A program made the position numbers and the translations under genes. This document shows, one piece after another, positions 1-64,000 of a stretch of DNA of 64,000 bases (position 1 is its first letter; each line of letters starts with the position of its first letter). The notes beneath the pieces were generated by a model, which was not told the DNA's origin, made no database searches, and worked only from the letters and a program-made list of their open reading frames with translations. The stretch lies in NCBI RefSeq assembly GCF_001676615.1, contig NZ_LYXZ01000035.1, positions 1 through 64,000 on the forward strand. The letters are read 5' to 3'. Source of the DNA: Labrys sp. WJW (lineage in GTDB: Bacteria > Pseudomonadota > Alphaproteobacteria > Rhizobiales > Labraceae).

Positions 1-199
1 AACTGACGCCGTCCGTAGCCCCTCACCTCCATCCTCTCCCCGTAAACGGGGCGAGGGGGCTCATATGTCGAGCTCGATCTCCAACCCCCTCATCTCGCAC
101 AACCCCTTATCTTAGCGCCTATGGACGTCAGCGCTCCCAGAAATGCCCACGCCGATGGATCAATCTTTTCATGAGCCGGTATTTCCTGCACCGTAAGCC
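1..199. repeat. Intergenic repeat remnants at window start
   Basis: No gene is visible here. Positions 38-51 form a perfect short hairpin, CCCCGT-AA-ACGGGG, inside a pyrimidine/purine mirrored stretch (about 20-60) of the kind common between rhizobial genes. Positions 123-140 match the end of the REP-type element described at 42774-42801 with one mismatch, so this looks like a solitary, degraded REP copy. Confidence 0.5.
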
Positions 200-565
200 T
201 CAGGAGCAGGGCCATTTCTCGCGCAGGGCCGTGGTGGCGAGGATGACGAAAGGCTCTTTGAGCCGATCGGGATGGGCGTCGAGGAAGGCCGAGACCACGG
301 CTGCCGTCTGCGCAACCGACACGTCGACCGGTTTGCAGATACGGCTATCCGAAGTCAGCAGGCGCCCCATCGAGGCAAGATCCTCGATCTCGATCGCGCA
401 ATGCAGGGAGGGAAGTACGAGTTCGCTCGGTGTCGGCCCGGTATTGGCTGCCAGGCTGCGGCAGGCCGCGCGATAATAGTCACCGCTGTTCGGCAGGGTT
501 TCGGCCGTTACGGGTATGCAAAAGCCGGTCAAGCAAAGGGCTGAAAGCAGGAATTTTCTCACCAT
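200..565 (-). CDS. Rap1a/Tai-like immunity family protein, exported
   Basis: The 121-residue protein begins with a signal peptide (MVRKFLLSALCLTGFC followed by an Ala-containing cleavage region) and ends with the pattern typical of the Rap1a/Tai family: a Cys-Pro pair, a Gln in the middle helix, then FLDAHPDRL and a terminal Trp-Pro-Cys. Rap1a proteins are periplasmic antidotes to peptidoglycan amidase effectors of type VI secretion, but the Pfam family is broad and many members are orphans of unknown role. No effector or secretion gene lies nearby. The start at 565 is chosen because GAGG sits 7-8 bases upstream and the signal peptide follows directly. The frame stays open further upstream but without a signal peptide. 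Confidence 0.7.
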   Translation of the reverse strand: MVRKFLLSALCLTGFCIPVTAETLPNSGDYYRAACRSLAANTGPTPSELVLPSLHCAIEIEDLASMGRLLTSDSRICKPVDVSVAQTAAVVSAFLDAHPDRLKEPFVILATTALREKWPCS

Positions 566-828
566 GGGAAATCCTCGATATGCCAGCTTGTGCCGGTAAA
601 CTGGCATTTGCGGGGCGGCATGGTCAATCCGACATGCCTCCCCGATGGGGCCTGACCTGGTGCGCGCCATGGAAGGAGCGGGCGCCAGGACGTTTTTCGC
701 CGAGCCAAGATCGCAGGGATCATTCACGGCTTCCATAGTAAAACAATACAAAACGACTTTCCATGATCGTATAGACTTATGTTTCCGACCACACACGCAC
801 ACAAGTGCGCTTGTTCGCTGGGGAGGCC

Positions 829-2199
829 ATGTTCGTTTCAAGCACCAAACGATTTATCGCCGGCTTGGCAGTGGCAGCGCCTATGTTTGCGCCGATGGCA
901 GGCCATGCCGGCGATATCGAGTTGCAGCCGCAGCAGATGCGAGAAGATCTTGCTTTCCTGAAGCAGCGCTGGGCGCCACTCGACAAGAGTTTCAGCGACG
1001 AGCAACGGCAAGCCTTCAGCCGCCGGATCGAGGAAACCGAGACCGTGGCAGACAAGCTCACGCCGGAGGACTTCGCCCTCGACGTCATGGGAGCCGTCGC
1101 TCTCGCCGGCAATGGCCACACCAACGCCAATGTCGCCGCCTATCTCGGCCCCGATCTGCCGATCCGTGCCTGGTGGTTCGCTGATGGCCTGTTCATCGTC
1201 AAGACCCATCCGGCCTATGGCCACCTGCTCGGAGCCCGTATCGACAAGATCGGCGTCTTATCGGCGGAGCAAGCCTTGCAGCAGGTCGAGCCCTATCTGG
1301 CCGGCGTACGCCAGCGCAGACGCTTCCTTGCTCCGGGCTATCTGGTCAATCCACGAATCTTGAAGAAGATCGGTGCGACGGACACCGCTTCCGCCATTCC
1401 CTTCACGGTGCGGTTGGCGGATGGCAGCACGCAAACGCCGCGCCTGGAAGCCGTCGTAGCCGATCCGGGCGACGAGCGCAGGTCCGGGCTGAACCGAGGC
1501 TATTCCGTCCTGATCCCGGATGCGAAGGACCTGCCGGACCGCTGGCTGCATATACTTGATGCGAAGACCGATCTTTCGCCGCTCTACAGCAAGCGCGGTG
1601 ACGTCAAGGCCTTCATGATCCAGCCTTCAGGCAACACGCTCTATATTCGCAACGACACCGTCGCGAGTGTCGACGATACGCCGCTCGCCCAGAAGCTCTC
1701 CGCCATCGTCAGGGACGAGATTCTTGCGCACAAACCCAAGCATGTCATCGTCGACCTGCGCCTGAACAATGGCGGCGATTTCTTCAATACGATCCTGTTC
1801 GCGCAGGCCCTGCCGCGGCTCCTGCCCGAGGATGGCCGCATCTTCGTGCTGGTAAGCCGGGCGACCTTTTCCGCCGGCATCGTCACCGCCGCCATGATCA
1901 AGGGGGCTGGCGGGGGCAAGGTCGTGTTCATCGGCGAGTCCATGGGCGATGCCGGGCAGTTCTGGGCCGAGGGCCGGAAAATGACACTGCCGCATTCGAA
2001 GATCACGGTGCGCTACAGCGACCAGTTCGAGGATTACGAGAAGGGCTGCACGGACACGCGCAACTGCTATTGGGCGACGGTGGCGTTCGGTCCCCGCGGC
2101 ATCTCGCTGGCGCCCGACATGGCCATCGATGTCGCCTTTGCCGACTATGCAGCCGGGCGTGACCCCGTATTGGCCAAGGCGCTCGAGCTTGCGCGATGA
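829..2199 (+). CDS. S41-like (C-terminal processing type) secreted peptidase
   Basis: About 456 residues with an N-terminal export signal (FIAGLAVAAPMFAPMAGHA). The C-terminal half shows the tail-specific protease pattern: the strand and turn VDLRLNNGGDFF (about residues 305-316), then LVSRATFSAGIV with the candidate nucleophile Ser. S41 proteases usually use a Ser-Lys or Ser-His dyad; no clear PDZ domain was found, so this belongs with the compact S41-like proteins of uncertain substrate. A CxxxxxC pair (GCTDTRNCYW) near the end could form a disulfide in the periplasm. GTG at 805 is an alternative start but has no ribosome site; ATG 829 has GGGAGG only two bases upstream, which is tight. Confidence 0.7.
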   Translation: MFVSSTKRFIAGLAVAAPMFAPMAGHAGDIELQPQQMREDLAFLKQRWAPLDKSFSDEQRQAFSRRIEETETVADKLTPEDFALDVMGAVALAGNGHTNANVAAYLGPDLPIRAWWFADGLFIVKTHPAYGHLLGARIDKIGVLSAEQALQQVEPYLAGVRQRRRFLAPGYLVNPRILKKIGATDTASAIPFTVRLADGSTQTPRLEAVVADPGDERRSGLNRGYSVLIPDAKDLPDRWLHILDAKTDLSPLYSKRGDVKAFMIQPSGNTLYIRNDTVASVDDTPLAQKLSAIVRDEILAHKPKHVIVDLRLNNGGDFFNTILFAQALPRLLPEDGRIFVLVSRATFSAGIVTAAMIKGAGGGKVVFIGESMGDAGQFWAEGRKMTLPHSKITVRYSDQFEDYEKGCTDTRNCYWATVAFGPRGISLAPDMAIDVAFADYAAGRDPVLAKALELAR

Positions 2200-2314
2200 C
2201 CCCTTTTGCAGGCGATCCGCCGCGCCGGAACAAGCACGGGCCGGTAACAAGGCTTGCTCGGTTGTCGTAGGATGAAGCAGGAGTCGAACCACCTTGCTGC
2301 GAGGAGACCTGCCC

Positions 2315-2791
2315 ATGCCGACACGCCGCGATTTCTTGAGCCTGGCGCTGCTGGGAGGCGCGAGCTTTGCTTTCGCACGGCCTGCAGCGGCAGGTCCTGC
2401 CCGCCTCGTACTCAGCGAGGCGGAATGGCATCGGCGCCTGACGCCGGCCCAATTCGCCATCCTGCGAGGGGCAGGCACCGAGCCCGCCTTCACCAGCCCG
2501 CTGCTGCATGAAGGGCGATCGGGCCGTTTCAGTTGCGCGGGCTGCGGTACCGCCTTGTTTTCGTCCCGTGCCAAATATGACAGCGGCACCGGATGGCCGA
2601 GTTTCTGGGCTCCGCTCGGCCGGTCGGTACGGACCAACCGGGACAACAGCCTCGGCATGACCAGGATTGCGGTGGCCTGCGCCCGTTGTGAGGGACATCT
2701 CGGCCATGTCTTCGACGATGGCCCCAAGCCGACAGGACTGCGCTACTGCATCAATGGGCTGGCCTTGGCCTTCGTGGCGGGCGCGGCCTGA
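2315..2791 (+). CDS. msrB: Peptide-methionine (R)-S-oxide reductase with Tat signal
   Basis: This 158-residue MsrB reduces methionine-R-sulfoxide in proteins. The fold markers are complete: zinc-binding CxxC pairs at C74/C77 and C122/C125, the segment GHLGHVFDDGP, and the catalytic Cys145 in RYCING (usually RYCINS). Unlike cytosolic MsrB it starts with TRRDFLSLALLGGASFAFA, a twin-arginine export signal, so it probably repairs envelope proteins. ATG 2315 is chosen because GAGGAG ends eight bases upstream. The resolving Cys positions found in some MsrBs were not identified, so recycling may use another thiol. It follows the S41-like gene by 115 bases on the same strand. Confidence 0.9.
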   Translation: MPTRRDFLSLALLGGASFAFARPAAAGPARLVLSEAEWHRRLTPAQFAILRGAGTEPAFTSPLLHEGRSGRFSCAGCGTALFSSRAKYDSGTGWPSFWAPLGRSVRTNRDNSLGMTRIAVACARCEGHLGHVFDDGPKPTGLRYCINGLALAFVAGAA

Positions 2792-2896
2792 CAAATTACC
2801 TTTGCCGCGCGGCCGTAATTTGTTCGTGAATTGTTCTTGTTTCTGGCGCGGGCCGGGTTATGATCGGGCATTCTTTCCCTTCGGAGAAATTGCGCA

Positions 2897-3409
2897 ATGC
2901 CCACCTCCAGCCGCGCCGGCCTGGCCCTGATAGCATTGATGGCCGCCCTGCAAACCGGGCCCGCCTTGGCCGAGACGACAGCCTGCAAGCCGTTCAAATG
3001 GTCGCTGACGCGCGAGCAGGGCTGGTTCCAGGCCTCGCCGCCGACTTTGGCTTCGGGCGGGACGCTGGCCAAGGTCGACGGAGCCGCCGACCTGCAGCTC
3101 AGCCCGGTGGCGGATCTCAAATTTCCAATCACAACCGGGCGCAAGCCGGCGACAGGCACCTTTGGTGCGCTGCTGACCCTGCCGCCGATCGAAAAGGCCG
3201 GCCTCTATCAGGTCACGCTCTCGGATGAAGGCTGGATCGATGTCGTCCAGGCGGGCGCAACGGTGAAATATTCGGCGGCGACCGGCCAGAAGGCCTGCAC
3301 GGGCCTGCGCAAGAGCGTGCGCTTCAACCTGGCGGCGGGGCCGGTTTCGCTGCAGATCAGCGGCGTGAAGGCGCAGACCGTCAAGCTCGCCGTGGCGCCG
3401 GCCGAGTAG
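2897..3409 (+). CDS. Conserved hypothetical secreted protein
   Basis: A 170-residue protein with a clear Sec signal peptide (AGLALIALMAALQTGPALA) and no membrane segment afterwards. The body is beta-rich with alternating hydrophobic residues and two Cys pairs that could form disulfides. I do not recognise a characterised family. GGAG lies ten bases before ATG 2897. Its 3' end overlaps the 3' end of the convergent HxlR gene by 29 bases. Confidence 0.65.
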   Translation: MPTSSRAGLALIALMAALQTGPALAETTACKPFKWSLTREQGWFQASPPTLASGGTLAKVDGAADLQLSPVADLKFPITTGRKPATGTFGALLTLPPIEKAGLYQVTLSDEGWIDVVQAGATVKYSAATGQKACTGLRKSVRFNLAAGPVSLQISGVKAQTVKLAVAPAE

Positions 3410-3848
3410 CCGCCGGTACCGGCTGCCCGTCCCGCATGGTCGCCCGCTGGACGGGGCAGGTTCGGTCGAACATCGCTCGCGCCTCCAGAATGGCGGCGCG
3501 GTGGGCGAAGGCCCATTGGCCGAGTGCACTCACCGGCATGCGTAGCGAATGGCCGAGTTGGGTGAGCTCATAGTCGACGCGCGGCGGAATGCTGGGCGTC
3601 ACGCTGCGGCTGACGAGGCCGTCACGCTCCAGGCCTCGCAGAGTGAGCGTCAGCATGCGCTGCGAGATGCCGTCGATGCGGCGCTTGATCTCGCTGAAAC
3701 GCCGAGGCCCCTGGCTCAGCGCCATCACGATCAGGATGCTCCATTTGTCGCCGATGCGGGACAGGATTTCGGTGACCGGCCGGTAGCTCTCGGTGAGGCT
3801 GTCCCTGTCCTCGTCCCCGCCGGTTACACCCATGTCACCTACGGCCAT
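3381..3848 (-). CDS. HxlR-family transcriptional regulator
   Basis: A 155-residue winged-helix protein with the HxlR core: EILSRIGDKWSILIVMAL, then RRFSEIKRRI, GISQRMLTLTLRGLERDGL and the wing/strand VDYELTQLG. HxlR proteins act as dimeric DNA-binding sensors, often of electrophiles or redox state through a Cys just before the first helix. Here that position reads Arg-Pro, so the classic Cys switch is absent. ATG 3848 has a strong AGGAGG seven bases upstream; an ATG further upstream at 3884 is less well placed. It is divergent from the flavin monooxygenase at 3968 and probably controls it and itself through the palindrome at 3896-3910. Confidence 0.88.
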   Translation of the reverse strand: MAVGDMGVTGGDEDRDSLTESYRPVTEILSRIGDKWSILIVMALSQGPRRFSEIKRRIDGISQRMLTLTLRGLERDGLVSRSVTPSIPPRVDYELTQLGHSLRMPVSALGQWAFAHRAAILEARAMFDRTCPVQRATMRDGQPVPAATRPAPRRA

Positions 3849-3895
3849 GAATGTGCCTCCTTGTGCCTCGTGTGACTGTACCATATTTAGCCTCA

Positions 3896-3910
3896 GTTAC
3901 GTTTTGTAAC
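3896..3910. promoter_or_regulatory. Putative HxlR operator palindrome
   Basis: Perfect inverted repeat GTTAC-GTTTT-GTAAC centred in the 119-base gap between the divergent HxlR gene and the luciferase-like monooxygenase. Position and symmetry suit a dimeric winged-helix repressor controlling both promoters. This is inferred from placement only. Confidence 0.5.
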
Positions 3911-3967
3911 CAGAAGATTTCAACCTGGAAACCCGGGACGCTCCCTTCCCGGTGAGGCGCGACAGAT

Positions 3968-5011
3968 ATGGAACTCGGCCTGTACACCTTCGCGGAAACC
4001 ACCGCGGATCCCGCCACCGGAACCGTCATCAGCGCGCAGGAGCGCATTGCCAACCTGATGGAGGAGGTCGAGCTTGCCGACCAGCTCGGTCTCGATGTCT
4101 TCGGTATCGGCGAGCATCATCGCCCCGATTTCGCTGCCTCGACTCCCGCCGTGCTGCTGGCGGCGGCGGCCATGCGCACCAAGCGCATCCGCCTCACCAG
4201 CGCCGTCACCGTGCTGAGCTCGGACGATCCGGTGCGCGTGTTCCAGGAATTCTCCACCGTAGACCTGTTGTCAGGCGGGCGGGCCGAGATCCTGGCCGGG
4301 CGGGGCTCCTTCATCGAGTCCTTCCCGCTGTTCGGCTACGACCTCAAGGACTATGACAGCCTGTTCGCCGAGAAGCTGGACCTGCTCTTGAAGATCCGCG
4401 AGCAGACCACGCTGAGCTGGCAGGGCGAGCATCGCGCGCCGCTCGACCGGCAGAGCATCTATCCGCGTCCGGTCCAGCATCCCCTGCCGGTCTGGGTCGG
4501 CGTCGGCGGCAATCCGCAATCGGTGATCCGCGCCGGCACGCTCGGCCTGCCGATGGCACTCGCCATCATCGGCGGAGAGCCGGCCCGCTTCAAGCCGCTG
4601 GTCGATCTCTATCGCGAGGCGGCGCGCCGGGCCGGGCATGATGCGGACAAGCTGCCGGTCAGCATCAATTCGCATGGTTATATCGGCGAGGACGGCGACA
4701 GAGCGGCGGACGAGATCTTCCCCTATTATGTCGACGTCATGGGCCGCATTGGCCGTGAGCGCGGCTGGCCGCCGCTGAGCCGGGCGCAGTTCGAAGCCTC
4801 GCGCGCCCCGCGCGGTTCGGATTTCGTCGGCGATCCCCAGCAGGTCATCGACAAGATCCTGGCCGAGCATGAATTGTTCCGGCACCAGCGCTTCTTGATC
4901 AAGTTCTCGATGGGCAGCATTCCCCATGCCAAGATGATGAAATCGATCGAACTCTTCGGTACAGTGGTTGCTCCCGCTGTCCGCAAGGCGCTGGCTCCCG
5001 TGCCGGCATGA
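3968..5011 (+). CDS. LLM-class (luciferase-like) flavin-dependent oxidoreductase
   Basis: A 347-residue TIM-barrel protein of the bacterial luciferase family. The N-terminal strand [10 protein letters not shown], the segment [13 protein letters not shown], and the [19 protein letters not shown] stretch are typical of the group that includes atypical oxidoreductases with FMN supplied by a partner reductase. The [16 protein letters not shown] motif is characteristic of this subgroup. The substrate is unknown; these enzymes oxidise small organics with FMNH2 and oxygen. No flavin reductase gene is adjacent. It is divergent from an HxlR regulator, a common arrangement for inducible detoxification enzymes. 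GAGG lies ten bases before the start. Confidence 0.88.
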
Positions 5012-5019
5012 GGTGGCAT

Positions 5020-5061
5020 AAAGCAACACTTTTGCTTAAAAAAAGACAAAAGTGTTGCTTT
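5020..5061. promoter_or_regulatory. Long perfect AT-rich inverted repeat before sugar operon
   Basis: Two perfectly complementary 15-base arms (5020-5034 and 5047-5061) flank a 12-base A-rich spacer. The left arm itself carries AGCAA-N5-TTGCT (5022-5036). It begins eight bases after the monooxygenase stop and ends 51 bases before the kinase start. It lacks a GC-rich stem and a T-run, so a pair of repressor sites for the sugar operon is more likely than an intrinsic terminator, though it could serve as both. Confidence 0.5.
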
Positions 5062-5111
5062 GCTGGCGATGGCGCCTAAGCTGAGCCTGCACAAGTGGGA
5101 AAGGCGCAGCC

Positions 5112-6683
5112 ATGACACGTCGCTATCTGATCGGCCTCGATTATGGTACGGAATCGGCGCGTGGCGTGCTCGTCGATGCCGATAGTGGCGAGCAGGTCGC
5201 CAGTCACGCGGTGCCCTATCGCCATGGCGTGATGACCCGCCTGCCCGAGGGGCCCGTCCTGCCGCCGCTCTGGGCGCTCCAGAACGCCGACGACTATACC
5301 GAGGCGGCCCAGGCTATCCTGTCGACTCTCGGCCGGGACAGGCAGATCGAGGGCATCGGCCTCGGTTTCACCGCCAGTTCGCCGCTCCCTGCCACGGCGG
5401 AGGGCGTGCCGCTCTCCCGCCTCCATCCGCAGGATCCGCACGCCTATGTGAAACTGTGGAAGCATGGTGCTGCCCAGGCGCAGGCCGAGTCCGTCAACGC
5501 CCGGGGAGGGGCTTTCCTCGACAATTTCGGCGGCAAGCTCTCGGCCGAGTGGCTGCTGGCCAAGGCGGCGCAACTGGCGCAGGAGGCACCGCAGCTCTGG
5601 CAGGAGACGGGGCGCTTCATCGAGGCGGGTGACTGGCTCGTCTGGCAATTGACGGGCGAGGAGACACGCAGCCTCGGCTTTGCCGCCTACAAGGCGCAAT
5701 ATGCCGATGGCGCGGGCTATCCCGACGGCATCGTTCCGGGCCTCGCCGACCGCGTGAAGCCGCCCCTGCGGGTCGGCAGTTCAGCGGGGGGGCTGTCGGC
5801 GGCGTGGCGCGAGCGCACCGGCATCCGCGGGCAGGCGGCAGTCGCCGTGGCGGTGATCGATTCCCATGTCGTGCTGCCGGCCGTCGGCGGCGTCAGCGAT
5901 GGCTGCCTCGTCGGGGCTCTCGGCACCTCCGCCGTCTATCTGATGCTCGGCCGCGAATTCCGGCCCTTGCCCCGGGGCATCGAGGGCGTGGCCTTCGACG
6001 GGTCGGTGCGCGATCTGTGGTGCTATGAATCGGGCCAGGCCGGCTTCGGCGATACGCTCGCCTGGTTCGTCAAAACCTTTCCGCGTGCCGCGGATCCGGC
6101 TGAGAATTTCAGGCTCTACAATGAGGAAGCGGCTGCTCTTGCGCCGGGCGCCAACCATCTCCTGGCGCTCGACTGGTGGAGCGGCAACCGCGTGCCTCTG
6201 GCCGATTCCGGCCTGAGCGGTCTCATCCTCGGCCTGACCACGGGCACGACGGCGGCGGGTATCTACAGGGCTCTGCTGGAGTCGCTCGCCTATGGCGCGC
6301 GCAGCATCCAGGATCTCTTCATCGCAGGGGGCTTCAGCATTGACCGTCTCATCCTGTCGAGCGGCCTAGCCCGCAACAATCCCTTGCTGGTGCAGATCAT
6401 GGCCGATGTCTTCGCGCGGGAGGTCGAGGTTCCCGAAATCGACAACCCCACCGCGGTGGGCGCCGCCATCCATGGCGCCGTCGCAGCCGGCGTCGTGGCC
6501 GGCTATCCCGAAGGCGGCGCGAGGTTCGGCGCGCGGGCGTTCAGGACCTATCGGCCAGGCGGCCAGGCGGCATCCGTCTATGCCGAACTCTATCGCAGTT
6601 ACGCCGCCCTGGCAGGTGATGCATCTCTGCGAACGGCCATGCATGCGCTCAATCGGATCGGTACTATCCAACAGCTGCCCTAG
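5112..6683 (+). CDS. FGGY-family carbohydrate kinase, ribulokinase-like
   Basis: A 523-residue sugar kinase of the FGGY family. The N-terminus GLDYGTESARGVLVDADSG is the phosphate-binding strand-turn, HPYRHGVM-type sequence (here VPYRHGVMTRLPEG) resembles ribulokinases, and the C-terminal half has GALGTSAVYLMLG and the ATP-site LILSSGLARNNPL. Ribulokinases phosphorylate L-ribulose or related ketopentoses and pentitols with ATP. It heads an operon with an RbsB/C/A-type importer, so it likely phosphorylates the imported sugar. The exact substrate cannot be read from the sequence. The start is supported by GGAAAGG about eight bases upstream. Confidence 0.85.
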   Translation: MTRRYLIGLDYGTESARGVLVDADSGEQVASHAVPYRHGVMTRLPEGPVLPPLWALQNADDYTEAAQAILSTLGRDRQIEGIGLGFTASSPLPATAEGVPLSRLHPQDPHAYVKLWKHGAAQAQAESVNARGGAFLDNFGGKLSAEWLLAKAAQLAQEAPQLWQETGRFIEAGDWLVWQLTGEETRSLGFAAYKAQYADGAGYPDGIVPGLADRVKPPLRVGSSAGGLSAAWRERTGIRGQAAVAVAVIDSHVVLPAVGGVSDGCLVGALGTSAVYLMLGREFRPLPRGIEGVAFDGSVRDLWCYESGQAGFGDTLAWFVKTFPRAADPAENFRLYNEEAAALAPGANHLLALDWWSGNRVPLADSGLSGLILGLTTGTTAAGIYRALLESLAYGARSIQDLFIAGGFSIDRLILSSGLARNNPLLVQIMADVFAREVEVPEIDNPTAVGAAIHGAVAAGVVAGYPEGGARFGARAFRTYRPGGQAASVYAELYRSYAALAGDASLRTAMHALNRIGTIQQLP

Positions 6684-6697
6684 CGCCGGCGCCGTTA

Positions 6698-6713
6698 TGC
6701 CTGAAAACAGGCA
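6698..6713. other. Small hairpin between kinase and binding-protein genes
   Basis: Perfect TGCCTG-AAAA-CAGGCA, 15 bases after the kinase stop. It is followed by an A-rich rather than T-rich tract on the coding strand, so it is not a standard terminator. It may be an operator or an mRNA-processing hairpin. Confidence 0.35.
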
Positions 6714-6823
6714 AAATATATTTGCAATCATTCAGCGATGATGCATTAATCCGCTGCCTATGATGGAAAGGCCATCGTCGAGAAGAGAGCGCCAAGCTCC
6801 ATTCAAAAACCTGGGAGGATTTC

Positions 6824-7843
6824 ATGTCAGCGCTTCGCCTGAGCCGCATCGTCGCATCCACTGCTCTTGCCACCACCGCCGCCCTCGGCTTTGTCGCATT
6901 CTCTTCCCTCGCCGCGGCCGACAAGGCCCAGGCGGCCGGAGAGGTGATCGTCGGCCTGGTCACCAAGACCGAGGTCAATCCCTATTTCGTCAAGCTGCGC
7001 CAGGCCGCCGAGGCCGAAGCCAAGAAGAAGGGCCTCAAGCTGATCGCCCGCTTCGGCAAGTTCGACGGCGACAATGAAGGCCAGGTCGCGGCGATCGAGG
7101 ACCTGATCTCGGCCGGTGCCAAGGGCATCCTGGTGACGCCCAACAACTCCACCGGCATGCTCGGCATCATCAAGAAGGCACGCGACTCCGGCATCCTGGT
7201 GATCGCGCTCGACACGGCGACCGATCCGGCCGATGCGGTCGATGCCACCTACGCCACCGACAATTTCGAGGCCGGCGTCAAGCAGGGCACCTATGCCAAG
7301 AAGGCGATGGGCGACAAGAAGCCGGTGCTCGCCATGCTCGACGGCACGCCGGGCGGCACGGTCGATACCTTCCGCCACAATGGCTATCTGCAGGGATTCG
7401 GCATCAAGGAAGGCGACCCGGTCATCGCCGGCTCCGCCATCACCAATGGTGCGCAGGACAAGGGCCAGACCGGCATGGAGAACCTGCTGTCGAAGAATGG
7501 CGACATCAATGTCGTCTACACCATCAACGAGCCGGCAGCGGCTGGCGGCTATGCTGCCCTGAAATCCTTCGGCAAGGCCAAGGCCGTGATGCTGACCTCG
7601 ATCGACGGCAGCTGCCAGGGCGTGAAGGACGTCAAGTCCGGCAAGGTCGCCGCCACCGTGATGCAGTTCCCCTACAAGATGGCAGTCGCCGGCGTCGACG
7701 CGGTCGCCGAATATGCCAAGACCGGCAAGAAGCCGAGCGGCTTCATCAACACCGGTTCGGAGCTGATCACCGACAAGCCGATGTCGGGTCTGGAGTCCAA
7801 GGACACGGCCTGGGGCCTCAAGAATTGCTGGGGCGGCGAGTAA
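6824..7843 (+). CDS. Sugar ABC transporter substrate-binding protein (RbsB type)
   Basis: A 339-residue periplasmic binding protein of the type I pentose/hexose class (Peripla_BP_4). It has a signal peptide ending near AQAAG, the first strand EVIVGLVTKTEVNPYFVKL, and the hinge-region segments LVTPNNSTGML and VVYTINEPAAAGGYAA. It captures a monosaccharide or polyol in the periplasm and delivers it to the permease at 7919. GGGAGG lies five bases before ATG. The 140-base gap after the kinase gene contains a small hairpin, and a strong hairpin follows the gene, suggesting it is expressed above its neighbours. Confidence 0.92.
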   Translation: MSALRLSRIVASTALATTAALGFVAFSSLAAADKAQAAGEVIVGLVTKTEVNPYFVKLRQAAEAEAKKKGLKLIARFGKFDGDNEGQVAAIEDLISAGAKGILVTPNNSTGMLGIIKKARDSGILVIALDTATDPADAVDATYATDNFEAGVKQGTYAKKAMGDKKPVLAMLDGTPGGTVDTFRHNGYLQGFGIKEGDPVIAGSAITNGAQDKGQTGMENLLSKNGDINVVYTINEPAAAGGYAALKSFGKAKAVMLTSIDGSCQGVKDVKSGKVAATVMQFPYKMAVAGVDAVAEYAKTGKKPSGFINTGSELITDKPMSGLESKDTAWGLKNCWGGE

Positions 7844-7869
7844 GCCTTACCGGTTTTTCCTCCAGATTG

Positions 7870-7897
7870 GGCGGGCCGGTTTCCTGACCGGCCCGCC
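7870..7897 (+). other. Intercistronic stem-loop after binding-protein gene
   Basis: Perfect 11-bp GC-rich inverted repeat (arms 7870-7880 and 7887-7897, loop TTCCTG) in the 75-base gap between the binding-protein and permease genes, with no T-run after it. Such hairpins usually protect the 3' end of the upstream mRNA, giving more binding protein than membrane components. Confidence 0.7.
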
Positions 7898-7918
7898 ATC
7901 CATATCGTCGAGGATCGT

Positions 7919-8905
7919 ATGAGCACGACCACGGTTCCCGCACCCGAGGAAAAGCGCAGCCTGCTGGCGCGCATCTTCGCCGTGCCTTCGGCTGGGCCCT
8001 TCCTGGTATTGGCGCTGTTCTGCGTCATCTTCGCCAGCATCAACGAGCGCTTCCTTGCCCTGCAGAACATCTCGCTGATCCTGCAGCAGACCGTGGTGGT
8101 CGGCACGCTGGCGATCGGCCAGACCCTGATCATCCTGACGGCGGGCATCGACCTCGCTGTCGGGGCGATCTGCGTGCTCGGCACCATCATCGCGGGCAAG
8201 ATGGCGGCGCTCGGCTATGATCCCGTCCTGTCCATGGGCGTGGCGATCGTGCTCTGCACCCTGTCGGGCACCGTCGCCGGCGGCCTGATCAGCGGCCTGA
8301 AGCTGCCGCCCTTCATCGTCACGCTCGGCACGCTCGGCATCATCACGGCAGCGCTCCGCCTGATCTCGGCCGGCGGCGCCTTCCCGGTCGACGACGAATT
8401 CCTGAGCTGGACCGGCAATGGCGAGCTCATCGGCGGCTTCGTGGTCACCTATGGCGTCCTCGCCATGCTGCTGCTCTATGCCCTGGTCTGGTATCTGCTG
8501 AACCAGACCAAATGGGGCCGCCACGTCTATGCCATCGGCAACAATCCCGAGGCGGCGAGGCTGGTCGGCATCCCCGTCAGGCGGCATCTGCTCTCGGTCT
8601 ATGTGCTCGCCGGCCTGCTCTATGGCATCGCCGCCTGGCTGGCGCTTGGCCGCATTCCCAATGCCGATCCCAATTCGCTGCAGACCGCCAATCTCGACTC
8701 CATCACTGCCGTGGTGATCGGCGGTACCTCGCTGTTCGGCGGTCGGGGCGGTCTCGTCGGCACCCTGATCGGTGCGCTCATCGTGGGCGTGCTGCGCAAC
8801 GGCCTGACGCTGGCCGGCATCGATCCGCTCTGGCAGGACCTGATCACGGGCATATTGGTGATCGTGGCGGTGGCCTTCGACCAGCTTTCGCGCGGGAGGC
8901 GCTGA
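7919..8905 (+). CDS. Sugar ABC transporter permease (RbsC type)
   Basis: A 328-residue inner-membrane permease of the BPD_transp_2 family. About eight to ten hydrophobic segments are visible, with the family markers GQTLIILTAGIDLAVGA near residues 76-92 and AVVIGGTSLFGGRGGLVGT near residues 260-280. It forms the channel of the importer with the ATPase at 8905, whose ATG overlaps its TGA by one base, so the two are translationally coupled. GAGG lies five bases before ATG 7919. Confidence 0.92.
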   Translation: MSTTTVPAPEEKRSLLARIFAVPSAGPFLVLALFCVIFASINERFLALQNISLILQQTVVVGTLAIGQTLIILTAGIDLAVGAICVLGTIIAGKMAALGYDPVLSMGVAIVLCTLSGTVAGGLISGLKLPPFIVTLGTLGIITAALRLISAGGAFPVDDEFLSWTGNGELIGGFVVTYGVLAMLLLYALVWYLLNQTKWGRHVYAIGNNPEAARLVGIPVRRHLLSVYVLAGLLYGIAAWLALGRIPNADPNSLQTANLDSITAVVIGGTSLFGGRGGLVGTLIGALIVGVLRNGLTLAGIDPLWQDLITGILVIVAVAFDQLSRGRR

Positions 8906-9702
8906 TGACCGCATCCGCTTCTTCCGAGGTCATCCTCGAGGCCCGCAACGTCATCAAGCGCTATGGCCATGTCACGGCGCTGGACGGGGTGGATTTCGAG
9001 CTGCGCAGGGGCGAGATCCTCGCCGTCGTCGGCGACAACGGTGCCGGCAAGAGCTCCCTGATCAAGGCGCTGACCGGGGCACTGAGGCCCGATAGCGGCG
9101 AGATCCTGCTCGATGGCCAGCCCGTGCATTTCAAGGGCCCGCTCGATGCCCGCCATCGCGGCATCGAGACCGTCTACCAGGACTTGGCGGTGGCACCCGC
9201 CCTGGACATCTCCTCGAACCTCTTCCTCGGGCGTGAATTGCGCATGCCGGGTGTGCTCGGCAGCGTGTTCCGCCGCCTCGACAAGGCACGCATGCGCGAG
9301 GAAGCGCGGAAGGCCATGGCGGAGCTGAAGTTCCGGCTGCCGTCGATCCACAACGCTGTGGAAGCCCTCTCCGGCGGCCAGCGCCAGGGCGTGGCGGTGG
9401 CGAGAGCCGCCTTGTTTGCCAAGAAGCTGGCGATCATGGATGAGCCGACGGCCGCCCTCGGCGTGCGCGAGACCGGCCAGGTGCTGGAACTGATCCGCGC
9501 CATCCGGGATCGCGGCCTGCCCGTCGTACTGATCAGCCACAACATGCCCAATGTGTTCGAGCTGGCCGACCGTATCCACATCATGCGCCTGGGACGCCGG
9601 GCTGCGGTAGTGAGCCCGAAGACCCATTCGATGGCCGACGTGGTGGCCATCATGACCGGCGCAGCCAAGGTTGAGGATTTCGAAAAGCGCGGGCAGGCCT
9701 GA
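8905..9702 (+). CDS. Sugar ABC transporter ATP-binding protein (single-domain, RbsA/FrcA-like)
   Basis: A 265-residue ATPase with Walker A GDNGAGKSS (about 43-51), signature LSGGQRQGVAVAR, Walker B LAIMDEPTAALG and the H-loop LISHNM. Most RbsA proteins have two fused ATPase halves. This one has a single domain, as in the FrcA-type fructose importers of rhizobia, so it should work as a homodimer. It completes the kinase-binding protein-permease-ATPase operon. The start overlaps the permease stop as TGATG with GGGAGG upstream. Confidence 0.93.
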   Translation: MTASASSEVILEARNVIKRYGHVTALDGVDFELRRGEILAVVGDNGAGKSSLIKALTGALRPDSGEILLDGQPVHFKGPLDARHRGIETVYQDLAVAPALDISSNLFLGRELRMPGVLGSVFRRLDKARMREEARKAMAELKFRLPSIHNAVEALSGGQRQGVAVARAALFAKKLAIMDEPTAALGVRETGQVLELIRAIRDRGLPVVLISHNMPNVFELADRIHIMRLGRRAAVVSPKTHSMADVVAIMTGAAKVEDFEKRGQA

Positions 9703-9852
9703 CGCCGTCAAAGCGATGCTTCCGGATCGTACGTTGTGGCCGGACCTTATCGCCCGTCTTGGCCTGAGACGGGGCGGAGCAAGGAGCGATTTGTCTTCTC
9801 CACTGCGCGGCTAGCCGATGCACACATCTCAGTATTGCCAGTACGAGGCGCC

Positions 9853-10009
9853 GGAATCCTTCCCCGACTTCGGAGAAGGTGTCGCCGCGTAGCGGTGACG
9901 GAAGGGGCAGGGTGGCGCGATAATGCCAGTTCCGGCCCGCAAACCGCCACTCTACCCCATCCGACCTCACGACGTTCGGCCACCTTCCCCGAAATCGGGG
10001 AAGGATTCC
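9853..10009. repeat. Intergenic palindromic element
   Basis: A 157-base element whose ends are perfect 15-bp inverted repeats beginning GGAATCCTTCCCCGA. It sits between two transcription units and has no coding content. It resembles in style the palindromes at 1-60 and 58633-58734 but is not identical to them. Confidence 0.6.
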
Positions 10010-10346
10010 TGCGCTTTTTCTTACCAACGTGGCATGTGTGCCGGCGTGGACGAGACTATTGGATACGCTCCCGTCGAGCGCTGCCGCCGAACCCGATCGG
10101 CCTCCCCCAAAAAACCCATACCAAGGTATGGTCTTCACACACCAAGGCACGGTTGACCCCGCTTTGGGGCAGTGACAGAAGGGCTCTGTATCCGCGGTGC
10201 CCGGCACCTTGGATAACACCCGAAAAATCAGCTGTGGAAGCACATGGACAACGATCGCAGTAGCCGTCCGGCTTCGGTCCTCGACCGTCGCCGGAGGGGT
10301 GCGCCATCGATCTGGAACGCCGGCGGTCTCGCGCGCCGGGCGATGA

Positions 10347-10370
10347 CCGGCGGGCCCTAGTCCCCGCCGG
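10347..10370 (+). other. GC-rich hairpin in possible leader RNA
   Basis: CCGGCGGG (10347-10354) pairs with CCCGCCGG (10363-10370) across an eight-base loop. The same right arm can pair with GCCGGCGG at 10319-10326, giving two exclusive folds upstream of the small gene and ABC transporter. No known riboswitch class was recognised with confidence. Confidence 0.4.
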
Positions 10371-10414
10371 CTTGCCTCGCGGGTCTGGCCAAAGGCGGCC
10401 CGACGAGGTGAAAC

Positions 10415-10735
10415 ATGAACAACGTCATTCCGTTCCGCGGCCGTATCACGGCCGCCACGCTGCCCGTTCGCGGTGCCATCATCCTTGCCTTCCGGGCCAG
10501 GGCCCGCGCGACCGCGTCCTGCGCGTCAATCAGGGCATCGGATGCTCCTGTCCGGTCCGGCAGGATCGAGGAACATTCCGGTGCGATCCGCGGCTGTCTC
10601 AGGGCATCCTGGCACCTGAATCCGGACACGGGGCGACTGGAATGCCGCTGGAGCCTGCCCGGTTCCGGCGAAGAGGCGGATGCCTCCCATCCGCCTTGTT
10701 CGAAATGCGCCGGAGTGGCCGTCGGCTCCCGCTGA
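10415..10735 (+). CDS. Hypothetical small protein (MNNVIPFRGR start)
   Basis: A 106-residue protein of unknown function. The N-terminus MNNVIPFRGR and the C-terminal segment NPDTGRLECRW resemble a group of small uncharacterised rhizobial proteins, and GAGGTG lies four bases before the ATG, which supports translation. The middle is Ala/Arg-rich and low in complexity, and one CxxC (PCSKC) lies near the end. It precedes the ABC permease gene by 102 bases and may share its transcript. It may be an over-call. Confidence 0.5.
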   Translation: MNNVIPFRGRITAATLPVRGAIILAFRARARATASCASIRASDAPVRSGRIEEHSGAIRGCLRASWHLNPDTGRLECRWSLPGSGEEADASHPPCSKCAGVAVGSR

Positions 10736-10837
10736 GCATCCCTCGGCACGGGTTCCACGAGGGCCCGCCCACGCCCTGATCCCGCCCTTCTCTCCCTATT
10801 CCGCCTTTTTCGACCTTGCTCTCCCACGAGGTTCGCC

Positions 10838-12589
10838 ATGGTTTTCCTGCCCCATGACCGTTCCGGTCAGCGTTCCGTCGCGGCGTTCGCCCGCGGGCGC
10901 CTCCTGCCCAATCTTTACGATCTGGTTGCCTGCGGGCTGGTGATCGCGCTCATCGCATTGGTGCTGCACGGTGCCGCCGCGATGAGGACGCCGCTCGACG
11001 CCCTCTCGGTTTCCCCGGTCTCGCTCGATCCGGCCCGCCTGCCTGAATATGCGCTGCGCACCACGCTGCGCATGTTCGCCGCCATCATCGCCTCGCTGGT
11101 CTTCACCTTCGTGGTGGCCACGCTGGCGGCCAAGAGCCGGCGGGCCGAGCTGATCATCATTCCGGCGCTCGATATCCTGCAGTCGGTTCCGGTGCTCGGT
11201 TTCCTGACCTTCACGGTCACCTTCTTCATGGGCCTGTTTCCCGGCAGCCAGCTCGGAGCGGAATGCGCCTCGATCTTCGCGATCTTCACCAGCCAGGCCT
11301 GGAACATGGCCTTCTCCTTCTACCAGTCCCTGCGCACGGTGCCTGGAGACCTGGACGAGGTGAGCCGTGGCTTCAGGCTGTCCGGCTGGCAGCGCTTCTG
11401 GCGCCTGGAGGCGCCGTTCGCTGCGCCGGGTCTGATCTGGAACACCATGATGTCGATGTCCGGCGGCTGGTTCTTCGTGGTTGCCTCGGAGGCAATCACG
11501 GTGGGCAACACCACCGTGCAGCTTCCCGGCATCGGCTCCTTCCTGGCGCTCGCCATCGACCAGAAGAATTTCGTCGCGGTGGCCTGGGCCGTGGCAGCCA
11601 TGGGCATCCTGATCGTGCTCTACGATCAGCTCCTGTTCCGGCCGGTGGTGGCCTGGGCCGACAAGTTCCGCGTCGAGCAGACGGCCAGCCAGCAAAGGCC
11701 GCATTCCTGGGTCTATGACCTCATCCGCCACACCCGGCTGATGAAGCGCCTGATCGCCCCGCTGGCCTGGGCCTGGCAACGCCTGATGCTGGTGGGTGTC
11801 GGACGATCAGGACAGGCATCCTTCCGCCGCACGAAAGCGGGCTCGCCCTGGATCGACCGGCTGTGGCTCGGCCTCGTGCTGGCCGTGACGGCCTGGGGGA
11901 TCTTCGTGGCGATTGCCTATATGCGCCAGACCCTGTCCTGGGCCGATGCACTCGAGGCCCTGGGCGGCGGCTTCGTCACGCTGCTGCGCGTCATCGTCCT
12001 CATCGCGGTGGCCAGCCTGATCTGGGTTCCCATCGGCGTGCTGATCGGCCTGCGCCCGGCTCTTGCGGAGCGGGTCCAGCCGCTGGCCCAGTTCCTGGCG
12101 GCCTTCCCGGCCAATGTGCTGTTTCCCTTTGCCGTGATCGCCATCGTCGCGACCGGGGCAAGCCCCGACATCTGGCTGTCGCCGCTGATGGTGCTGGGGA
12201 CGCAGTGGTACATCCTGTTCAACGTCATCGCCGGTGCGAGTGCCTTTCCCACCGATCTCAGGGAAGCGGCCTCGATCTACCAGATCCGGTCCTGGACCTG
12301 GTGGCGCCGGGTGATCCTGCCGGGGATCTTTCCCTATTACGTGACCGGCGCCCTCACGGCCTCGGGTGGCTCCTGGAACGCCAGCATCGTCGCCGAACTC
12401 GTGAGCTGGGGAAATACCAAGCTCGAGGCCTACGGGCTCGGCTCCTACATCGCCAGGGCGACGGAGGCGGGCGATTTTCCGCGCGTCGTGCTCGGCATCG
12501 CCGTGATGTCGCTCTTCGTCACCTTGTTCAACCGCCTGCTGTGGCGCCCGCTCTATGTGTTCGCGGAACGCCGCCTGCGCCTCGATTGA
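10838..12589 (+). CDS. ABC transporter double-domain permease (NitT/TauT type)
   Basis: A 583-residue membrane protein made of two fused BPD_transp_1 units. Each carries an EAA loop: the first around LDEVSRGFRLSGWQRFWRL (about residues 172-190) and the second around LREAASIYQIRSWTWWRRV (about 472-490). Between them is a soluble linker rich in Arg and Trp. Such fused permeases pair with an ATPase bearing a C-terminal AAA-associated domain, exactly what follows at 12608. The family is usually labelled nitrate/sulfonate/taurine-type, but substrates are unproven and no binding protein is encoded here. ACGAGG lies close before ATG 10838. Confidence 0.9.
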   Translation: MVFLPHDRSGQRSVAAFARGRLLPNLYDLVACGLVIALIALVLHGAAAMRTPLDALSVSPVSLDPARLPEYALRTTLRMFAAIIASLVFTFVVATLAAKSRRAELIIIPALDILQSVPVLGFLTFTVTFFMGLFPGSQLGAECASIFAIFTSQAWNMAFSFYQSLRTVPGDLDEVSRGFRLSGWQRFWRLEAPFAAPGLIWNTMMSMSGGWFFVVASEAITVGNTTVQLPGIGSFLALAIDQKNFVAVAWAVAAMGILIVLYDQLLFRPVVAWADKFRVEQTASQQRPHSWVYDLIRHTRLMKRLIAPLAWAWQRLMLVGVGRSGQASFRRTKAGSPWIDRLWLGLVLAVTAWGIFVAIAYMRQTLSWADALEALGGGFVTLLRVIVLIAVASLIWVPIGVLIGLRPALAERVQPLAQFLAAFPANVLFPFAVIAIVATGASPDIWLSPLMVLGTQWYILFNVIAGASAFPTDLREAASIYQIRSWTWWRRVILPGIFPYYVTGALTASGGSWNASIVAELVSWGNTKLEAYGLGSYIARATEAGDFPRVVLGIAVMSLFVTLFNRLLWRPLYVFAERRLRLD

Positions 12590-12607
12590 TTATCCGGAGA
12601 TATCACC

Positions 12608-13942
12608 ATGAACGCTCCCGTCACCATGAATGCTCCCGTCACCATCAAGGACACTCCGCTGGTTTTGGTCTCGGGCGTGCGCCAGACCTATGACAAGGGT
12701 GGGTCGAGCCCGCTCGTCGTGCTCGACAGGGTCGACCTCATGCTGCAGCCCGGCGAGATCGTCGGCCTGCTCGGCCGCTCCGGCTCCGGCAAGTCCACGC
12801 TGCTGCGGGCGATCGCCGGCCTGATCCGCCCCAGCGAAGGCAGTGTCTCCTTCCAGGGCGAACCTGTCAGCGGCACCCGCAGCGGCATTTCGTTGGTGTT
12901 CCAGAGCTTTGCCCTGTTTCCCTGGCTCACCGTGCAGCAGAATGTCGAGCTCGGGCTGGAGGCGCAGGGTGTCCTGCCGGCCGAACGCCGCAAGCGGGCG
13001 CTGGCCGCGATCGATCTGATCGGGCTTGACGGCTATGAGAATGCCTATCCCAAGGAGCTGTCGGGCGGCATGCGTCAGCGCGTCGGCCTGGCCCGCGCAC
13101 TGGTGGTGCATCCCAAGCTGCTCTTGATGGACGAACCCTTCTCGGCGCTCGACGTGCTCACCGCCGAGACCCTGCGCACGGATCTGCTCGATCTGTGGTG
13201 CGAAGGACGCATGCCGATCGAGGCCATCCTGATGGTCACCCACAATATCGAGGAGGCGGTGCTGATGTGCGATCGCATCCTGATCTTCGGCTCCAATCCG
13301 GGCCGGGTGATCGGGGAGGTCCGCGTCGACCTGCCACAGCCGCGCAACCGGCTCGACCCGGCCTTCCGGGCCCTGGTTGAGGACATCTATGCGCGCATGA
13401 CCGCCCGTCCGGGCCTGGCTCCGGCGCGCGATGGCCTCTTCCCCGGCACGGGCATCGCGATGGTGCTGCCCAAGGTTTCCTCCAACGAACTCGCCGGCCT
13501 GATCGAGGCGGTTGCGGCGGCTCCCTATCACGGCAAGGCCGACCTGCCGCCCCTGGCTGCGGGCCTGCATCTGGAGATCGACGAGCTCTTTCCGGTGGCG
13601 GAGACCCTGCAATTGCTGCGGTTTGCCGAGCTGGAGGGCGGCGATATCCGTCTCACCGCCGCGGGAAAGCGTTTTGCCGAGAGCGAGGTGGACGAGCGCA
13701 AGCGGCTCTTCGCACAGCAATTGGCAACCTATGTGCCGCTGGCGGCCCATATTCGGCGCATCCTCGACGAAAGGCCGAGCCATCAGGCGCCGGCCCGCCG
13801 CTTTCGTGACGAATTGGAGGACCACATGTCGGAGGACTATGCCGCCGGTACCGTACGGTCCGTGATCAGCCTCGCCCGCTACGCCGAATATTTCGCCTAT
13901 GACGAGGCGGCGGATCTCTTCACGCTGGAGAACCCGAGCTGA
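12608..13942 (+). CDS. ABC transporter ATP-binding protein with C-terminal AAA-associated domain
   Basis: A 444-residue protein. The N-terminal ATPase has Walker A GRSGSGKST, signature LSGGMRQRVGLAR, Walker B LLLMDEPFSALD and H-loop MVTHN, closest to the nitrate/taurine class. From about residue 285 to the end is a helical AAA-associated domain (LPKVSSNELAGLIEAV onward), probably a regulatory module. It lies 18 bases after the permease gene and completes the importer core. The first six codons (MNAPVT) are duplicated in tandem, giving two possible start codons at 12608 and 12626. Confidence 0.92.
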   Translation: MNAPVTMNAPVTIKDTPLVLVSGVRQTYDKGGSSPLVVLDRVDLMLQPGEIVGLLGRSGSGKSTLLRAIAGLIRPSEGSVSFQGEPVSGTRSGISLVFQSFALFPWLTVQQNVELGLEAQGVLPAERRKRALAAIDLIGLDGYENAYPKELSGGMRQRVGLARALVVHPKLLLMDEPFSALDVLTAETLRTDLLDLWCEGRMPIEAILMVTHNIEEAVLMCDRILIFGSNPGRVIGEVRVDLPQPRNRLDPAFRALVEDIYARMTARPGLAPARDGLFPGTGIAMVLPKVSSNELAGLIEAVAAAPYHGKADLPPLAAGLHLEIDELFPVAETLQLLRFAELEGGDIRLTAAGKRFAESEVDERKRLFAQQLATYVPLAAHIRRILDERPSHQAPARRFRDELEDHMSEDYAAGTVRSVISLARYAEYFAYDEAADLFTLENPS

Positions 13943-14041
13943 ACGCCTCGAGCGCTCGGTGATCGTCGATATCGTGATCGTGCTCCCGCCACCGGCGTCG
14001 GCGGGAGCCTTGCCACCCTTCATGGCGAAGGCAGGTGAAAC

Positions 14042-14311
14042 ATGCTCCGGGACAATCAAGAACTCGCGCAGGCCATCGTCGCGCTGCAGAAGGCAGGCTG
14101 CCGGGTCGAAAACAGAACCTCTTTGCTCGCCATCGGCCTCCTCCTGTCGGGAGCCGACGGTTTCTCCTGGCTCGTACGCCGCCTGTTCCTTCGCAAGCAA
14201 TTGCTGCCGCTGGAGACGCAAGGCTTGCTTCGCATGGCCGCAGGCCTCAACAAGGTGGGCGTGGTGCTGTTGCGCCGACATCTGCGGCGGTATCCCCGCC
14301 ATCGCGCCTGA
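14042..14311 (+). CDS. Small hypothetical protein
   Basis: An 89-residue basic protein rich in Leu and Arg with no recognised domain. AGGTG lies five bases before ATG, and the upstream bases (AGGTGAAACATG) match those before the small gene at 10415. It sits between the ATPase gene and the histidine kinase gene on the same strand, so it may belong to the same operon. The Leu-rich helix (SLLAIGLLLSGADGFSWLV) could associate with the membrane. It may be non-coding. Confidence 0.4.
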   Translation: MLRDNQELAQAIVALQKAGCRVENRTSLLAIGLLLSGADGFSWLVRRLFLRKQLLPLETQGLLRMAAGLNKVGVVLLRRHLRRYPRHRA

Positions 14312-14389
14312 CTGTCGCGCTTGCGGGCCTAGCGTGGATGGCGGCGACAAGGATGTGGGACAGCCCTTCCATGACGGGGAACGCAGCTG

Positions 14390-15460
14390 GTGACACGCGA
14401 ACGCCTGGGATCGACCGTCGACATGCCGCTGCTGTGGTTCGCCATGGCCGGGCTGGCCTTGCTCATTTTCGTGGCGGACACCGTCACCGACCTGGAAATC
14501 GCCGTTGCCGTGCTGCATGTCGTCGTGGTGCTGATCTCGGTATGGACGGGACGGCCTCGGACCGTGCTGATCGTCGGATTGGCCTGCAGCCTCCTGACCG
14601 CGCTCAGTTTCTTCATGACGGTGAGGGGCGATACCGAGGCGGGTATCGCCAACAGCTCCCTCAGCCTGGTGGCCATCGGCGCGACCACCTATCTCGCCAT
14701 CCGGATCGAGCTTGCCGATATCGCCGTGCGCCGTGCCGAGGCCGACCTCGCCCGTATCTCGCGCATCACCATGCTGGGCGAACTGACGGCCTCCATTGCC
14801 CATGAGGTCAGCCAGCCCCTGGCGGCCATCGGTGCCAGCAGCAATGCCGCGCTACGCTGGCTTTCCGCTTCGCCGCCCAATCAGGACGAGGCTCGGTACG
14901 CCCTCAATCGGATCGTGGAAGCCGCCGAACGGGCTGGCGAAGTGGTGGAGCGGGTGCGCCGCCTGGTGCGCCGGGCCCCGCCTTCGCGCGAACCCGTCGA
15001 CATGGTCGAGGTGATCGACGAGACATTGGCCCTGATGCGGGGCAAGCTGCGCGCGAACGCCATCCTGCTGCGGACCGAATTGTTGCATGGCTTGTTGCCG
15101 GTGATGGGCGATCGGGTTCAATTGCAGCAGGTCCTGCTCAACCTCGTCGCCAATGCCGTCGAAGCGGCGGTGGAAACCAGGCAGGGAAACCGGGAGATAA
15201 CGGTCAACACCTCCGCCGACGACAGGGAGGTCACCATTGCCGTCACCGATACCGGCCCCGGCCTGTCGCCGCAGGCGATAGAGCATGTCTTCGATCCCTT
15301 TTTTACCACCAAGGAGGACGGCATGGGCATTGGATTGGCCATCAGCCGTTCCATCGTCGAGGCGCATGGCGGAAGCATAGAGGCCCGGGCCGCCATGCCG
15401 CATGGAAGCATTTTTCGCTTCACGCTGCCGCTGGCTCGAGCGCGCGGACGCAAGGATTAG
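14390..15460 (+). CDS. Membrane sensor histidine kinase
   Basis: A 356-residue kinase. Three or four membrane segments fill residues 13-105 with almost no external loop, so the signal is likely sensed within the membrane or through a partner. The dimerisation helix contains the phospho-acceptor His138 in ASIAHEVSQPLAAI, followed by the N box LVNLVANAVEAA-like segment (LLNLVANAVEAA), G1 VTDTGPGLS and G2 GMGIGLAIS. This is the FixL/DctB-like HisKA_HATPase type. It is four bases from the response regulator gene, so the two form a pair. GTG 14390 is used; ATG 14423 is an alternative. Confidence 0.9.
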   Translation: MTRERLGSTVDMPLLWFAMAGLALLIFVADTVTDLEIAVAVLHVVVVLISVWTGRPRTVLIVGLACSLLTALSFFMTVRGDTEAGIANSSLSLVAIGATTYLAIRIELADIAVRRAEADLARISRITMLGELTASIAHEVSQPLAAIGASSNAALRWLSASPPNQDEARYALNRIVEAAERAGEVVERVRRLVRRAPPSREPVDMVEVIDETLALMRGKLRANAILLRTELLHGLLPVMGDRVQLQQVLLNLVANAVEAAVETRQGNREITVNTSADDREVTIAVTDTGPGLSPQAIEHVFDPFFTTKEDGMGIGLAISRSIVEAHGGSIEARAAMPHGSIFRFTLPLARARGRKD

Positions 15461-15464
15461 AACC

Positions 15465-16100
15465 ATGTCGGAAGAAATCGCGACCGTCTATGTGGTGGAT
15501 GACGATCCCATGGTCAGGGATGGGCTGGACAGCCTGCTGAGATCGGTCGGCTATCGCGTCCGCTGCTTCGCCTCGCCCCGCGAGTTCATGCAGTTTCGGC
15601 GCTCGGAGGGAGCGTCCTGCCTGGTGCTCGACGTGCGCATGCCCGGACAGAGCGGCCTCGACTTCCAGGTCGAACTGGTCGGGGCAGGGGATGCCATTCC
15701 GATCGTCTTCCTGACCGGCCATGGCGACGTGCCGATGTCGGTCCGGGCCATCAAGGCCGGTGCCATGGAATTCCTGCTCAAACCCTTCCGCGAGCAGGAT
15801 CTTCTCGATGCCGTGGCGGCCTGCCTGGAAAAAAGCCGCGCAGACAGTGTCGAGACGGCCCTGGGGGAGGATTTGCGCAACCGCTACGCCGCCCTGTCAC
15901 CGCGCCAGCAGGAGGTGATGGCGCTGGTGGTGCAGGGGCTTCTCAACAAACAGACGGCCGCGGAACTGGAACTGAGCGAAATCACCGTGAAGATCCATCG
16001 CGGCCAGGTCATGCGCAAGATGCAGGCCAATACGCTGGCCGATCTCATCCGCATGGCGGACCGGCTTGGGCTCCCCGCCAAGCCGGCAGGGCGGGGATAG
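15465..16100 (+). CDS. Response regulator, FixJ/NarL type
   Basis: A 211-residue regulator. The receiver domain has the acidic pocket VVDDDP (11-15), phospho-acceptor Asp56 in LVLDVRMPG, the switch Thr in FLTGHGD and Lys in LLKPF. The output is a LuxR-type helix-turn-helix ([20 protein letters not shown] and [14 protein letters not shown]). It is partnered with the kinase four bases upstream. The neighbouring ABC transporter is the most obvious candidate target, although no binding site was identified. Confidence 0.92.
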
Positions 16101-16108
16101 CGACGGCG

Positions 16109-17152
16109 ATGTCGCCAAAGCGCTTGACGGGCCTTGCGGCTCAGCCCCATATCCGGGCCGAGATGATTGCTGAAAAACCCGCCCTCACCATTCTGCTCTG
16201 CTCGCCCCGCGGTTTCTGCGCCGGGGTGGTGCGGGCGATCGATGCCGTCGAGCAGGCCCTGAAGATCTATGGCCCGCCGGTCTATGTGCGCCATGAGATC
16301 GTGCACAACAAATATGTGGTCGAGAATCTCAAGTCGAAGGGCGCCATCTTCGTCGAGGAACTCGACGAGGTGCCGGAGACCCGCGCGCCGGTGATCTTCT
16401 CGGCCCATGGCGTTGCCAAATCGGTGCCGGCTGCCGCCGCGGGCCGCAATCTCTTTGCCATCGACGCGACCTGCCCGCTGGTGACCAAGGTGCATCGCGA
16501 GGCCGAGATCCACCACAAGCGCGGGCGCGAGATCGTGCTGGTCGGGCATCGCGGCCATCCCGAGGTCATAGGCACGATGGGGCAGCTACCGGACGGCGCC
16601 GTCAGCCTGATCGAGACGGTCGCCGATGTTGCCGCCTTCGCGCCGTCCAATCCGGATGCGCTCGCCTATGTGACCCAGACCACGTTGTCGGTCGACGATA
16701 CGCGCGACATCGTGGAGGCGCTGAAGGTTCGCTTCCCCTCGATCGTCGGCCCGCACAAGGAAGACATCTGCTACGCCACCACCAACCGCCAGGAGGCGGT
16801 CAAGGCCGTGGCGCCACGGGTGGAGGCCTTCATCGTGGTGGGGGCGCCGAACTCCTCCAATTCGCAGCGCCTGCGCGAAGTGGCGGAGCGCTCGGGCTGC
16901 CTCATTTCGGAACTGGTGCAGCGCGCCTCCGATATCGATTGGACCCGCTTCGGTGGATTGAAGTCCCTGGGTGTCGCGGCCGGCGCCTCTGCGCCGGAAA
17001 TCCTGGTCGAGGAAATCCTCGACGCCTTTGCGGAGCGCTATGCCATCACCGTGGAGACGGTTTCGACCGCCGATGAAAGCGTGTTCTTCCCGCTGCCTAG
17101 GGATTTGAGGGAGAACGACATGCGCAAAATTGCAGAAGATGTTGCCCGCTGA
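16109..17152 (+). CDS. ispH: 4-hydroxy-3-methylbut-2-enyl diphosphate reductase
   Basis: IspH makes IPP and DMAPP from HMBPP, the last step of the MEP isoprenoid pathway, using a [4Fe-4S] cluster. Cluster ligands are Cys37 in PRGFCAGV, the Cys in DATCPLV and the Cys in [10 protein letters not shown]; the catalytic segment with its Glu follows TCPLVTKVH. At 347 residues it is slightly long because the first 18 residues are not conserved. ATG 16163 is an alternative start giving the usual length; neither has a strong ribosome site. It begins an operon with thrB and rnhA (overlaps of one and four bases). Confidence 0.95.
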
Positions 17153-18117
17153 TGGCCGTTTATACCGAAGTCAATGACGAGGATCTCGCCTGTTTCGTCG
17201 CCGAATACGACATCGGTGGGGTACTGGCCTGCAAGGGCATCGCCGAGGGCGTCGAAAACACCAATTACATCCTGCGCACCGAAAAGGGTGCCTATATCCT
17301 GACCCTCTATGAAAAGCGGGTGAGGCGGGACGACCTGCCCTTCTTCATGGCCCTGATGGAGCATCTTTCCGCGAGCGGCGTGACCTGCCCCACCCCGATC
17401 CGGCGGCGGAACGGCAAGGTGCTGGGGGAACTCGCCGGGCGGCCTGCCGCGCTGATCAGCTTCCTGGAGGGCGTCTGGATCAAGAAGCCGAATGTCGAGC
17501 ATTGCGGTGCCGTCGGCCGCGCACTCGCCGCCATGCACAATGCCACGCTGGGCTTCCCGATGGAGCGGCCCAACGCCTTGTCTCTCGCCGGCTGGGAAAC
17601 GCTCTACAAACAGGCGGATGGCCGGGCCGACAGCGTGCAGGCCGGGCTCGATGCCGCCATCGCCGAGGAACTCGCCTTTCACCGCGCCCATTGGCCGCAA
17701 GGCTTGCCGACGGGCGTCATCCATGCCGACCTCTTCCCCGACAATGTCTTCTTCCTGAACGGGCGGCTTTCGGGCCTGATCGACTTCTATTTCGCCTGCA
17801 CCGACATTCTCGCCTATGACGTCGCGATCTGCCTGAATGCCTGGTGCTTCGAGCCCGATCACGCCTACAACGCCACCAAGGGCAGGGCGCTCCTGGCCGG
17901 TTATCGCGCCGTTCGGCCGCTCTCGGATGCCGAGATGGCGGCCATGCCGGTGCTGGCCCGGGGGTCGGCGCTGCGCTTCATGCTGACGCGCCTGGTCGAC
18001 TGGCTCAACGTTCCCCCCGGCGCCATGGTGAAGCCGAAGGATCCTCTGGAATATTGGAAGAAGCTGCGCTTCCACCAGCGCGTCGCCAGCCCGGCCGAAT
18101 ACGGGTTCGACCTATGA
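17152..18117 (+). CDS. thrB: Homoserine kinase
   Basis: A 321-residue kinase of the APH-like ThrB type found in alphaproteobacteria, which makes O-phosphohomoserine for threonine synthase (thrC is at 31565-32977). Motifs are the ATP-site strand [18 protein letters not shown], the catalytic loop [11 protein letters not shown] and the metal site LIDFYFA. Its start codon overlaps the ispH stop as TGATG and its end overlaps rnhA by four bases, so the three genes are tightly coupled, an arrangement common in Rhizobiales. Confidence 0.95.
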
Positions 18118-18599
18118 CGGCCCAAGCTACGGCAAAGAAGGTGACGCTCTATACCGACGGCGCCTGCTCGGGCAATCCCGGTCCCGGCGGCTGGGGCGCC
18201 ATCCTGATGTTCGGCGAGCACCGCAAGACGATGTGCGGCGGCGCCCTGGAGACCACCAACAACCGCATGGAGTTGCAGGCGGCGATCGAGGGGCTGGAAG
18301 CTTTGACGCGCGGCTGTGCCGTCGACCTGCACACGGACAGCCAATACGTCAAGAACGGCATCACCGGCTGGATCCACGGCTGGAAGCGCAATGGCTGGCG
18401 CACCGCCGACAAGAAGCCGGTGAAGAACGAGGACCTCTGGCGCCGCCTCGACGCGGCGCTGGAGCGCCACGAGGTCGAGTTCCACTGGGTGAAGGGCCAT
18501 GCCGGCCACCCGCTCAACGAGGAGGCCGACCGGCTGGCACGCGAGGGCATGGCGCCCTATCAGCAAGAGAAGCGGGACAGGGCGGCGGCGTTGTCGTGA
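18114..18599 (+). CDS. rnhA: Ribonuclease HI
   Basis: A 161-residue RNase HI that removes RNA from RNA-DNA hybrids. The full active site is present: Asp15 (LYTDGACSG), Glu53 (NRMELQA), Asp75 (HTDSQYV) and Asp139 (EEADRLA), with His129 in WVKGHAGH. The basic handle region [15 protein letters not shown] is conserved. ATG 18114 overlaps the thrB stop (ATGA). Confidence 0.97.
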
Positions 18600-18635
18600 G
18601 GCCAACGCTGTCGCAAAAACCAGCAACGCCGCGAT

Positions 18636-18808
18636 TTAATCGCTCATCGAGTTCGAAGCCACCTTCGCCTTTATCCGGACTGATACCCGAGAAGAACCAC
18701 CGACCAGATCATCCAAGCGTGTGCAAGCTTTCTCGTAATAGTCCTGCGCGATGGCTTTAGTGTCTGGCGCCAACGATGTCGTTGGGTTCAGGAATCTTGC
18801 GACCCCAC
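18636..18808 (-). pseudogene. Frameshifted tail of the upstream minus-strand gene (candidate)
   Basis: Beyond the stop at 18809, protein-like sequence continues in two other frames: DKWGRKIPEPNDIVGA directly after the stop, then DTKAIAQDYYEKACTRL running on to the stop at 18636. Removing one base near 18810 and one near 18768 would join these to the gene at 18809-19615. This suggests a decayed C-terminus or sequencing errors. Chance coding in overlapping frames cannot be excluded. Confidence 0.4.
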
Positions 18809-19615
18809 TTATCCCATGGAGATGAGCTTTGGTACGCCGGTGGCGTCGCAATGGACTGTGAAAAAGTCGACACCCTGATTTTGGGTCTCCTCGTCCGCAT
18901 TGAAGACCAAATCCGCGGCGCCACCATCGTAGTGGACGATTTCCGATAAAGGGAGAGCTTCGATCTCGCTCGGCTCGACCTCCATCTTCTGCGCCAGCAA
19001 ACGCCTTGCCATGGGCACTGCATTGTCGAGCCCGACCAAGGCGTTGTCGAGACTTGGCAACATGGTCTGGAGATGCTTCTCGCTCACGGCACGGACGGCC
19101 AGGAAGATCTCCTGACCGTGATGCAGGAAACTTCCTTCGTAATTGAAGAGGAGAGCATAGGGCCCATCGGAAGCCTCGAGCGAACCTGCCACCCTGCTCG
19201 TTCCGCTGCCGGTTGCCTTGCCGGGATGGAGGTGGGCGAAAATACGGTCGAGGTCGCCGGCGCTACGTTGCACTGCGTGGGCAGGCAACAGATAGGAACG
19301 AATCTGGTGAAATCCGCGCCAGGTGGCCGAAACGGACCATCCATCCAGCGATTGAAGCGTGAAAACCTCGCCCTCGAAATGGGCGTCGATCACGGTGAAG
19401 GTTTGCGGCAAGGGCGCCGTTTCCAGACCGCCACCCCGCTCAGGGTACCAGCCCAGGTAGATTCCGGCCTCCCGGTTCTCGCGCGATAGAACGGCGATGG
19501 CTGCGTCCTTGGCCCACAGTCTCAGAAACGAGGCCGATGCTCGCAGCTGCTCCTCGGCAGATTTATCGCCTTTGACGGTTGCCTGAATGAGAGTGCAGAG
19601 TTGAGCGTGGGTCAT
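18809..19615 (-). CDS. Hypothetical protein, possibly truncated
   Basis: A 268-residue soluble protein with no recognised domain. Its middle has several Trp/aromatic-rich strands (IYLGWYPERGG, WSVSATWRGFHQIRSYLL) and the C-terminal part is acidic. ATG 19615 has AGG at a suitable distance; a GTG lies four codons upstream. It is followed by out-of-frame sequence that reads like its own continuation, so it may be a frameshifted gene. Flanking sequence is somewhat richer in AT than the surrounding genes. Its function is unknown and the neighbours (rnhA, peroxiredoxin) give no clue. Confidence 0.6.
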   Translation of the reverse strand: MTHAQLCTLIQATVKGDKSAEEQLRASASFLRLWAKDAAIAVLSRENREAGIYLGWYPERGGGLETAPLPQTFTVIDAHFEGEVFTLQSLDGWSVSATWRGFHQIRSYLLPAHAVQRSAGDLDRIFAHLHPGKATGSGTSRVAGSLEASDGPYALLFNYEGSFLHHGQEIFLAVRAVSEKHLQTMLPSLDNALVGLDNAVPMARRLLAQKMEVEPSEIEALPLSEIVHYDGGAADLVFNADEETQNQGVDFFTVHCDATGVPKLISMG

Positions 19616-19759
19616 AAATACCTGCACTTATAAGGAAACTATCAAGAAATGATCCGACGTTGCAGATGGGGTGGCCTCGAAAACTCCGTCGCCTGCAGTT
19701 TCATCTGCATTTTTACGTTACGGCGCTCGCATTTTAGCAGTACCAAATAAGTCGGCTAG

Positions 19760-19787
19760 CCCAGTTCCATCTTCTGATGGAACTGGG
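19760..19787 (-). terminator. Hairpin terminator after peroxiredoxin gene
   Basis: Perfect 12-bp stem CCCAGTTCCATC / GATGGAACTGGG with a four-base loop, 17 bases beyond the stop of the minus-strand peroxiredoxin gene. The tract after the stem on the minus strand is only partly T-rich, so termination efficiency is uncertain. Confidence 0.6.
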
Positions 19788-19804
19788 AAGACCAGACTTC
19801 GCGA

Positions 19805-20287
19805 TCAGATCGCCTTGAGCAGCGTGTCGGCGCCGGAAATGTCGAGCTTGCCGCCGTCGTCGAGGTTGAGCACCTTCACCACGCCATCTTCCACCAGCAT
19901 GGCATAGCGCTGCGAGCGCACGCCGAGGCCTGCGGCGACGCGATCGAGCTCCATGCCGATCGCCTTGGCGAAATCGCCGCTGCCGTCTGCGAGGAATTCG
20001 ATCTTGCCGAGGCCGCCCGTGGCCTTGGCCCAGGCCTGCATGACGAAGGCATCGTTGACGGCGGTCACCGCTACCGTATCGACGCCCTTGGCCTTGAAGG
20101 CATCGTAGTGTTCCAGATAGCCCGGCAGATGGTTGCGGTGGCAGGTGGGGGTGAAGGCGCCGGGCACGGCGAACAGCACCACCTTCTTGCCGCTGAAGAC
20201 GTCGGCCGTGCTCTTGGGTTCGGGCATGTCCTGCGTCACCGCGCGGAACGTCACATCGGGGAGTTTGTCGCCGGGCTTGATCGTCAC
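19805..20287 (-). CDS. Peroxiredoxin, Prx5 type
   Basis: A 160-residue atypical peroxiredoxin of the Prx5 subfamily that reduces hydrogen peroxide and alkyl hydroperoxides using thiols. The peroxidatic Cys49 lies in PGAFTPTCHRNHLPGY; other family markers are VNDAFVMQAWAK and the C-terminal strand VLNLDD. No second Cys is evident, so it is probably a 1-Cys enzyme regenerated by glutathione or glutaredoxin. The GTG start at 20287 (MTIKPGDKLP) matches the family N-terminus and has GGAG six bases upstream; ATGs at 20299 and 20311 would add residues not typical of the family. Confidence 0.93.
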   Translation of the reverse strand: MTIKPGDKLPDVTFRAVTQDMPEPKSTADVFSGKKVVLFAVPGAFTPTCHRNHLPGYLEHYDAFKAKGVDTVAVTAVNDAFVMQAWAKATGGLGKIEFLADGSGDFAKAIGMELDRVAAGLGVRSQRYAMLVEDGVVKVLNLDDGGKLDISGADTLLKAI

Positions 20288-20385
20288 TGATATCTCCATT
20301 GGTGACGCCATGGCGAACGCTGCCCTGTCATCCCCCCTGCGCCTCTGCACGATCGGGATGGCCGGTCCGCAGCCATGACGAGAGT

Positions 20386-21225
20386 CTACGGCAACCGATA
20401 TAGGCTTTCGACGCCGGCCTCGCCAGTCGAGAGCGTGAAGCGCAGTTCGTTTCCGGCGAGGGTCGCGCCTTTCGGCAGTCCCTCGAGCGGGAGGACGAAG
20501 CTCTGGGGGTTGGCCTTGTCCGCCTTGTCGGCCGGTTCCGGCATCGGCAGGTACCATTTCATCGGCCCTTCCACGAACAGGGCCGAGGCGGAGGGGGCGC
20601 TGACCTCGATGGTCAGGCGGGCCGGGGTGGTCGTGGTGTCCAGGCGAACCTGCTTGATGGCGAGGGGAGCCGTGGCGCCGATCTCACGCGATACCGGTAC
20701 TTGCTTCAGGGCCTGCTCGATCTCGGCGCTGCCTTGCCCTTGCGTCGTCGCGCCGGGAGAAAGCACGACGTCGGCACTGCCCTTGGCCGGCACGCAGATC
20801 GTCTTGCAGGCGGCATAATCGAGGCTGAGCGCCAGCTTGACCGGCTTGGACGGATCGATCGCGCTGATCTTGAGCGGCAGCACGACCTGATCGTGATAGA
20901 CGGCCGATGACGCGCCTTCCTGATCATAGCGGCTCGGCGAGGGCCACAGCACCGTCACCTCGCGCAGATTCTCCGACCTGGACCAGTCGAAGGTCGGGGG
21001 AATGCCGGCATCACCTGGATTGCGCCAATAGGTCTTCCAGCCTGGTGCGAGCTGAATCTCCAGACCCGCTATCCCCTCCGGATGCGCCTGGCCGGAAAGC
21101 AGCTGGATGACGGCGCGCGGATCCGATTGAGCTGGATCGGACTGGCTGGGTGAACCCGCCAGGGCCGGCAGAGCACACAAGGCGAGGAACCCGGCGAGTA
21201 TGGGAAGGACAGGACGGCTGGACAT
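20386..21225 (-). CDS. DsbD-alpha-like thiol:disulfide interchange domain protein, secreted
   Basis: A 279-residue periplasmic protein with signal peptide LPILAGFLALCALPALAG, then a DsbD N-terminal (alpha) immunoglobulin-like domain: WKTYWRNPGDAGIPPTF, and the CKTIC Cys pair in YAACKTICVPAK. In full DsbD this domain passes electrons from the membrane to periplasmic partners such as DsbC. Here the membrane and gamma domains are absent, so it must work with another transmembrane reductase or chaperone. It lies 98 bases upstream of the peroxiredoxin on the same strand. The start at 21225 gives a clean signal peptide; longer starts do not. Confidence 0.8.
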   Translation of the reverse strand: MSSRPVLPILAGFLALCALPALAGSPSQSDPAQSDPRAVIQLLSGQAHPEGIAGLEIQLAPGWKTYWRNPGDAGIPPTFDWSRSENLREVTVLWPSPSRYDQEGASSAVYHDQVVLPLKISAIDPSKPVKLALSLDYAACKTICVPAKGSADVVLSPGATTQGQGSAEIEQALKQVPVSREIGATAPLAIKQVRLDTTTTPARLTIEVSAPSASALFVEGPMKWYLPMPEPADKADKANPQSFVLPLEGLPKGATLAGNELRFTLSTGEAGVESLYRLP

Positions 21226-21392
21226 TCGGATAGCTTGCGGTTCCAAACAGGAGGTCTCGGCAGACGGATAACTGCGAATGGTCAATAGCGCCATGCACGA
21301 AGGCGTGACACTCTTGTGAAGCCTACCGTCGGCGCTTCGCCAAGGTTGGCCAAATTTATGCCTTAACAAAGCCGATACGATGCGGCACGATC

Positions 21393-22010
21393 ATGTCCAT
21401 GACAGGGTACATTCCATTCGGCAGCGATTCATCCGGCGGTTTCCTCGACGGCAAGATGCTCGTGGCCACGCCGTCCATGCAGGATGAGCGCTTCGCACGC
21501 ACGGTGATCTATATCTGTGCGCATTCGTCCGACGGTGCCATGGGCATCGTGGTCAACCAGCCGGCCAAGAACATCCGCTTTCCCGATCTCCTCAAGCAGC
21601 TCGGCGTCATCGACGGCGTCTCGGACATGCGTCAACCGAGGGGCGCGCCGATCCGTATCGTCAATGGCGGTCCGGTCGAATCCGGCAGGGGATTCGTGCT
21701 CCATACCAACGATGTCTTCATCGACAATTCGACCATGCCGATCGAGGACAATATCTGCCTGACCGCGACGCTCGACATTCTGCGCTCTATCGCCATCGGC
21801 GAAGGGCCTGAGCAAGCCCTGCTGGCGCTGGGCTATGCCGGCTGGGGTGCGGGGCAGCTGGAACGCGAGATCCAGGCCAATGGCTGGCTGCATTGCGACG
21901 CCGATCCGGGCCTGCTGTTCGACGACCAGGTCGACACCAAATATACGCGGGCGCTGCGCAAGCTCGGCATCGAGCCCGGCCTGTTCTCGCGGGATGCCGG
22001 GCACGCGTAG
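21393..22010 (+). CDS. YqgE/AlgH family protein (DUF179)
   Basis: A 205-residue protein with the UPF0301 signature: [36 protein letters not shown], and near the C-terminus [19 protein letters not shown]. The family is widespread in proteobacteria; AlgH in Pseudomonas affects alginate regulation but the molecular role is unsettled. It is divergent from the DsbD-like gene with a 167-base shared promoter region. Confidence 0.93.
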
Positions 22011-22014
22011 GCGA

Positions 22015-22041
22015 GGAGCGCGGACATCCTGTCCGCTCTTG
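22015..22041. repeat. REP element, copy downstream of RAYT gene
   Basis: A 27-base imperfect palindrome containing CGGACATCCTGTCCG, starting five bases after the yqgE stop. It is the inverted, one-mismatch counterpart of 22753-22779 on the other side of the RAYT gene. REP palindromes are the substrates of RAYT transposases. Confidence 0.75.
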
Positions 22042-22094
22042 ATCCTCAACCGGTTCCGCTAGATCTGTGATTGCCGAACGTCTTTGGTCGTGCC

Positions 22095-22712
22095 TCACAA
22101 CTCGACTTCATTACGTCCCCTTATGCGCGCCGCACTCGAATGAGGCCAGTCCTCGGCCCGAGCACACAAACCGGCGCTTACCGCATTGGTCTCGATGTAG
22201 TAAAGCGCGCGTTGAAAGTGGCCCTCATCTCTGATCCGACGATCAAAATATTCAGGAAACCACAGCATTCCCTGCCGCCCTAAGGCGCGATTGATCTGAA
22301 GTGCCGTAAAAGATTTCCACGAGTGAATGATGGCCGATAGCGCATGCGGTACAAGCGGTGCGGCGAGTACATGAACGTGGTTGGGCATGACGCTCCAGGC
22401 GTGGAGACGATATCGTACCCCATCGAAATGAAGCAGAGCTGCTTGCACGATCGAGCCGGCATCGGGCTGCGCGAGCAAAGCTTCCCCATAGCCCTTGTCA
22501 AGCGCTTCCTCATAGCGCCGGCGCTGCTCGGTTGAATCGAGTTCGGGGTCGGACTCCTTCAGATCCCGCGCCCAACGGCTCAGCAGCTCGCTGGGCAGGG
22601 AATCCGCGAGACGGAAGGTGATGCCTTATGGATGTTCGCCAGCTTCCCAATGCGGGAGATATCCTCGGGAATGCCACACCACTTGTGGCCGCAGCGGGTG
22701 TTTCTTCTCCAC
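22095..22712 (-). pseudogene. REP-associated tyrosine transposase (RAYT) with internal stop
   Basis: The 206-codon reading frame encodes a RAYT, an IS200/IS605-related single-strand transposase that acts on REP elements. Visible are the N-terminal YLPHWEAG region, ITFRLADSLP, the HUH metal motif MPNHVHVLA and the C-terminal YIETNAVSAGLC with its candidate catalytic Tyr. Codon 29 is TAA (22626-22628), exactly where the family usually has an aromatic residue (HPY-FITFRL type), so the frame is interrupted by a point mutation. Everything downstream is intact. A shortened protein could start internally (for example TTG 22478), but it would lack the first conserved block. Inverted REP copies flank the gene. 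Confidence 0.85.
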
Positions 22713-22752
22713 CCTGGCGGTTCCCTCGAAACGTCCTGCAAGGGGCAGGCTT

Positions 22753-22779
22753 CAAGAGCGGACAGGATGTCCGTGCTCC
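22753..22779. repeat. REP element, copy upstream of RAYT gene
   Basis: Inverted partner of 22015-22041 (26 of 27 positions agree). It lies in the 70-base gap between the RAYT gene and the GGDEF/EAL gene end. The pair brackets the transposase gene in the usual RAYT layout. Confidence 0.75.
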
Positions 22780-22782
22780 AGG

Positions 22783-25668
22783 TCACGCCCGCAGCCGTAT
22801 CGGCCCGGCAATCAGCCGGCGGGCTTCCTCCGCCGTGACAGGATCGCCGAAGGCCTCGCCCTGGGCGAACTGGCAGCCGAGCTCACCGAGTTCGGCGGCA
22901 TCGCTATCGGCCTCGGCACCGTCGGCGATGATCTCCATGCCGAGGTCGCCCGCCATGGCGATGATCGAGCGCAGGATCACCGGCCGGCCGCGCTCGCCTT
23001 CCTTGACGAAGCTCGGATCGATCTTGAGCATGTCGAAGGGGAAGCGCTGCAGGTAGGACAGGCTGGAATAGCCGGTGCCGAAGCCGTCCATGGCCAGGCC
23101 CACCCCGAGATCGCTGAGCTGGGCCAGGATCTGGGCGGCATATTCGGGATTTTCCATCACCAGGCTCTCGGAGACCTCGAGCTTGAGCGAGCCGCGCTCG
23201 ATGCCGGCCCGAGCCATCACCGCCTTGATGTCCTGGACGAGGTCCTGGCGCAGCAATTGCCGGCTGGAGATGTTGACCATGCCGAACAAGGGCGGCTCGA
23301 CCTCGACCAGGCGCTGCCAGATCGAGAGCTGGCGGGCGGTGCGGTCGAGCACGAACAGGCCGACATCGACGATCAGCCCCGTCTCCTCGGCCATGGCGTT
23401 GAACTCGCCCGGCGGCAGGCGGCCGAGCTTGGGATGCTCCCAGCGCACGATCGCCTCGAAGCCGGCAATGGTGCGATCCTGCAGGCGCACCACCGGCTGG
23501 AACAAGACCTTGAGTTCGTCGCGTTCGATCGCTCTTCTCAGATCGGCCTCCAGGGTGGAGCGGTCCGGCCGCTCGACCCGCATGGCCGACCGGAAGATCT
23601 CGATGCGATCGCCGCCGATCTTCTTGGCGTTGTACATGGCGATCTCGGCATCCTTGATCAGTTCGTCCGCCTTGACCGGAGCCTGGGGATCGTACATCGC
23701 CACGCCGACCGAGGCGGTAAGGAAGATTTCGCGGTCGGCAACGGCGATGGGCGCGCGCAGCGAGCGGCGAATCGACTCGGCAAAGGCCGAGATCCGCTCC
23801 GGATCGGGTTCCGACAGCAGAAGGACGCCGAACTGATCGCCGAAGATGCGACAGACGCTGTCGCGGGGCTTCATCAGGCGTGAGAGGCGGCGCGACACCG
23901 TCAGCAGGATCGAATCGCCGACGGAATGGCCGACAGCGTCATTGACCTGCTTGTAGCGGTCGAGATCGAGGATCAGCACAGTCGGCTTGGTGGTGCCGTC
24001 CTGCTTGGCCTGGACCAGCGCGGCTTCCAGCCGATCGGTGAAGAGTTCGCGGTTGGGAAGGCCGGTCAGATTGTCCCTGACGGCATCGTGGAGCAGGCGC
24101 TCCTCGGCCGTCTTTTGCTCGGTGACATCGGAGACAGTGCCGACGCAGCGCACCACCTCGCCGTCCGAGCCCACAACCGGCCGGGCCTTGAGGTTGAGCC
24201 ACATATAGTGGCCGTCGGCAGCCCGGATACGGAAATCCAGGCTGACGCGGCCGCGGCGCTGGTCGATGACCGCGTCGAGGGCGGTACGGAAGCGGTCGCG
24301 ATCGAAGATATGGACGAGTTCGAGCCAGTCGGCGGCAGGCCCGTCGAGGGCGCCGGGGGCGACACCGAGCAACTGGTCGGCCTCGGGGCTGACATAGATG
24401 CGATCGGCCGGCACGTCCCAGTCCCAGACCACGTCGCCCGAGCCGGTGAGGGCGAGGGCCTTGCGTTCGGTATCGGTCATCAGGCCGGGTGCGAAGGCAC
24501 TGCCGGCAAAGGCGTGCTGCATCACCGTGAAGCCGATCAGCATCACCACCAGCACCAGGCCGCCGGTGAGGGCCGGCTGCACCAGGTCGTTGGTGAGATG
24601 GCCCATGATGGTCAATCCCGCCGCCGCCACCCAGCCGAGCAGCAGGGTCCAGGTGGGTATCAGCATCACGGCCCGGTCGTAGCCGTAGAAGGCCAGCAGC
24701 AGGATGATCAAGAGGCCGACGACGGCCAGCGTGGCGATGGAGATGCGGGCGACGCCGGCGGCGACGGGGGCGTTGATCACCGCCAGGCCGACGAGAGCGG
24801 CCAGGGCGGTGAGCCAGAGCGCCGAGACTACGGAGTAGCGCACATGCCAGCGGTTGAGATTGAGATAGGCGAACAGGAAGACCAGAAGCGTGGCGGAGAA
24901 CACCGCTTCGGCGCCCGCACGCCACACCCTGTCTCCATCCGGGGGAATGGCGAGGAATTTGTGCAGGAAGCCGAAATCGATGGCCAGATAAGCCAGCACC
25001 GCCCAGGCCAGCGCGGCGGCGGCGGGAAACATCGCCGTGCCCTTCACCACGAAGGCGATGGTGAGGAACAAAGCGAGGAGGCCGGCAATGCCGAGCACGA
25101 TACCCTTGTAGAGGGTCAGCGAGTTGACCTTGTCCTTGTAGGCGTCGGGATCCCACAGGAAGAGCTGGGGCAGCTTGGCGGTGCGCAATTCGGCCACGAA
25201 GGTCACGCGGGAGCCCGGGTCGAGCGTCACCCGGAAGACATCGGCATCGTCGTCCTCCTGCCGTTCGGGCTGGAAGCCCTGGCTCGGCGTGATTTCCGCG
25301 ATGCGCGATGCACCGAGATCCGGCCAGACCAGGCCGGAGCCGACCAGGCGGAAATGCGGCGCCACCACGATGCGGTCGATCTGCTCGTCGGTGGTGTTGG
25401 CGAGGGCGAATACGATCCAATGCGGATTGGTTCCCGGCTGCTTCGAGCGCACCTCGATGCGGCGCACGATGCCGTCGGCGCCCGGGGCGGTCTGGATCTG
25501 GATGCGGTCGCCCTGGCTGGAATAGCTTTCGACAGCAGGCAGGAGATCGATGGCGTCGACCTCGCCGTTGACGTCCACCGGCTCCAGGGCATGCGCAACG
25601 CCGCCGACCATTGCCATGACGAGCATCATGACCATGGAGGCTGCGACGACGCGAATGAACTGCAACAT
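22783..25668 (-). CDS. Membrane PAS-GGDEF-EAL protein with degenerate catalytic motifs
   Basis: A 961-residue receptor. Order: signal/anchor (1-28), periplasmic domain (30-180), about seven membrane helices (185-395, 7TMR-DISM-like), a PAS/PAC domain (405-520), GGDEF (530-695) and EAL (705-950). The cyclase site reads FGDQF at 609-613, not GGDEF, losing the catalytic acidic residue. The EAL domain has EAIV at 738, MDGF at 860-863 instead of DDF, and ADG at 915-917 instead of AEG, so several metal ligands are changed. It likely senses or scaffolds rather than makes or degrades cyclic-di-GMP. ATG 25668 has GGAG five bases upstream. The gene is divergent from galU across 386 bases. Confidence 0.9.
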   Translation of the reverse strand: MLQFIRVVAASMVMMLVMAMVGGVAHALEPVDVNGEVDAIDLLPAVESYSSQGDRIQIQTAPGADGIVRRIEVRSKQPGTNPHWIVFALANTTDEQIDRIVVAPHFRLVGSGLVWPDLGASRIAEITPSQGFQPERQEDDDADVFRVTLDPGSRVTFVAELRTAKLPQLFLWDPDAYKDKVNSLTLYKGIVLGIAGLLALFLTIAFVVKGTAMFPAAAALAWAVLAYLAIDFGFLHKFLAIPPDGDRVWRAGAEAVFSATLLVFLFAYLNLNRWHVRYSVVSALWLTALAALVGLAVINAPVAAGVARISIATLAVVGLLIILLLAFYGYDRAVMLIPTWTLLLGWVAAAGLTIMGHLTNDLVQPALTGGLVLVVMLIGFTVMQHAFAGSAFAPGLMTDTERKALALTGSGDVVWDWDVPADRIYVSPEADQLLGVAPGALDGPAADWLELVHIFDRDRFRTALDAVIDQRRGRVSLDFRIRAADGHYMWLNLKARPVVGSDGEVVRCVGTVSDVTEQKTAEERLLHDAVRDNLTGLPNRELFTDRLEAALVQAKQDGTTKPTVLILDLDRYKQVNDAVGHSVGDSILLTVSRRLSRLMKPRDSVCRIFGDQFGVLLLSEPDPERISAFAESIRRSLRAPIAVADREIFLTASVGVAMYDPQAPVKADELIKDAEIAMYNAKKIGGDRIEIFRSAMRVERPDRSTLEADLRRAIERDELKVLFQPVVRLQDRTIAGFEAIVRWEHPKLGRLPPGEFNAMAEETGLIVDVGLFVLDRTARQLSIWQRLVEVEPPLFGMVNISSRQLLRQDLVQDIKAVMARAGIERGSLKLEVSESLVMENPEYAAQILAQLSDLGVGLAMDGFGTGYSSLSYLQRFPFDMLKIDPSFVKEGERGRPVILRSIIAMAGDLGMEIIADGAEADSDAAELGELGCQFAQGEAFGDPVTAEEARRLIAGPIRLRA

Positions 25669-26054
25669 ACGATCTCCAGCCAGGCTTCCCGGCGCCCCCT
25701 TGCGACGGTCCTGGTTCATCTCACTTCGAAGGGCCTGCCCACCTGCCACTCAATTGTGTCGAGAAGCAGTAGCCAGCAATGCGAAATTGGGCAAGCTGCG
25801 CCGGTCGGATTCCTGTTGGCGGAATGGAGATTGCGTGCCGGCAGCTCCGTCCAGCGCCATCATCGTGCAGGCCGGGCCGATGTAGAGGCTGTCACCAGCG
25901 ATTTCGCCCTTACCTCATTTTTGACGTTCAAAGCTGGCAAGGCTGAGATTGCTGCAGGGCCAGACTCTGAGTAGGCTCGCATAAACCGTTCCTTCATCCG
26001 AGGGGGCAATAAGAACAACCAACCTTCCCCAAGGGCACCGATCAAAGGATTCCT
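25669..26054. other. 386-base divergent intergenic region
   Basis: Lies between the GGDEF/EAL gene and galU and must hold both promoters. No hairpin or repeat longer than a few bases and no convincing small gene were found. Composition becomes slightly AT-richer near 25910-26050. Confidence 0.4.
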
Positions 26055-26930
26055 ATGACGCGCATTCGCAAAGCTGTATTTCCCGTCGCCGGCCTCGGTA
26101 CGCGCTTTCTGCCTGCCACGAAATCGGTGCCCAAGGAGATGCTCACCGTGGTGGACAAGCCCGTCATCCAGCACGTGGTGGACGAAGCCCGCGAAGCCGG
26201 CATCGAGCACTTCATCTTCGTGACCGGCCGCAACAAGGGCGTGATCGAGGATCATTTCGATATCGCCTATGAACTCGACGCCACGCTCAAGGAGCGCGGC
26301 AAGATGGAAGCCTATGAGGAATTGCAGCGTTCGCTGCCGGCGGCGGGCCAGACCAGCTTCACGCGCCAGCAGGCCCCGCTCGGCCTCGGCCATGCCGTCT
26401 GGTGCGCGCGGGAGATCGTCGGGCGCGAGCCCTTCGCCCTGCTGCTGCCCGACATGCTGCATCACGGCAAGGGCAAGGGTTGCCTGGCGGAGATGGTCGA
26501 GGCCTATGACAAGGTCGGCGGCAACCACATCGCCGTGTTCGAGGCGCCGGAAGACCAGACGCATCAATACGGCATCGTCGGCAAGGGCGAGAGCGTCGGC
26601 GGCAATGCCTTCGAGATCACCCAGATGGTCGAAAAGCCCAAGAAGGGCACGGCGCCTTCCAACCTGGCGGTCTCCGGCCGCTACATCCTGCAGCCCGAGA
26701 TCTTCGATCTCCTGGAAAAGCAGGAACGCGGCGCGGGCGGCGAGATCCAGCTCACCGATTCCATGCTGAAACTGGCCCAGGGGCAGAAATTCTACGGGTC
26801 GGTGTTCAAGGGGCGCATCTACGACACCGGCATGAAGATCGGCTTCCTGACCGCCAATGTCGCCTATGCACTCGAGCGCGAGGGCCTCGGCGATGAGCTG
26901 AGGGCGGAGTTGAAGGCCCTGCTGGGCTGA
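26055..26930 (+). CDS. galU: UTP--glucose-1-phosphate uridylyltransferase
   Basis: A 291-residue GalU that makes UDP-glucose for exopolysaccharide, glycogen-type and lipid glycans. The nucleotide-binding signature [20 protein letters not shown] (residues 5-24) with the [10 protein letters not shown] loop, the Lys/Asp sites in LLPDML and EITQMVEKP, and [10 protein letters not shown] near the C-terminus are all present. AAGGA precedes ATG. A textbook terminator follows 15 bases after the stop. Confidence 0.96.
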
Positions 26931-26944
26931 CAGGGTTCTGAATG

Positions 26945-26973
26945 AAATGGCCCGGGAAACCGGGCCATTTTTC
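26945..26973 (+). terminator. Intrinsic terminator of galU
   Basis: AATGGCCCGG / CCGGGCCATT 10-bp stem (26946-26955 and 26960-26969) with a GAAA loop and a T-run TTTTTCT on the plus strand. Confidence 0.93.
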
Positions 26974-27018
26974 TAGGTGCGGACACGGCAATGCGCCTTC
27001 GTGTCGTGATGTCCGGGC

Positions 27019-27411
27019 TCAACCGGGAAACTCGTAGACCACGTCCGAAAAGCGTCCGGTCGGGAAGACATAGAAGAGCCGAAGTTCGGCATCGCCTTCG
27101 TTGCGCAGCGAGTGCCAGGCATTGCCGGGGATGAAGATCGTCGCTCCCTTGACGACGGGGCTCTCCGCGCCATCGACCGTGAGCACGCCGCTGCCTTCCA
27201 GGATGAGATAGAGCTCCGCTTCGGCGTGGCGGTGGGGCGGATTGGTGCCGCCGGGCGGCAGGATGGCGATTCCAGCGCTGAGGCTGTCGGTCGGCGTGAT
27301 CTCAGCGCTGATCAAGGTATGCCAGGCCACGCTCCCCTTGGCGGGATCGTCCCAGGCTTCCTGGGGCCGCTCTTCAGCCCGTGTGATGATGAGTTGAGTT
27401 TCCCCGATCAT
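27019..27411 (-). CDS. Cupin-domain protein
   Basis: A 130-residue single-domain cupin. The two conserved motifs are visible: PPHRHAEAELYLILEGSG (metal ligands His, His, Glu) and PGNAWHSLRN (His). Such small cupins range from metal-dependent dioxygenases to sugar-binding regulators; the sequence does not decide. ATG 27411 is preceded by GGGGGA at a good distance, whereas the ATG at 27453 has no ribosome site. It is convergent with galU. Confidence 0.85.
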   Translation of the reverse strand: MIGETQLIITRAEERPQEAWDDPAKGSVAWHTLISAEITPTDSLSAGIAILPPGGTNPPHRHAEAELYLILEGSGVLTVDGAESPVVKGATIFIPGNAWHSLRNEGDAELRLFYVFPTGRFSDVVYEFPG

Positions 27412-27584
27412 GATATCCCCCGCGCGGTGATAGGTGAAAACTATGGTGGGCATTTGCAGAGTTTGGGCGACCGTTTGCTACCCGTTCCGAACTGAACAGT
27501 TCGCAGTTTGTGTATGGGTCGCCGGGCGGTCGACTGTGAAAGAAGCCCCAATTGGTAAAAGTGTCACTGCAGCTCTCAATATTT

Positions 27585-29495
27585 TTAATTCCGCGGTACC
27601 CGTTGTCGTGACTCAAGCTCTGATAATATAGGTTGATAGCAACGTTCCAGTCGCAAGCGAGCTAAGCCGTCGGAACTGTCTGCGCGTTTTCGTAATTCGG
27701 AAACAAATTTAGATATAGATTCAATTTCAGCGCCGAGAGCCGGTTTGTGATCAATTGATTGGATGCGTTCTTGCAGTGCGCTCGTTATCCAATACCATCC
27801 TGTTTTTGGGGACGCGAGCCATGCGTCAACGAAGTCCTTCTCTGACACCTGAGAGAGGATTGGTACGTCTTGGTATGCCGTTACTCCGTCGCGAGTGTAG
27901 CAAATGTTAGCAAAGAAGCTTTGGCCATCTTTCCGAACAATTTCCAACAATTTGACGATCAAAGTAGGAAAGCTATTTTCAAGTGCCTTGGTACGACCTG
28001 CTATAAGATAATCACGAACTCTCTGAAATTGATAAGTAAATCCTTCTTCGATCCAATATCGAATTCGATCGTGCGAATCTCTAAAGGCTTCGTCCCATCG
28101 GTAATCAAGTGATCTGGAAGGCAAGAGGTTCGCAGATAAAAGGTCGTCAATATATAATTTGGCTTCTCTTTCAATGTCATCAATTGATTGGACTGAGATT
28201 CCACGCGTCGACATCATCATTTTAAGGGCGACCACATGTAAAAATTCGCCTGATTCAGTGATGGATCTATTTAAAAACTGCTCATTCATCGCTTGAATGG
28301 CCGTTGAAACTATATCATCATCGAGATTGTCGAAATTTATTACAATTTTCCAAGGAGGTGTTGTCTCAATTTTTACAAAATGTGGGCTAGAGTCAATCGA
28401 ATTTCGGATGTGATCATTAACAAATCTTCCTTCAAATAGAGTTTCTTCTATTACTTGGTCATCGAGGATTGTATTGGATATATCGATTGACTTATATTTT
28501 GATTTAGATTTTACAATTTGCGGTCGATTGTCTTCTATTTCTCTATTTCCTGAAGTGTCGACCTCGTATCGAAATATTGCCGCCTTTCTGTCTCTTATAT
28601 CTGCGCGGTTCAGCACATTGTCTCGAACTTCGATTGAAAGGGCGGAAAATAGGCGAACTAATTCCACCATTGCGAGATGGTTCTCAAGATGTCGCGGTTC
28701 AAGCGTTTTCCTCAGGCGCCTAACATCCTCCACGACATGTCGAAGAACACGAAGTGAGTGCGCTTTCGATTCTTTAAAGATCGATAACACTTCTTCTTTG
28801 AGCTCTCCAAGTAAATCTTCATTATCTATATATGTAAAATGCTCGTTAAACGCTCGAAATGCTGCATCAATATTTGGTTCTACCTTAAGTGTTTGACCAA
28901 ATATTTTTTCTTTCGTATCTTTTATTTTCTGAACAACTTTATCGTCATGAGCGATCACGATGACACGACATCCATGATGTTCCACGTATCTATTAATGAT
29001 GCCTAAAATATTCTCTGGTTCTACCGAACAGCGTTCGAGATCATCGAAAATTAGAGGCCTGGAATTGTCGACAGCCCCTTTTACAAATGCGTCTGCAATA
29101 GCACTTGGAAGGCCATTGATTCCTACAGACCCCAATCCCGTAAGCCCTAAATTTATAGAATTAAGTTTTGATACAAACCCCTTGATCTTTGCTTTGGTGC
29201 TAAACATCTTCGAAAAAACCTGAGCTTCGATATCTGCAGGTGTGCTCAGCCCAAAGAGGCTTACGTACCACGCATGATCAGCAGGCAGCGCTTTTGTTAC
29301 TTGAAAAGTTTTGCCGGTGCCCCAGTCGCCATCAATAAGTACCGCGTAACCTGGATTCGTAGTTCCTACATAATAGGATAGATACTGTTCCAAATGTGTT
29401 TCAGGCGGATAAGCTAAAGTTTTGACCACGATGTCACCTTCGACGGTTTCAACGGCATTTTTATTATCTTTGAATAGGTGATCAAACTTTATCAT
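27585..29495 (-). CDS. KAP-type P-loop NTPase in AT-rich island
   Basis: A 636-residue protein with Walker A GDWGTGKT (56-63), Walker B PLIFDDLER (147-155), a sensor-like strand RVIVIAHDD (177-185) and an Arg-rich helix SLRVLRHVVEDVRRLRK. This layout fits the KAP/AAA-related P-loop NTPases, a family that includes the phage-exclusion protein PifA and several antiphage components. The C-terminal half has no recognised domain and may be the effector or sensor part. Codon use is strikingly AT-rich compared with every neighbour, a sign of horizontal acquisition. ATG 29495 is chosen; TTG and GTG codons lie up to ten codons upstream. The gene stands alone with 170-220 base gaps on each side. Confidence 0.75.
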   Translation of the reverse strand: MIKFDHLFKDNKNAVETVEGDIVVKTLAYPPETHLEQYLSYYVGTTNPGYAVLIDGDWGTGKTFQVTKALPADHAWYVSLFGLSTPADIEAQVFSKMFSTKAKIKGFVSKLNSINLGLTGLGSVGINGLPSAIADAFVKGAVDNSRPLIFDDLERCSVEPENILGIINRYVEHHGCRVIVIAHDDKVVQKIKDTKEKIFGQTLKVEPNIDAAFRAFNEHFTYIDNEDLLGELKEEVLSIFKESKAHSLRVLRHVVEDVRRLRKTLEPRHLENHLAMVELVRLFSALSIEVRDNVLNRADIRDRKAAIFRYEVDTSGNREIEDNRPQIVKSKSKYKSIDISNTILDDQVIEETLFEGRFVNDHIRNSIDSSPHFVKIETTPPWKIVINFDNLDDDIVSTAIQAMNEQFLNRSITESGEFLHVVALKMMMSTRGISVQSIDDIEREAKLYIDDLLSANLLPSRSLDYRWDEAFRDSHDRIRYWIEEGFTYQFQRVRDYLIAGRTKALENSFPTLIVKLLEIVRKDGQSFFANICYTRDGVTAYQDVPILSQVSEKDFVDAWLASPKTGWYWITSALQERIQSIDHKPALGAEIESISKFVSELRKRADSSDGLARLRLERCYQPILSELESRQRVPRN

Positions 29496-29712
29496 CTTTT
29501 GATACAATGCCTGTAGCTGCACCAAATGTACCCGGTCAAAAACGTGTCGTGGGTAAATTTCAATGTCTATGATGGCAATTTACTCGATGCTAGACCCGAG
29601 CTGCAACTACGGGATGACATTGTCAATACACTTTGTCCTCGAATGCCACAGGTCCAAGGCGACGACACGATATGAAGACACGTCACATGTAACGTGCGCT
29701 CTCCTGAAAGCC

Positions 29713-30300
29713 TCAGCGGATCTCGTCGCTCGACAGGATTGCGTAGAGCAGATGGTCGCGCCAGGCGCCGGCGATGCACAGATAGGAGCGGGCATAGCCC
29801 TCGCGGATGAAGCCGACGCGCTCCAGGAGGCGGATCGAGGGGGCGTTCTCCGGCAGGCAGGCGGCTTCCACCCGGCGCAGGCGCAGCGTGCCGAAGGCAT
29901 AGGGCAGCAACGCCCGCACGGCGTCGCTCATCAGGCCCTGGCCGGCATGGGCCTGGCCCATCCAATAGCCGAGCGAGCCGGTCTGCGCCACGCCGCGGCG
30001 GATCTGGCCGAGCGTGAGGCCGCCGACCAGCGCGCCATTATCGGAGCGGAAGACGAAGAAAGGATAGGCGGCGTCCGCCCTGGCATCCTGGCCATAGCGC
30101 TTGATCCGGGCCCGAAAGGCCGGGCGCGTCAGATCATTGGGGGGCCAGGTCGGCTCCCAGGGGCGCAGGAATTCCCGGCTCGCGCCGCGCAGGGCGGCCC
30201 AGGCCTCGAAATCGCGCATTTCCGGCGCGCGCAGCTCGACCTTCTCGCCACGGACCGGCGGTACGACGTCGGCGAAGGAGAAGGGCCGCAGGAAGGACAT
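29713..30300 (-). CDS. GNAT N-acetyltransferase, RimJ-like
   Basis: A 195-residue acetyltransferase of the ribosomal-protein N-terminal type. LRAPEMRDFEAWAALR starts the fold, GALVGGLTLGQIRRG and the acetyl-CoA loop MGQAHAGQGLMSDAVRALL (Q/R-x-x-G-x-G/A pattern) follow, then ENAPSIRLLERVGF. The protein substrate is unknown. It is the third gene of a thrC-M16-GNAT run, eight bases after the protease gene. Confidence 0.9.
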   Translation of the reverse strand: MSFLRPFSFADVVPPVRGEKVELRAPEMRDFEAWAALRGASREFLRPWEPTWPPNDLTRPAFRARIKRYGQDARADAAYPFFVFRSDNGALVGGLTLGQIRRGVAQTGSLGYWMGQAHAGQGLMSDAVRALLPYAFGTLRLRRVEAACLPENAPSIRLLERVGFIREGYARSYLCIAGAWRDHLLYAILSSDEIR

Positions 30301-30308
30301 TCACCGCC

Positions 30309-31568
30309 TCATGCCGCCAGATGGGTGCGGATCTTGTCGAGGCGGGGCAATTTCTTGACCGGCCCGAGGGCCGCCAGGGTCGGCGGCGACGCCAGCACGG
30401 CCTCGCCTGCCTGGCGCACGTCCTCGACGGTGACTGCATCGATCTTGGCAATCAATTCCGCCGGGGGCAGGGGGCGGCCCCAGATCAGCATGTGGCGCGC
30501 CATCTGCTCGGCGCGCATCGCCGAGGATTCGAGCGCCATCAGAAGGCCGGCCTTCATCTGCGCCTTGGCGCGGGCGATCTCCGCTTCGGTGGGGGAGGCG
30601 GCAGCGGCCGCTACGGTATCCAGGATCACCGGCACGAGATCCTTGAGGTCCTCGGCGCCGGCGCCGGCGGATATGCCGAAGATGCCGGTATCCGCATAGC
30701 CCCACTGAAAGGCATAGACCGAGTAGCACAGGCCCCTTTTTTCCCGCACCTCCTGGAACAGGCGCGAGGACATGCCGCCGCCGACCAGATTGGTGAAGAT
30801 TCCGAGAGCCGGGCTGAGGGCATCCTTGTAGGAACGGCCGGCAAAGCCGATCAGCACATTGGCCTGTTCGTGATCGGTCACCATCACGTCCTCGCCGCCG
30901 CGATAGATCGCCGAAGCCGGTTCGGGGCCGCTGCCTTCGGGCAGATGGGCGAACAGGCGGCCTGCCTCTTCGACGACGCGATCATGCTCGACGGCCCCGG
31001 CGGCGGCGACCACCATGCGGCCGGCCCGGTAATGGGTGTCGAGATAGGTCTGGATCGCCTTGCGGTCGAACGACATCACGGTTTCGGGGGTGCCGAGAAT
31101 GGGGCGGCCGAGGGGCTGATGCGGAAATGCGGCCTGGTTGAACATGTCGAAGACCAGATCGTCCGGCGTGTCCTCGACGGCGCTGATCTCCTGCAGGATG
31201 ACATTCTTCTCCCGCGCCAGTTCATCGGCATCGAAGACGGACTGGGTGAGGATGTCGGCCAGGATGTCGAAGCCGAGGCCGACATCTTCCTTCAGCACGC
31301 GGGCGTAGTAGGCGGTCTGCTCGCCGGATGTCGCGGCATTGAGTTCACCGCCGGCGCTTTCGATCTCTTCGGCGATGCGCTTGGCGTCACGAGTCCGCGT
31401 GCCCTTGAACGCCATATGCTCGAGCAGATGGGCGAGGCCGTGCTCCTTCTCGCCTTCCGAGCGGGCGCCGGCACCCGCGAAGACACCGAGCGAAGCGGTT
31501 TCCAGATGGCTCATCGCGTCGGTAACGACGGTCAGGCCGGACGGGAGGCGGGTTACCTCGACGCTCAT
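30309..31568 (-). CDS. M16-family zinc metallopeptidase (processing peptidase-like)
   Basis: A 419-residue pitrilysin-family protease resembling the mitochondrial processing peptidase beta subunit. The inverted zinc motif HLLEHMAFKGT gives HxxEH, with the third ligand Glu in the following EIESAGGELNA region. The C-terminal half-repeat has GFAGRSYKDALSPALGIF and the R/Y pair near GLCYSVYAFQWGY. It is very widely found downstream of thrC in alphaproteobacteria; its physiological substrate is unknown. Its ATG overlaps the thrC stop by four bases. Confidence 0.93.
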   Translation of the reverse strand: MSVEVTRLPSGLTVVTDAMSHLETASLGVFAGAGARSEGEKEHGLAHLLEHMAFKGTRTRDAKRIAEEIESAGGELNAATSGEQTAYYARVLKEDVGLGFDILADILTQSVFDADELAREKNVILQEISAVEDTPDDLVFDMFNQAAFPHQPLGRPILGTPETVMSFDRKAIQTYLDTHYRAGRMVVAAAGAVEHDRVVEEAGRLFAHLPEGSGPEPASAIYRGGEDVMVTDHEQANVLIGFAGRSYKDALSPALGIFTNLVGGGMSSRLFQEVREKRGLCYSVYAFQWGYADTGIFGISAGAGAEDLKDLVPVILDTVAAAAASPTEAEIARAKAQMKAGLLMALESSAMRAEQMARHMLIWGRPLPPAELIAKIDAVTVEDVRQAGEAVLASPPTLAALGPVKKLPRLDKIRTHLAA

Positions 31569-32977
31569 GCGGCTGCACCCTGGGCCGCGCGGGAATGCTT
31601 GCGGACGAAGGCCTCCAGGACCCCGAGGTCATTGGGCAGGACGGTAAAGCGCTCGGGCCGCTCATAGAGATCGGCGAGGGCATCCGGCAATTTGGGTTCG
31701 ATGCCCGAGGCGTCCTTGACCGCGGCCGGGAACTTGGCGGGATGGGCCGTGCCGAGCACGACCATCGGCACGCGGCGATCGGGTTCGGCCTTCCACGCCG
31801 CCATCACGCCGACGGCCGTATGCGGATCCAGGAGGTAGCCGGCGTTGCGCCAGATCATGCCGATCGTCTTGGCGACCTCCTTCTCGTCGGCGCGCTCGGC
31901 GTCGAACTCCCCACGGATGGCCTCATAGGCGCCTTCGTCGATCTCGAAGGCGCCTGATTGGGTGAGATTGCCCATCAGGCGGCGGATCTGGCCGGCATCG
32001 CGGTGATAGGCGTCGAAGAGCAGGCGTTCGAAATTGGAGGAAACCTGGATATCCATCGAGGGCGAAGACGTCTCCTTCACACCGCGTGCCTCGTAGACGC
32101 CCGTCGCGATGGTGCGCGCCAGGATGTCATTGACATTGGTGGCGATCAGGAGCCGCTCGATCGGCAGGCCCATGCGCTTGGCGACATAGCCGGCGAAAAT
32201 GTCGCCGAAATTGCCCGTGGGCACCGAGAACGACACTTTGCGATGCGGCGCGCCCAGGGCCACCGCGGCGGTGAAGTAATAGACGATCTGGGCCACGATA
32301 CGGGCCCAGTTGATGGAGTTGACGCCCGACAGGCCGATTTCGTCGCGGAATTCGAGATGGTTGAACATCGCCTTCAGCTGGGCCTGGCAATCGTCGAAAT
32401 TGCCCTCCAGCGCCACGGCATGGACATTGGGCGCATCGACCGTGGTCATCTGCCGGCGCTGCACCTCGGAGACGCGGCCATGCGGATAGAGAATGACGAT
32501 GTCGACCTGTTCGAGGCCGCGGAAGGCCTCGATGGCGGCACTGCCGGTGTCGCCCGAGGTGGCGCCGACGATGGTGGCCCGCTTGTTGCGGGCCTTCAGG
32601 GCGTGGTCCATCAGCCGGGCGAGCAACTGCATCGCCACGTCCTTGAAGGCAAGCGTCGGGCCGTGGAACAGCTCCTGCACGAACAGATTGTCACCGATCT
32701 GCACCAGCGGCACGACGGCTGGATGGCCGAAGCTGCCATAGGCCTCCTGGATCATCCGGCGCAGGGCCGCCGGCTCGATCTCGCCGCCGACGAAGGGCGA
32801 GATCACCGCTTCGGCGACCTGCCAATAGGGTTTGCCTGCAAAGGAAGCGATCTGGGCGTGGGACAGAACCGGCCAATGCTGCGGCACATAGAGGCCGCCG
32901 TCGCGGGCAAGGCCGGCGAGGAGGGCATCGCAAAAGCCGAGGACGGGGGCTTCGCCCCGCGTGGAAACATAGAGCAC
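31565..32977 (-). CDS. thrC: Threonine synthase
   Basis: A 470-residue PLP enzyme converting O-phosphohomoserine to threonine. The N-terminus LYVSTRGEAPVLGFCDALL is typical of the long (yeast/proteobacterial) class; the PLP Lys lies in GPTLAFKDVAMQLL and the phosphate loop is ATSGDTGSAAIEAFRG. The GTG start at 32977 has AGGA seven bases upstream and matches family N-termini, so the upstream ATG at 33046 is rejected. It uses the product of thrB (17152-18117). Confidence 0.95.
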   Translation of the reverse strand: MLYVSTRGEAPVLGFCDALLAGLARDGGLYVPQHWPVLSHAQIASFAGKPYWQVAEAVISPFVGGEIEPAALRRMIQEAYGSFGHPAVVPLVQIGDNLFVQELFHGPTLAFKDVAMQLLARLMDHALKARNKRATIVGATSGDTGSAAIEAFRGLEQVDIVILYPHGRVSEVQRRQMTTVDAPNVHAVALEGNFDDCQAQLKAMFNHLEFRDEIGLSGVNSINWARIVAQIVYYFTAAVALGAPHRKVSFSVPTGNFGDIFAGYVAKRMGLPIERLLIATNVNDILARTIATGVYEARGVKETSSPSMDIQVSSNFERLLFDAYHRDAGQIRRLMGNLTQSGAFEIDEGAYEAIRGEFDAERADEKEVAKTIGMIWRNAGYLLDPHTAVGVMAAWKAEPDRRVPMVVLGTAHPAKFPAAVKDASGIEPKLPDALADLYERPERFTVLPNDLGVLEAFVRKHSRAAQGAAA

Positions 32978-33113
32978 GGTTCTATCCTTTCGGTGCCGGA
33001 AGCGCTGCAATACCAGTCGCGCGCCGTCCGGGACACAAGTCTTCATCGTGTAATCCGCCCGGGGCCGACGGGCAAGGCGCGTATCGCCGCCTCCTTGCCC
33101 AGCGGCGCCGTCC

Positions 33114-33869
33114 TTATCCCGCCGGTTTGCGCCTCAGGCGCAGGACGAAGGCGATGTAGACCCCTACAAGGCCGAGGGCGAGACCGAACCAGGTCAGCGC
33201 ATATTGCAGGTGGTTGTTGGGGAAGGTGAGAATGGTTTCTCCGCCCTCGGGCAGGCCGCCGGGGGCGCTGGCATCGGCATCGATGAAGAACGGTGCGACC
33301 CGCGTCAGCCCCTCGGCCTTGGCAATGCCGGCGATGTCGCGCGTGAACCAGTTGCCGGTGGCAGGATCGTCTGCCGGCGTGAAGAGATTGCGGTCTTCCG
33401 TCCAGCGGGCGAGGCCGGTGATGGTGACGGGACCGGCGATCTGCCCGGCCTGGCGGCTGGCGGGATCCTTGGCGTTCTCGGGCACGAAGCCGCGATTGAC
33501 CAGGATGGTGGAACCGTCGGGACGGATGAGCGGTGTCAGCACCCAGTAGCCCACGCCGCGAAACTGCCCTTTGGCATCGGGCAGGTTGGTGAAGGAGCGG
33601 ATCTCCTTGGCGTGGTCGAAGGTCCCCGAGACCTGCCAATGCCGGTATTCGAGGCCGTCCCGCGTCAGGCGCGGCCAATCGGCTTCGGGGGGCGGAGCAA
33701 CGGGAGCCGCCGTGGTGCGGTCGGCAATCTCCTTGAGCAGGCCGAGCTTCCATTGCAGACGTTCGAGCTGCCAGATGCCGAGACCGACCAGGAAGGCGCC
33801 CATCACCAGCATCGAGATCGTCAGCACCACCAGCGAGCGAGGACGCGAGGAGACCACGGACGTCGTCAT
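33114..33869 (-). CDS. SURF1-family cytochrome oxidase assembly protein
   Basis: A 251-residue protein with two membrane segments, one near the start (LVVLTISMLVMGAFLVGLGI) and one near the end (LTWFGLALGLVGVYIAFVL), enclosing a periplasmic domain. The SURF1 signature GIWQLERLQWKLGLL follows the first segment, with VNRGFVP and NHLQYALTWFGLAL later. SURF1 helps insert haem a into subunit I. The start overlaps the DUF983 stop by four bases. Confidence 0.93.
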   Translation of the reverse strand: MTTSVVSSRPRSLVVLTISMLVMGAFLVGLGIWQLERLQWKLGLLKEIADRTTAAPVAPPPEADWPRLTRDGLEYRHWQVSGTFDHAKEIRSFTNLPDAKGQFRGVGYWVLTPLIRPDGSTILVNRGFVPENAKDPASRQAGQIAGPVTITGLARWTEDRNLFTPADDPATGNWFTRDIAGIAKAEGLTRVAPFFIDADASAPGGLPEGGETILTFPNNHLQYALTWFGLALGLVGVYIAFVLRLRRKPAG

Positions 33870-34243
33870 TCTTCCAACCGGCCCTCGGCCGCCTTGTTGG
33901 TATATTGCAGGGCAACGAGTACGCCCTTCATCCAGCGCAGCAATCCGAGACAGACAGCGAGGGAAAGCGGCAGCCAGAGGATGATGTGCACCCAGACCGG
34001 GGGCGAGAAGGTGAATTCGACATAGACGGCCGCGCCCAGCAGGATGAAGCCGGCGACCAGGATGACCAGCACGGCCGGCCCGTCGCCCGAATCGGCAAAG
34101 CTGTAGTCGAGGCCGCAGGCGCTGCATTTCGGCTTGAGACTGATGAAGCCGTCGAAGAGCTTGCCCTGGCCGCAACGCGGGCATCTGCCGCGCGAGCCGG
34201 TCTGGAAGGGCGAAAGCGGAGCGTAGTGCTGATCCTGCGACAT
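33866..34243 (-). CDS. DUF983 membrane protein
   Basis: A 125-residue protein with a zinc-ribbon-like N-terminus (RGRCPRCGQGKLFDGF and CSACGLDYSF; four Cys) and two membrane helices. DUF983 proteins occur next to cytochrome oxidase genes in alphaproteobacteria and are presumed assembly factors, but no direct function is established. Confidence 0.88.
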   Translation of the reverse strand: MSQDQHYAPLSPFQTGSRGRCPRCGQGKLFDGFISLKPKCSACGLDYSFADSGDGPAVLVILVAGFILLGAAVYVEFTFSPPVWVHIILWLPLSLAVCLGLLRWMKGVLVALQYTNKAAEGRLEE

Positions 34244-34266
34244 GATTGGAGAGCCCTAAAAGGAAA

Positions 34267-34286
34267 CGGCCGGGGAATCCCGGCCG
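34267..34286 (-). terminator. Terminator of the cytochrome oxidase operon
   Basis: Perfect 8-bp stem CGGCCGGG / CCCGGCCG with a GAAT loop. On the minus strand it is followed by a T-rich tract (GTTTCCTTTTAG). It lies 126 bases after the ctaE stop and 24 bases before the DUF983 start. Confidence 0.75.
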
Positions 34287-34297
34287 CCTCGTTGATC

Positions 34298-34365
34298 CTA
34301 GAGCAAAACGCGTTCAAGTGTGAACGCATTTTTACTCTAACTCTTTGTTTGGACGCGTCTTTGCG
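34298..34365. repeat. Intergenic mosaic repeat, copy 1
   Basis: A 68-base element beginning CTAGAGCAAA and ending CGTCTTTGCG, matching 61124-61191 over its full length with scattered substitutions. Both copies lie in gaps next to gene starts or ends. This resembles the short mosaic intergenic repeats known from Rhizobiales. Confidence 0.65.
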
Positions 34366-34411
34366 ATTCTTGGTGACACCGTAAAATCGCAAAACGCTAT
34401 GTGAAGGCGGC

Positions 34412-35248
34412 TCAGCCGTGCACGCCGCCGGGACCATAACCCCAGATGTAGATGCAGGCGAACAGGAACAGCCAGACCACGTCGACGAAGTGCCAGTACC
34501 AGGCAGCGAACTCGAAGCCGAGGTGGTGGCGTTGGGTGAACTGGCCCAGATTGGCGCGCAGCAGGCAGACCGCCAGGAAGATGGTGCCGACGATCACGTG
34601 GAAGCCGTGGAAGCCCGTCGCCATGAAGAAGGTCGAACCATAGATGTGGCCCGAGAAGGAGAACGGCGCGTGGGCATACTCGTAGGCCTGGCACAGCGTG
34701 AAGATCAGGCCGAGGATGACCGTCAGGATCAGGCCGTTCTTCAGGCCCTTCTGATCGCCCTCGAGCAGGGCGTGATGGGCCCAGGTCACCGTGGTGCCGG
34801 AGGTGAGCAGGATCAGCGTGTTCAGGAGCGGCAGATGCCAGGGGTCGAGGGTCTCGATGCCCTTGGGCGGCCAGACGCCTCCCGTCAGGGTGGTGCGAGC
34901 GACCTCGGCGGCATCGCCGGGGAAGAGGGCGACGTCGAAATAGGCCCAGAACCAGGCGACGAAGAACATCACTTCCGAAGCGATGAACAGCATCATGCCG
35001 TAGCGGTGATGCAGCTGCACCACCGGGGTGTGATCGCCCTCGGAGGCTTCCTTGATGACGTCCCACCACCACATCAGCATGGTGTAGAGCACGCCGATCA
35101 GGCCGACGCCGAACACCAGCGGGCCGTAGGAATATTTGTGCATCCAGGTGATCAGGCCGATGGCCAGAACGAAAGCCGCCATCGAGCCGACGAACGGCCA
35201 TGGGCTCGGATTGACGAGGTGGTAATCATGGTTCTTGGTCTGAGCCAT
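34412..35248 (-). CDS. ctaE: Cytochrome c oxidase subunit III
   Basis: A 278-residue subunit of the aa3 oxidase with seven predicted membrane helices. Family markers are [13 protein letters not shown] at the N-terminus, FVAWFWAYF with the conserved acidic residue region, [13 protein letters not shown] and [15 protein letters not shown]. It lies 31 bases after ctaG. Subunit III stabilises proton pumping through subunit I. Confidence 0.97.
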
Positions 35249-35279
35249 GGCTTTCTCCAGATGCCGGTCGCCCGGGAAC

Positions 35280-35900
35280 TTATAACTGTGGTTTGCTCGA
35301 CGTGTCGGTTTTCGGTTCGGCCGCCGCGAGCGGAGTCACGGGAGGCTTGGCCGGATAGTAGGTATAGGAAAGCGTGATCGTGTGCACGCCGGCAAGATAG
35401 TCGACCTTGTCGATCGCGGGATCGACGAAGAAGACCACCGGCAGCTCCTGGCTCTCGCCCGGCCCCAGCTTCTGGTTGGTGAAGCAGAAGCACTGGATTT
35501 TTGAGAAATACGCACCGGTTTCCTGCGGCGTCACATTGTAGGCGGCCGCGGCATAGGTGGTTTCCTGGGAAAGGTTGGTGATCTTGTAGTAGACCGTCTT
35601 CACCTCTCCGGCCTTGACCGTCACCGAGCGCTGCTCGGGTTCGAACTTCCAGGGCAGGGCCGGGTTGATGTTCGAATCGAAGCGCACTTCGAAGCTGCGG
35701 TCGAGGATCTGGCCCGGAGCGGCCTCGGCGACGCGCGTGGTCCCCGCAAAGCCGGTGACCTGGCAGAACAGCGTATAGAGCGGCACTGCGGCATAGGCCG
35801 CACCAACCATCGATGCCACGAACGCGATGCAGGACACCGCGATTATGCCATTGCCGACCTTGGGGCGCGAAGAGGAAGGCTTGTCGGGCGTTCCGGCCAT
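35280..35900 (-). CDS. ctaG: Cytochrome c oxidase assembly protein CtaG/Cox11
   Basis: A 206-residue membrane-anchored copper chaperone that loads CuB into subunit I. One N-terminal helix precedes the periplasmic domain with the copper motif [10 protein letters not shown] (CxC) and the segment [10 protein letters not shown]. Start and neighbours are tightly packed: one base separates it from the small gene upstream. Confidence 0.96.
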
Positions 35901-35901
35901 T

Positions 35902-36147
35902 CTAGAACCCCTTGTCGAGCACGCCGGGGCCTTTGACGAAGCTCACGGCATAGACGAGCAGCACGAAGGCGATGAGGGCGGCGGCGATCGCGATCGAACG
36001 CCAATGCAGCTTGCGCGCCTGGTCGGCCGGCAGCCTGGCGACCCAGCTATCCTTCGGTGGGCGCTGATAGGCGAGGGGACGGAACAGGATGATCAGCAGC
36101 AGGATGATCAGGGCCGGTCCGATGAACCACAGATGATGCGCCATCAT
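35902..36147 (-). CDS. Small membrane protein in the CoxF position
   Basis: An 81-residue protein with two hydrophobic helices ([17 protein letters not shown] and [20 protein letters not shown]). In other alphaproteobacteria this position between ctaB and ctaG encodes a single-helix CoxF-like protein; the second half ([27 protein letters not shown]) matches that pattern. The added N-terminal helix makes it atypical. Its start overlaps the ctaB stop by four bases. Confidence 0.8.
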
Positions 36148-37076
36148 GCCAGGACCCTCATCACCAGCGCCTCGCCGAGCAGGCAGGCGAACAGCACGAA
36201 CAGATAGAGGATCGAGTAGCCGAACATGCGCTTGGCCGGTCCCATGTCACCGGGCTTGCGCCAGATGTCGATGGCAAGCCAGAGCATGCCGAGCCCACCC
36301 AGGCCCGCAACCACGCCATAGCTCCAATGCGCGTAGCCGAGCAGCCAGGGCAGCATGCCGATCGGGGCGAGCAGCACGGTGTAGATCAGGATCTGGCGGC
36401 GGGTCTCGTGGTCTCCCGCCACCACGGGCAGCATCGGCACGCCGGCCTTTTCGTAGTCGCCCGACTTGAACAGCGCCAGCGCCCAGAAATGGGGCGGCGT
36501 CCACATGAAGATCAGGGCGAAGAGCACGAGGCTTTCCACCGTCACAGTGCCGGTCACCGCGGCATAGGCGACGACTGGGGGCAGGGCACCCGCCGCGCCG
36601 CCGATCACGATGTTCTGCACCGTCCAGCGCTTCAGCCACATCGTGTAAACAACGACATAGAAGAAGATGGTGAAGGCGAGCAGGCCCGCGGCGAGGAAAT
36701 TGGTGAAGACGCCGAGCGCCAGCACCGACAGGCCGGACAGGATGATGCCGAAGGCGAGCGCTTCGCCCGGACTGACGCGGCCGGCCGGAACCGGGCGGTT
36801 GCGCGTGCGCGACATCACGGCGTCGATATCGGCGTCGTACCACATGTTGAGGGCGCCCGAGGCGCCGGCGCCGACCGCGATGGCGATCAGGGCGGCAAGG
36901 CCGATGACCGGATGGATCGGGCCGGGTGCCACGACCATGCCGGTGAGGGCGGTGAAGACCACCAGCGACATCACGCGCGGCTTGAGCAAGGCCAGAAAGT
37001 CGCCAACCGACGCGATGCTGATCACGGGGACAGCATCGTCAGCCTCGCCTTGGATGGGCATGCCGATATCGGTCAA
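36144..37076 (-). CDS. ctaB: Protohaem IX farnesyltransferase
   Basis: A 310-residue UbiA-superfamily enzyme with about nine helices that makes haem O for the oxidase. The Mg-diphosphate motif is [19 protein letters not shown] and the second aspartate-containing loop follows the [13 protein letters not shown] segment. It lies 192 bases downstream of ctaD with strong hairpins between, so it may have lower expression or its own promoter. Confidence 0.96.
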
Positions 37077-37155
37077 AGAACGTTCCTTTTCGTCGAGCCG
37101 GCCGGGCGGGGGAGATGCTTGGGCTGAAACACCTGGCCGGCGGCCCTTGCGGGCC

Positions 37156-37199
37156 GGTTTTCTTCTCGAGCCTTCAGGGAAAGGCTCAAGAAGAAAACC
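37156..37199. other. Long hairpin between ctaD and ctaB
   Basis: A 19-bp stem with one mismatch (arms 37156-37174 and 37181-37199, six-base loop). It lies between the ctaD stop and the ctaB start. It may process, stabilise or attenuate the cox transcript. Confidence 0.6.
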
Positions 37200-37212
37200 T
37201 GTTTGCTGGAGG

Positions 37213-37246
37213 CGGGAGGGCGGCCGTCGAAGCGGCCACCCTCCCG
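37213..37246 (-). terminator. GC-rich hairpin after ctaD
   Basis: A 14-bp stem with one mismatch (arms 37213-37226 and 37233-37246), 23 bases beyond the ctaD stop on the minus strand. No strong T-run follows, so it may act as a partial terminator or mRNA stabiliser together with the hairpin at 37156-37199. Confidence 0.55.
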
Positions 37247-37268
37247 AAAGCTCGTGCGTTCGAGGGGC

Positions 37269-38924
37269 TCAGCGGATGCGGGGCAGCGTCTCGAACTGAT
37301 GGAAGGGCGGCGGCGAGGACAGCGTCCATTCCAGGGTGGTGGCGCCCTCGCCCCAGGGATTGGCGGCCGCCTGCTCCTTGCGGACGAAGATCGCATAGAA
37401 GTTGATGGCCAGGAACCAGATCACGCCACCGAAGAAGATGAAGGCGCCGAGGGAGGAGACCAGGTTCCAGCCCGCGAAGGCCGGGTTGTAGTCGACGAGG
37501 TGGCGAGGCATGCCGGCCAGGCCCAGGAAGTGCTGCGGCATGAACAGCATGTTGGCGCCGACGAAGGCGATCCAGAAATGCACCTGGCCCATCCAGTCGG
37601 GGATGACGTAGCCGAACATTTTCGGGAACCAGTAGTACCAGCCCGCGAAGATGGAGAAGACCGCGCCCAGCGACAACACGTAGTGGAAATGCGCCACCAC
37701 GTAATAGGTGTTGTGCAGCGAGCGGTCGACGCCGGCATTGGCCAGCATCACGCCGGTTACGCCGCCGACGGTGAACAGGAAGATGAAGCCCGTCGCCCAC
37801 ACCATGGGCGCCTTGAAGTCGATGGAACCACCCCACATCGTGGCGATCCAGGAGAAGATCTTCACGCCGGTCGGCACCGCGATCACCATGGTGGCGAACA
37901 CGAAATAGGCCTGCGTGTCGACGTCGAGGCCGACGGTGTACATGTGGTGGGCCCACACGACAAAGCCGACGACGCCGATGGCGACCATGGCATAGGCCAT
38001 GCCGAGATAGCCGAAGATGGGCTTGCGCGAGAAGGTCGAGATGATGTGGCTGACGATGCCGAAGCCGGGCAGGATCATGATGTAGACTTCGGGGTGACCG
38101 AAGAACCAGAACAGATGCATCCACAGGATCGGGTCGCCGCCATTGGCCGGATCGAAGAAGGCGGTGCCGAAGTTACGGTCCGTCAGCAGCATGGTGATGG
38201 CGCCGGCGAGGACGGGCAGCGACAGCAGCAGCAGGAAGGCGGTGACCAGCACGCCCCAGGCGAACAGCGGCATCTTGTGCAGCGTCATGCCCGGTGCGCG
38301 CATGTTGAAGATGGTGGTGATGAAGTTGATGGCGCCCAGGATCGAGGAAGCACCGGCCAGATGCAGCGACAGGATGGCAAAATCCATCGCCGGCCCGGGC
38401 GTGCCCTTGATCGAGGACATCGGCGGATAGGCCGTCCAGCCGGTGCCGACACCGAGGTCGTCGGCGCCGGGACCGCCGGGCACGAACATCGAGATGATCA
38501 GGAGGCCGAACGCCGGGATCAGCAGCCAGAACGAGATGTTGTTCATGCGCGGGAAGGCCATGTCCGGCGCGCCGATCATCAGCGGCACGAACCAGTTGCC
38601 GAAGCCGCCGATCATCGCGGGCATGACCATGAAGAAGATCATGATCAGGCCGTGCGCGGTCACGAACGCATTGAACGTGTAGGGGTTGGTGAAGAATTGC
38701 TGGCCCGGGAACATCAGTTCCGCGCGCATCGCCACCGACAGGAGGCCGCCGATGATACCCGCGACCAGCGCGAAGATCAGGTAGAGCGTGCCGATGTCCT
38801 TGTGGTTGGTCGAATAGACATAACGGCGCCAGCCGGTCGGATGATCATGCGCGTCATGGGCATGCGGATCTTGGGCATGATCCCCATGCGCCGATGCGTT
38901 GTGGGCAGTGGCCATCACATTCAA
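37269..38924 (-). CDS. ctaD: Cytochrome c oxidase subunit I
   Basis: A 551-residue catalytic subunit of the aa3-type oxidase with twelve helices. The haem and copper ligands are present: His in FVTAHGLIM, the cross-linked His-Tyr in [11 protein letters not shown], the His-His of [10 protein letters not shown] and the two haem ligands in [12 protein letters not shown]. The N-terminus has a His/Asp-rich segment ([17 protein letters not shown]) that could bind metal. It lies 24 bases after ctaC. Confidence 0.98.
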
Positions 38925-38948
38925 TCCTTTAGTCGAGCCGTCAGGCCA

Positions 38949-39815
38949 TTACTTTACTACGACGGTGGTCGCGGCTGCGACCTTGTCCGGGGCGGCGCCG
39001 TTCATTGCAGTCTTCTTGCTCGCCACCCACTTCTGGAACTCTTCCTCGCTTACCACGCGGAAGGCGATCGGCATGAAGGCATGGTCGCGGCCGCACAGGC
39101 GCGAGCACTGGCCATAATACATGCCTTCGCGGGTGGCCTTGAACCAGGTCTGGTTCAGGCGGCCGGGAATGGCGTCGATCTTGATGCCGAAGGAGTTCAC
39201 CGAGAAGGAGTGAATCACGTCGTTGGAGGTGACCTGCACCACCACCGTCTTGTTCACGGGCACGACGACCTCGTTGTCCACCTTGAGCAGGCGCAGCGGA
39301 TCGCTCATGGGCAGGTCGCGCACCATGGTGGAGGAGAAGGAAATGTCGCCATTGTCGGGATATTCGTAATCCCAATACCACTGGCTGCCGGTCGCCTTGA
39401 TGGTCAGGTCGGCCTTCGGAATCACTTCCTCCATGTAGAGGAGCTTGAACGAGGGCAGGGCGATGCACACCAGCACCAGAATCGGCAGTACCGTCCACGC
39501 CACTTCCAGGATGGTGTTGTGCGTGACCTTGGAGGGGACCGGGTTGGCCTTCTTGTTGAAGCGGACGATCACATAGAGCAGCAGGACCATCACGAAGAGG
39601 GTGATGGGGACGATGAACCACATCACATAGGTATGGAACCAGACGATATATTCCATGACCGGCGTGGCGGGTTCCTGCAGGCCCGTCTGCCAGGGCTGCG
39701 GCTCGCCGAGGCCGCCCTTGGCGGCCTCTTCGGCACGGGCCGTGCCGATCATGAGGCCCCACAGCAGCGATGACAGTGCCATCCCGCCCATTTTCTTCCT
39801 AGCCTGGAAAGCCAT
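38949..39815 (-). CDS. ctaC: Cytochrome c oxidase subunit II
   Basis: A 288-residue subunit with a signal peptide, two membrane helices and a periplasmic cupredoxin domain holding CuA. The CuA loop reads YGQCSRLCGRDHAFMPI: the two Cys, His and Met are present, but the position between the Cys usually occupied by Glu (a backbone-carbonyl ligand) is Arg. The aromatic entry SQWYWDYEYPD is conserved. ATG 39815 has GGAGAG upstream and gives a normal signal peptide. Confidence 0.96.
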   Translation of the reverse strand: MAFQARKKMGGMALSSLLWGLMIGTARAEEAAKGGLGEPQPWQTGLQEPATPVMEYIVWFHTYVMWFIVPITLFVMVLLLYVIVRFNKKANPVPSKVTHNTILEVAWTVLPILVLVCIALPSFKLLYMEEVIPKADLTIKATGSQWYWDYEYPDNGDISFSSTMVRDLPMSDPLRLLKVDNEVVVPVNKTVVVQVTSNDVIHSFSVNSFGIKIDAIPGRLNQTWFKATREGMYYGQCSRLCGRDHAFMPIAFRVVSEEEFQKWVASKKTAMNGAAPDKVAAATTVVVK

Positions 39816-40169
39816 CCGCCTTCTCTCCAATTCCCCGCCGACACGACGCAGCCGATGCGGCACGTGGTAAGCCACCTGGCTCGTTACCGGTCGGGAGCGC
39901 CAATCGCGCAAAACTCTCTGGCGCGCAGATTTCACGGATTGGAACTCATGTAAAGCACACGGTCACTCAAAAACCACAATCCACAGCGCATCGCAATGGT
40001 TCGACGTCCACGGTTTGTGCGGCAATTGGGCGCGAAAGCGCCATGATGTGCCGTCAACCTGGGCGGAACGCCGTCGCGGTGGTGTGCTTGACAGTCAGGG
40101 CCTGTCTGCTACCCGTCGCGACTGAAATCCAAACCGGGCCTGCGTGCCCTGATTCGGCGAGGATGTAAC
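39816..40169. other. 354-base divergent region between ctaC and IalB genes
   Basis: Must hold promoters for the cytochrome oxidase operon (minus) and the IalB gene (plus). A TTGACA box is present at 40088-40093 on the plus strand, about 77 bases before the IalB start, without a clear -10 partner. No repeat or small gene was found. Confidence 0.4.
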
Positions 40170-40724
40170 TTGTTGGCACACATGCTGAAACATGCTCTTG
40201 CGACCACGCTGCGGCGCGTAGCCGGCCTTTCCTTCGTGGGCCTGCTGGCCGGCGCCGTGCTTGGCGGTCCTGCCGCGGCGCAGCAGACCGATCAGCTCGG
40301 CGTGCTGCGCTCGACCCACGACAACTGGCAGGTGCGCTGCGATACCCCGCCGGGAGCCCAGCAGGAACAATGTGCGCTGGTGCAGGCCGTCACCGCGTCC
40401 GATCGCCCCAATGTGGCGCTCTCGGTGCTGGTGCTGCGCACGGCGGACCAGAAGAGCCGCCTGCTGCGGGTGATCGCGCCGCTCGGCGTGCTCCTGCCGT
40501 CCGGCCTCGGCCTCAAGATCGACGGCAAGGATGTCGGCCGCGCCGCTTTCGTGCGCTGCCTGCCGACGGGATGCCTGGCCGACGTGGTGCTCGACGATTC
40601 CCAGATCGGCATGCTGCGCACCGGCAAGGAAGCCACCTTCATCATCTTCCAGACACCGGAAGAGGGCATCGGCATTCCCCTGACCCTGAAGGGCTTTGGC
40701 GAAGGTTTCGACAAGCTGAAATGA
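40170..40724 (+). CDS. Invasion-associated locus B (IalB) family protein
   Basis: A 184-residue secreted protein with signal peptide LSFVGLLAGAVLGGPAAAQ. The IalB fold is marked by HDNWQVRCDTPPGAQQEQCALVQ, then FVRCLPTGCLADVVLD, with two Cys pairs likely bridged. IalB is named from Bartonella, where it aids erythrocyte entry, but paralogues are common in free-living Rhizobiales and serve the envelope. TTG 40170 has AGGAT about seven bases upstream; ATG 40182 is an equally plausible start. Confidence 0.87.
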   Translation: MLAHMLKHALATTLRRVAGLSFVGLLAGAVLGGPAAAQQTDQLGVLRSTHDNWQVRCDTPPGAQQEQCALVQAVTASDRPNVALSVLVLRTADQKSRLLRVIAPLGVLLPSGLGLKIDGKDVGRAAFVRCLPTGCLADVVLDDSQIGMLRTGKEATFIIFQTPEEGIGIPLTLKGFGEGFDKLK

Positions 40725-40760
40725 AGTCGGAAGGCATCGGCCTTCGATTGTTGCAGCTGA

Positions 40761-40849
40761 GGCTGGGACCGCGGACGTCCCGTCCACCTCTGCCCTTCCG
40801 GCGAGCATCCGTTTCCACTGGGGCGGTCGAGGCGTTCGCGGTCCCAGCC
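40761..40849. repeat. Inverted-repeat element between IalB and aidB
   Basis: Perfect 13-bp arms GGCTGGGACCGCG (40761-40773) and its complement (40837-40849). The interior has CGGACGTCCCGTCC, resembling the REP core seen at 42713-42740, so it may be a diverged REP doublet. It lies between the convergent IalB and aidB genes. Confidence 0.55.
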
Positions 40850-40920
40850 GGCTGCTCCGTTCTACGCCATTGGCGGCGTTTACCAAGTTTCGAGAATACT
40901 GGCGCAGCCGGCACTCGATG

Positions 40921-42573
40921 CTATCTGGAAGGTTTCACTCTCGCCCGATCCAGAATCGGCTGCAGGTTCAGGCCGGCGGGGAGGGCGCCGTAGCAGCCGC
41001 GCATGCCGCCAGCGAGGCGGCCGGCAATGAAGGCCTCGGCCATCGGCGCAGGGCCGTCGCGCAGCAGGAGCGAAGCTTCCAGCGCCAAAGCGAGATCTTC
41101 CACCAGGCGGCGTGCCAGAGCCTCCTGCATGCCATCGGTGCGCATACTTTTCTCGATGGCGGCGACGAAGGCGTCGTAGCGCCGATCCAGCCCGTGTGCC
41201 GCCTGCAATTCGGCGCGCAGCGCCTCGGCGGTCGCGGGTTCCTTGCCGAGGGCGCGCAGAACGTCGAGCGCATTGACATTGCCGGAGCCTTCCCAGATCG
41301 CATTGACGGGAGCCTCGCGATAGAAGCGGGCCAGCGGTCCCTCTTCGACGAAGCCATTGCCGCCGAGACATTCCAGCGCCTCGTAGCTGAGATTGGGCAG
41401 GCGCTTGGTCACCCAGAATTTGGCGATAGCCGCGCCGATGCGCGCAAAGGCGGTTTCCTGTGGCGTGTTGCCGTCAAAGGCCCGGGCGACGCGCATCACC
41501 AGCATGGTGGCGGCCTCTGCCTCGATCACGAGGTCGGCAAGGACCGGCTGCATCAGGGGCTGCTCGATCAGCAGCTTGCCGAAGGCCCGGCGATGGGCGG
41601 CGTGATGCACGGCCTGGACCGCGCATTGGCGCATCATGCCGGCGCAGACCAGGGCGGCGTCGAGCCGGGTCTGGTTGACCATGGCCATGATGGTGGCGAC
41701 GCCGCGTCCCTCATCGCCGATGCGCCAGGCGAGAGCGCCGGCATATTCGATCTCCGCCGAGGCGTTGGAACGATTGCCGAGCTTGTCCTTGAGGCGCTGG
41801 ATGAAGATGGGATTGCGGGTGCCGTCGGGCCGCCAGCGCGGCACGAAAAAGCAAGCGAGGCCACCGGGCGTCTGCGCCAAAGTGAGGAAGCCATCCGACA
41901 TCGGGGCCGAACAGAACCATTTGTGCCCGGTGAGTTCGTAAAGGTCTTCGCCCAGGGGCTTGGCGAGGGTGGTGTTGGCTCGGACGTCGGAGCCACCCTG
42001 CTTTTCGGTCATGGCCATGCCGATGGTCGCCGCCGCCTTGTCGGCTGCCGGCCGGGCCGAGCCGTCATAGGCGTCGGCCAGAATGAGCGGGCCCCATTGC
42101 CCGAAAAGGGCGGGTGCCTGGCGCAGTACGGCCAGGCTGGCGCCGGTCATGGTGATCGGACAACACACGCCGGGCTCGATCTGGGTCAGCATATATTCCA
42201 GGGCGGCATGGGCGACGAAGCCGCCGGGGCGGCCGGAAGCCGGCAGGGAATGGATGCCGGCTTCCAGGCCGCGGGCCATCAGAGCATGATAGGCGGGGTG
42301 GAATTCGACGTGATCGATGCGCTGGCCGAAACGATCGAAGCTGTGCAGCTCGGGCGTGTGCCGGCCGGCGGCCTCGCCGAGCGCGATCGCTTCGGCGCTG
42401 CCGATCGAGGCTCCGAAGGCGCTCGCCGCCTGCCGGGCCCAGCCTGCGCCTTCGCGCTCCAGGGCGGCCTGGAGCCCGGGGTCGCTGTCGAACAGGTTGT
42501 AGTCGAGCAAAGGCGGGACCTGATTGGTCACCTGATGGGTCGGCAGGTCGGCGATCGGCTCTTGCGCAATCAT
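40921..42573 (-). CDS. aidB: Acyl-CoA dehydrogenase AidB-like
   Basis: A 550-residue flavoprotein of the AidB class: N-terminal NQVPPLLDYNLFDSDP, the FAD-site segment MTEKQGGSDVRANTT, and the C-terminal YEALECLGGNGFVEEGPLAR and VNAIWEGSGNVNALDVLRA. In E. coli AidB is part of the adaptive response to alkylating agents and binds DNA as well as FAD, but no ada genes are present here. The start has AGGA nine bases upstream. Confidence 0.92.
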   Translation of the reverse strand: MIAQEPIADLPTHQVTNQVPPLLDYNLFDSDPGLQAALEREGAGWARQAASAFGASIGSAEAIALGEAAGRHTPELHSFDRFGQRIDHVEFHPAYHALMARGLEAGIHSLPASGRPGGFVAHAALEYMLTQIEPGVCCPITMTGASLAVLRQAPALFGQWGPLILADAYDGSARPAADKAAATIGMAMTEKQGGSDVRANTTLAKPLGEDLYELTGHKWFCSAPMSDGFLTLAQTPGGLACFFVPRWRPDGTRNPIFIQRLKDKLGNRSNASAEIEYAGALAWRIGDEGRGVATIMAMVNQTRLDAALVCAGMMRQCAVQAVHHAAHRRAFGKLLIEQPLMQPVLADLVIEAEAATMLVMRVARAFDGNTPQETAFARIGAAIAKFWVTKRLPNLSYEALECLGGNGFVEEGPLARFYREAPVNAIWEGSGNVNALDVLRALGKEPATAEALRAELQAAHGLDRRYDAFVAAIEKSMRTDGMQEALARRLVEDLALALEASLLLRDGPAPMAEAFIAGRLAGGMRGCYGALPAGLNLQPILDRARVKPSR

Positions 42574-42712
42574 GGCGTGGCTTCCTGACTGTGGGTCAAA
42601 TTATCGCGTGGGAGCACCTCTGGCGAGGGGGGAGGAAGACAGGGGTTTTCCGCCCGAGGATATCGGCCTATATCGATGCCCTTCGCCCAACCGCGGGCAG
42701 CGAGGCTTCGAC

Positions 42713-42801
42713 TCCTGGGAGCGCGGACGTCCTCGTCCGCTTTCGGAGCCATCGTGCCTGTGGGAGAGGAAGTGCGGACGAGGACGTCCGCGCTCCCAGG
42801 A
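42713..42801. repeat. REP doublet (BIME-like) with perfect 28-bp arms
   Basis: Two REP units in opposite orientation: 42713-42740 and 42774-42801 are exact reverse complements over 28 bases, separated by 33 bases. Each contains GGACGTCCTCGTCC and shares the GGAGCGCGGAC start with the REPs beside the RAYT gene. The doublet ends 12 bases before the MATE exporter start, so it lies in that gene's 5' leader. Confidence 0.85.
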
Positions 42802-42813
42802 ATTGGACTGAAA

Positions 42814-44217
42814 ATGCGCCATCCCCAAGCCGATGACGACGCGACGCCCGCCGAGGTGTCGGCGCAGCCGGCCTCCCTGTCGCCGACGGCAAAGTTCGTG
42901 ACCGGTTCGATCATGCGCCACGTCGTGGTGATGACCACGACCGGCTCGATCGGGCTGATGTCGGTGTTTGCCGTCGACCTCATCAACCTGTGGTACATCG
43001 CTCATCTCGGCGACACCGCGGCGACGGCGGCGGTCGGCTATGGCGCGGCGGTGCTCTTCCTGGCGACCTCGATCTGCATCGGCGTGATGATCTCGGCGGG
43101 CGCGCTGTGCTCGCGCGCGCTCGGGGCGCACAATCGCGCGCTGGCGCGACGCTATGGGGCTTCCATCCTGGTTTGGATGCTCCTGATCAACGCGCTGGTG
43201 GCGGCGGTTGCCTTTCCGCTGATTCCCTGGCTGCTTACGCAGCTGGGGGCCACCGGCCGCACGCTGGCACTCGCCACCATCTTCCTGCAGATCAGCGTGC
43301 CGAGCGGCGTGCTGATGGGAAGCGGCATGGCGCTCTCCGGCGTGCTCCGTTCGGTCGGGGATGCCAGGCGCTCGATGTATGTCACGCTGTCGGGGGCCAT
43401 CGCTGCGGCGATCCTCGACCCGATCTTCATCCTGTGGTTCGGCCTCGGCGTCGAGGGGGCGGCTGTTGTCATCGTGATCTCGCGGCTGGTTACCGTCTGG
43501 GTCGGCTGGTACGGCGCTTCCCGCGTGCACGATCTGGTCGGGCGCCTGTCGCTGCGCGAGGCGTTCGCCGATACCGGACCGATCATGGCGATTGCAGGCC
43601 CTGCCATGCTCGCCAATCTCGCCACCCCCGTGGCCAACGGCTACATGACGGCCGTGCTGGCCCCCTTCGGTGATGGCGCCGTGGCGGGCAATGCCGTGAT
43701 GGGGCGCCTAATCGCTTTCTGCTTCGGGGGCATCTTCTCGCTCTCCGGTGTCGTCGGCCCGATTCTCGGGCAGAACTACGGCGCCGGTCGCCTCGACCGC
43801 GTGCGCCGGGCCCTGATCGATGCCTTCACCTTCACCACGATCTATGCGCTGGTCGTGTGGGCGGTGCTGGCGGCCACGCATCAGCTGGTGATCCGCCTGT
43901 TCAACATCACCGATCCGCAGGCTGCCCAGCTCATCACCTTTTTCTGCCTGTTCGCGGCGGGATCGTGGGTCTTCCACGGGCTGCTCTTCGTTGCCAATGC
44001 TTCCTTCAACAATCTCGGCTTTCCGATTGCCGCGACCCTGTCCAATTGGGGCAAGGCGACGCTCGGCACCATTCCCTTTGCCATCATCGGCGCAAAATAC
44101 TGGGGAGCGGAGGGGGCGTTGGCCGGACAGGGGCTTGGCGCGGTGATCTTCGGCGTGTTTGGTGTATGGTGGGCCTATCGCTCGCTGCGGTGGCTCAAGA
44201 TCCCCGGACAGGCCTGA
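42814..44217 (+). CDS. MATE-family efflux transporter
   Basis: A 467-residue exporter with about twelve helices in two related halves. Markers include VDLINLWYIAHLGDTAATAAVGYG near residue 55 (as a run of shorter conserved blocks), GVGVEGAAVVIVISR-like repeats and VVGPILGQNYGAGR starting the second half. MATE proteins export drugs and cationic organics using a proton or sodium gradient. The upstream REP hairpin may limit translation. ATG 42814 has only a weak ribosome site. Confidence 0.9.
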   Translation: MRHPQADDDATPAEVSAQPASLSPTAKFVTGSIMRHVVVMTTTGSIGLMSVFAVDLINLWYIAHLGDTAATAAVGYGAAVLFLATSICIGVMISAGALCSRALGAHNRALARRYGASILVWMLLINALVAAVAFPLIPWLLTQLGATGRTLALATIFLQISVPSGVLMGSGMALSGVLRSVGDARRSMYVTLSGAIAAAILDPIFILWFGLGVEGAAVVIVISRLVTVWVGWYGASRVHDLVGRLSLREAFADTGPIMAIAGPAMLANLATPVANGYMTAVLAPFGDGAVAGNAVMGRLIAFCFGGIFSLSGVVGPILGQNYGAGRLDRVRRALIDAFTFTTIYALVVWAVLAATHQLVIRLFNITDPQAAQLITFFCLFAAGSWVFHGLLFVANASFNNLGFPIAATLSNWGKATLGTIPFAIIGAKYWGAEGALAGQGLGAVIFGVFGVWWAYRSLRWLKIPGQA

Positions 44218-44247
44218 GGGCGCAATGGCGGTGGAATGGGAAGCGGC

Positions 44248-44937
44248 ATGAACACACTCTTCGATCTCTTGAACACCGCGCAGAACGGGCAGGCGATAGA
44301 CAATCTGGCCCGCCATTTCGAACTCAGCCAGAAGCAGGCCCTGGCAGCGGCCGAGGCGCTGATGCCGGCCTTCTCGCTCGGCCTGAAGCGGGAGGTGGAG
44401 AGGGCGAAGACCGCGGCCGAACCGCCGGACTTCTTCGGCCTGTCGGGGGTGCCGCAGGTCGATAGCTTCCAGGACGCGGCGTTGGCCTTCACCCAGCAGG
44501 CGACCCAGCAGGGCCAGCGCGTGATGGCGGCCCTGTTCGGTACCTCAGAGATGACCAAGGCACTGTCCCAGCTCGCAGCCTTGCAGAGCGGTGTTGCCGC
44601 TCCGGTGATCGCCGCCATGCTGCCGTCCGTGGCATCCATCCTGGTCAGCGGCCTGGCGCGGGCAGCCGTGCCGCCGGCACCCAGCCATCCATTGGGCGAG
44701 ATGTTCGATGCCATGATGCGGGCCTTCCAGCCGCCGCAGGCCAAGCCGGCGCCCTGGTTCGACAATAGCGCCCTGGCGGCCTTGTGGGCGCCGTTCCTCG
44801 CGCCGATCTCGGCTCCCGCTCCCAAGAGCGATGCTGCGGCGATGATGGATCAGATGCTCGAAGCGGGCAGCCAGATCCAGAAGGCGCAGGCCGATGCGAT
44901 GCAGTCGCTGCTGCAAACCTGGTTCGGCAGGAAATAA
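44248..44937 (+). CDS. DUF937 protein
   Basis: A 229-residue protein starting MNTLFDLLNTAQNGQAIDNL followed by HFELSQKQALAAAEALMPAF, the repeat-like N-terminus of the DUF937 family. The centre and C-terminus are Ala/Gln-rich helices. Function is unknown. ATG 44248 is preferred over ATG 44236 because it matches the family start and has GGAAG upstream. It lies 30 bases after the MATE gene, probably co-transcribed. Confidence 0.82.
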   Translation: MNTLFDLLNTAQNGQAIDNLARHFELSQKQALAAAEALMPAFSLGLKREVERAKTAAEPPDFFGLSGVPQVDSFQDAALAFTQQATQQGQRVMAALFGTSEMTKALSQLAALQSGVAAPVIAAMLPSVASILVSGLARAAVPPAPSHPLGEMFDAMMRAFQPPQAKPAPWFDNSALAALWAPFLAPISAPAPKSDAAAMMDQMLEAGSQIQKAQADAMQSLLQTWFGRK

Positions 44938-44955
44938 CAGAGGCCGGAATGAAAA

Positions 44956-44979
44956 AGCCCGCTTCAGGCGAAGCGGGCT
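44956..44979 (-). terminator. Intrinsic terminator of the DUF1127 gene
   Basis: 10-bp stem AGCCCGCTTC / GAAGCGGGCT with a four-base loop. On the minus strand the stem ends in a T-run (GGGCTTTTTCA), so it terminates the minus-strand DUF1127 gene. It starts 19 bases past the DUF937 stop and could also affect that convergent transcript. Confidence 0.88.
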
Positions 44980-45050
44980 GAGGTGCGGAAGTCACGCTTC
45001 CGGGGCGTTCTGCCGCAGGGGAAGCGGCCAGAAGTCGTGCCGGTCAGGCA

Positions 45051-45359
45051 TCAGGCGTGCAGACCGACGAAATTGTCATGCTTGGCGGCCTTGGCCGAGC
45101 AGCGCCAATCCATTTGCGCCGCGACGAGCTGGGCCGACGGATCGCGCCAGAGCGGCTGCGACAGGGCGCCTTCGACATCGGTCGGCGTCAGGCCGAGATC
45201 GCGCAGCATCGCTGCATCCGCATTGGCCAACTGGTTGATTTCCCGGCGATTGTGAAGCGCGACGGCGAGACTGGCGATCTTGCCGAATACAGCGCGCATC
45301 ATCTCGACGAGGGGCGAGACGAGAGAGGAAGACTGGCTGTTGACGACGACGCTGTTCAT
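45051..45359 (-). CDS. DUF1127 (YjiS-like) protein
   Basis: A 102-residue protein whose core EINQLANADAAMLRDLGLTPTDVEGAL is the DUF1127/YjiS signature. Small DUF1127 proteins in Rhizobiales influence RNA turnover and phosphate or carbon responses, but at about 100 residues this is a longer member with extra residues after the motif. GGAG lies six bases before ATG 45359. It is divergent from a LysR gene that probably controls it. Confidence 0.87.
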   Translation of the reverse strand: MNSVVVNSQSSSLVSPLVEMMRAVFGKIASLAVALHNRREINQLANADAAMLRDLGLTPTDVEGALSQPLWRDPSAQLVAAQMDWRCSAKAAKHDNFVGLHA

Positions 45360-45425
45360 CGGATTCTCCATCGGGCGGCCGGTGATGCAGCGCTCCCGGA
45401 TGGAACGCTCCACTCATCACCAATA

Positions 45426-45487
45426 CTGAACGGTAACACTATGAAACATCGGCATTGATCAATCCAACGAATGTTTCTAATGTTCAG
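45426..45487. promoter_or_regulatory. Nested symmetric elements in DUF1127/LysR intergenic region
   Basis: Three symmetric elements lie almost concentrically: CTGAAC (45426-45431) with GTTCAG (45482-45487), GAAACAT (45443-45449) with ATGTTTC (45471-45477), and the perfect palindrome ATTGATCAAT (45454-45463). The location between a divergent LysR gene and its probable target fits a LysR recognition and activation site. Confidence 0.5.
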
Positions 45488-45563
45488 CATAAGCGATTGT
45501 TATCGTGCTCCTTGATGGCGCGTGGAGGCACGCACCTCAGGCAATAGCGAGGCGAGGGTGGCC

Positions 45564-46442
45564 ATGGCAGTGCTGTTGGATATCGATCAGCTCAGGACCT
45601 TCATCGCCATCGCCGAAACGGGCAGCTTCACCCGCGCTGCCGACATCGTCTTCAAGACGCAATCGGCGGTCTCCATGCAGATGAAGCGGCTGGAGGAACG
45701 CATCGGCAAGCCGATCTTCGAGCGGGACGGGCGGGCTTCCCGGCTGACGGAAGACGGCGACAAGCTGCTCGACTATGCCCGCCGCATCGTCAAGCTCAAC
45801 ATGGACGCGGTCTGTGCTTTCTCGCAGAACGAATTGACCGGACGAGTGCGCATCGGCATTCCCGACGACTACGCCGACCGCTACCTGCCCGAGATCATGG
45901 CGCGCTTCTCGCAGGCCAATCCCCGGGTCGAGGTGACCATCGTCTGCGAGCCGACGCCCATGCTGATCGAACGTATCAATACCAATGATCTCGATCTCGC
46001 CATCATCACCCATGTCGAGCACAAGGGAGCTGCCGAATTCGTGCGTCATGAGCGCCTGCTCTGGGTGACCTCGAGCCGGCACCAGGTCCATACCGAGACG
46101 CCGCTGCCGCTCGCGCTCGGCCGTCCGAGCTGCGGCTGGCGGCAGGCGGCGCAGGAAAGGCTCGAAACCATCAATCGCAGCTATCGCGTGCTCTATTCGA
46201 GCTGGAATTCCACGGCGGTCGGCGCCATGGTCCTGGCCGGCCTGGCGGTCTCCGTGCTGCCCGAAAGCGCGCTGAAGCCGGGCATGCGTGTCCTCGGTCC
46301 CACCGACGGCTTCCCGCCGCTGCCGTCCTGCAAGATCGGCCTGGTGCGCAATTGGCGCGAGCAGACCTCGCTGGCCGACGCCCTGGCGGGCCTGATCATC
46401 CAGAGTCTCGATAATCTGGCCCAGAACGAAGCGGCGGAATAA
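45564..46442 (+). CDS. LysR-family transcriptional regulator
   Basis: A 292-residue regulator. The N-terminal helix-turn-helix reads DQLRTFIAIAETGSFTRAA then TQSAVSMQMKRLEERIG, followed by the effector domain (RVRIGIPDDYADRYLPEIM). The effector-domain part is typical of the group regulating DUF1127 genes in rhizobia. GAGG lies seven bases before ATG 45564, with an extra in-frame start at 45522 lacking support. Divergent from the DUF1127 gene. Confidence 0.93.
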   Translation: MAVLLDIDQLRTFIAIAETGSFTRAADIVFKTQSAVSMQMKRLEERIGKPIFERDGRASRLTEDGDKLLDYARRIVKLNMDAVCAFSQNELTGRVRIGIPDDYADRYLPEIMARFSQANPRVEVTIVCEPTPMLIERINTNDLDLAIITHVEHKGAAEFVRHERLLWVTSSRHQVHTETPLPLALGRPSCGWRQAAQERLETINRSYRVLYSSWNSTAVGAMVLAGLAVSVLPESALKPGMRVLGPTDGFPPLPSCKIGLVRNWREQTSLADALAGLIIQSLDNLAQNEAAE

Positions 46443-46510
46443 AGCTGCCGGTTTGCAGGAGGTGAGGAGTTGTCGATCTGACACTCCCCTTCCCCGACCA
46501 CCCCGCATAT

Positions 46511-47368
46511 TCAAGCCGCGCTTTTCAGCGGGTTTGGCGAGCCCTGGTTCGCCAGGACCAGCGCCGAGGCCGGATTGAGGCTGTCCACCATGGTGGTCGG
46601 GATCAGGATGGTCGCGCCCCGCTCCTTGGTCGTTTCGTAGATGATGTTCATGGCCCTGAGCTGCAGGGCGGCGGGATGGCTGGCATAGGTCTCGGCCGCC
46701 TCCACGAACTTGCTGGCGACTTCGGCTTCCGCCGAGCCGAGAATGACGCGTGCTTCTCTTTCCCGTTCGGCCTGGGCCTGGCGCGACATCGCGTCCTGGA
46801 GGGCCACCGGGATCGCGACGTCGCGGATCTCCACCGACATCACGGTGATGCCCCATTCGGCGGTCTTGCCGCCGATGACGTCGCGCAGGCGCTCGTCGGC
46901 TGCCTTGCGGTCGGACAGCAGGGAGGACAGCATCGAGGCACCGATCATTTCGCGCAGCGAGGTCTGGGCGACCCGGTCGATCGCCTCGCGGTAATGGGTG
47001 ATCGCCAGCGCCGCCTTCTGGGCATCATGCACGTGCCAGAAGATGATGGCATCGACATTGACGGGTACGGTGTCGCGCGTCAGGGCCTGTTCGGCGTTGA
47101 AGGCGGTGGTCTGGATGCGCTCGTCGATCACGGCCACGACATTGTCGATGACCGGAATGATCAGGAACAGGCCGGGGCCATAGACGCCCTGCAGATTGCC
47201 GGCGCGCAGCACCACGAATTTCTGCCAGGTGTTGGCCATCTTGAGGGAGGCCGCGACGACGAGGGCGAACAGGAATAACAGGCCCGCGAGCCAGTACTGG
47301 CCGAGATAGGCCGAGCCCGCACCGGCGAGGGTGAGAATGCTCGTGACGAACAGGGTGATGGGGTTCAT
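46511..47368 (-). CDS. SPFH-domain slipin (stomatin-like) protein
   Basis: A 285-residue stomatin-family protein. An N-terminal hairpin of two hydrophobic segments (1-45) anchors it, followed by the SPFH core: WQKFVVLRAGNLQGVYGPGL, FLIIPVIDNVVAVIDERIQT and VNVDAIIFWHVHDAQKAAL, then an Ala/Glu coiled-coil (AQAEREREARVILGSAEAEV). Slipins form membrane scaffolds and often work with an NfeD protease, but none is next to it here. Confidence 0.93.
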   Translation of the reverse strand: MNPITLFVTSILTLAGAGSAYLGQYWLAGLLFLFALVVAASLKMANTWQKFVVLRAGNLQGVYGPGLFLIIPVIDNVVAVIDERIQTTAFNAEQALTRDTVPVNVDAIIFWHVHDAQKAALAITHYREAIDRVAQTSLREMIGASMLSSLLSDRKAADERLRDVIGGKTAEWGITVMSVEIRDVAIPVALQDAMSRQAQAEREREARVILGSAEAEVASKFVEAAETYASHPAALQLRAMNIIYETTKERGATILIPTTMVDSLNPASALVLANQGSPNPLKSAA

Positions 47369-47589
47369 GGCGATACTCCCGGAACGGGCGTCGAGGCGTC
47401 ATCGCCTCCTGGCGCCAGTTCCTGGTTCCGCCGCATCCTGCGGGTCCTGGTGACCCCGAGGGGAGCAAGGCGTTACGGCGGAGCAATCCCGAGCATGGCG
47501 GGCCGGGGCCGCAGTCCCGCCCTGAATATGGCCATCGCCGCCGCGCACTTAAAGAGGAACCCTGGCAGCGCCCGGAACCCGGCGGGGCC

Positions 47590-48015
47590 TCAGGGACGGG
47601 TCATCAGCTGGTTCGTCAGCAGGCGCCGGTAGAGCACCGCGAGCACCACGGCGAAAAAGCCGTCGAACAGGGCGAACCACAGGAAACCGCCGCCGCAGAG
47701 GAGCCAGATCAAGGCCATCCACAGGCGGCCGCCGATGCCGATCAGGTTGGGCATACGGGCTATCAACGGCCTGTGCCAGCCGGGAACATAGAGCGCGGTG
47801 ACGAGCAGCAGCGTGGCGCCCCAGCCGCGTTCCCAACCCACCGGAACGGCTTCCGGCAGGCCCGCCATCTGCGAAACCCAGCCGGGGCAGAAAATGCAGG
47901 CGAGCCCGATCAGCACATGCACGACCATGTTGAAGCCGAGGACGATCCGATAGCTGCGCAGGGCCCTGGCGGCCTGCGCCATGGTCCATCCGAGGGTGAG
48001 AGTCTGATCGGTCAT
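47590..48015 (-). CDS. Four-helix membrane protein of unknown function
   Basis: A 141-residue protein with four hydrophobic segments (about 24-45, 68-84, 96-112, 114-132) and no recognised catalytic motif. It starts 16 bases after the cytochrome gene stop and is the last gene of the alpha-dioxygenase-like operon. Its topology suggests a small integral partner, perhaps of the cytochrome. The start at 48015 gives a family-like length; longer frames are Arg-rich and implausible. Confidence 0.7.
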   Translation of the reverse strand: MTDQTLTLGWTMAQAARALRSYRIVLGFNMVVHVLIGLACIFCPGWVSQMAGLPEAVPVGWERGWGATLLLVTALYVPGWHRPLIARMPNLIGIGGRLWMALIWLLCGGGFLWFALFDGFFAVVLAVLYRRLLTNQLMTRP

Positions 48016-48031
48016 GGTTGGGGTCTCCCGG

Positions 48032-49582
48032 TCAGAAGGTGAGCAGATAGGCAAGCAGATCCGATTTGGCCGGTGCCGGCAGATCGGTGCCGTAGAGATG
48101 GCCGTCCCTGCCGTTGCCGGCCTGGGCAGTGTCGAAGCAGAAGCCCGCTGCCGGCGGTGGCGGGGCCTTGGGGTTGCAGGGCGGCGAGAGGAAGCCGCCA
48201 TTGACGGCATCGACGACGTCGCTGCCGCGCAGATAGGCCGACGGGCGCTCGGCGGGCGGGGCGAGCAGATCCTTCAGCGTGGGAACGGCGCCGTTGTGCA
48301 GATAGGGCCCGCGCAGCCACAGGCCATCGAGCGGGAGATTGGCGTAGCCATCGGTCTTTTCGAAGGATCTGAAGGCGTAGGGCGTGCCGGCGAACAATTC
48401 GGTGAGCTGTCTTTGCCGGAAGGCCGGCGTGTAGCTGTCGAGGCGTGCCCTGTCGGTGCCGAGGCGCGCGATGGGATCGACCTTGCCTATCGTCTCGCCC
48501 TGGAACTGATAGCCCGCCGGATCCTGCTCGCCATGGCAGGAACTGCAGGCGCTCCTGTAGACAGTGCGCCCCCGCGCGACGGCACCGGCATCGGGCCGGT
48601 TGGGAGAGGCCGGCGGTTTGAGCGTGAGCAGCCAGTCGGCAACGCGCTTGATGGCGGCATGGTCGACCGTCTCGGGGGTGACGCCGGCGCCGAGCGCGGC
48701 CGAGAGATTGCGCTCGGCCAGCGAGGTGTTGTTGCCGTCCCAGTGCAGATGCATGCCCTCGCGCGGTCCCTGTTCGAAGACGGCGGGGAAGTCGGCGGCA
48801 CCGATCACCTCGGCCGGAGTCAGCGTCGAGGCGGGGATCTTCATCTGCACCACCTTGTAGGGATTGAAGGTGTCGACCCGGCCCGGACCCCAGTCGGGCT
48901 GGCGCGCGAGCAGCGATTCGAGCCTGGCATGCCGCGCAATCAGGCCTTCGCGCAGCGTAGGCAGCACCAGATAGCGCCAGGCGACCTTCTCGACCACGCC
49001 GAAGCGATGGCCGGCGGCTTCGGCCGCGGGAATCAGCGTATCCGGCGCCATGCGTTCGTCGGCGGCCGTCGACAGGACGAAGCGTACGAAACGTTCGAAC
49101 TGAAGATTGTTGGAGGGCATTGCCGGTACGGTGATGCGGGGGCCGTTCGCGCTCAAGCGATAGGTGCCGGTGTGGCAGACGGCGCAGTTGAGCCAGACCA
49201 TATCGACGCCGCGCACCGTCCGGCGCGAGACCCCGATGGGCAGGTCGCGCTGTCGCCCGAGGCTGTCCTTTTCATAGAGGAAGCCGAAGGCGCTGTAGTC
49301 GTCGCGCCGTTCGAAGGTATCCGGGAACAGCCTGGGCAGGGCCTGCCAGACCCGGTAGGGAATGCCGCTTTCCGTCTCCGAGCCGATCGAGCCATATTTG
49401 AAATGCTCGGCTATGTCGGCATAGCGTGGCGTATCGTTGCGGGTGAACAGGATGGCCGCCGTCAAAGCGAGATAGACAACCGCCACCAGGGCGGCGATGA
49501 GCACGAGCCGCACCGGCTGCCATTTCCGGCGGCGTTGCGCCAGTTGGCGCTCGACTTCGGTGACGAAATAGGGTTCCGGCAT
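48032..49582 (-). CDS. Membrane-anchored di-haem c-type cytochrome
   Basis: A 516-residue protein with one N-terminal membrane anchor (LVLIAALVAVVYLALTAAIL) and two haem-c attachment sites: NCAVCHTGTY (about residue 116) and SACSSCHGEQ (about residue 350). GPGRVDTFNPYKV lies between them. Large di-haem proteins of this layout include the RoxA-like oxygenases and the di-haem peroxidases. Haem content says it is active outside the cytoplasm, so it probably receives or donates electrons there for the operon. GAGGA lies about eight bases before the start. Confidence 0.8.
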   Translation of the reverse strand: MPEPYFVTEVERQLAQRRRKWQPVRLVLIAALVAVVYLALTAAILFTRNDTPRYADIAEHFKYGSIGSETESGIPYRVWQALPRLFPDTFERRDDYSAFGFLYEKDSLGRQRDLPIGVSRRTVRGVDMVWLNCAVCHTGTYRLSANGPRITVPAMPSNNLQFERFVRFVLSTAADERMAPDTLIPAAEAAGHRFGVVEKVAWRYLVLPTLREGLIARHARLESLLARQPDWGPGRVDTFNPYKVVQMKIPASTLTPAEVIGAADFPAVFEQGPREGMHLHWDGNNTSLAERNLSAALGAGVTPETVDHAAIKRVADWLLTLKPPASPNRPDAGAVARGRTVYRSACSSCHGEQDPAGYQFQGETIGKVDPIARLGTDRARLDSYTPAFRQRQLTELFAGTPYAFRSFEKTDGYANLPLDGLWLRGPYLHNGAVPTLKDLLAPPAERPSAYLRGSDVVDAVNGGFLSPPCNPKAPPPPAAGFCFDTAQAGNGRDGHLYGTDLPAPAKSDLLAYLLTF

Positions 49583-49626
49583 CGTGCTTTTCCTCAGATG
49601 TGGTCGAGCGCCAGCCTCCGATCGGC

Positions 49627-51063
49627 TCATGAAACGGGGTGAGGGGTTTTGCGTTTTCGTGCAGTTCCGGCGGTGCTGGCCAATGCCGGAGCGGGGCTCG
49701 AACCGGACGGAACCCCACCGGGAATGACCAGATCGGGCTTGGTCGCATAGATCGAGTAGAGGGCAGCCAGCATGGCGTCGCGGTCGGGAAAGCGCTGCTC
49801 CTCGTAGCAGCCCAGCGGATTCTTGGCCGCGTTGACCAGGCATTTGTTGCAATAGGTGCAGGGATTGGCCGGGCGGTCGTGGCCGGCCTGCCATTGCCGG
49901 GGCAGGTCGTTGTTGGCGATGAGGGAGCGGGCAATCGCCACCCCGTCGCACTGGCCCGAGGCGAGGGCCTGACGGACCACCGAGGCTGTCTGGAAACCGC
50001 CAGTGACCAGCACCGGGATGGTGAGGACCTGCTTGAACTGGCAGGCTTCCTCCAGGCTGATGCCCTCGATGCCATGGCCCTTCTTCATGCGGAACCACAG
50101 CCAGCGGAAGATCGGGCGCAGGGCCGGATAGCGGAAGAGGAGGAAATTGCGCAGGCCATACAGGCCGGAGGCGATCATGGCGTCGTAGACGACCGCCAGC
50201 GTTTCGAGCGAAAGGTCGCCGGGCGGGTTGAGGGGATGGGGGAAGAGAGAGCCGATGGAGACATGGATGGCATCGACCCCCGCCGCCTGGCAGTAGCGCG
50301 CCACCTCGATGGTCTCGTCGATAGTGTTGCCCTTCTTTTCCCAAGGGATGACATTGTTGCGATCGACCGCGCTGAGCTTGACCTGCAGATGAAAATCCCG
50401 GCCGACATGGCTGCGGATCGAGCGGATCACCTCCAGGAGGAAGCGCGCCCGGTTGGGCAGGGAGCCGCCATAGTGGTCGGTACGGTCGTTGATGCCGGAG
50501 GAAAGGAACTGGGTGAAGAGGTAGCCGTTGGCCGCGTGCAGTTCGACGCCGTCGCAGCCCGCCTCGCGCGCCCGCCAGGCCGCGCGCCCGAATTTCTCGA
50601 CCAGGATGCCGATCTCGCCCGGCGTCATCGCCTGGGTCGGAAAGCCGTGCAAAGTCTCGCGCGCATTGGTGGGGCTGGCCACCGGACGATGCTGGTTGGT
50701 GACGCCAGGCACGTCCATCTGCCGGCCCGAATGGCTGAGCTGCATGATGAAGCGGCAATCATGGACGTGGACGGCCTCGGCAATCCGAGCCCAGAGCGGA
50801 ATGAAGGCATCGCGATGGTTGGTGGCATAATTGGCCGCGATCCGGCCCTCGATCGCCACTGGCACGAAGGAGGTGATGATGGCGCCGATGCCTCCCCGGG
50901 CGAACTTGCTCTCCCAGTTGAGGCGCGTCTGGGTGGGCGAACCGTCCTCATTGTCCCAGCGTCCCGAAATGCTGGAACGGAAGATGCGGTTCTTCACCGT
51001 GAGATTGCGGAAATGAAGGGGCGTGAAGATCGGATCCTCGCCGGTTGATTGAGGTGGTCTCAT
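49627..51063 (-). CDS. NADH:flavin oxidoreductase, Old Yellow Enzyme family
   Basis: A 478-residue FMN enzyme of the Old Yellow Enzyme/2,4-dienoyl-CoA reductase type. The barrel markers are FRNLTVKNRIFRSSISGRW, MQLSHSGRQ, GCDGVELHAANGYLFTQFLS, YGGSLPNRARF and TGGFQTASVV. A Cys-rich segment CTYCNKCLVNAAKNPLGC (C-x2-C-x2-C-x10-C) follows the barrel, positioned as in enzymes that bind an iron-sulfur cluster, though the spacing differs from FadH. Such enzymes reduce activated double bonds or peroxides. The ATG overlaps the upstream stop by four bases. Confidence 0.87.
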   Translation of the reverse strand: MRPPQSTGEDPIFTPLHFRNLTVKNRIFRSSISGRWDNEDGSPTQTRLNWESKFARGGIGAIITSFVPVAIEGRIAANYATNHRDAFIPLWARIAEAVHVHDCRFIMQLSHSGRQMDVPGVTNQHRPVASPTNARETLHGFPTQAMTPGEIGILVEKFGRAAWRAREAGCDGVELHAANGYLFTQFLSSGINDRTDHYGGSLPNRARFLLEVIRSIRSHVGRDFHLQVKLSAVDRNNVIPWEKKGNTIDETIEVARYCQAAGVDAIHVSIGSLFPHPLNPPGDLSLETLAVVYDAMIASGLYGLRNFLLFRYPALRPIFRWLWFRMKKGHGIEGISLEEACQFKQVLTIPVLVTGGFQTASVVRQALASGQCDGVAIARSLIANNDLPRQWQAGHDRPANPCTYCNKCLVNAAKNPLGCYEEQRFPDRDAMLAALYSIYATKPDLVIPGGVPSGSSPAPALASTAGTARKRKTPHPVS

Positions 51064-51959
51064 GGCTCGTCGTCCTCGGTGCGGGCCGCTGTCCAGATCC
51101 CGGCGAGCAGCCGGAACACGAAGCCGGAGGCCGGGCAGGCGCTCCAGGAGGCGGATTGGAAGGCGGTGGCGGGATCGAGCGTGCGCCCGGCGGCATAAGC
51201 GAGCTTGAACCTCACCAGGGCGCCGGGTTCCAGCGAGCCGCCGGGGATGTCGGCCACGCCCTTGGCCTGGCGCAGCACCGAGTCGGGTGCGGCGAGCGAG
51301 GCGATCGCCGCCGCCGTGCCATCGAGGGCGAAGCGGCGGCCGGGGTCGTCATGATGGGCGCGCAGCCGGTCGAGGCTCGCCACCAGATTGTGCACGGCGA
51401 TGCCGACGGCATGGATGGCGACCGGATCGCGGCCGACCGCGCCGGCCAGGATGTTCCTGTCGGCATGCAGCGTGCCGAACAGCGCCTGCTGCAGCCAGAG
51501 CAGCGGGTTGGCGGTGCGGGCGGCAGCATCGAAGCGAACGGCCGCGTCCCACAGGCGTTGGGCTTCCGCTTCCTGCGGCGTGAAGGCCGGGTCGAATTGG
51601 CGGGCGATCACGGCTTGCAGCGCCGGCCCCACCTGTTCGCGCGGGCCGGTGCCCCTGACATAGGCGACCAGCGGGTGCTTGCCGGACAGCTCGGGCAGAG
51701 CCGCATCGTGCAGCCGGGCGGCGAGGGCGGCCTGGGCCGCCCGGCGTGCTTCGTCATGGCGCCCCCGCATGGTCGGAAACGGGATGCCGTCGATGGCGAA
51801 TATCCGTGCCAGCCGGCCGGCCAGCATCCGGTTGAACAAGGGCCCTGCCTTGCCATAGGCGCGGTCGAGACGGGGATCGCGGTCGATTGCAGAGATGGTG
51901 GCGGCGTCCTCGACTTCGAGGAGATCGATCAGCAACGGGATATGGATGCGCCGGGCCAT
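51060..51959 (-). CDS. Hypothetical protein in the alpha-dioxygenase-like operon
   Basis: A 299-residue soluble protein of no recognised family. It is mostly helical with many Ala and Arg, and its C-terminus is acidic (RTEDDEP). It begins one base after the alpha-dioxygenase-like gene ends and overlaps the OYE gene by four bases, so it is translationally coupled to both. An Arg/His-rich central stretch could bind a cofactor, but this is not established. The start at 51959 is chosen because the frame continues upstream only through the neighbour's coding sequence. Confidence 0.65.
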   Translation of the reverse strand: MARRIHIPLLIDLLEVEDAATISAIDRDPRLDRAYGKAGPLFNRMLAGRLARIFAIDGIPFPTMRGRHDEARRAAQAALAARLHDAALPELSGKHPLVAYVRGTGPREQVGPALQAVIARQFDPAFTPQEAEAQRLWDAAVRFDAAARTANPLLWLQQALFGTLHADRNILAGAVGRDPVAIHAVGIAVHNLVASLDRLRAHHDDPGRRFALDGTAAAIASLAAPDSVLRQAKGVADIPGGSLEPGALVRFKLAYAAGRTLDPATAFQSASWSACPASGFVFRLLAGIWTAARTEDDEP

Positions 51960-51960
51960 C

Positions 51961-53793
51961 TCACCTGCTCGCCTTGGTCCAGGGGAAGAAGACGTTGCGC
52001 GTTGCGACGAAGGCAGGGGCGAGATCCGGGGCATGGCGCTGTAGCACGGTGAGGAGCGAGTTTTCCTGGACCCAGTGGAAGCCGGCCGGCGTATAGATCT
52101 CGGGACGGAAATCCTCGGTAAAGAAGCGGTCGCTCTTGAGGCGGCGCGAGGCCATCAGGATGAAGATGCGGAAGGCTGTGTCCGAAAAGCCGAAGCCGGG
52201 CGGCGAGCCATTGTGGGCGTTGCTCTCGGCCAGGGTGCCGACCAATAGGTCGACCTGCTCGACCGTGCCGTAGACCTCGGCAAGCTCGGCGCGCCAGGTC
52301 GTGTCGTTGGTGAGTTCCTCGAAAGTGCGCGGCACGGGCGCGCCGATCTGGCGCCGGAACTCGCAATAGCGTGGCACGCCGCGCTCTCGGTCGCGCAGAA
52401 TGTCGATGGCGGCGAGGTCGACGAAGATGTTCTCCTCCGCCCTCTTGTCGAGCCTTCTCAGCGTGTTGGGAAAATTGTGCAGCACCAGGGCGCCGGGATG
52501 GGACGTGCCGAGTGAATAGACGACGTCGAGAAAGCCGGCTTCCTGGTAGACGGCGCGGGTCTTGCCCGCGAAGACGTCGGTGAGGCTGCGTTCGAACAGG
52601 GCACCGTCGTCCTCGTGGCGTCGGAAGGAAAAGCTGTCCGGCATCAGCGAATGCAGGCGATAGCAGGCGGCGAATTCCTCCGTCATGGCATAGGGCGCCC
52701 CGTGATGGTTCTTGGGAGATCCCGGAATGCCCGACAGGATCTCGCCGTCGCCGATCCGGCCCTGGCTGTTCTTGAAGGCCTCGCCCAGCAGCCCGAAATA
52801 GTTGCCGCGCATGGCAAAACGGCCGGACGGGGAGTTCATCAGGGCCGGGGTCCACTCGACCGTGTGGATCTTGGCAAGCAAGGCGGCATTGACCAGGCGG
52901 GCCTTCTGGAACAGCCATTCGCCGGACTTGTCGGGATGGTCGATGCGCAGACGGTCGACGATGGCATTGTGCTCGCGGGCGAACAGCGTATGCAGCACGG
53001 AGAGGCCGACCCACCAATTGCCGTTGACGCCGGACAGTTCCGAACCCGGCTGCTTGGCCTCGGTATCGACCGGCAGATGGCCGCGTTCGTCGAGGTGGAT
53101 CTTGCCGTCGGCCCGGATCGTGCCGGTCGCGGGATCGCTGCGGATGCGGGTCTGCAGCGCCAGGTTGGAGCCATAGATTTGCGAGGCGTCCCACCAATGG
53201 CTCTCGGTATTGGTGTAGGCGGCCGGTCGCCCGGGCTGATCCGCCTGCGTCACGTCCGCCGGGGTCCGCAGCACCTCCATCGTCCTGGTTGGCCAGTCGT
53301 CTCCTTCCGGCACGTCGAAGCGATGGGGGTTGTCCTTCAGATTGGTGCCGTGGCTTAGCCAGTCATGCACCATGAACTGGATCCAGGCCGCCGCCAGCAC
53401 GTTCAGATGCGGCACGGGAACGAAGGCTTGTCGCGCCAGCAGCCTGGAACTGACCAGCCGCGGATTGGGCTCGTAAAGGGTCGGTTCCACCTCGCCATAG
53501 GTCTTGTCCAGGGCCACGTTGCGGCCAAAGCGCGTCTTGGCCCGCCCCATCCAGGGTTGAGCCAGATCGTTGTAACTGCCGTCGGCGGTGCGGAACTCAA
53601 GAATGTCGAAGCCATCGGCCGGGTCGGGGCGTGCCGGCGCGGTCTCGGTATCGAAGAGGTTGTTCTGCCTCAATATACCCCGGCTGCCGAGCATGATGGC
53701 CACGCTCACAGGGAAGGGCCAGCGGTACCAGACGCAAAAGCGGCTCGTTACCCGCGCCAGCAGGATCAGCAAACGATCGACAATTCCAGTCAT
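51961..53793 (-). CDS. Animal haem peroxidase family, alpha-dioxygenase-like fatty-acid oxygenase
   Basis: A 610-residue member of the cyclooxygenase/alpha-dioxygenase superfamily. The distal His143 lies in IQFMVHDWLSHG. The proximal His381 and the radical Tyr378 lie in CYRLHSLMPD, the Tyr-x-x-His spacing seen in plant alpha-dioxygenase and in COX. AKIHTVEWTPAL and DASQIYGSN are also conserved. In plants these enzymes add O2 to the alpha carbon of fatty acids to give 2-hydroperoxides. A hydrophobic N-terminus suggests membrane binding. GGGGGA precedes ATG 53793, the first gene of a five-gene operon. Tandem 11-base repeats lie about 80 bases upstream. Confidence 0.88.
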   Translation of the reverse strand: MTGIVDRLLILLARVTSRFCVWYRWPFPVSVAIMLGSRGILRQNNLFDTETAPARPDPADGFDILEFRTADGSYNDLAQPWMGRAKTRFGRNVALDKTYGEVEPTLYEPNPRLVSSRLLARQAFVPVPHLNVLAAAWIQFMVHDWLSHGTNLKDNPHRFDVPEGDDWPTRTMEVLRTPADVTQADQPGRPAAYTNTESHWWDASQIYGSNLALQTRIRSDPATGTIRADGKIHLDERGHLPVDTEAKQPGSELSGVNGNWWVGLSVLHTLFAREHNAIVDRLRIDHPDKSGEWLFQKARLVNAALLAKIHTVEWTPALMNSPSGRFAMRGNYFGLLGEAFKNSQGRIGDGEILSGIPGSPKNHHGAPYAMTEEFAACYRLHSLMPDSFSFRRHEDDGALFERSLTDVFAGKTRAVYQEAGFLDVVYSLGTSHPGALVLHNFPNTLRRLDKRAEENIFVDLAAIDILRDRERGVPRYCEFRRQIGAPVPRTFEELTNDTTWRAELAEVYGTVEQVDLLVGTLAESNAHNGSPPGFGFSDTAFRIFILMASRRLKSDRFFTEDFRPEIYTPAGFHWVQENSLLTVLQRHAPDLAPAFVATRNVFFPWTKASR

Positions 53794-54096
53794 TGCATCC
53801 CCCTTGTGGCAGCAATGATGGGTAGGATGTGCAGGTTTGTCGACTTTGAATTCCCGGCGGATCACCCCTGAATCACGGTATTGTCACGGTATTTGATGCA
53901 ATGAATTCTTAGATATTGAGGTCATCGTGGAATATTATACCTCGGAGGCAAAGGACCTCGGGGTTAATCTTTTGTTTTGTGAAATTTACATTGACGCTAG
54001 GGCAGGTCATGCTGGCGGCAATGAGCGCTGGCTGACCAGGGCCAACACATCAAAACGCTTTAGCCCATTGAATTTCGCGAAAGCCGTCGTGCGTTC
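53794..54096. other. 303-base region upstream of the alpha-dioxygenase-like operon
   Basis: Contains two tandem direct repeats of TCACGGTATT at 53873 and 53884 (11-base period). A plus-strand open frame at 53927-54118 has a GTG start and no family resemblance and is not called. AT-rich stretches at 53887-53990 suggest promoter sequence. Confidence 0.5.
53873..53894. promoter_or_regulatory. Tandem 11-base direct repeats upstream of operon
   Basis: TCACGGTATT occurs twice in succession with an 11-base period, close to one helical turn, 80-100 bases before the start of the minus-strand oxygenase gene. Side-by-side binding by a regulator is plausible. Confidence 0.45.
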
Positions 54097-55314
54097 TCAG
54101 GCAGCGCGCGGGCGCTGATGCCGAAGAATGGTATGCTCGATGGTTTCGGGCCGCGTCTGCATTTCGATGACGAGCAGGGCGGCCCCGAGCAGCAGGCCGG
54201 TCGCCAGATCGGACTGAGCCGGCGCGATGGCGAGGTTGCGCGTGGCCAGTGGCAGTGAGCGTTGATAGACCAACTCGCGGATGCCTGACATCAAATCCTC
54301 ACCGGCCAAAGCAAGTGTACCGCCGATCACGATCACGCTGGGATTGAGCACGCTGACCACGTCCGAGGTCACCTCGCCGAGCACGCGCCCGGCTTCGCGC
54401 ACCAGCCGCACGGCTTCCGGTTCGCCTGCCTGGGTCAGCGCGATGATGTCGCGGGCGGCCGCGGCCTCGATGCCATGTGCCCTGAGATCGCGGGCGATGG
54501 CCCAGCCGGCGGCGCGTGCCTCGACACAGCCGAGCTTGCCGCATCGGCAGAGCGGGGCGGGAGCGTGGATGAGCTGAATATGGCCGATGTCTCCGGCCGC
54601 GCCCTGAGCACCGCGATAGAGACGGCCATCGGTGATGATGCCGCTGCCGATGCCGGTTCCCGCCTTGATGTAGAGGAACTGGCCGACATCGGGCCAGAAA
54701 CGCCGATATTCCGCCAACGTCATCAGGTTGACGTCGTTCTCCACCGCGACCGGCGCATCGAAATGCCGGCGCATCCAGCCCCGGATATCGAAATCGTCCC
54801 AACCGGTCATGACGGAAGGGCCCACCACGCGGCCGCCTTCGTGGTCGACCGGAGCCGGCAGGCCGAGGCCGATCCCGAGAACCTCGTTGCTGCTGCGCCC
54901 GATGCCGGCGAGCAGCGTGCCGAACTGCTCGACGATCCACCCCAAGACGGGTACCGGGCCGCGACGAATGTCGACGCTTCCCACCGCTTCCGCCAGGATG
55001 CGCGGCTCGAGATCGGTGATGGCCAGGCGCACATGGCTTTCGCCGATATCGGCGCAAAGCGTCACGCCGAAGGCGGTGTTCAGCCGGATGAGGCGCGCGG
55101 GCCGGCCGCCGCTCGGCATCGCCTCCGGCGCCTCCTCGATCAGCCCGGCGGCGAACAGGGCTGCGAGGCGCTCGGTCACGGTGGAGCGCGACAGGCCCGA
55201 GGCTTCGATCAGGGCGGACCGCGAGCGCGCTTTTCCAGAGGCGATCAGCCAGAGGATCGCACCGGCTCCGGCCGCCGAGCCTTCTTCCTGTCCCGACTTG
55301 GCGCTGTCCTTCAC
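54097..55314 (-). CDS. ROK-family transcriptional regulator (NagC/XylR type)
   Basis: A 405-residue protein with an N-terminal winged helix (SRSALIEASGLSRSTVTERL), a sugar-kinase-like body with LCADIGESHVRLAI, and the ROK zinc site CRCGKLGCVEA. ROK repressors bind a sugar or its phosphate and release operators. GTG 55314 has AAGGAG five bases upstream and is preferred over the TTG 14 codons earlier. A 9-bp palindrome lies 43 bases upstream. It is convergent with nothing close and lies upstream of a DMT transporter on the same strand, whose control is possible. Confidence 0.9.
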   Translation of the reverse strand: MKDSAKSGQEEGSAAGAGAILWLIASGKARSRSALIEASGLSRSTVTERLAALFAAGLIEEAPEAMPSGGRPARLIRLNTAFGVTLCADIGESHVRLAITDLEPRILAEAVGSVDIRRGPVPVLGWIVEQFGTLLAGIGRSSNEVLGIGLGLPAPVDHEGGRVVGPSVMTGWDDFDIRGWMRRHFDAPVAVENDVNLMTLAEYRRFWPDVGQFLYIKAGTGIGSGIITDGRLYRGAQGAAGDIGHIQLIHAPAPLCRCGKLGCVEARAAGWAIARDLRAHGIEAAAARDIIALTQAGEPEAVRLVREAGRVLGEVTSDVVSVLNPSVIVIGGTLALAGEDLMSGIRELVYQRSLPLATRNLAIAPAQSDLATGLLLGAALLVIEMQTRPETIEHTILRHQRPRAA

Positions 55315-55356
55315 CGTAGCTCCTTCGTGCCGGCCCTGCTTCTGGGCGAGCGGCAA

Positions 55357-55382
55357 GCTTATGACCAGAATCAGTCATAAGC
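55357..55382. promoter_or_regulatory. Palindromic operator upstream of ROK gene
   Basis: GCTTATGAC (55357-55365) and GTCATAAGC (55374-55382) form a perfect 9-bp inverted repeat with an 8-base spacer, 43 bases before the ROK start. Its size and place fit autoregulation by the ROK protein. Confidence 0.55.
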
Positions 55383-55406
55383 CAGAGCGAGGGGCTCAAG
55401 GTATCT

Positions 55407-55524
55407 GCGGGATTTGGAGTGTCCGCCTGCGGCTGACATATTTGTCGACGGGTGCATCGGTTTCCAGATGTCAGCCCCGCTCCATCAAGCGATGGAGCTG
55501 TGAGGCTGATACTCCAATTCCCGC
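55407..55524. repeat. Nested palindromic element before ROK gene
   Basis: Outer 17-bp arms (55407-55423 and 55508-55524) match with two mismatches. Inside are perfect GGCTGACAT / ATGTCAGCC (55431-55439, 55468-55476) and GCTCCATC / GATGGAGC (55479-55486, 55491-55498). The element lies between the ROK gene and the end of the DMT transporter gene and may be a mobile repeat or a folded RNA. Confidence 0.55.
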
Positions 55525-55542
55525 TCAGATGAGGGCGTCTGG

Positions 55543-56466
55543 TCAGCGGCGCCCGGTCAGCATCAGCAGGTTGCCGGCGAGCACGACCGCAAGGCCTGTC
55601 ATGGCCGGCGCGCTCCAGACATAGCCTTCGAAGATCGTCGAAATGGCAAGGGCGACCACCGGGAACAGCACGGTGGAATAGCCGGCCCGGCTGGCGCCGA
55701 TGCGCGACAGCAAGGTGAGGTAGGCGGCAAAGGCCAGAACCGAAGAGAGCAGGGCCGACCAGAGCAGGGCGCCGAGATAATGTAGATTGGGCTCGATGAT
55801 GAAAGCCTGCCCGCGCGCGAGGCTGAAGACGAACAGGAAAAGCGAGCCGTAGACCATGCCCCAGGCGGTGGCGGAGGTGAGGGAAATGGCGCGCTTCTTC
55901 AGGCTGAGGGTCAGCATGTTGCCGAAGCAGAAACTCAGGGTGCCGACCACGCACAGGATGAGGCCGGTGAGGGCCGCGCCGGAAAGATGGTCGCCGGCGA
56001 GCTGCGGTGCGAACATCAGGCCGACTCCGGCAAAACCCATCAGGGCGGCTGCGACCGAGCGCAGGCTGGGCTTTTGGCCGAAAATCAGGGCACTCAGCAC
56101 GATGTTGAACACCGAAGCCAGTGAAAAGACCACGGCGAGCAGGCCGGATGGCGTCGACAGACCGCCATAGTAGAAGCACAGGAAATTGGTGGAAAAGAGC
56201 AGCAGGCCGAGCCCGGCGAAGCTGAGATGATCCTTCCAGGCAAAGGACAGCGGTGCGCCCGACAGCACGACCCAGCCCAGCATCATTACTGTGGCGAGCA
56301 GGAAGCGCCACAGCAGCGACACTTCCGGCGCGACCACGCCGAGCTGCATGTGCAGCGCGATCCAGGACGTGCCCCAAACGAAAACGACCCCGGCATAGAG
56401 GCCGAGATCGGTAACTCCGAGAGGCGCTGCCTCGCTCGGTCCTGCCTTCAAAGTCGTGCTGGTCAT
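55543..56466 (-). CDS. DMT-superfamily transporter (EamA type)
   Basis: A 307-residue membrane protein with ten helices in two EamA repeats (VVFVWGTSWIALHMQLG and FCFGNMLTLSLKKRAI starting the second). EamA proteins export amino acids and metabolites. The gene precedes the ROK gene on the same strand with the palindromic element between. The start at 56466 skips an upstream extension that lacks a hydrophobic start. Confidence 0.87.
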   Translation of the reverse strand: MTSTTLKAGPSEAAPLGVTDLGLYAGVVFVWGTSWIALHMQLGVVAPEVSLLWRFLLATVMMLGWVVLSGAPLSFAWKDHLSFAGLGLLLFSTNFLCFYYGGLSTPSGLLAVVFSLASVFNIVLSALIFGQKPSLRSVAAALMGFAGVGLMFAPQLAGDHLSGAALTGLILCVVGTLSFCFGNMLTLSLKKRAISLTSATAWGMVYGSLFLFVFSLARGQAFIIEPNLHYLGALLWSALLSSVLAFAAYLTLLSRIGASRAGYSTVLFPVVALAISTIFEGYVWSAPAMTGLAVVLAGNLLMLTGRR

Positions 56467-56745
56467 GTGCTCGATTATCGGGGGATTTGCCGGGCCGGTC
56501 CAATCAAGCTCGCGAATGGAAATCATCGCGTCGGTTGATGGTTGCAGGTGTCAGAAGCCTCAACCCGCCCGGGAGCATCAGGCCTCGAACGGAACTCCAT
56601 ACCGGCAATGGAGCCCGTGCCGCATGAATTCTTCGCGTCGGTCGATTGACAAAGAGCAGTAAGAATTTTTTACTTATATGAATATTTTTTTCTAATAGGT
56701 GAAGTGTCGAATAGGAGTTTCCGTTAACTGATAGGAGAAATGTGT

Positions 56746-58566
56746 ATGTCGAGGCGTGATACCTATCCAATCCGCATATTTCTGACTGTCGCGGCCCTTA
56801 CTTTCCTGTTTTCTTTGGCGCCACCAGCGAGAGCATTTGAAGACACCGATAAATACCGGCCGATCGACGAAACCGAGGTCGACAAGACGGTTACGCTGAC
56901 GGGGCGCGATCTCACCTACCAGCAGGTTGTCGAGATCGCCCGCAACGGCGCCAAGGTCGAGCTCAGCCCCGAAGCCCGCCAGCGTTCGGCCGATGCTTAT
57001 GGTCTTCTGCTGCAGGGCGCTGCCGAGAACGTCACCATCTATTGGTTCAATCGCGGCGCCGGCGATCAGCGCGAGACGGTGATCTTCTCGGGCGATCCCA
57101 CGACGCCGGAGAACACCAAGCTCCTGAAGGACCAGCAACTCGCGCGCTTCAAGGATGGTGTCAGGGATGGCTATGGGCCGGAGATCCGGGAGGAAGCGCT
57201 GGTGCGCGCCATCATGGCCATTCGCGCCAACACGATGTCCTACGAGGCTGCCAGTCCGCCCCTGACCCAGATCCTCGTCGACATGCTGAACAGGCGCATC
57301 ACGCCCGTCGTGCAGTCGCGCGGCACGCTCGGCGAGGGCGATCTGAACACCCTGGGCAATATCGGAGCTGCGATGGTCGGGGAGGGGGACGCCTATTACC
57401 GCGGTGTCCGGATGCCTGCCTCACAGGCTCTCGCCCAGGCCGGAATCAAGCCTCTCGAACCTTTTGCCGCGGACGAAGCGGCATTGATCAGCACCAATGC
57501 CTATGCGCAGGCACAGGCGGTTCTGCTGCTCGAGGACTCCCGCAGGCTGCTGGAATGGACCGATCTCGTCTATGCGATGGACCTGCTGGGCATGAATTCC
57601 AGCGTCACGCCGATTTCCGCGCCGGTCCAGTCGATGCGCCCCTATGGCTGGCTCACCTGGAACGCGGCCCGCATCATGGACATGATCAGGGGCAGCTATC
57701 TCTTCGATGAGGATGCCGCACGCATCATCCAGGATCCGGAGAGCATGCGGGCCTCGAGCCAGCGGCAGGGCTCAGCCTGGCAGGCCTGGGCGGACCTCAG
57801 GGATTCCGTCAGTCTTTCCATCAATTCATCGGATCACAATCCCGCCACCATACCGGGCCTCACTCCGGAAAGCTCTTGGGAACTGAGCACGCCGCAATTC
57901 ATGAAGTACTACGTCAAGGGCGGCAAGCTCAGCGGTGGCAAGTCGGGCTACATCTTCTCCAACGCGAACTGGGATCCCTATCCGCTCGCCAATCAGGTCG
58001 AGGCGTTCACCCTCGCCCTGACGAATATGGGAGTGGTGATCGCCCAGCGGATCGAACGGTTCAAGAACCCGTTCTTCACCGTGGTCAAGCCGGCCGATGT
58101 CCTCAGCGCCGAAATGCGGAAGAACGCACCGACATTCGGCGGCTACCTGCCGACCGACCTGTGGCAGGAACTGGCCGAGATGGGTACGCCCGTCGCGCCG
58201 GCCGGCCAGGCCATCGTCTCGACCGTCGAGGACCTCCAGGCGCAGACCAGGATCAAGACCGAACGCGCCCGCAAGGCCGTCGACCTCTCCTTCGAACTGC
58301 TCGCGCATGACCTGCTGACCGCAAGCTACTGGATGGAGATCCGCAAGATCCAGAACCCGTCCCGCAATTTCGGCAAGGCACCGTCCGCAGCCCTCGCGGC
58401 GTTGCGTCAGGTCGTGCCGTGGCAGCAGCCTGCGCAAGACCGCCCCAAACGGCCGATCGGCATGGTGGTCTACGATTTCCTGCAGGCCAATCCGGCATCG
58501 AAATTCTATGCTGGTGGGCCGAAGCCCCCGGAAGGCCGGCCAGTACCGAAGGCGGGGCTGCAATAG
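56746..58566 (+). CDS. Exported HAL/PAL-fold protein lacking the MIO tripeptide
   Basis: A 606-residue member of the aromatic/histidine ammonia-lyase superfamily. Recognisable are LTGRDLTYQQVVEIARNGA, the inner-loop Tyr99 in IYWFNRGAG, TPVVQSRGTLGEGDLNTLGN, MVGEGDAYYRGVRMPA, INSSDHNPAT and VEAFTLALTNMGVVIAQRI. In active lyases the segment G-A-S-G-D-L makes the MIO electrophile; here G196-E197-G198-D199-L200 has no Ala-Ser, so MIO cannot form. The protein also has a signal peptide (IRIFLTVAALTFLFSLAPPARA), unusual for a family that is cytosolic. ATG 56746 is preferred (GGAG eight bases upstream). Its role is unknown; it may be a structural or novel enzyme use of the fold. Confidence 0.82.
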   Translation: MSRRDTYPIRIFLTVAALTFLFSLAPPARAFEDTDKYRPIDETEVDKTVTLTGRDLTYQQVVEIARNGAKVELSPEARQRSADAYGLLLQGAAENVTIYWFNRGAGDQRETVIFSGDPTTPENTKLLKDQQLARFKDGVRDGYGPEIREEALVRAIMAIRANTMSYEAASPPLTQILVDMLNRRITPVVQSRGTLGEGDLNTLGNIGAAMVGEGDAYYRGVRMPASQALAQAGIKPLEPFAADEAALISTNAYAQAQAVLLLEDSRRLLEWTDLVYAMDLLGMNSSVTPISAPVQSMRPYGWLTWNAARIMDMIRGSYLFDEDAARIIQDPESMRASSQRQGSAWQAWADLRDSVSLSINSSDHNPATIPGLTPESSWELSTPQFMKYYVKGGKLSGGKSGYIFSNANWDPYPLANQVEAFTLALTNMGVVIAQRIERFKNPFFTVVKPADVLSAEMRKNAPTFGGYLPTDLWQELAEMGTPVAPAGQAIVSTVEDLQAQTRIKTERARKAVDLSFELLAHDLLTASYWMEIRKIQNPSRNFGKAPSAALAALRQVVPWQQPAQDRPKRPIGMVVYDFLQANPASKFYAGGPKPPEGRPVPKAGLQ

Positions 58567-58632
58567 CCGACTGATGACGGGTGCTGGTCCGGAACAGCGC
58601 CCGTCGTATCAGATCGCAAATAAGTCTGACCT

Positions 58633-58734
58633 GTCATTCCCGGCACCGCCGAAGGCGGTGGGAAGGGAATCCAGGGGCGGCACGGCTTTCGGCCCTGGAT
58701 TCCCTTCCCACCGCTGCGCTCGGCCGGGAATGAC
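58633..58734. repeat. Intergenic palindromic repeat
   Basis: About 102 bases beginning GTCATTCCCGGC and ending in its complement, with inner arms GGGAAGGGAATCCAGGG and its complement. It lies between two convergent genes. This type is a common dispersed repeat in Rhizobiales intergenic regions. Confidence 0.75.
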
Positions 58735-58850
58735 GACACTCCCGTTTGCCTACAGGTCAAACTACCTGACCTGCTATCATTTCGTAGCGCTATGAAGCGT
58801 GGTCCTGGCAAAGGGCGGTGTTTTGCCCGAACGAGCCTTGCCCGGCTGGT

Positions 58851-60221
58851 TCAGTAAGCCTTTTCGTCGAAGATCGGGTCGATCTTGCCGCCCCATTCGC
58901 CGTGATAGCGGGCCAGCATCTCGTCGGCGGCGGTGAGGCCGCTTTCGACGACGTCGTCCAGGCCATCGAGGAAGTGCTCTTCGTTCCGGCCTTCCCAATC
59001 CTCGATGTTACGGGCCTTGAGGCCCCGGCGCGCAATGGCGAGGGTGCGCAGGGCGATGTCGCGCACGCTTTCATTGCGGAACGGCGTTTTCAGGGCCTGC
59101 CGGCTGACGCTGTCGCGCAGGGCCTGACGTTCGGCCTCGCTCCAGTCCTTGACCAGGTCCCAGGCCGCATCGAGCGTGTCGTTGTTGTAGAGCAGGCCGA
59201 CCCAGAAGGCCGAGAGCGCCGCGAGCTTGCCTGTCGGCCCGGCATCGGCGCCACGCATTTCCAGATAGCGCTTCAGCCGCACTTCCGGGAACAGTGTGCC
59301 GAGATGGTTGGCCCAGTCCGACATGGTGGCGCGCTCGCCCGGCAATTGCGGGAGGGTGCCGGCCAGGAGGTCGCGGAAGGAGGAACCGGCCACGTCGTGA
59401 TAGACCTCGCCGCGCTTGACGAAATAGAGCGGCACGTCGAGGGCATAGTCGACATAGCGTTCGAAGCCCATGCCGTCCTCGAAGGCGAAGGGCAGCATGC
59501 CGGTGCGGTCGAGATCGGTATGGCGCCAGACTTCCGAGCGCAGCGACAGGAAGCCATTGGGTTTGCCGTGCAGGAAGGGCGAATTGGCGAAGATGGCGGT
59601 GGCGATCGGCTGCAGGGCGAGCGAGACGCGCAGCTTCTTCACCATGTCGGCTTCGGAGGAGAAGTCGAGGTTCACCTGGACCGTCGAGGTCCGGTACATC
59701 ATGTCGAGCCCCATCACGCCGACCTTGGGCATGTAGTTCGTCATGATCTCGTAGCGGCGCTTGGGCATGCGCGGCGTCTGCTCCCGCGTCCATACCGGCG
59801 ACATGCCCAGGCCCAGGAAGCGGATGCCGAGCGGTCCGCCGATCTCGCGCACCTGGGCGAGATGGGCGTGGATTTCCGAACAGGTCTGGTGGATCGAGTT
59901 CAGGGGCGCGCCGGAGAGCTCGAACTGACCGCCGGGCTCCAGCGAGATGGCGCCGCCGCCGGTGATGTCGAGCATGCCGATGATATGCTCGCCTTCCATG
60001 ATCGGTTCCCAGCCGAGCATGGCCTGCATGCCCTCGAGCAGCGCGCGGATGCCGTTGGACCCCTCATAGGGAACGGGCTGGTGCGTGCCGGCCCGGAAGG
60101 GAAACTTCTCGTGCTCCGTGCCGATGCGGAACTGGGACGGTGGTTTAACGCCCTTTTCGATCCAGGCGACGAGTTCGTCGCGCGAGCCAATGGGGGTTGA
60201 ATCGATTACGTCGCGGGCCAT
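58851..60221 (-). CDS. gshA: Glutamate--cysteine ligase
   Basis: A 456-residue enzyme for the first step of glutathione synthesis, of the plant/alphaproteobacterial GshA (GCS2-like) class: KGVKPPSQFRIGTEHEKFPF near the start, SLEPGGQFELSGAPL, FLGLGMSPVW and the substrate-site region TSTVQVNLDFSSE. ATG 60221. It is 147 bases upstream of rsmE on the same strand, and the two probably share an operon. Confidence 0.96.
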   Translation of the reverse strand: MARDVIDSTPIGSRDELVAWIEKGVKPPSQFRIGTEHEKFPFRAGTHQPVPYEGSNGIRALLEGMQAMLGWEPIMEGEHIIGMLDITGGGAISLEPGGQFELSGAPLNSIHQTCSEIHAHLAQVREIGGPLGIRFLGLGMSPVWTREQTPRMPKRRYEIMTNYMPKVGVMGLDMMYRTSTVQVNLDFSSEADMVKKLRVSLALQPIATAIFANSPFLHGKPNGFLSLRSEVWRHTDLDRTGMLPFAFEDGMGFERYVDYALDVPLYFVKRGEVYHDVAGSSFRDLLAGTLPQLPGERATMSDWANHLGTLFPEVRLKRYLEMRGADAGPTGKLAALSAFWVGLLYNNDTLDAAWDLVKDWSEAERQALRDSVSRQALKTPFRNESVRDIALRTLAIARRGLKARNIEDWEGRNEEHFLDGLDDVVESGLTAADEMLARYHGEWGGKIDPIFDEKAY

Positions 60222-60367
60222 GCGGGCAGAACCTTACAAAACGGCCCGGACCATAGACAGTGCCATCCGGGAAAACAATCAGGCGCCGACACAAGATCGC
60301 GTCAAAAGTGTGAGGAGAAAAGGAGAAGGCAAGTCTCGCCCCTTCCTGCCGCGGTCGGTGCCATGTC

Positions 60368-61105
60368 TCAGCGCCAGTCTCCGCGAGCAGCCTGCACCAG
60401 AGCGAGGGCCGCCACCGCCGCCGTGTCGGCGCGCAGGATGCGGGGGCCGAGCGAAAGGCGGGTGTGGGACGATACCCGGCCGATGGCACTGCGCTCGACA
60501 TCGTCGAAGCCGCCTTCCGGGCCGATCAGCACGGCGAGCGGGCCCTTGGGAACGCTGGTGAGCGCCTCGAGCGGGCTGGCGATCGCGGCGCTCTCGTCGC
60601 AGAAAATCAGATGCACCTCGGGATCCCAGTTCTCGGCAAGGCGCATCAGATTCTGTTCCGGCTTGATTTCGGGCACGGCAATCACGCCGCATTGCTCGGC
60701 CGCCTCGATGGCGTTCGCCCGCATGCGCTCGAGATTGACCCGGGAGACCTGGGTGCGACGGGTGATCACCGGTTCGATGGTGCCGACGCCCATCTCCACC
60801 GCCTTCTGCACCATGTAGTCGAGCCTTGCGTGCTTGAGCGGCGCGAACAGCCAGCGCAGCGTCGGCATCGGGGTCTGGGGCCGGGTCTGTTCCTCGACCG
60901 CCAGGCCGATGCGCTTGCCTTCATGCGCAACCGCGGCAGCGAATTCGCCGTCTGTGCCATTGAAGACCAGGATGCGGGCGCCCGATTTCAGGCGCAGGAC
61001 ATTGCCCAGATAGTTCTGCTGCGTCTTGTCGAGCGCGACGGGCTGTCCTTCGCCGAGCGGCGCATCGACGAAAAGCCGGACGGAAAGAAAATCATAGGCG
61101 GCCAT
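60368..61105 (-). CDS. rsmE: 16S rRNA (uracil(1498)-N(3))-methyltransferase
   Basis: A 245-residue SPOUT methyltransferase modifying U1498 of 16S rRNA. The knot motifs are AVLIGPEGGFDDVE and LSLGPRILRADTAAVAAL, and the N-terminal PUA-like domain has FVFNGTDGEF-type sequence (ILVFNGTDGEFAAAV). It is full length, with an intergenic repeat upstream. Confidence 0.96.
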   Translation of the reverse strand: MAAYDFLSVRLFVDAPLGEGQPVALDKTQQNYLGNVLRLKSGARILVFNGTDGEFAAAVAHEGKRIGLAVEEQTRPQTPMPTLRWLFAPLKHARLDYMVQKAVEMGVGTIEPVITRRTQVSRVNLERMRANAIEAAEQCGVIAVPEIKPEQNLMRLAENWDPEVHLIFCDESAAIASPLEALTSVPKGPLAVLIGPEGGFDDVERSAIGRVSSHTRLSLGPRILRADTAAVAALALVQAARGDWR

Positions 61106-61123
61106 GTACCGGGTCTTTTTTCT

Positions 61124-61191
61124 CTAGAGCAAAGCGCGTCCGGGCATGAACGCTCGTTTGCTGCAATTCTTCGTTTCGAAGCGTCTTTGCG
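61124..61191. repeat. Intergenic mosaic repeat, copy 2
   Basis: Same length and ends (CTAGAGCAAA to CGTCTTTGCG) as the element at 34298-34365, with substitutions in the middle. It lies just upstream of rsmE. Confidence 0.65.
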
Positions 61192-61326
61192 GTTACTGCC
61201 GCCATGTTCGAATTACAAAACACACCAAAAAACAGGGGGGCGACACGCCATCAAGCTGCCCCGAACTTGCGAGATCAATAGTTCCTCTGTATCGAGAGTG
61301 TCACCACCAATCTTGCGGATGTCCTC

Positions 61327-61791
61327 ATGTTGCGTCTCGTTTCGATTTCCCTCGTCGCCGGCACCCTGCTGGCTGCAGCGCCGGTCGCAGCGCAGGAGTC
61401 GGCGCCGATCGGCAATCAGTTCTGCAACAAGGACCTGCAGCCGATGATCGATCGGCGCACGAAGATCGCGACCAATTTGCAATCGATCAACAAGCGCGGT
61501 CGGCCCAAGACCTTCGAGCAGGCCAAGAAGACATTCAACGAGTTCTGCGGCAGCCTGTCGTCCTATATCGAGAATGACAAGAAGATGCTGGACTACATGC
61601 AGTCCAACAAGGAATTCTGCTCGATCACGGACGAGAACATCAAGCAGATCACGGCCGACCTGACCCAGACTCAGAAAACCAAGGCGAAGATCTGCTCCCA
61701 TCCGCCGCGCCAGCAGGCCGCACCGCAGCCCGGTCGTGGCGGGGGTGGACCCGCTGCGCCCAAGCCGCCCGTCAATCTGCGCCTGCAGTAA
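61327..61791 (+). CDS. Small secreted hypothetical protein
   Basis: A 154-residue protein with signal peptide LVSISLVAGTLLAAAPVAAQ, then a helical domain with four Cys (two likely disulfides) and a Pro/Gly-rich tail (QQAAPQPGRGGGGPAAPKPP). No known family is recognised. It is 16 bases before ubiA on the same strand. Confidence 0.7.
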   Translation: MLRLVSISLVAGTLLAAAPVAAQESAPIGNQFCNKDLQPMIDRRTKIATNLQSINKRGRPKTFEQAKKTFNEFCGSLSSYIENDKKMLDYMQSNKEFCSITDENIKQITADLTQTQKTKAKICSHPPRQQAAPQPGRGGGGPAAPKPPVNLRLQ

Positions 61792-61806
61792 GGGGAGAGC
61801 GCCGGC

Positions 61807-62769
61807 ATGGGGCCGCTTCCCGCCGAGGCCGGTCCGACCGGGCTGGCGAACAAGGTGGCCGACGCCCCCACCGGCAATTGGGTCGACCGCTACGCACCGG
61901 CTGCCTGGCGGCCTTTTCTGCGCCTGTCGCGCGCCGATCGTCCGATCGGCGGCTGGCTCCTGATGTGGCCATGCTGGTGGTCGGCGGCACTTGCAGCCCT
62001 TCACTACGGCACCGTTGGCCAGACGCTCTGGCATCTTGCCCTGTTCCTGATCGGCGCCTTCATCATGCGCGGTGCCGGTTGCACGCTCAACGACCTCGTG
62101 GATCGCGACATCGACGACAAGGTCGAGCGCACGCGCTCGCGGCCAATCCCGTCGGGGCAGGTCACCGCCCTTGCCGCCGCGGTCTGGCTGGGGGCCCAGG
62201 CCCTGGCTGGCCTCGTCATCCTGCTGCAATTCAATCTTTTCGCCGTGCTGCTGGGTATTTCATCGCTGGCGGTCGTAGCGATCTATCCCTTCATGAAGCG
62301 CATCACCTCCTGGCCGCAAGCCGTTCTCGGCCTTGCTTTTTCCTGGGGAGCGCTGATGGGCTGGGCGGGTGCTGCAGCAGGGCTGGCCCAGCCGGCGCTG
62401 CTGTTGTTCGCCGGATCGGTGCTGTGGGTGATCGCCTATGACACCATCTATGCCTGCCAGGACAAGGAGGACGATGCGATCGTCGGCGTACGCTCGACGG
62501 CGCTGCTGTTCGGCGACAGGGCGCGTAGCGCGGTCGGTGCCTTCTACGCCGGCGCCGTAGTGCTGATCGGGCTGGCCTTGACGGCCAACGGAGCCGGCCT
62601 GCTGTCCTATCTTGGCCTCATCGGTTTTGCTTTTCATCTCGCCCAGCAGGTCGTGCGCTTCGATCATCGCGACGGTGGGCTGTGCCTGATCCTGTTCCGC
62701 TCCAATCGCGATGCCGGTGCCATCCTGTTTGCGGGCCTGATGGCGGATGGCCTCTGGAACTGGTTTTGA
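61807..62769 (+). CDS. ubiA: 4-hydroxybenzoate polyprenyltransferase
   Basis: A 320-residue membrane prenyltransferase for ubiquinone synthesis. The two aspartate motifs are NDLVDRDIDDKVERTRSRP and YACQDKEDD, with about eight helices. The start at 61807 has GGGGAG about ten bases upstream. It is convergent with the LysR gene at 62778, eight bases away. Confidence 0.95.
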   Translation: MGPLPAEAGPTGLANKVADAPTGNWVDRYAPAAWRPFLRLSRADRPIGGWLLMWPCWWSAALAALHYGTVGQTLWHLALFLIGAFIMRGAGCTLNDLVDRDIDDKVERTRSRPIPSGQVTALAAAVWLGAQALAGLVILLQFNLFAVLLGISSLAVVAIYPFMKRITSWPQAVLGLAFSWGALMGWAGAAAGLAQPALLLFAGSVLWVIAYDTIYACQDKEDDAIVGVRSTALLFGDRARSAVGAFYAGAVVLIGLALTANGAGLLSYLGLIGFAFHLAQQVVRFDHRDGGLCLILFRSNRDAGAILFAGLMADGLWNWF

Positions 62770-62777
62770 GGCGGCCG

Positions 62778-63677
62778 TCAGGCCATCACCGCGGGCAGGG
62801 CCGCAGCAAGGGCATCGACCGTCACGCGTACCTTCAGCGGCAGATGGGGCGTTTCAAGCCATAGCGCATAGGCATCGTAGAGATAGTCCGGCTGATCCGG
62901 CAGGAGCTTGACCAAGGCGCCAGCCGTGATGCGCTCGCGGACCAACCAGGAGGGAAGCCAGGCCAGGCCCATGCCGGCTGTCGCCGCGTCGGCGATGGCG
63001 GCGAGATCGTCCAGCCGCAATCGGCCGTTCGGCATGAACTCGCGTGGCTGTCCTTGCGCTGTCGGGAAAAGCCAAGGGCGAATCCGGCCTGAGCGGCGAT
63101 AGATGACGCAAGCATGACCGGCGAGATCCTCGACCCCTAGGGGCGTGCCATGATCGGCGAGGTAGGAGGGGGCGGCGCACAGGATCATGCGCTGGCGCGC
63201 GACACGGCGCGCGATGATGCCGGCCCTGTCGTCGAGCACGCCGGTGCGGATCGCCAGATCGCAACCGTTCTCGGCAAGATCGACGATGGGATCGCCGAGC
63301 GACAGGTCGAATTCGAGGGCGGGATGCCGCCGTGCGAGTTCCAGCAGGACCGGCATGATGCAGTGCCGGCCGAACAGGGCGGGCATGGCCACCCGCAATT
63401 TGCCCCGTGGTTCGGACAGTTGGTCCGCCGCGAGGGCGTCCGCGGCCTCGGCTTCCGCGAGCACGACGCGGCAACGTTCATAATAGGCCCGGCCGAACTC
63501 CGTCAGGCTCTGACGGCGGGTGGTTCGGTTGAGCAGGCGGACGCCGAGACGCTCTTCCAGGAAGCGGACATGCTTGCCCACCATCGGCCCGGACAGATCG
63601 AGGGCCGCGGCCGCCGCGGCGAAGGAGCCGAGATCGACGGCTCTGACGAAGACGGCCATGCTTTCGAGGCGGCCCAT
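62778..63677 (-). CDS. LysR-family transcriptional regulator
   Basis: A 299-residue regulator of the CrgA-like group: ESMAVFVRAVDLGSFAAAAAALDLSGPMVGKHVRFLEERLG forms the winged helix in two conserved blocks, followed by RTTRRQSLTEFGRAYYERC. The effector domain starts near KLRVAMPALFG. It is divergent from the quinone-reductase-like gene at 63781, whose promoter shares an 8-bp palindrome. Confidence 0.92.
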   Translation of the reverse strand: MGRLESMAVFVRAVDLGSFAAAAAALDLSGPMVGKHVRFLEERLGVRLLNRTTRRQSLTEFGRAYYERCRVVLAEAEAADALAADQLSEPRGKLRVAMPALFGRHCIMPVLLELARRHPALEFDLSLGDPIVDLAENGCDLAIRTGVLDDRAGIIARRVARQRMILCAAPSYLADHGTPLGVEDLAGHACVIYRRSGRIRPWLFPTAQGQPREFMPNGRLRLDDLAAIADAATAGMGLAWLPSWLVRERITAGALVKLLPDQPDYLYDAYALWLETPHLPLKVRVTVDALAAALPAVMA

Positions 63678-63689
63678 TATTCAAAACCA

Positions 63690-63717
63690 ACGGTTTCTTC
63701 TTCTCTGCCGAAACCGT
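63690..63717. promoter_or_regulatory. Inverted repeat in LysR/quinone-reductase promoter
   Basis: ACGGTTTC (63690-63697) and GAAACCGT (63710-63717) form a perfect 8-bp inverted repeat with a 12-base spacer in the 103-base gap between the divergent genes, as expected for a LysR site. Confidence 0.5.
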
Positions 63718-63780
63718 CATTTATCGCGAAAAATCGCCGGTGCATAGCTCATTCAGTTCAATTGATTAGGAGTTACAGTG

Positions 63781-64000
63781 ATGTCTCGTGTCGTTCGCTT
63801 CCATCGCCATGGCGGCCCGGAGGTCCTGCGCATCGAGGAAGCAGAACTTCCGCTGCCGGACCGGGGCGAAATCCGCATTCAGGTCAAGGCGCTGGGACTG
63901 AACCGGGCGGAAGCCTTGTTGCGCCAGGGCAGCTATATCGAGACGCCGACCCTGCCCTCGGGACTTGGCCTGGAGGCTGCGGGCGTGGTTGAAAGCCTGG
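63781..64000 (+). CDS. NADPH:quinone reductase-like zinc-alcohol dehydrogenase (partial)
   Basis: Only the first 73 codons lie in the window. MSRVVRFHRHGGPEVLRIEE and LGLNRAEALLRQGSYIETPTLPSGLGLEAAGVV are the GroES-like N-terminal domain of the QOR branch of medium-chain dehydrogenases. AGGAG lies about eight bases before ATG 63781. Its 3' end is beyond the window. Confidence 0.88.
   Translation, partial: MSRVVRFHRHGGPEVLRIEEAELPLPDRGEIRIQVKALGLNRAEALLRQGSYIETPTLPSGLGLEAAGVVESL

Follow-up and report, generated by a model that had tools for sequence, protein, structure and literature searches.

The stretch of Labrys sp. WJW DNA analysed here (64,000 nucleotides, hereafter the window) encodes, at positions 56746..58566 of the forward strand, a protein of 606 residues (plus stop codon) from a branch of MIO-free, ergothionase-related lyases that are exported and, in some lineages, associated with TonB receptors; relatives occur at 24 loci in the searched genome collection. 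The protein is likely to be a periplasmic, MIO-free 1,2-eliminase that frees trimethylamine from a histidine-type betaine, for which ergothioneine (or hercynine) would be the most likely candidate; the Labrys enzyme is probably a periplasmic ergothionase. We infer this reaction from the computed fold, the absence of MIO, the signal peptide, the kinship to ergothionase and the genomic links to trimethylamine use. A survey of the literature on MIO-less lyases returned only a mutant PAL, and no description of an exported branch of such enzymes was found in open-licence papers; the exported, TonB-linked subfamily, which is 25% identical to the characterised enzyme, looks undescribed.

All features of this gene described below lie on the forward strand. 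An alternative in-frame ATG at position 56740, two codons further upstream, would yield a protein of 608 residues. The aromatic amino acid lyase domain PF00221 (residues 56-554; 56911..58407) was the sole Pfam family in the protein (318.6 bits versus a cut-off of 27.3, E = 8e-95) and the match covered positions 1-465 of the 466-position profile, which bears out the full-length resemblance to HAL, PAL and TAL proposed in the preliminary description. The score was far below the cut-off for every one of the NCBIfam equivalogs HutH, TAM, PAL and PAM (e.g., 167 bits for HutH against a cut-off of 539). The landmarks of the fold named in that description were all located in the translation, namely, the inner-loop tyrosine (Tyr99, 57040..57042, within IYWFNRG), which occupies the position of HAL Tyr53 and is invariant in all groups, the SSDHNP block (residues 361-366) and VEAFTLAL. 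Also retained are Arg335 (57748..57750, within QDPESMR), which is invariant and corresponds to the carboxylate-binding Arg283 of HAL, and the near-invariant Glu495 (58228..58230, within TVED) at the position of HAL Glu414. Re-reading of codons 57331..57345 confirmed Gly196-Glu197-Gly198-Asp199-Leu200 in place of the Gly-Ala-Ser-Gly-Asp-Leu of MIO enzymes, a loop shorter by one residue, and inspection of the translation of 56746-58566 revealed no Ala-Ser-Gly nearby. Because Glu-Gly replaces the MIO-forming Ala-Ser-Gly, MIO cannot be formed in this protein.

The N-terminus, MSRRDTYPIRIFLTVAALTFLFSLAPPARA followed by FE, resembles by inspection a Sec signal peptide. From hydropathy, the cleavage-site pattern and conservation in the family, residues 1-30 (56746..56835) are assigned as a Sec-type signal peptide with likely cleavage after Ala30 (PPARA, then FE), in agreement with the earlier claim of export. 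Every full-length member of the family carries the hydrophobic N-terminal segment except that from Rhizobium ruizarguesonis, whereas none was apparent in the comparison sequences, namely, five with MIO and the GA-AD and GY groups. A lyase fold that lacks the MIO triad and is exported implies that the fold is used without MIO and beyond the cytoplasm, and this part of the original proposal stands; its extension to a new enzyme class does not, and a pure binding protein is unlikely, as discussed below. In R. ruizarguesonis, whose protein is the only close homologue to lack a signal peptide, the gene on pRlX3 (region L031:6857-10668) overlaps that of an acyl-CoA ligase and lies behind an operon for an ABC transporter, a layout that suggests a cytoplasmic version of the enzyme, with the acid product converted to a CoA ester.

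The relatives are 93-95% identical to the window protein within Labrys, 78-83% in Mesorhizobium, Aestuariivirga and Inquilinus, and 50-64% in acetic acid bacteria and unclassified metagenome-assembled genomes (MAGs). Nearly all of them, across genera, keep Gly-Glu-(Gly/Ala)-Asp, with GEGD present in orthologues from Labrys, Mesorhizobium, Paracoccus and alphaproteobacterial MAGs, and the family divides into GEGD and GEAD lineages. The dN/dS values between the window gene and five orthologues were 0.09-0.17, which, together with the retention of the motif at 50-95% identity, rules out a sequencing error or a decaying gene. The chance that an ordinary MIO-dependent ammonia-lyase was misread owing to a sequence or alignment error is accordingly negligible, given that the motif is intact across genera and sequencing projects and that no Ala-Ser-Gly lies nearby; an alternative alignment restoring the triad was ruled out on the same grounds. 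Exported MIO-less lyases also occur as tandem pairs (L019:7887-11557, L020:310-4022, L025, L027 and G791:C211), with GEADG in one member of the pair in L019, L020, L025 and G791. A 42%-identical relative (L063, G864:C95) has lost most of the region around the GEGD loop together with some of the inner loop (VPWFNR-SDDTA) and may therefore be degenerate or frame-disturbed.

Ergothionase (ergothioneine trimethylamine-lyase) splits trimethylamine off the antioxidant ergothioneine, yielding trimethylamine and thiourocanate, and four essential catalytic residues have reportedly been defined in the Treponema denticola enzyme. This enzyme (6s7j/6s7q) was the top PDB sequence match of the window protein (E = 2e-39), followed by histidine ammonia-lyase (E = 4e-23), and its R-S-S-I-G-E-G-D is aligned with R-G-T-L-G-E-G-D of the window protein. 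The AlphaFold model, built from a 22-sequence alignment (pLDDT 87, pTM 0.87), adopts the lyase fold, as predicted in the preliminary description; the best Foldseek match was again 6s7j (E = 2.3e-28), with three 6s7j chains ranking above tyrosine aminomutase and HAL, and the TMt values against 6s7j, 7tqr and 1b8f were 0.87-0.89. Similar to the window protein, T. denticola ergothionase combines the PF00221 fold and a Gly-Glu-Gly-Asp loop with the absence of MIO, an inner loop in which NRG replaces NTG, and the residues equivalent to Tyr99, Arg335, Glu495, Asn284 and Asp363. Glu197 is present in 22 of the 22 family members as well as in T. denticola ergothionase; Asn284 (57595..57597) is common to the ergothionase group and missing from the MIO enzymes compared; and Asp363 of SSDHNP (57832..57834) is Asp in 5 of 5 ergothionase-type sequences and Thr in 5 of 5 MIO enzymes. 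All three are among the 15 columns conserved in the window family and specifically shared with the ergothionase-type group, compared with 2 shared with MIO enzymes, 3 with GA-AD and 0 with GY; given that the groups were chosen by us and the aligned sequences are distant, this count is suggestive rather than a test. MIO-free catalysis on the lyase fold with the same loop is therefore already represented by ergothionase, the top match in both sequence and fold, so that a new enzyme class need not be invoked.

The kinship is distant. The window protein is only 25% identical to T. denticola ergothionase (sequence taken from a printed alignment with a short unread stretch), is ~110 residues longer, with a signal peptide, an inserted loop at ~370-400 and a C-terminal extension, and belongs to a family that is TonB-linked in several lineages. 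In the tree, the members of the window family grouped together with a support of 100 and a long branch leading to them, placed with support beside neither T. denticola ergothionase nor a set of plasmid-encoded proteins from Sinorhizobium, Burkholderia arboris, Polaromonas and Paracoccus saliphilus (L032-L035). The latter are likewise MIO-free and of the ergothionase type, with signal peptide-like N-termini and most of the signature residues, and are 30-33% identical to the window protein, from which they differ in having a GQAD, GEAD or GAAD loop; at 35-39% identity, they are closer to T. denticola ergothionase than the window protein is. The Sinorhizobium meliloti pSymA gene (L032:8929-10569), annotated as hutH, encodes GQAD in place of GASGD behind a signal peptide-like N-terminus and, on its sequence, probably does not specify a histidine ammonia-lyase. 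HutH of Pseudomonas putida (1b8f), TAL, PAL and the aminomutases share with the window protein the fold (Foldseek E ~1e-23) and the positions of Tyr53, Arg283 and Glu414; the window protein, in contrast, lacks Ala-Ser-Gly, and hence MIO, and is exported. One paper describes ergothionase as devoid of MIO and rare, with a BLAST search that used one Burkholderia sequence as the query (PMC13405746, citing Maurer et al. 2019 for the absence of MIO).

The most informative genomic context was found in two alphaproteobacterial MAGs (L019 and L020, probably one lineage), in which the lyase is 63% identical to the window protein. The genes are ordered as follows: AraC regulator, thiohydantoin desulfurase, thiourocanate hydratase, MFS transporter, TonB receptor, the lyase homologous to the window protein, another lyase whose loop is GEAD, ammonium transporter (as read from L020), GcvT-like gene, trimethylamine monooxygenase (Tmm), TMAO demethylase (Tdm) and a DmmA-family protein. 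The desulfurase (582 bits versus an NCBIfam cut-off of 440), the hydratase (979 versus 930), Tmm (833 versus 675) and Tdm (1204 versus 1100) all exceeded the respective cut-offs. Because ergothionase yields trimethylamine and thiourocanate, this is the gene set expected for ergothioneine catabolism, and either of the two lyases in the L019 operon is a candidate ergothionase. The link to thiourocanate use comes from this one related lineage: the dedicated hydratase and desulfurase were found only in L019/L020 and were not above cut-off in Labrys or Mesorhizobium. A TonB receptor-type gene lies immediately 5' of a lyase gene in L021, L022, L023 and L026 and three genes upstream in L025 (calls by Pfam for the L019, L021 and L022 members and by BLAST clustering for the rest), and in L021 (4803-7775) the receptor carries a fused C-terminal OmpA domain. 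The neighbours of the lyase in L021, L022 and L026 belong to the luciferase-like, PhyH, HalD and UbiD families; in Komagataeibacter europaeus (L026:10845-14401), a GAAD-type MIO-less lyase adjoins the UbiD decarboxylase gene, near the exported lyase. The conserved Mesorhizobium neighbourhoods are probably kept only by descent. The Labrys gene is isolated, flanked by a divergent EamA-type transporter gene and a convergent glutamate-cysteine ligase gene, with a ROK regulator also among the neighbours (all named by inspection), an arrangement conserved within Labrys only. No trimethylamine or urocanate gene adjoins it, and the Labrys neighbours were dropped as uninformative about function.

Across genomes, Tmm exceeded the cut-off in 15 of the 19 lyase-bearing genomes versus 21 of 385 genomes sampled from the class, although the genomes are not independent of one another. 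Within Labrys, Tmm was present in all 3 genomes with the lyase and in neither of the 2 without it; the window genome itself encodes Tmm on contig 99 and Tdm on contig 54 (1190 bits versus 1100). All full-size genomes of the Mesorhizobium family tested contain Tmm irrespective of the lyase, and since the lyase-free members have it too, this group lends the trimethylamine link no support and was discarded as evidence. Tmm was not above cut-off in 4 of the lyase genomes and in two more of the L021 type, the lineages with the lyase and without Tmm being L021, L024, L026 and L027. A homologue with 66% identity is encoded on pAMI4 of Paracoccus aminophilus, which grows on trimethylamine, with mutants showing that use goes through Tmm (PMC4543880).

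In HAL, MIO is required to make the amino group a leaving group. Trimethylamine differs from ammonia in leaving readily from the outset, so that no electrophilic cofactor would be needed: Arg335 would hold the substrate carboxylate, Tyr99 would serve as the acid/base catalyst at the beta carbon, and departure of the quaternary amine would need no assistance, with Tyr99, Arg335 and Glu495 together providing acid/base catalysis and carboxylate binding. Because ammonia is a poor leaving group without MIO, an assay of the window protein with ordinary amino acids, read out as ammonia or cinnamate, would probably be negative. The substrate could enter the periplasm through the TonB receptor where the receptor gene is directly upstream; the acid product might be taken up afterwards, for which one cluster offers an MFS gene, and trimethylamine would be oxidised by Tmm and Tdm. 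Given that dedicated thiourocanate genes did not exceed the cut-off in Labrys, the enzyme may act on hercynine there, or ergothioneine may be exploited only in part, as a nitrogen source; hercynine would yield urocanate, the substrate of the single urocanase. That urocanase gene (C79:53452-55047), the only one in the window genome, lies ~7 kb from a MIO-less GY paralogue within the region L081 (G000:C79:46000-65900), with a binding protein and a permease-like ORF in between, and on a different contig from the canonical HutH. The genome encodes five PF00221 proteins, only two of which have Ala-Ser-Gly; besides the window protein, those lacking it are L003 (G000:C79:62144-63514, GSVG-Y-LSHMAH) and L004 (G000:C78:188828-190192, GSIGA-ADLAPLAH). 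MIO-less members of PF00221 seem to be common and obtain their highest scores with models of ammonia-lyases.

Alternatively, the exported enzymes of Labrys and of most Mesorhizobium-type members could apply the same chemistry to another amino-acid betaine, such as hercynine or a plant betaine (e.g., hypaphorine or the betaines of phenylalanine and tyrosine). This is a possibility that we consider somewhat unlikely: the missing thiourocanate genes, the ordinary-type urocanase that would suit conversion of hercynine to urocanate, the acyl-CoA ligase and ABC transporter beside the R. ruizarguesonis homologue, and the split into GEGD and GEAD lineages would all fit, whereas the closest lineage with an informative context carries ergothioneine-specific genes, and the signature residues are common to the window family and ergothionase. 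That the leaving group is something other than trimethylamine (sulfite, an alcohol or another amine), with the trimethylamine genes coincidental, is improbable. The several lyase-carrying lineages without Tmm and the gene neighbours in L021, L022 and L026, which give no pointer to trimethylamine, are in line with such an eliminase; the location of Tmm and Tdm beside the lyase gene in L019, the pattern of presence and absence in Labrys, and the background frequency of Tmm in the class all speak against it.

It is very unlikely that lyase activity was lost altogether, leaving a non-catalytic periplasmic binding protein as the preliminary description had suggested. Export, the absence of MIO and the TonB partner in some lineages would be compatible with binding, but every group compared, with or without MIO, keeps Tyr99, Gln329, Arg335 and Glu495 with little or no variation, purifying selection is strong, and the neighbouring enzymes consume the expected products. 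An exported trimethylamine-lyase remains our preferred reading. More tentatively, alphaproteobacteria might possess TonB-fed, periplasmic, MIO-free betaine lyases of several specificities beyond ergothioneine, divided into GEGD and GEAD subgroups whose genes are often arranged in tandem, and trimethylamine would then be removed from betaines before they reach the cytoplasm.

The family offers a convenient set of enzymes for probing how the ammonia-lyase fold works without its cofactor. If its exported members are trimethylamine-lyases, genes that currently carry the annotation aromatic amino acid or histidine ammonia-lyase would require new names, an unrecognised source of trimethylamine would be added, and soil and plant-associated bacteria would cleave ergothioneine or related betaines in the periplasm.
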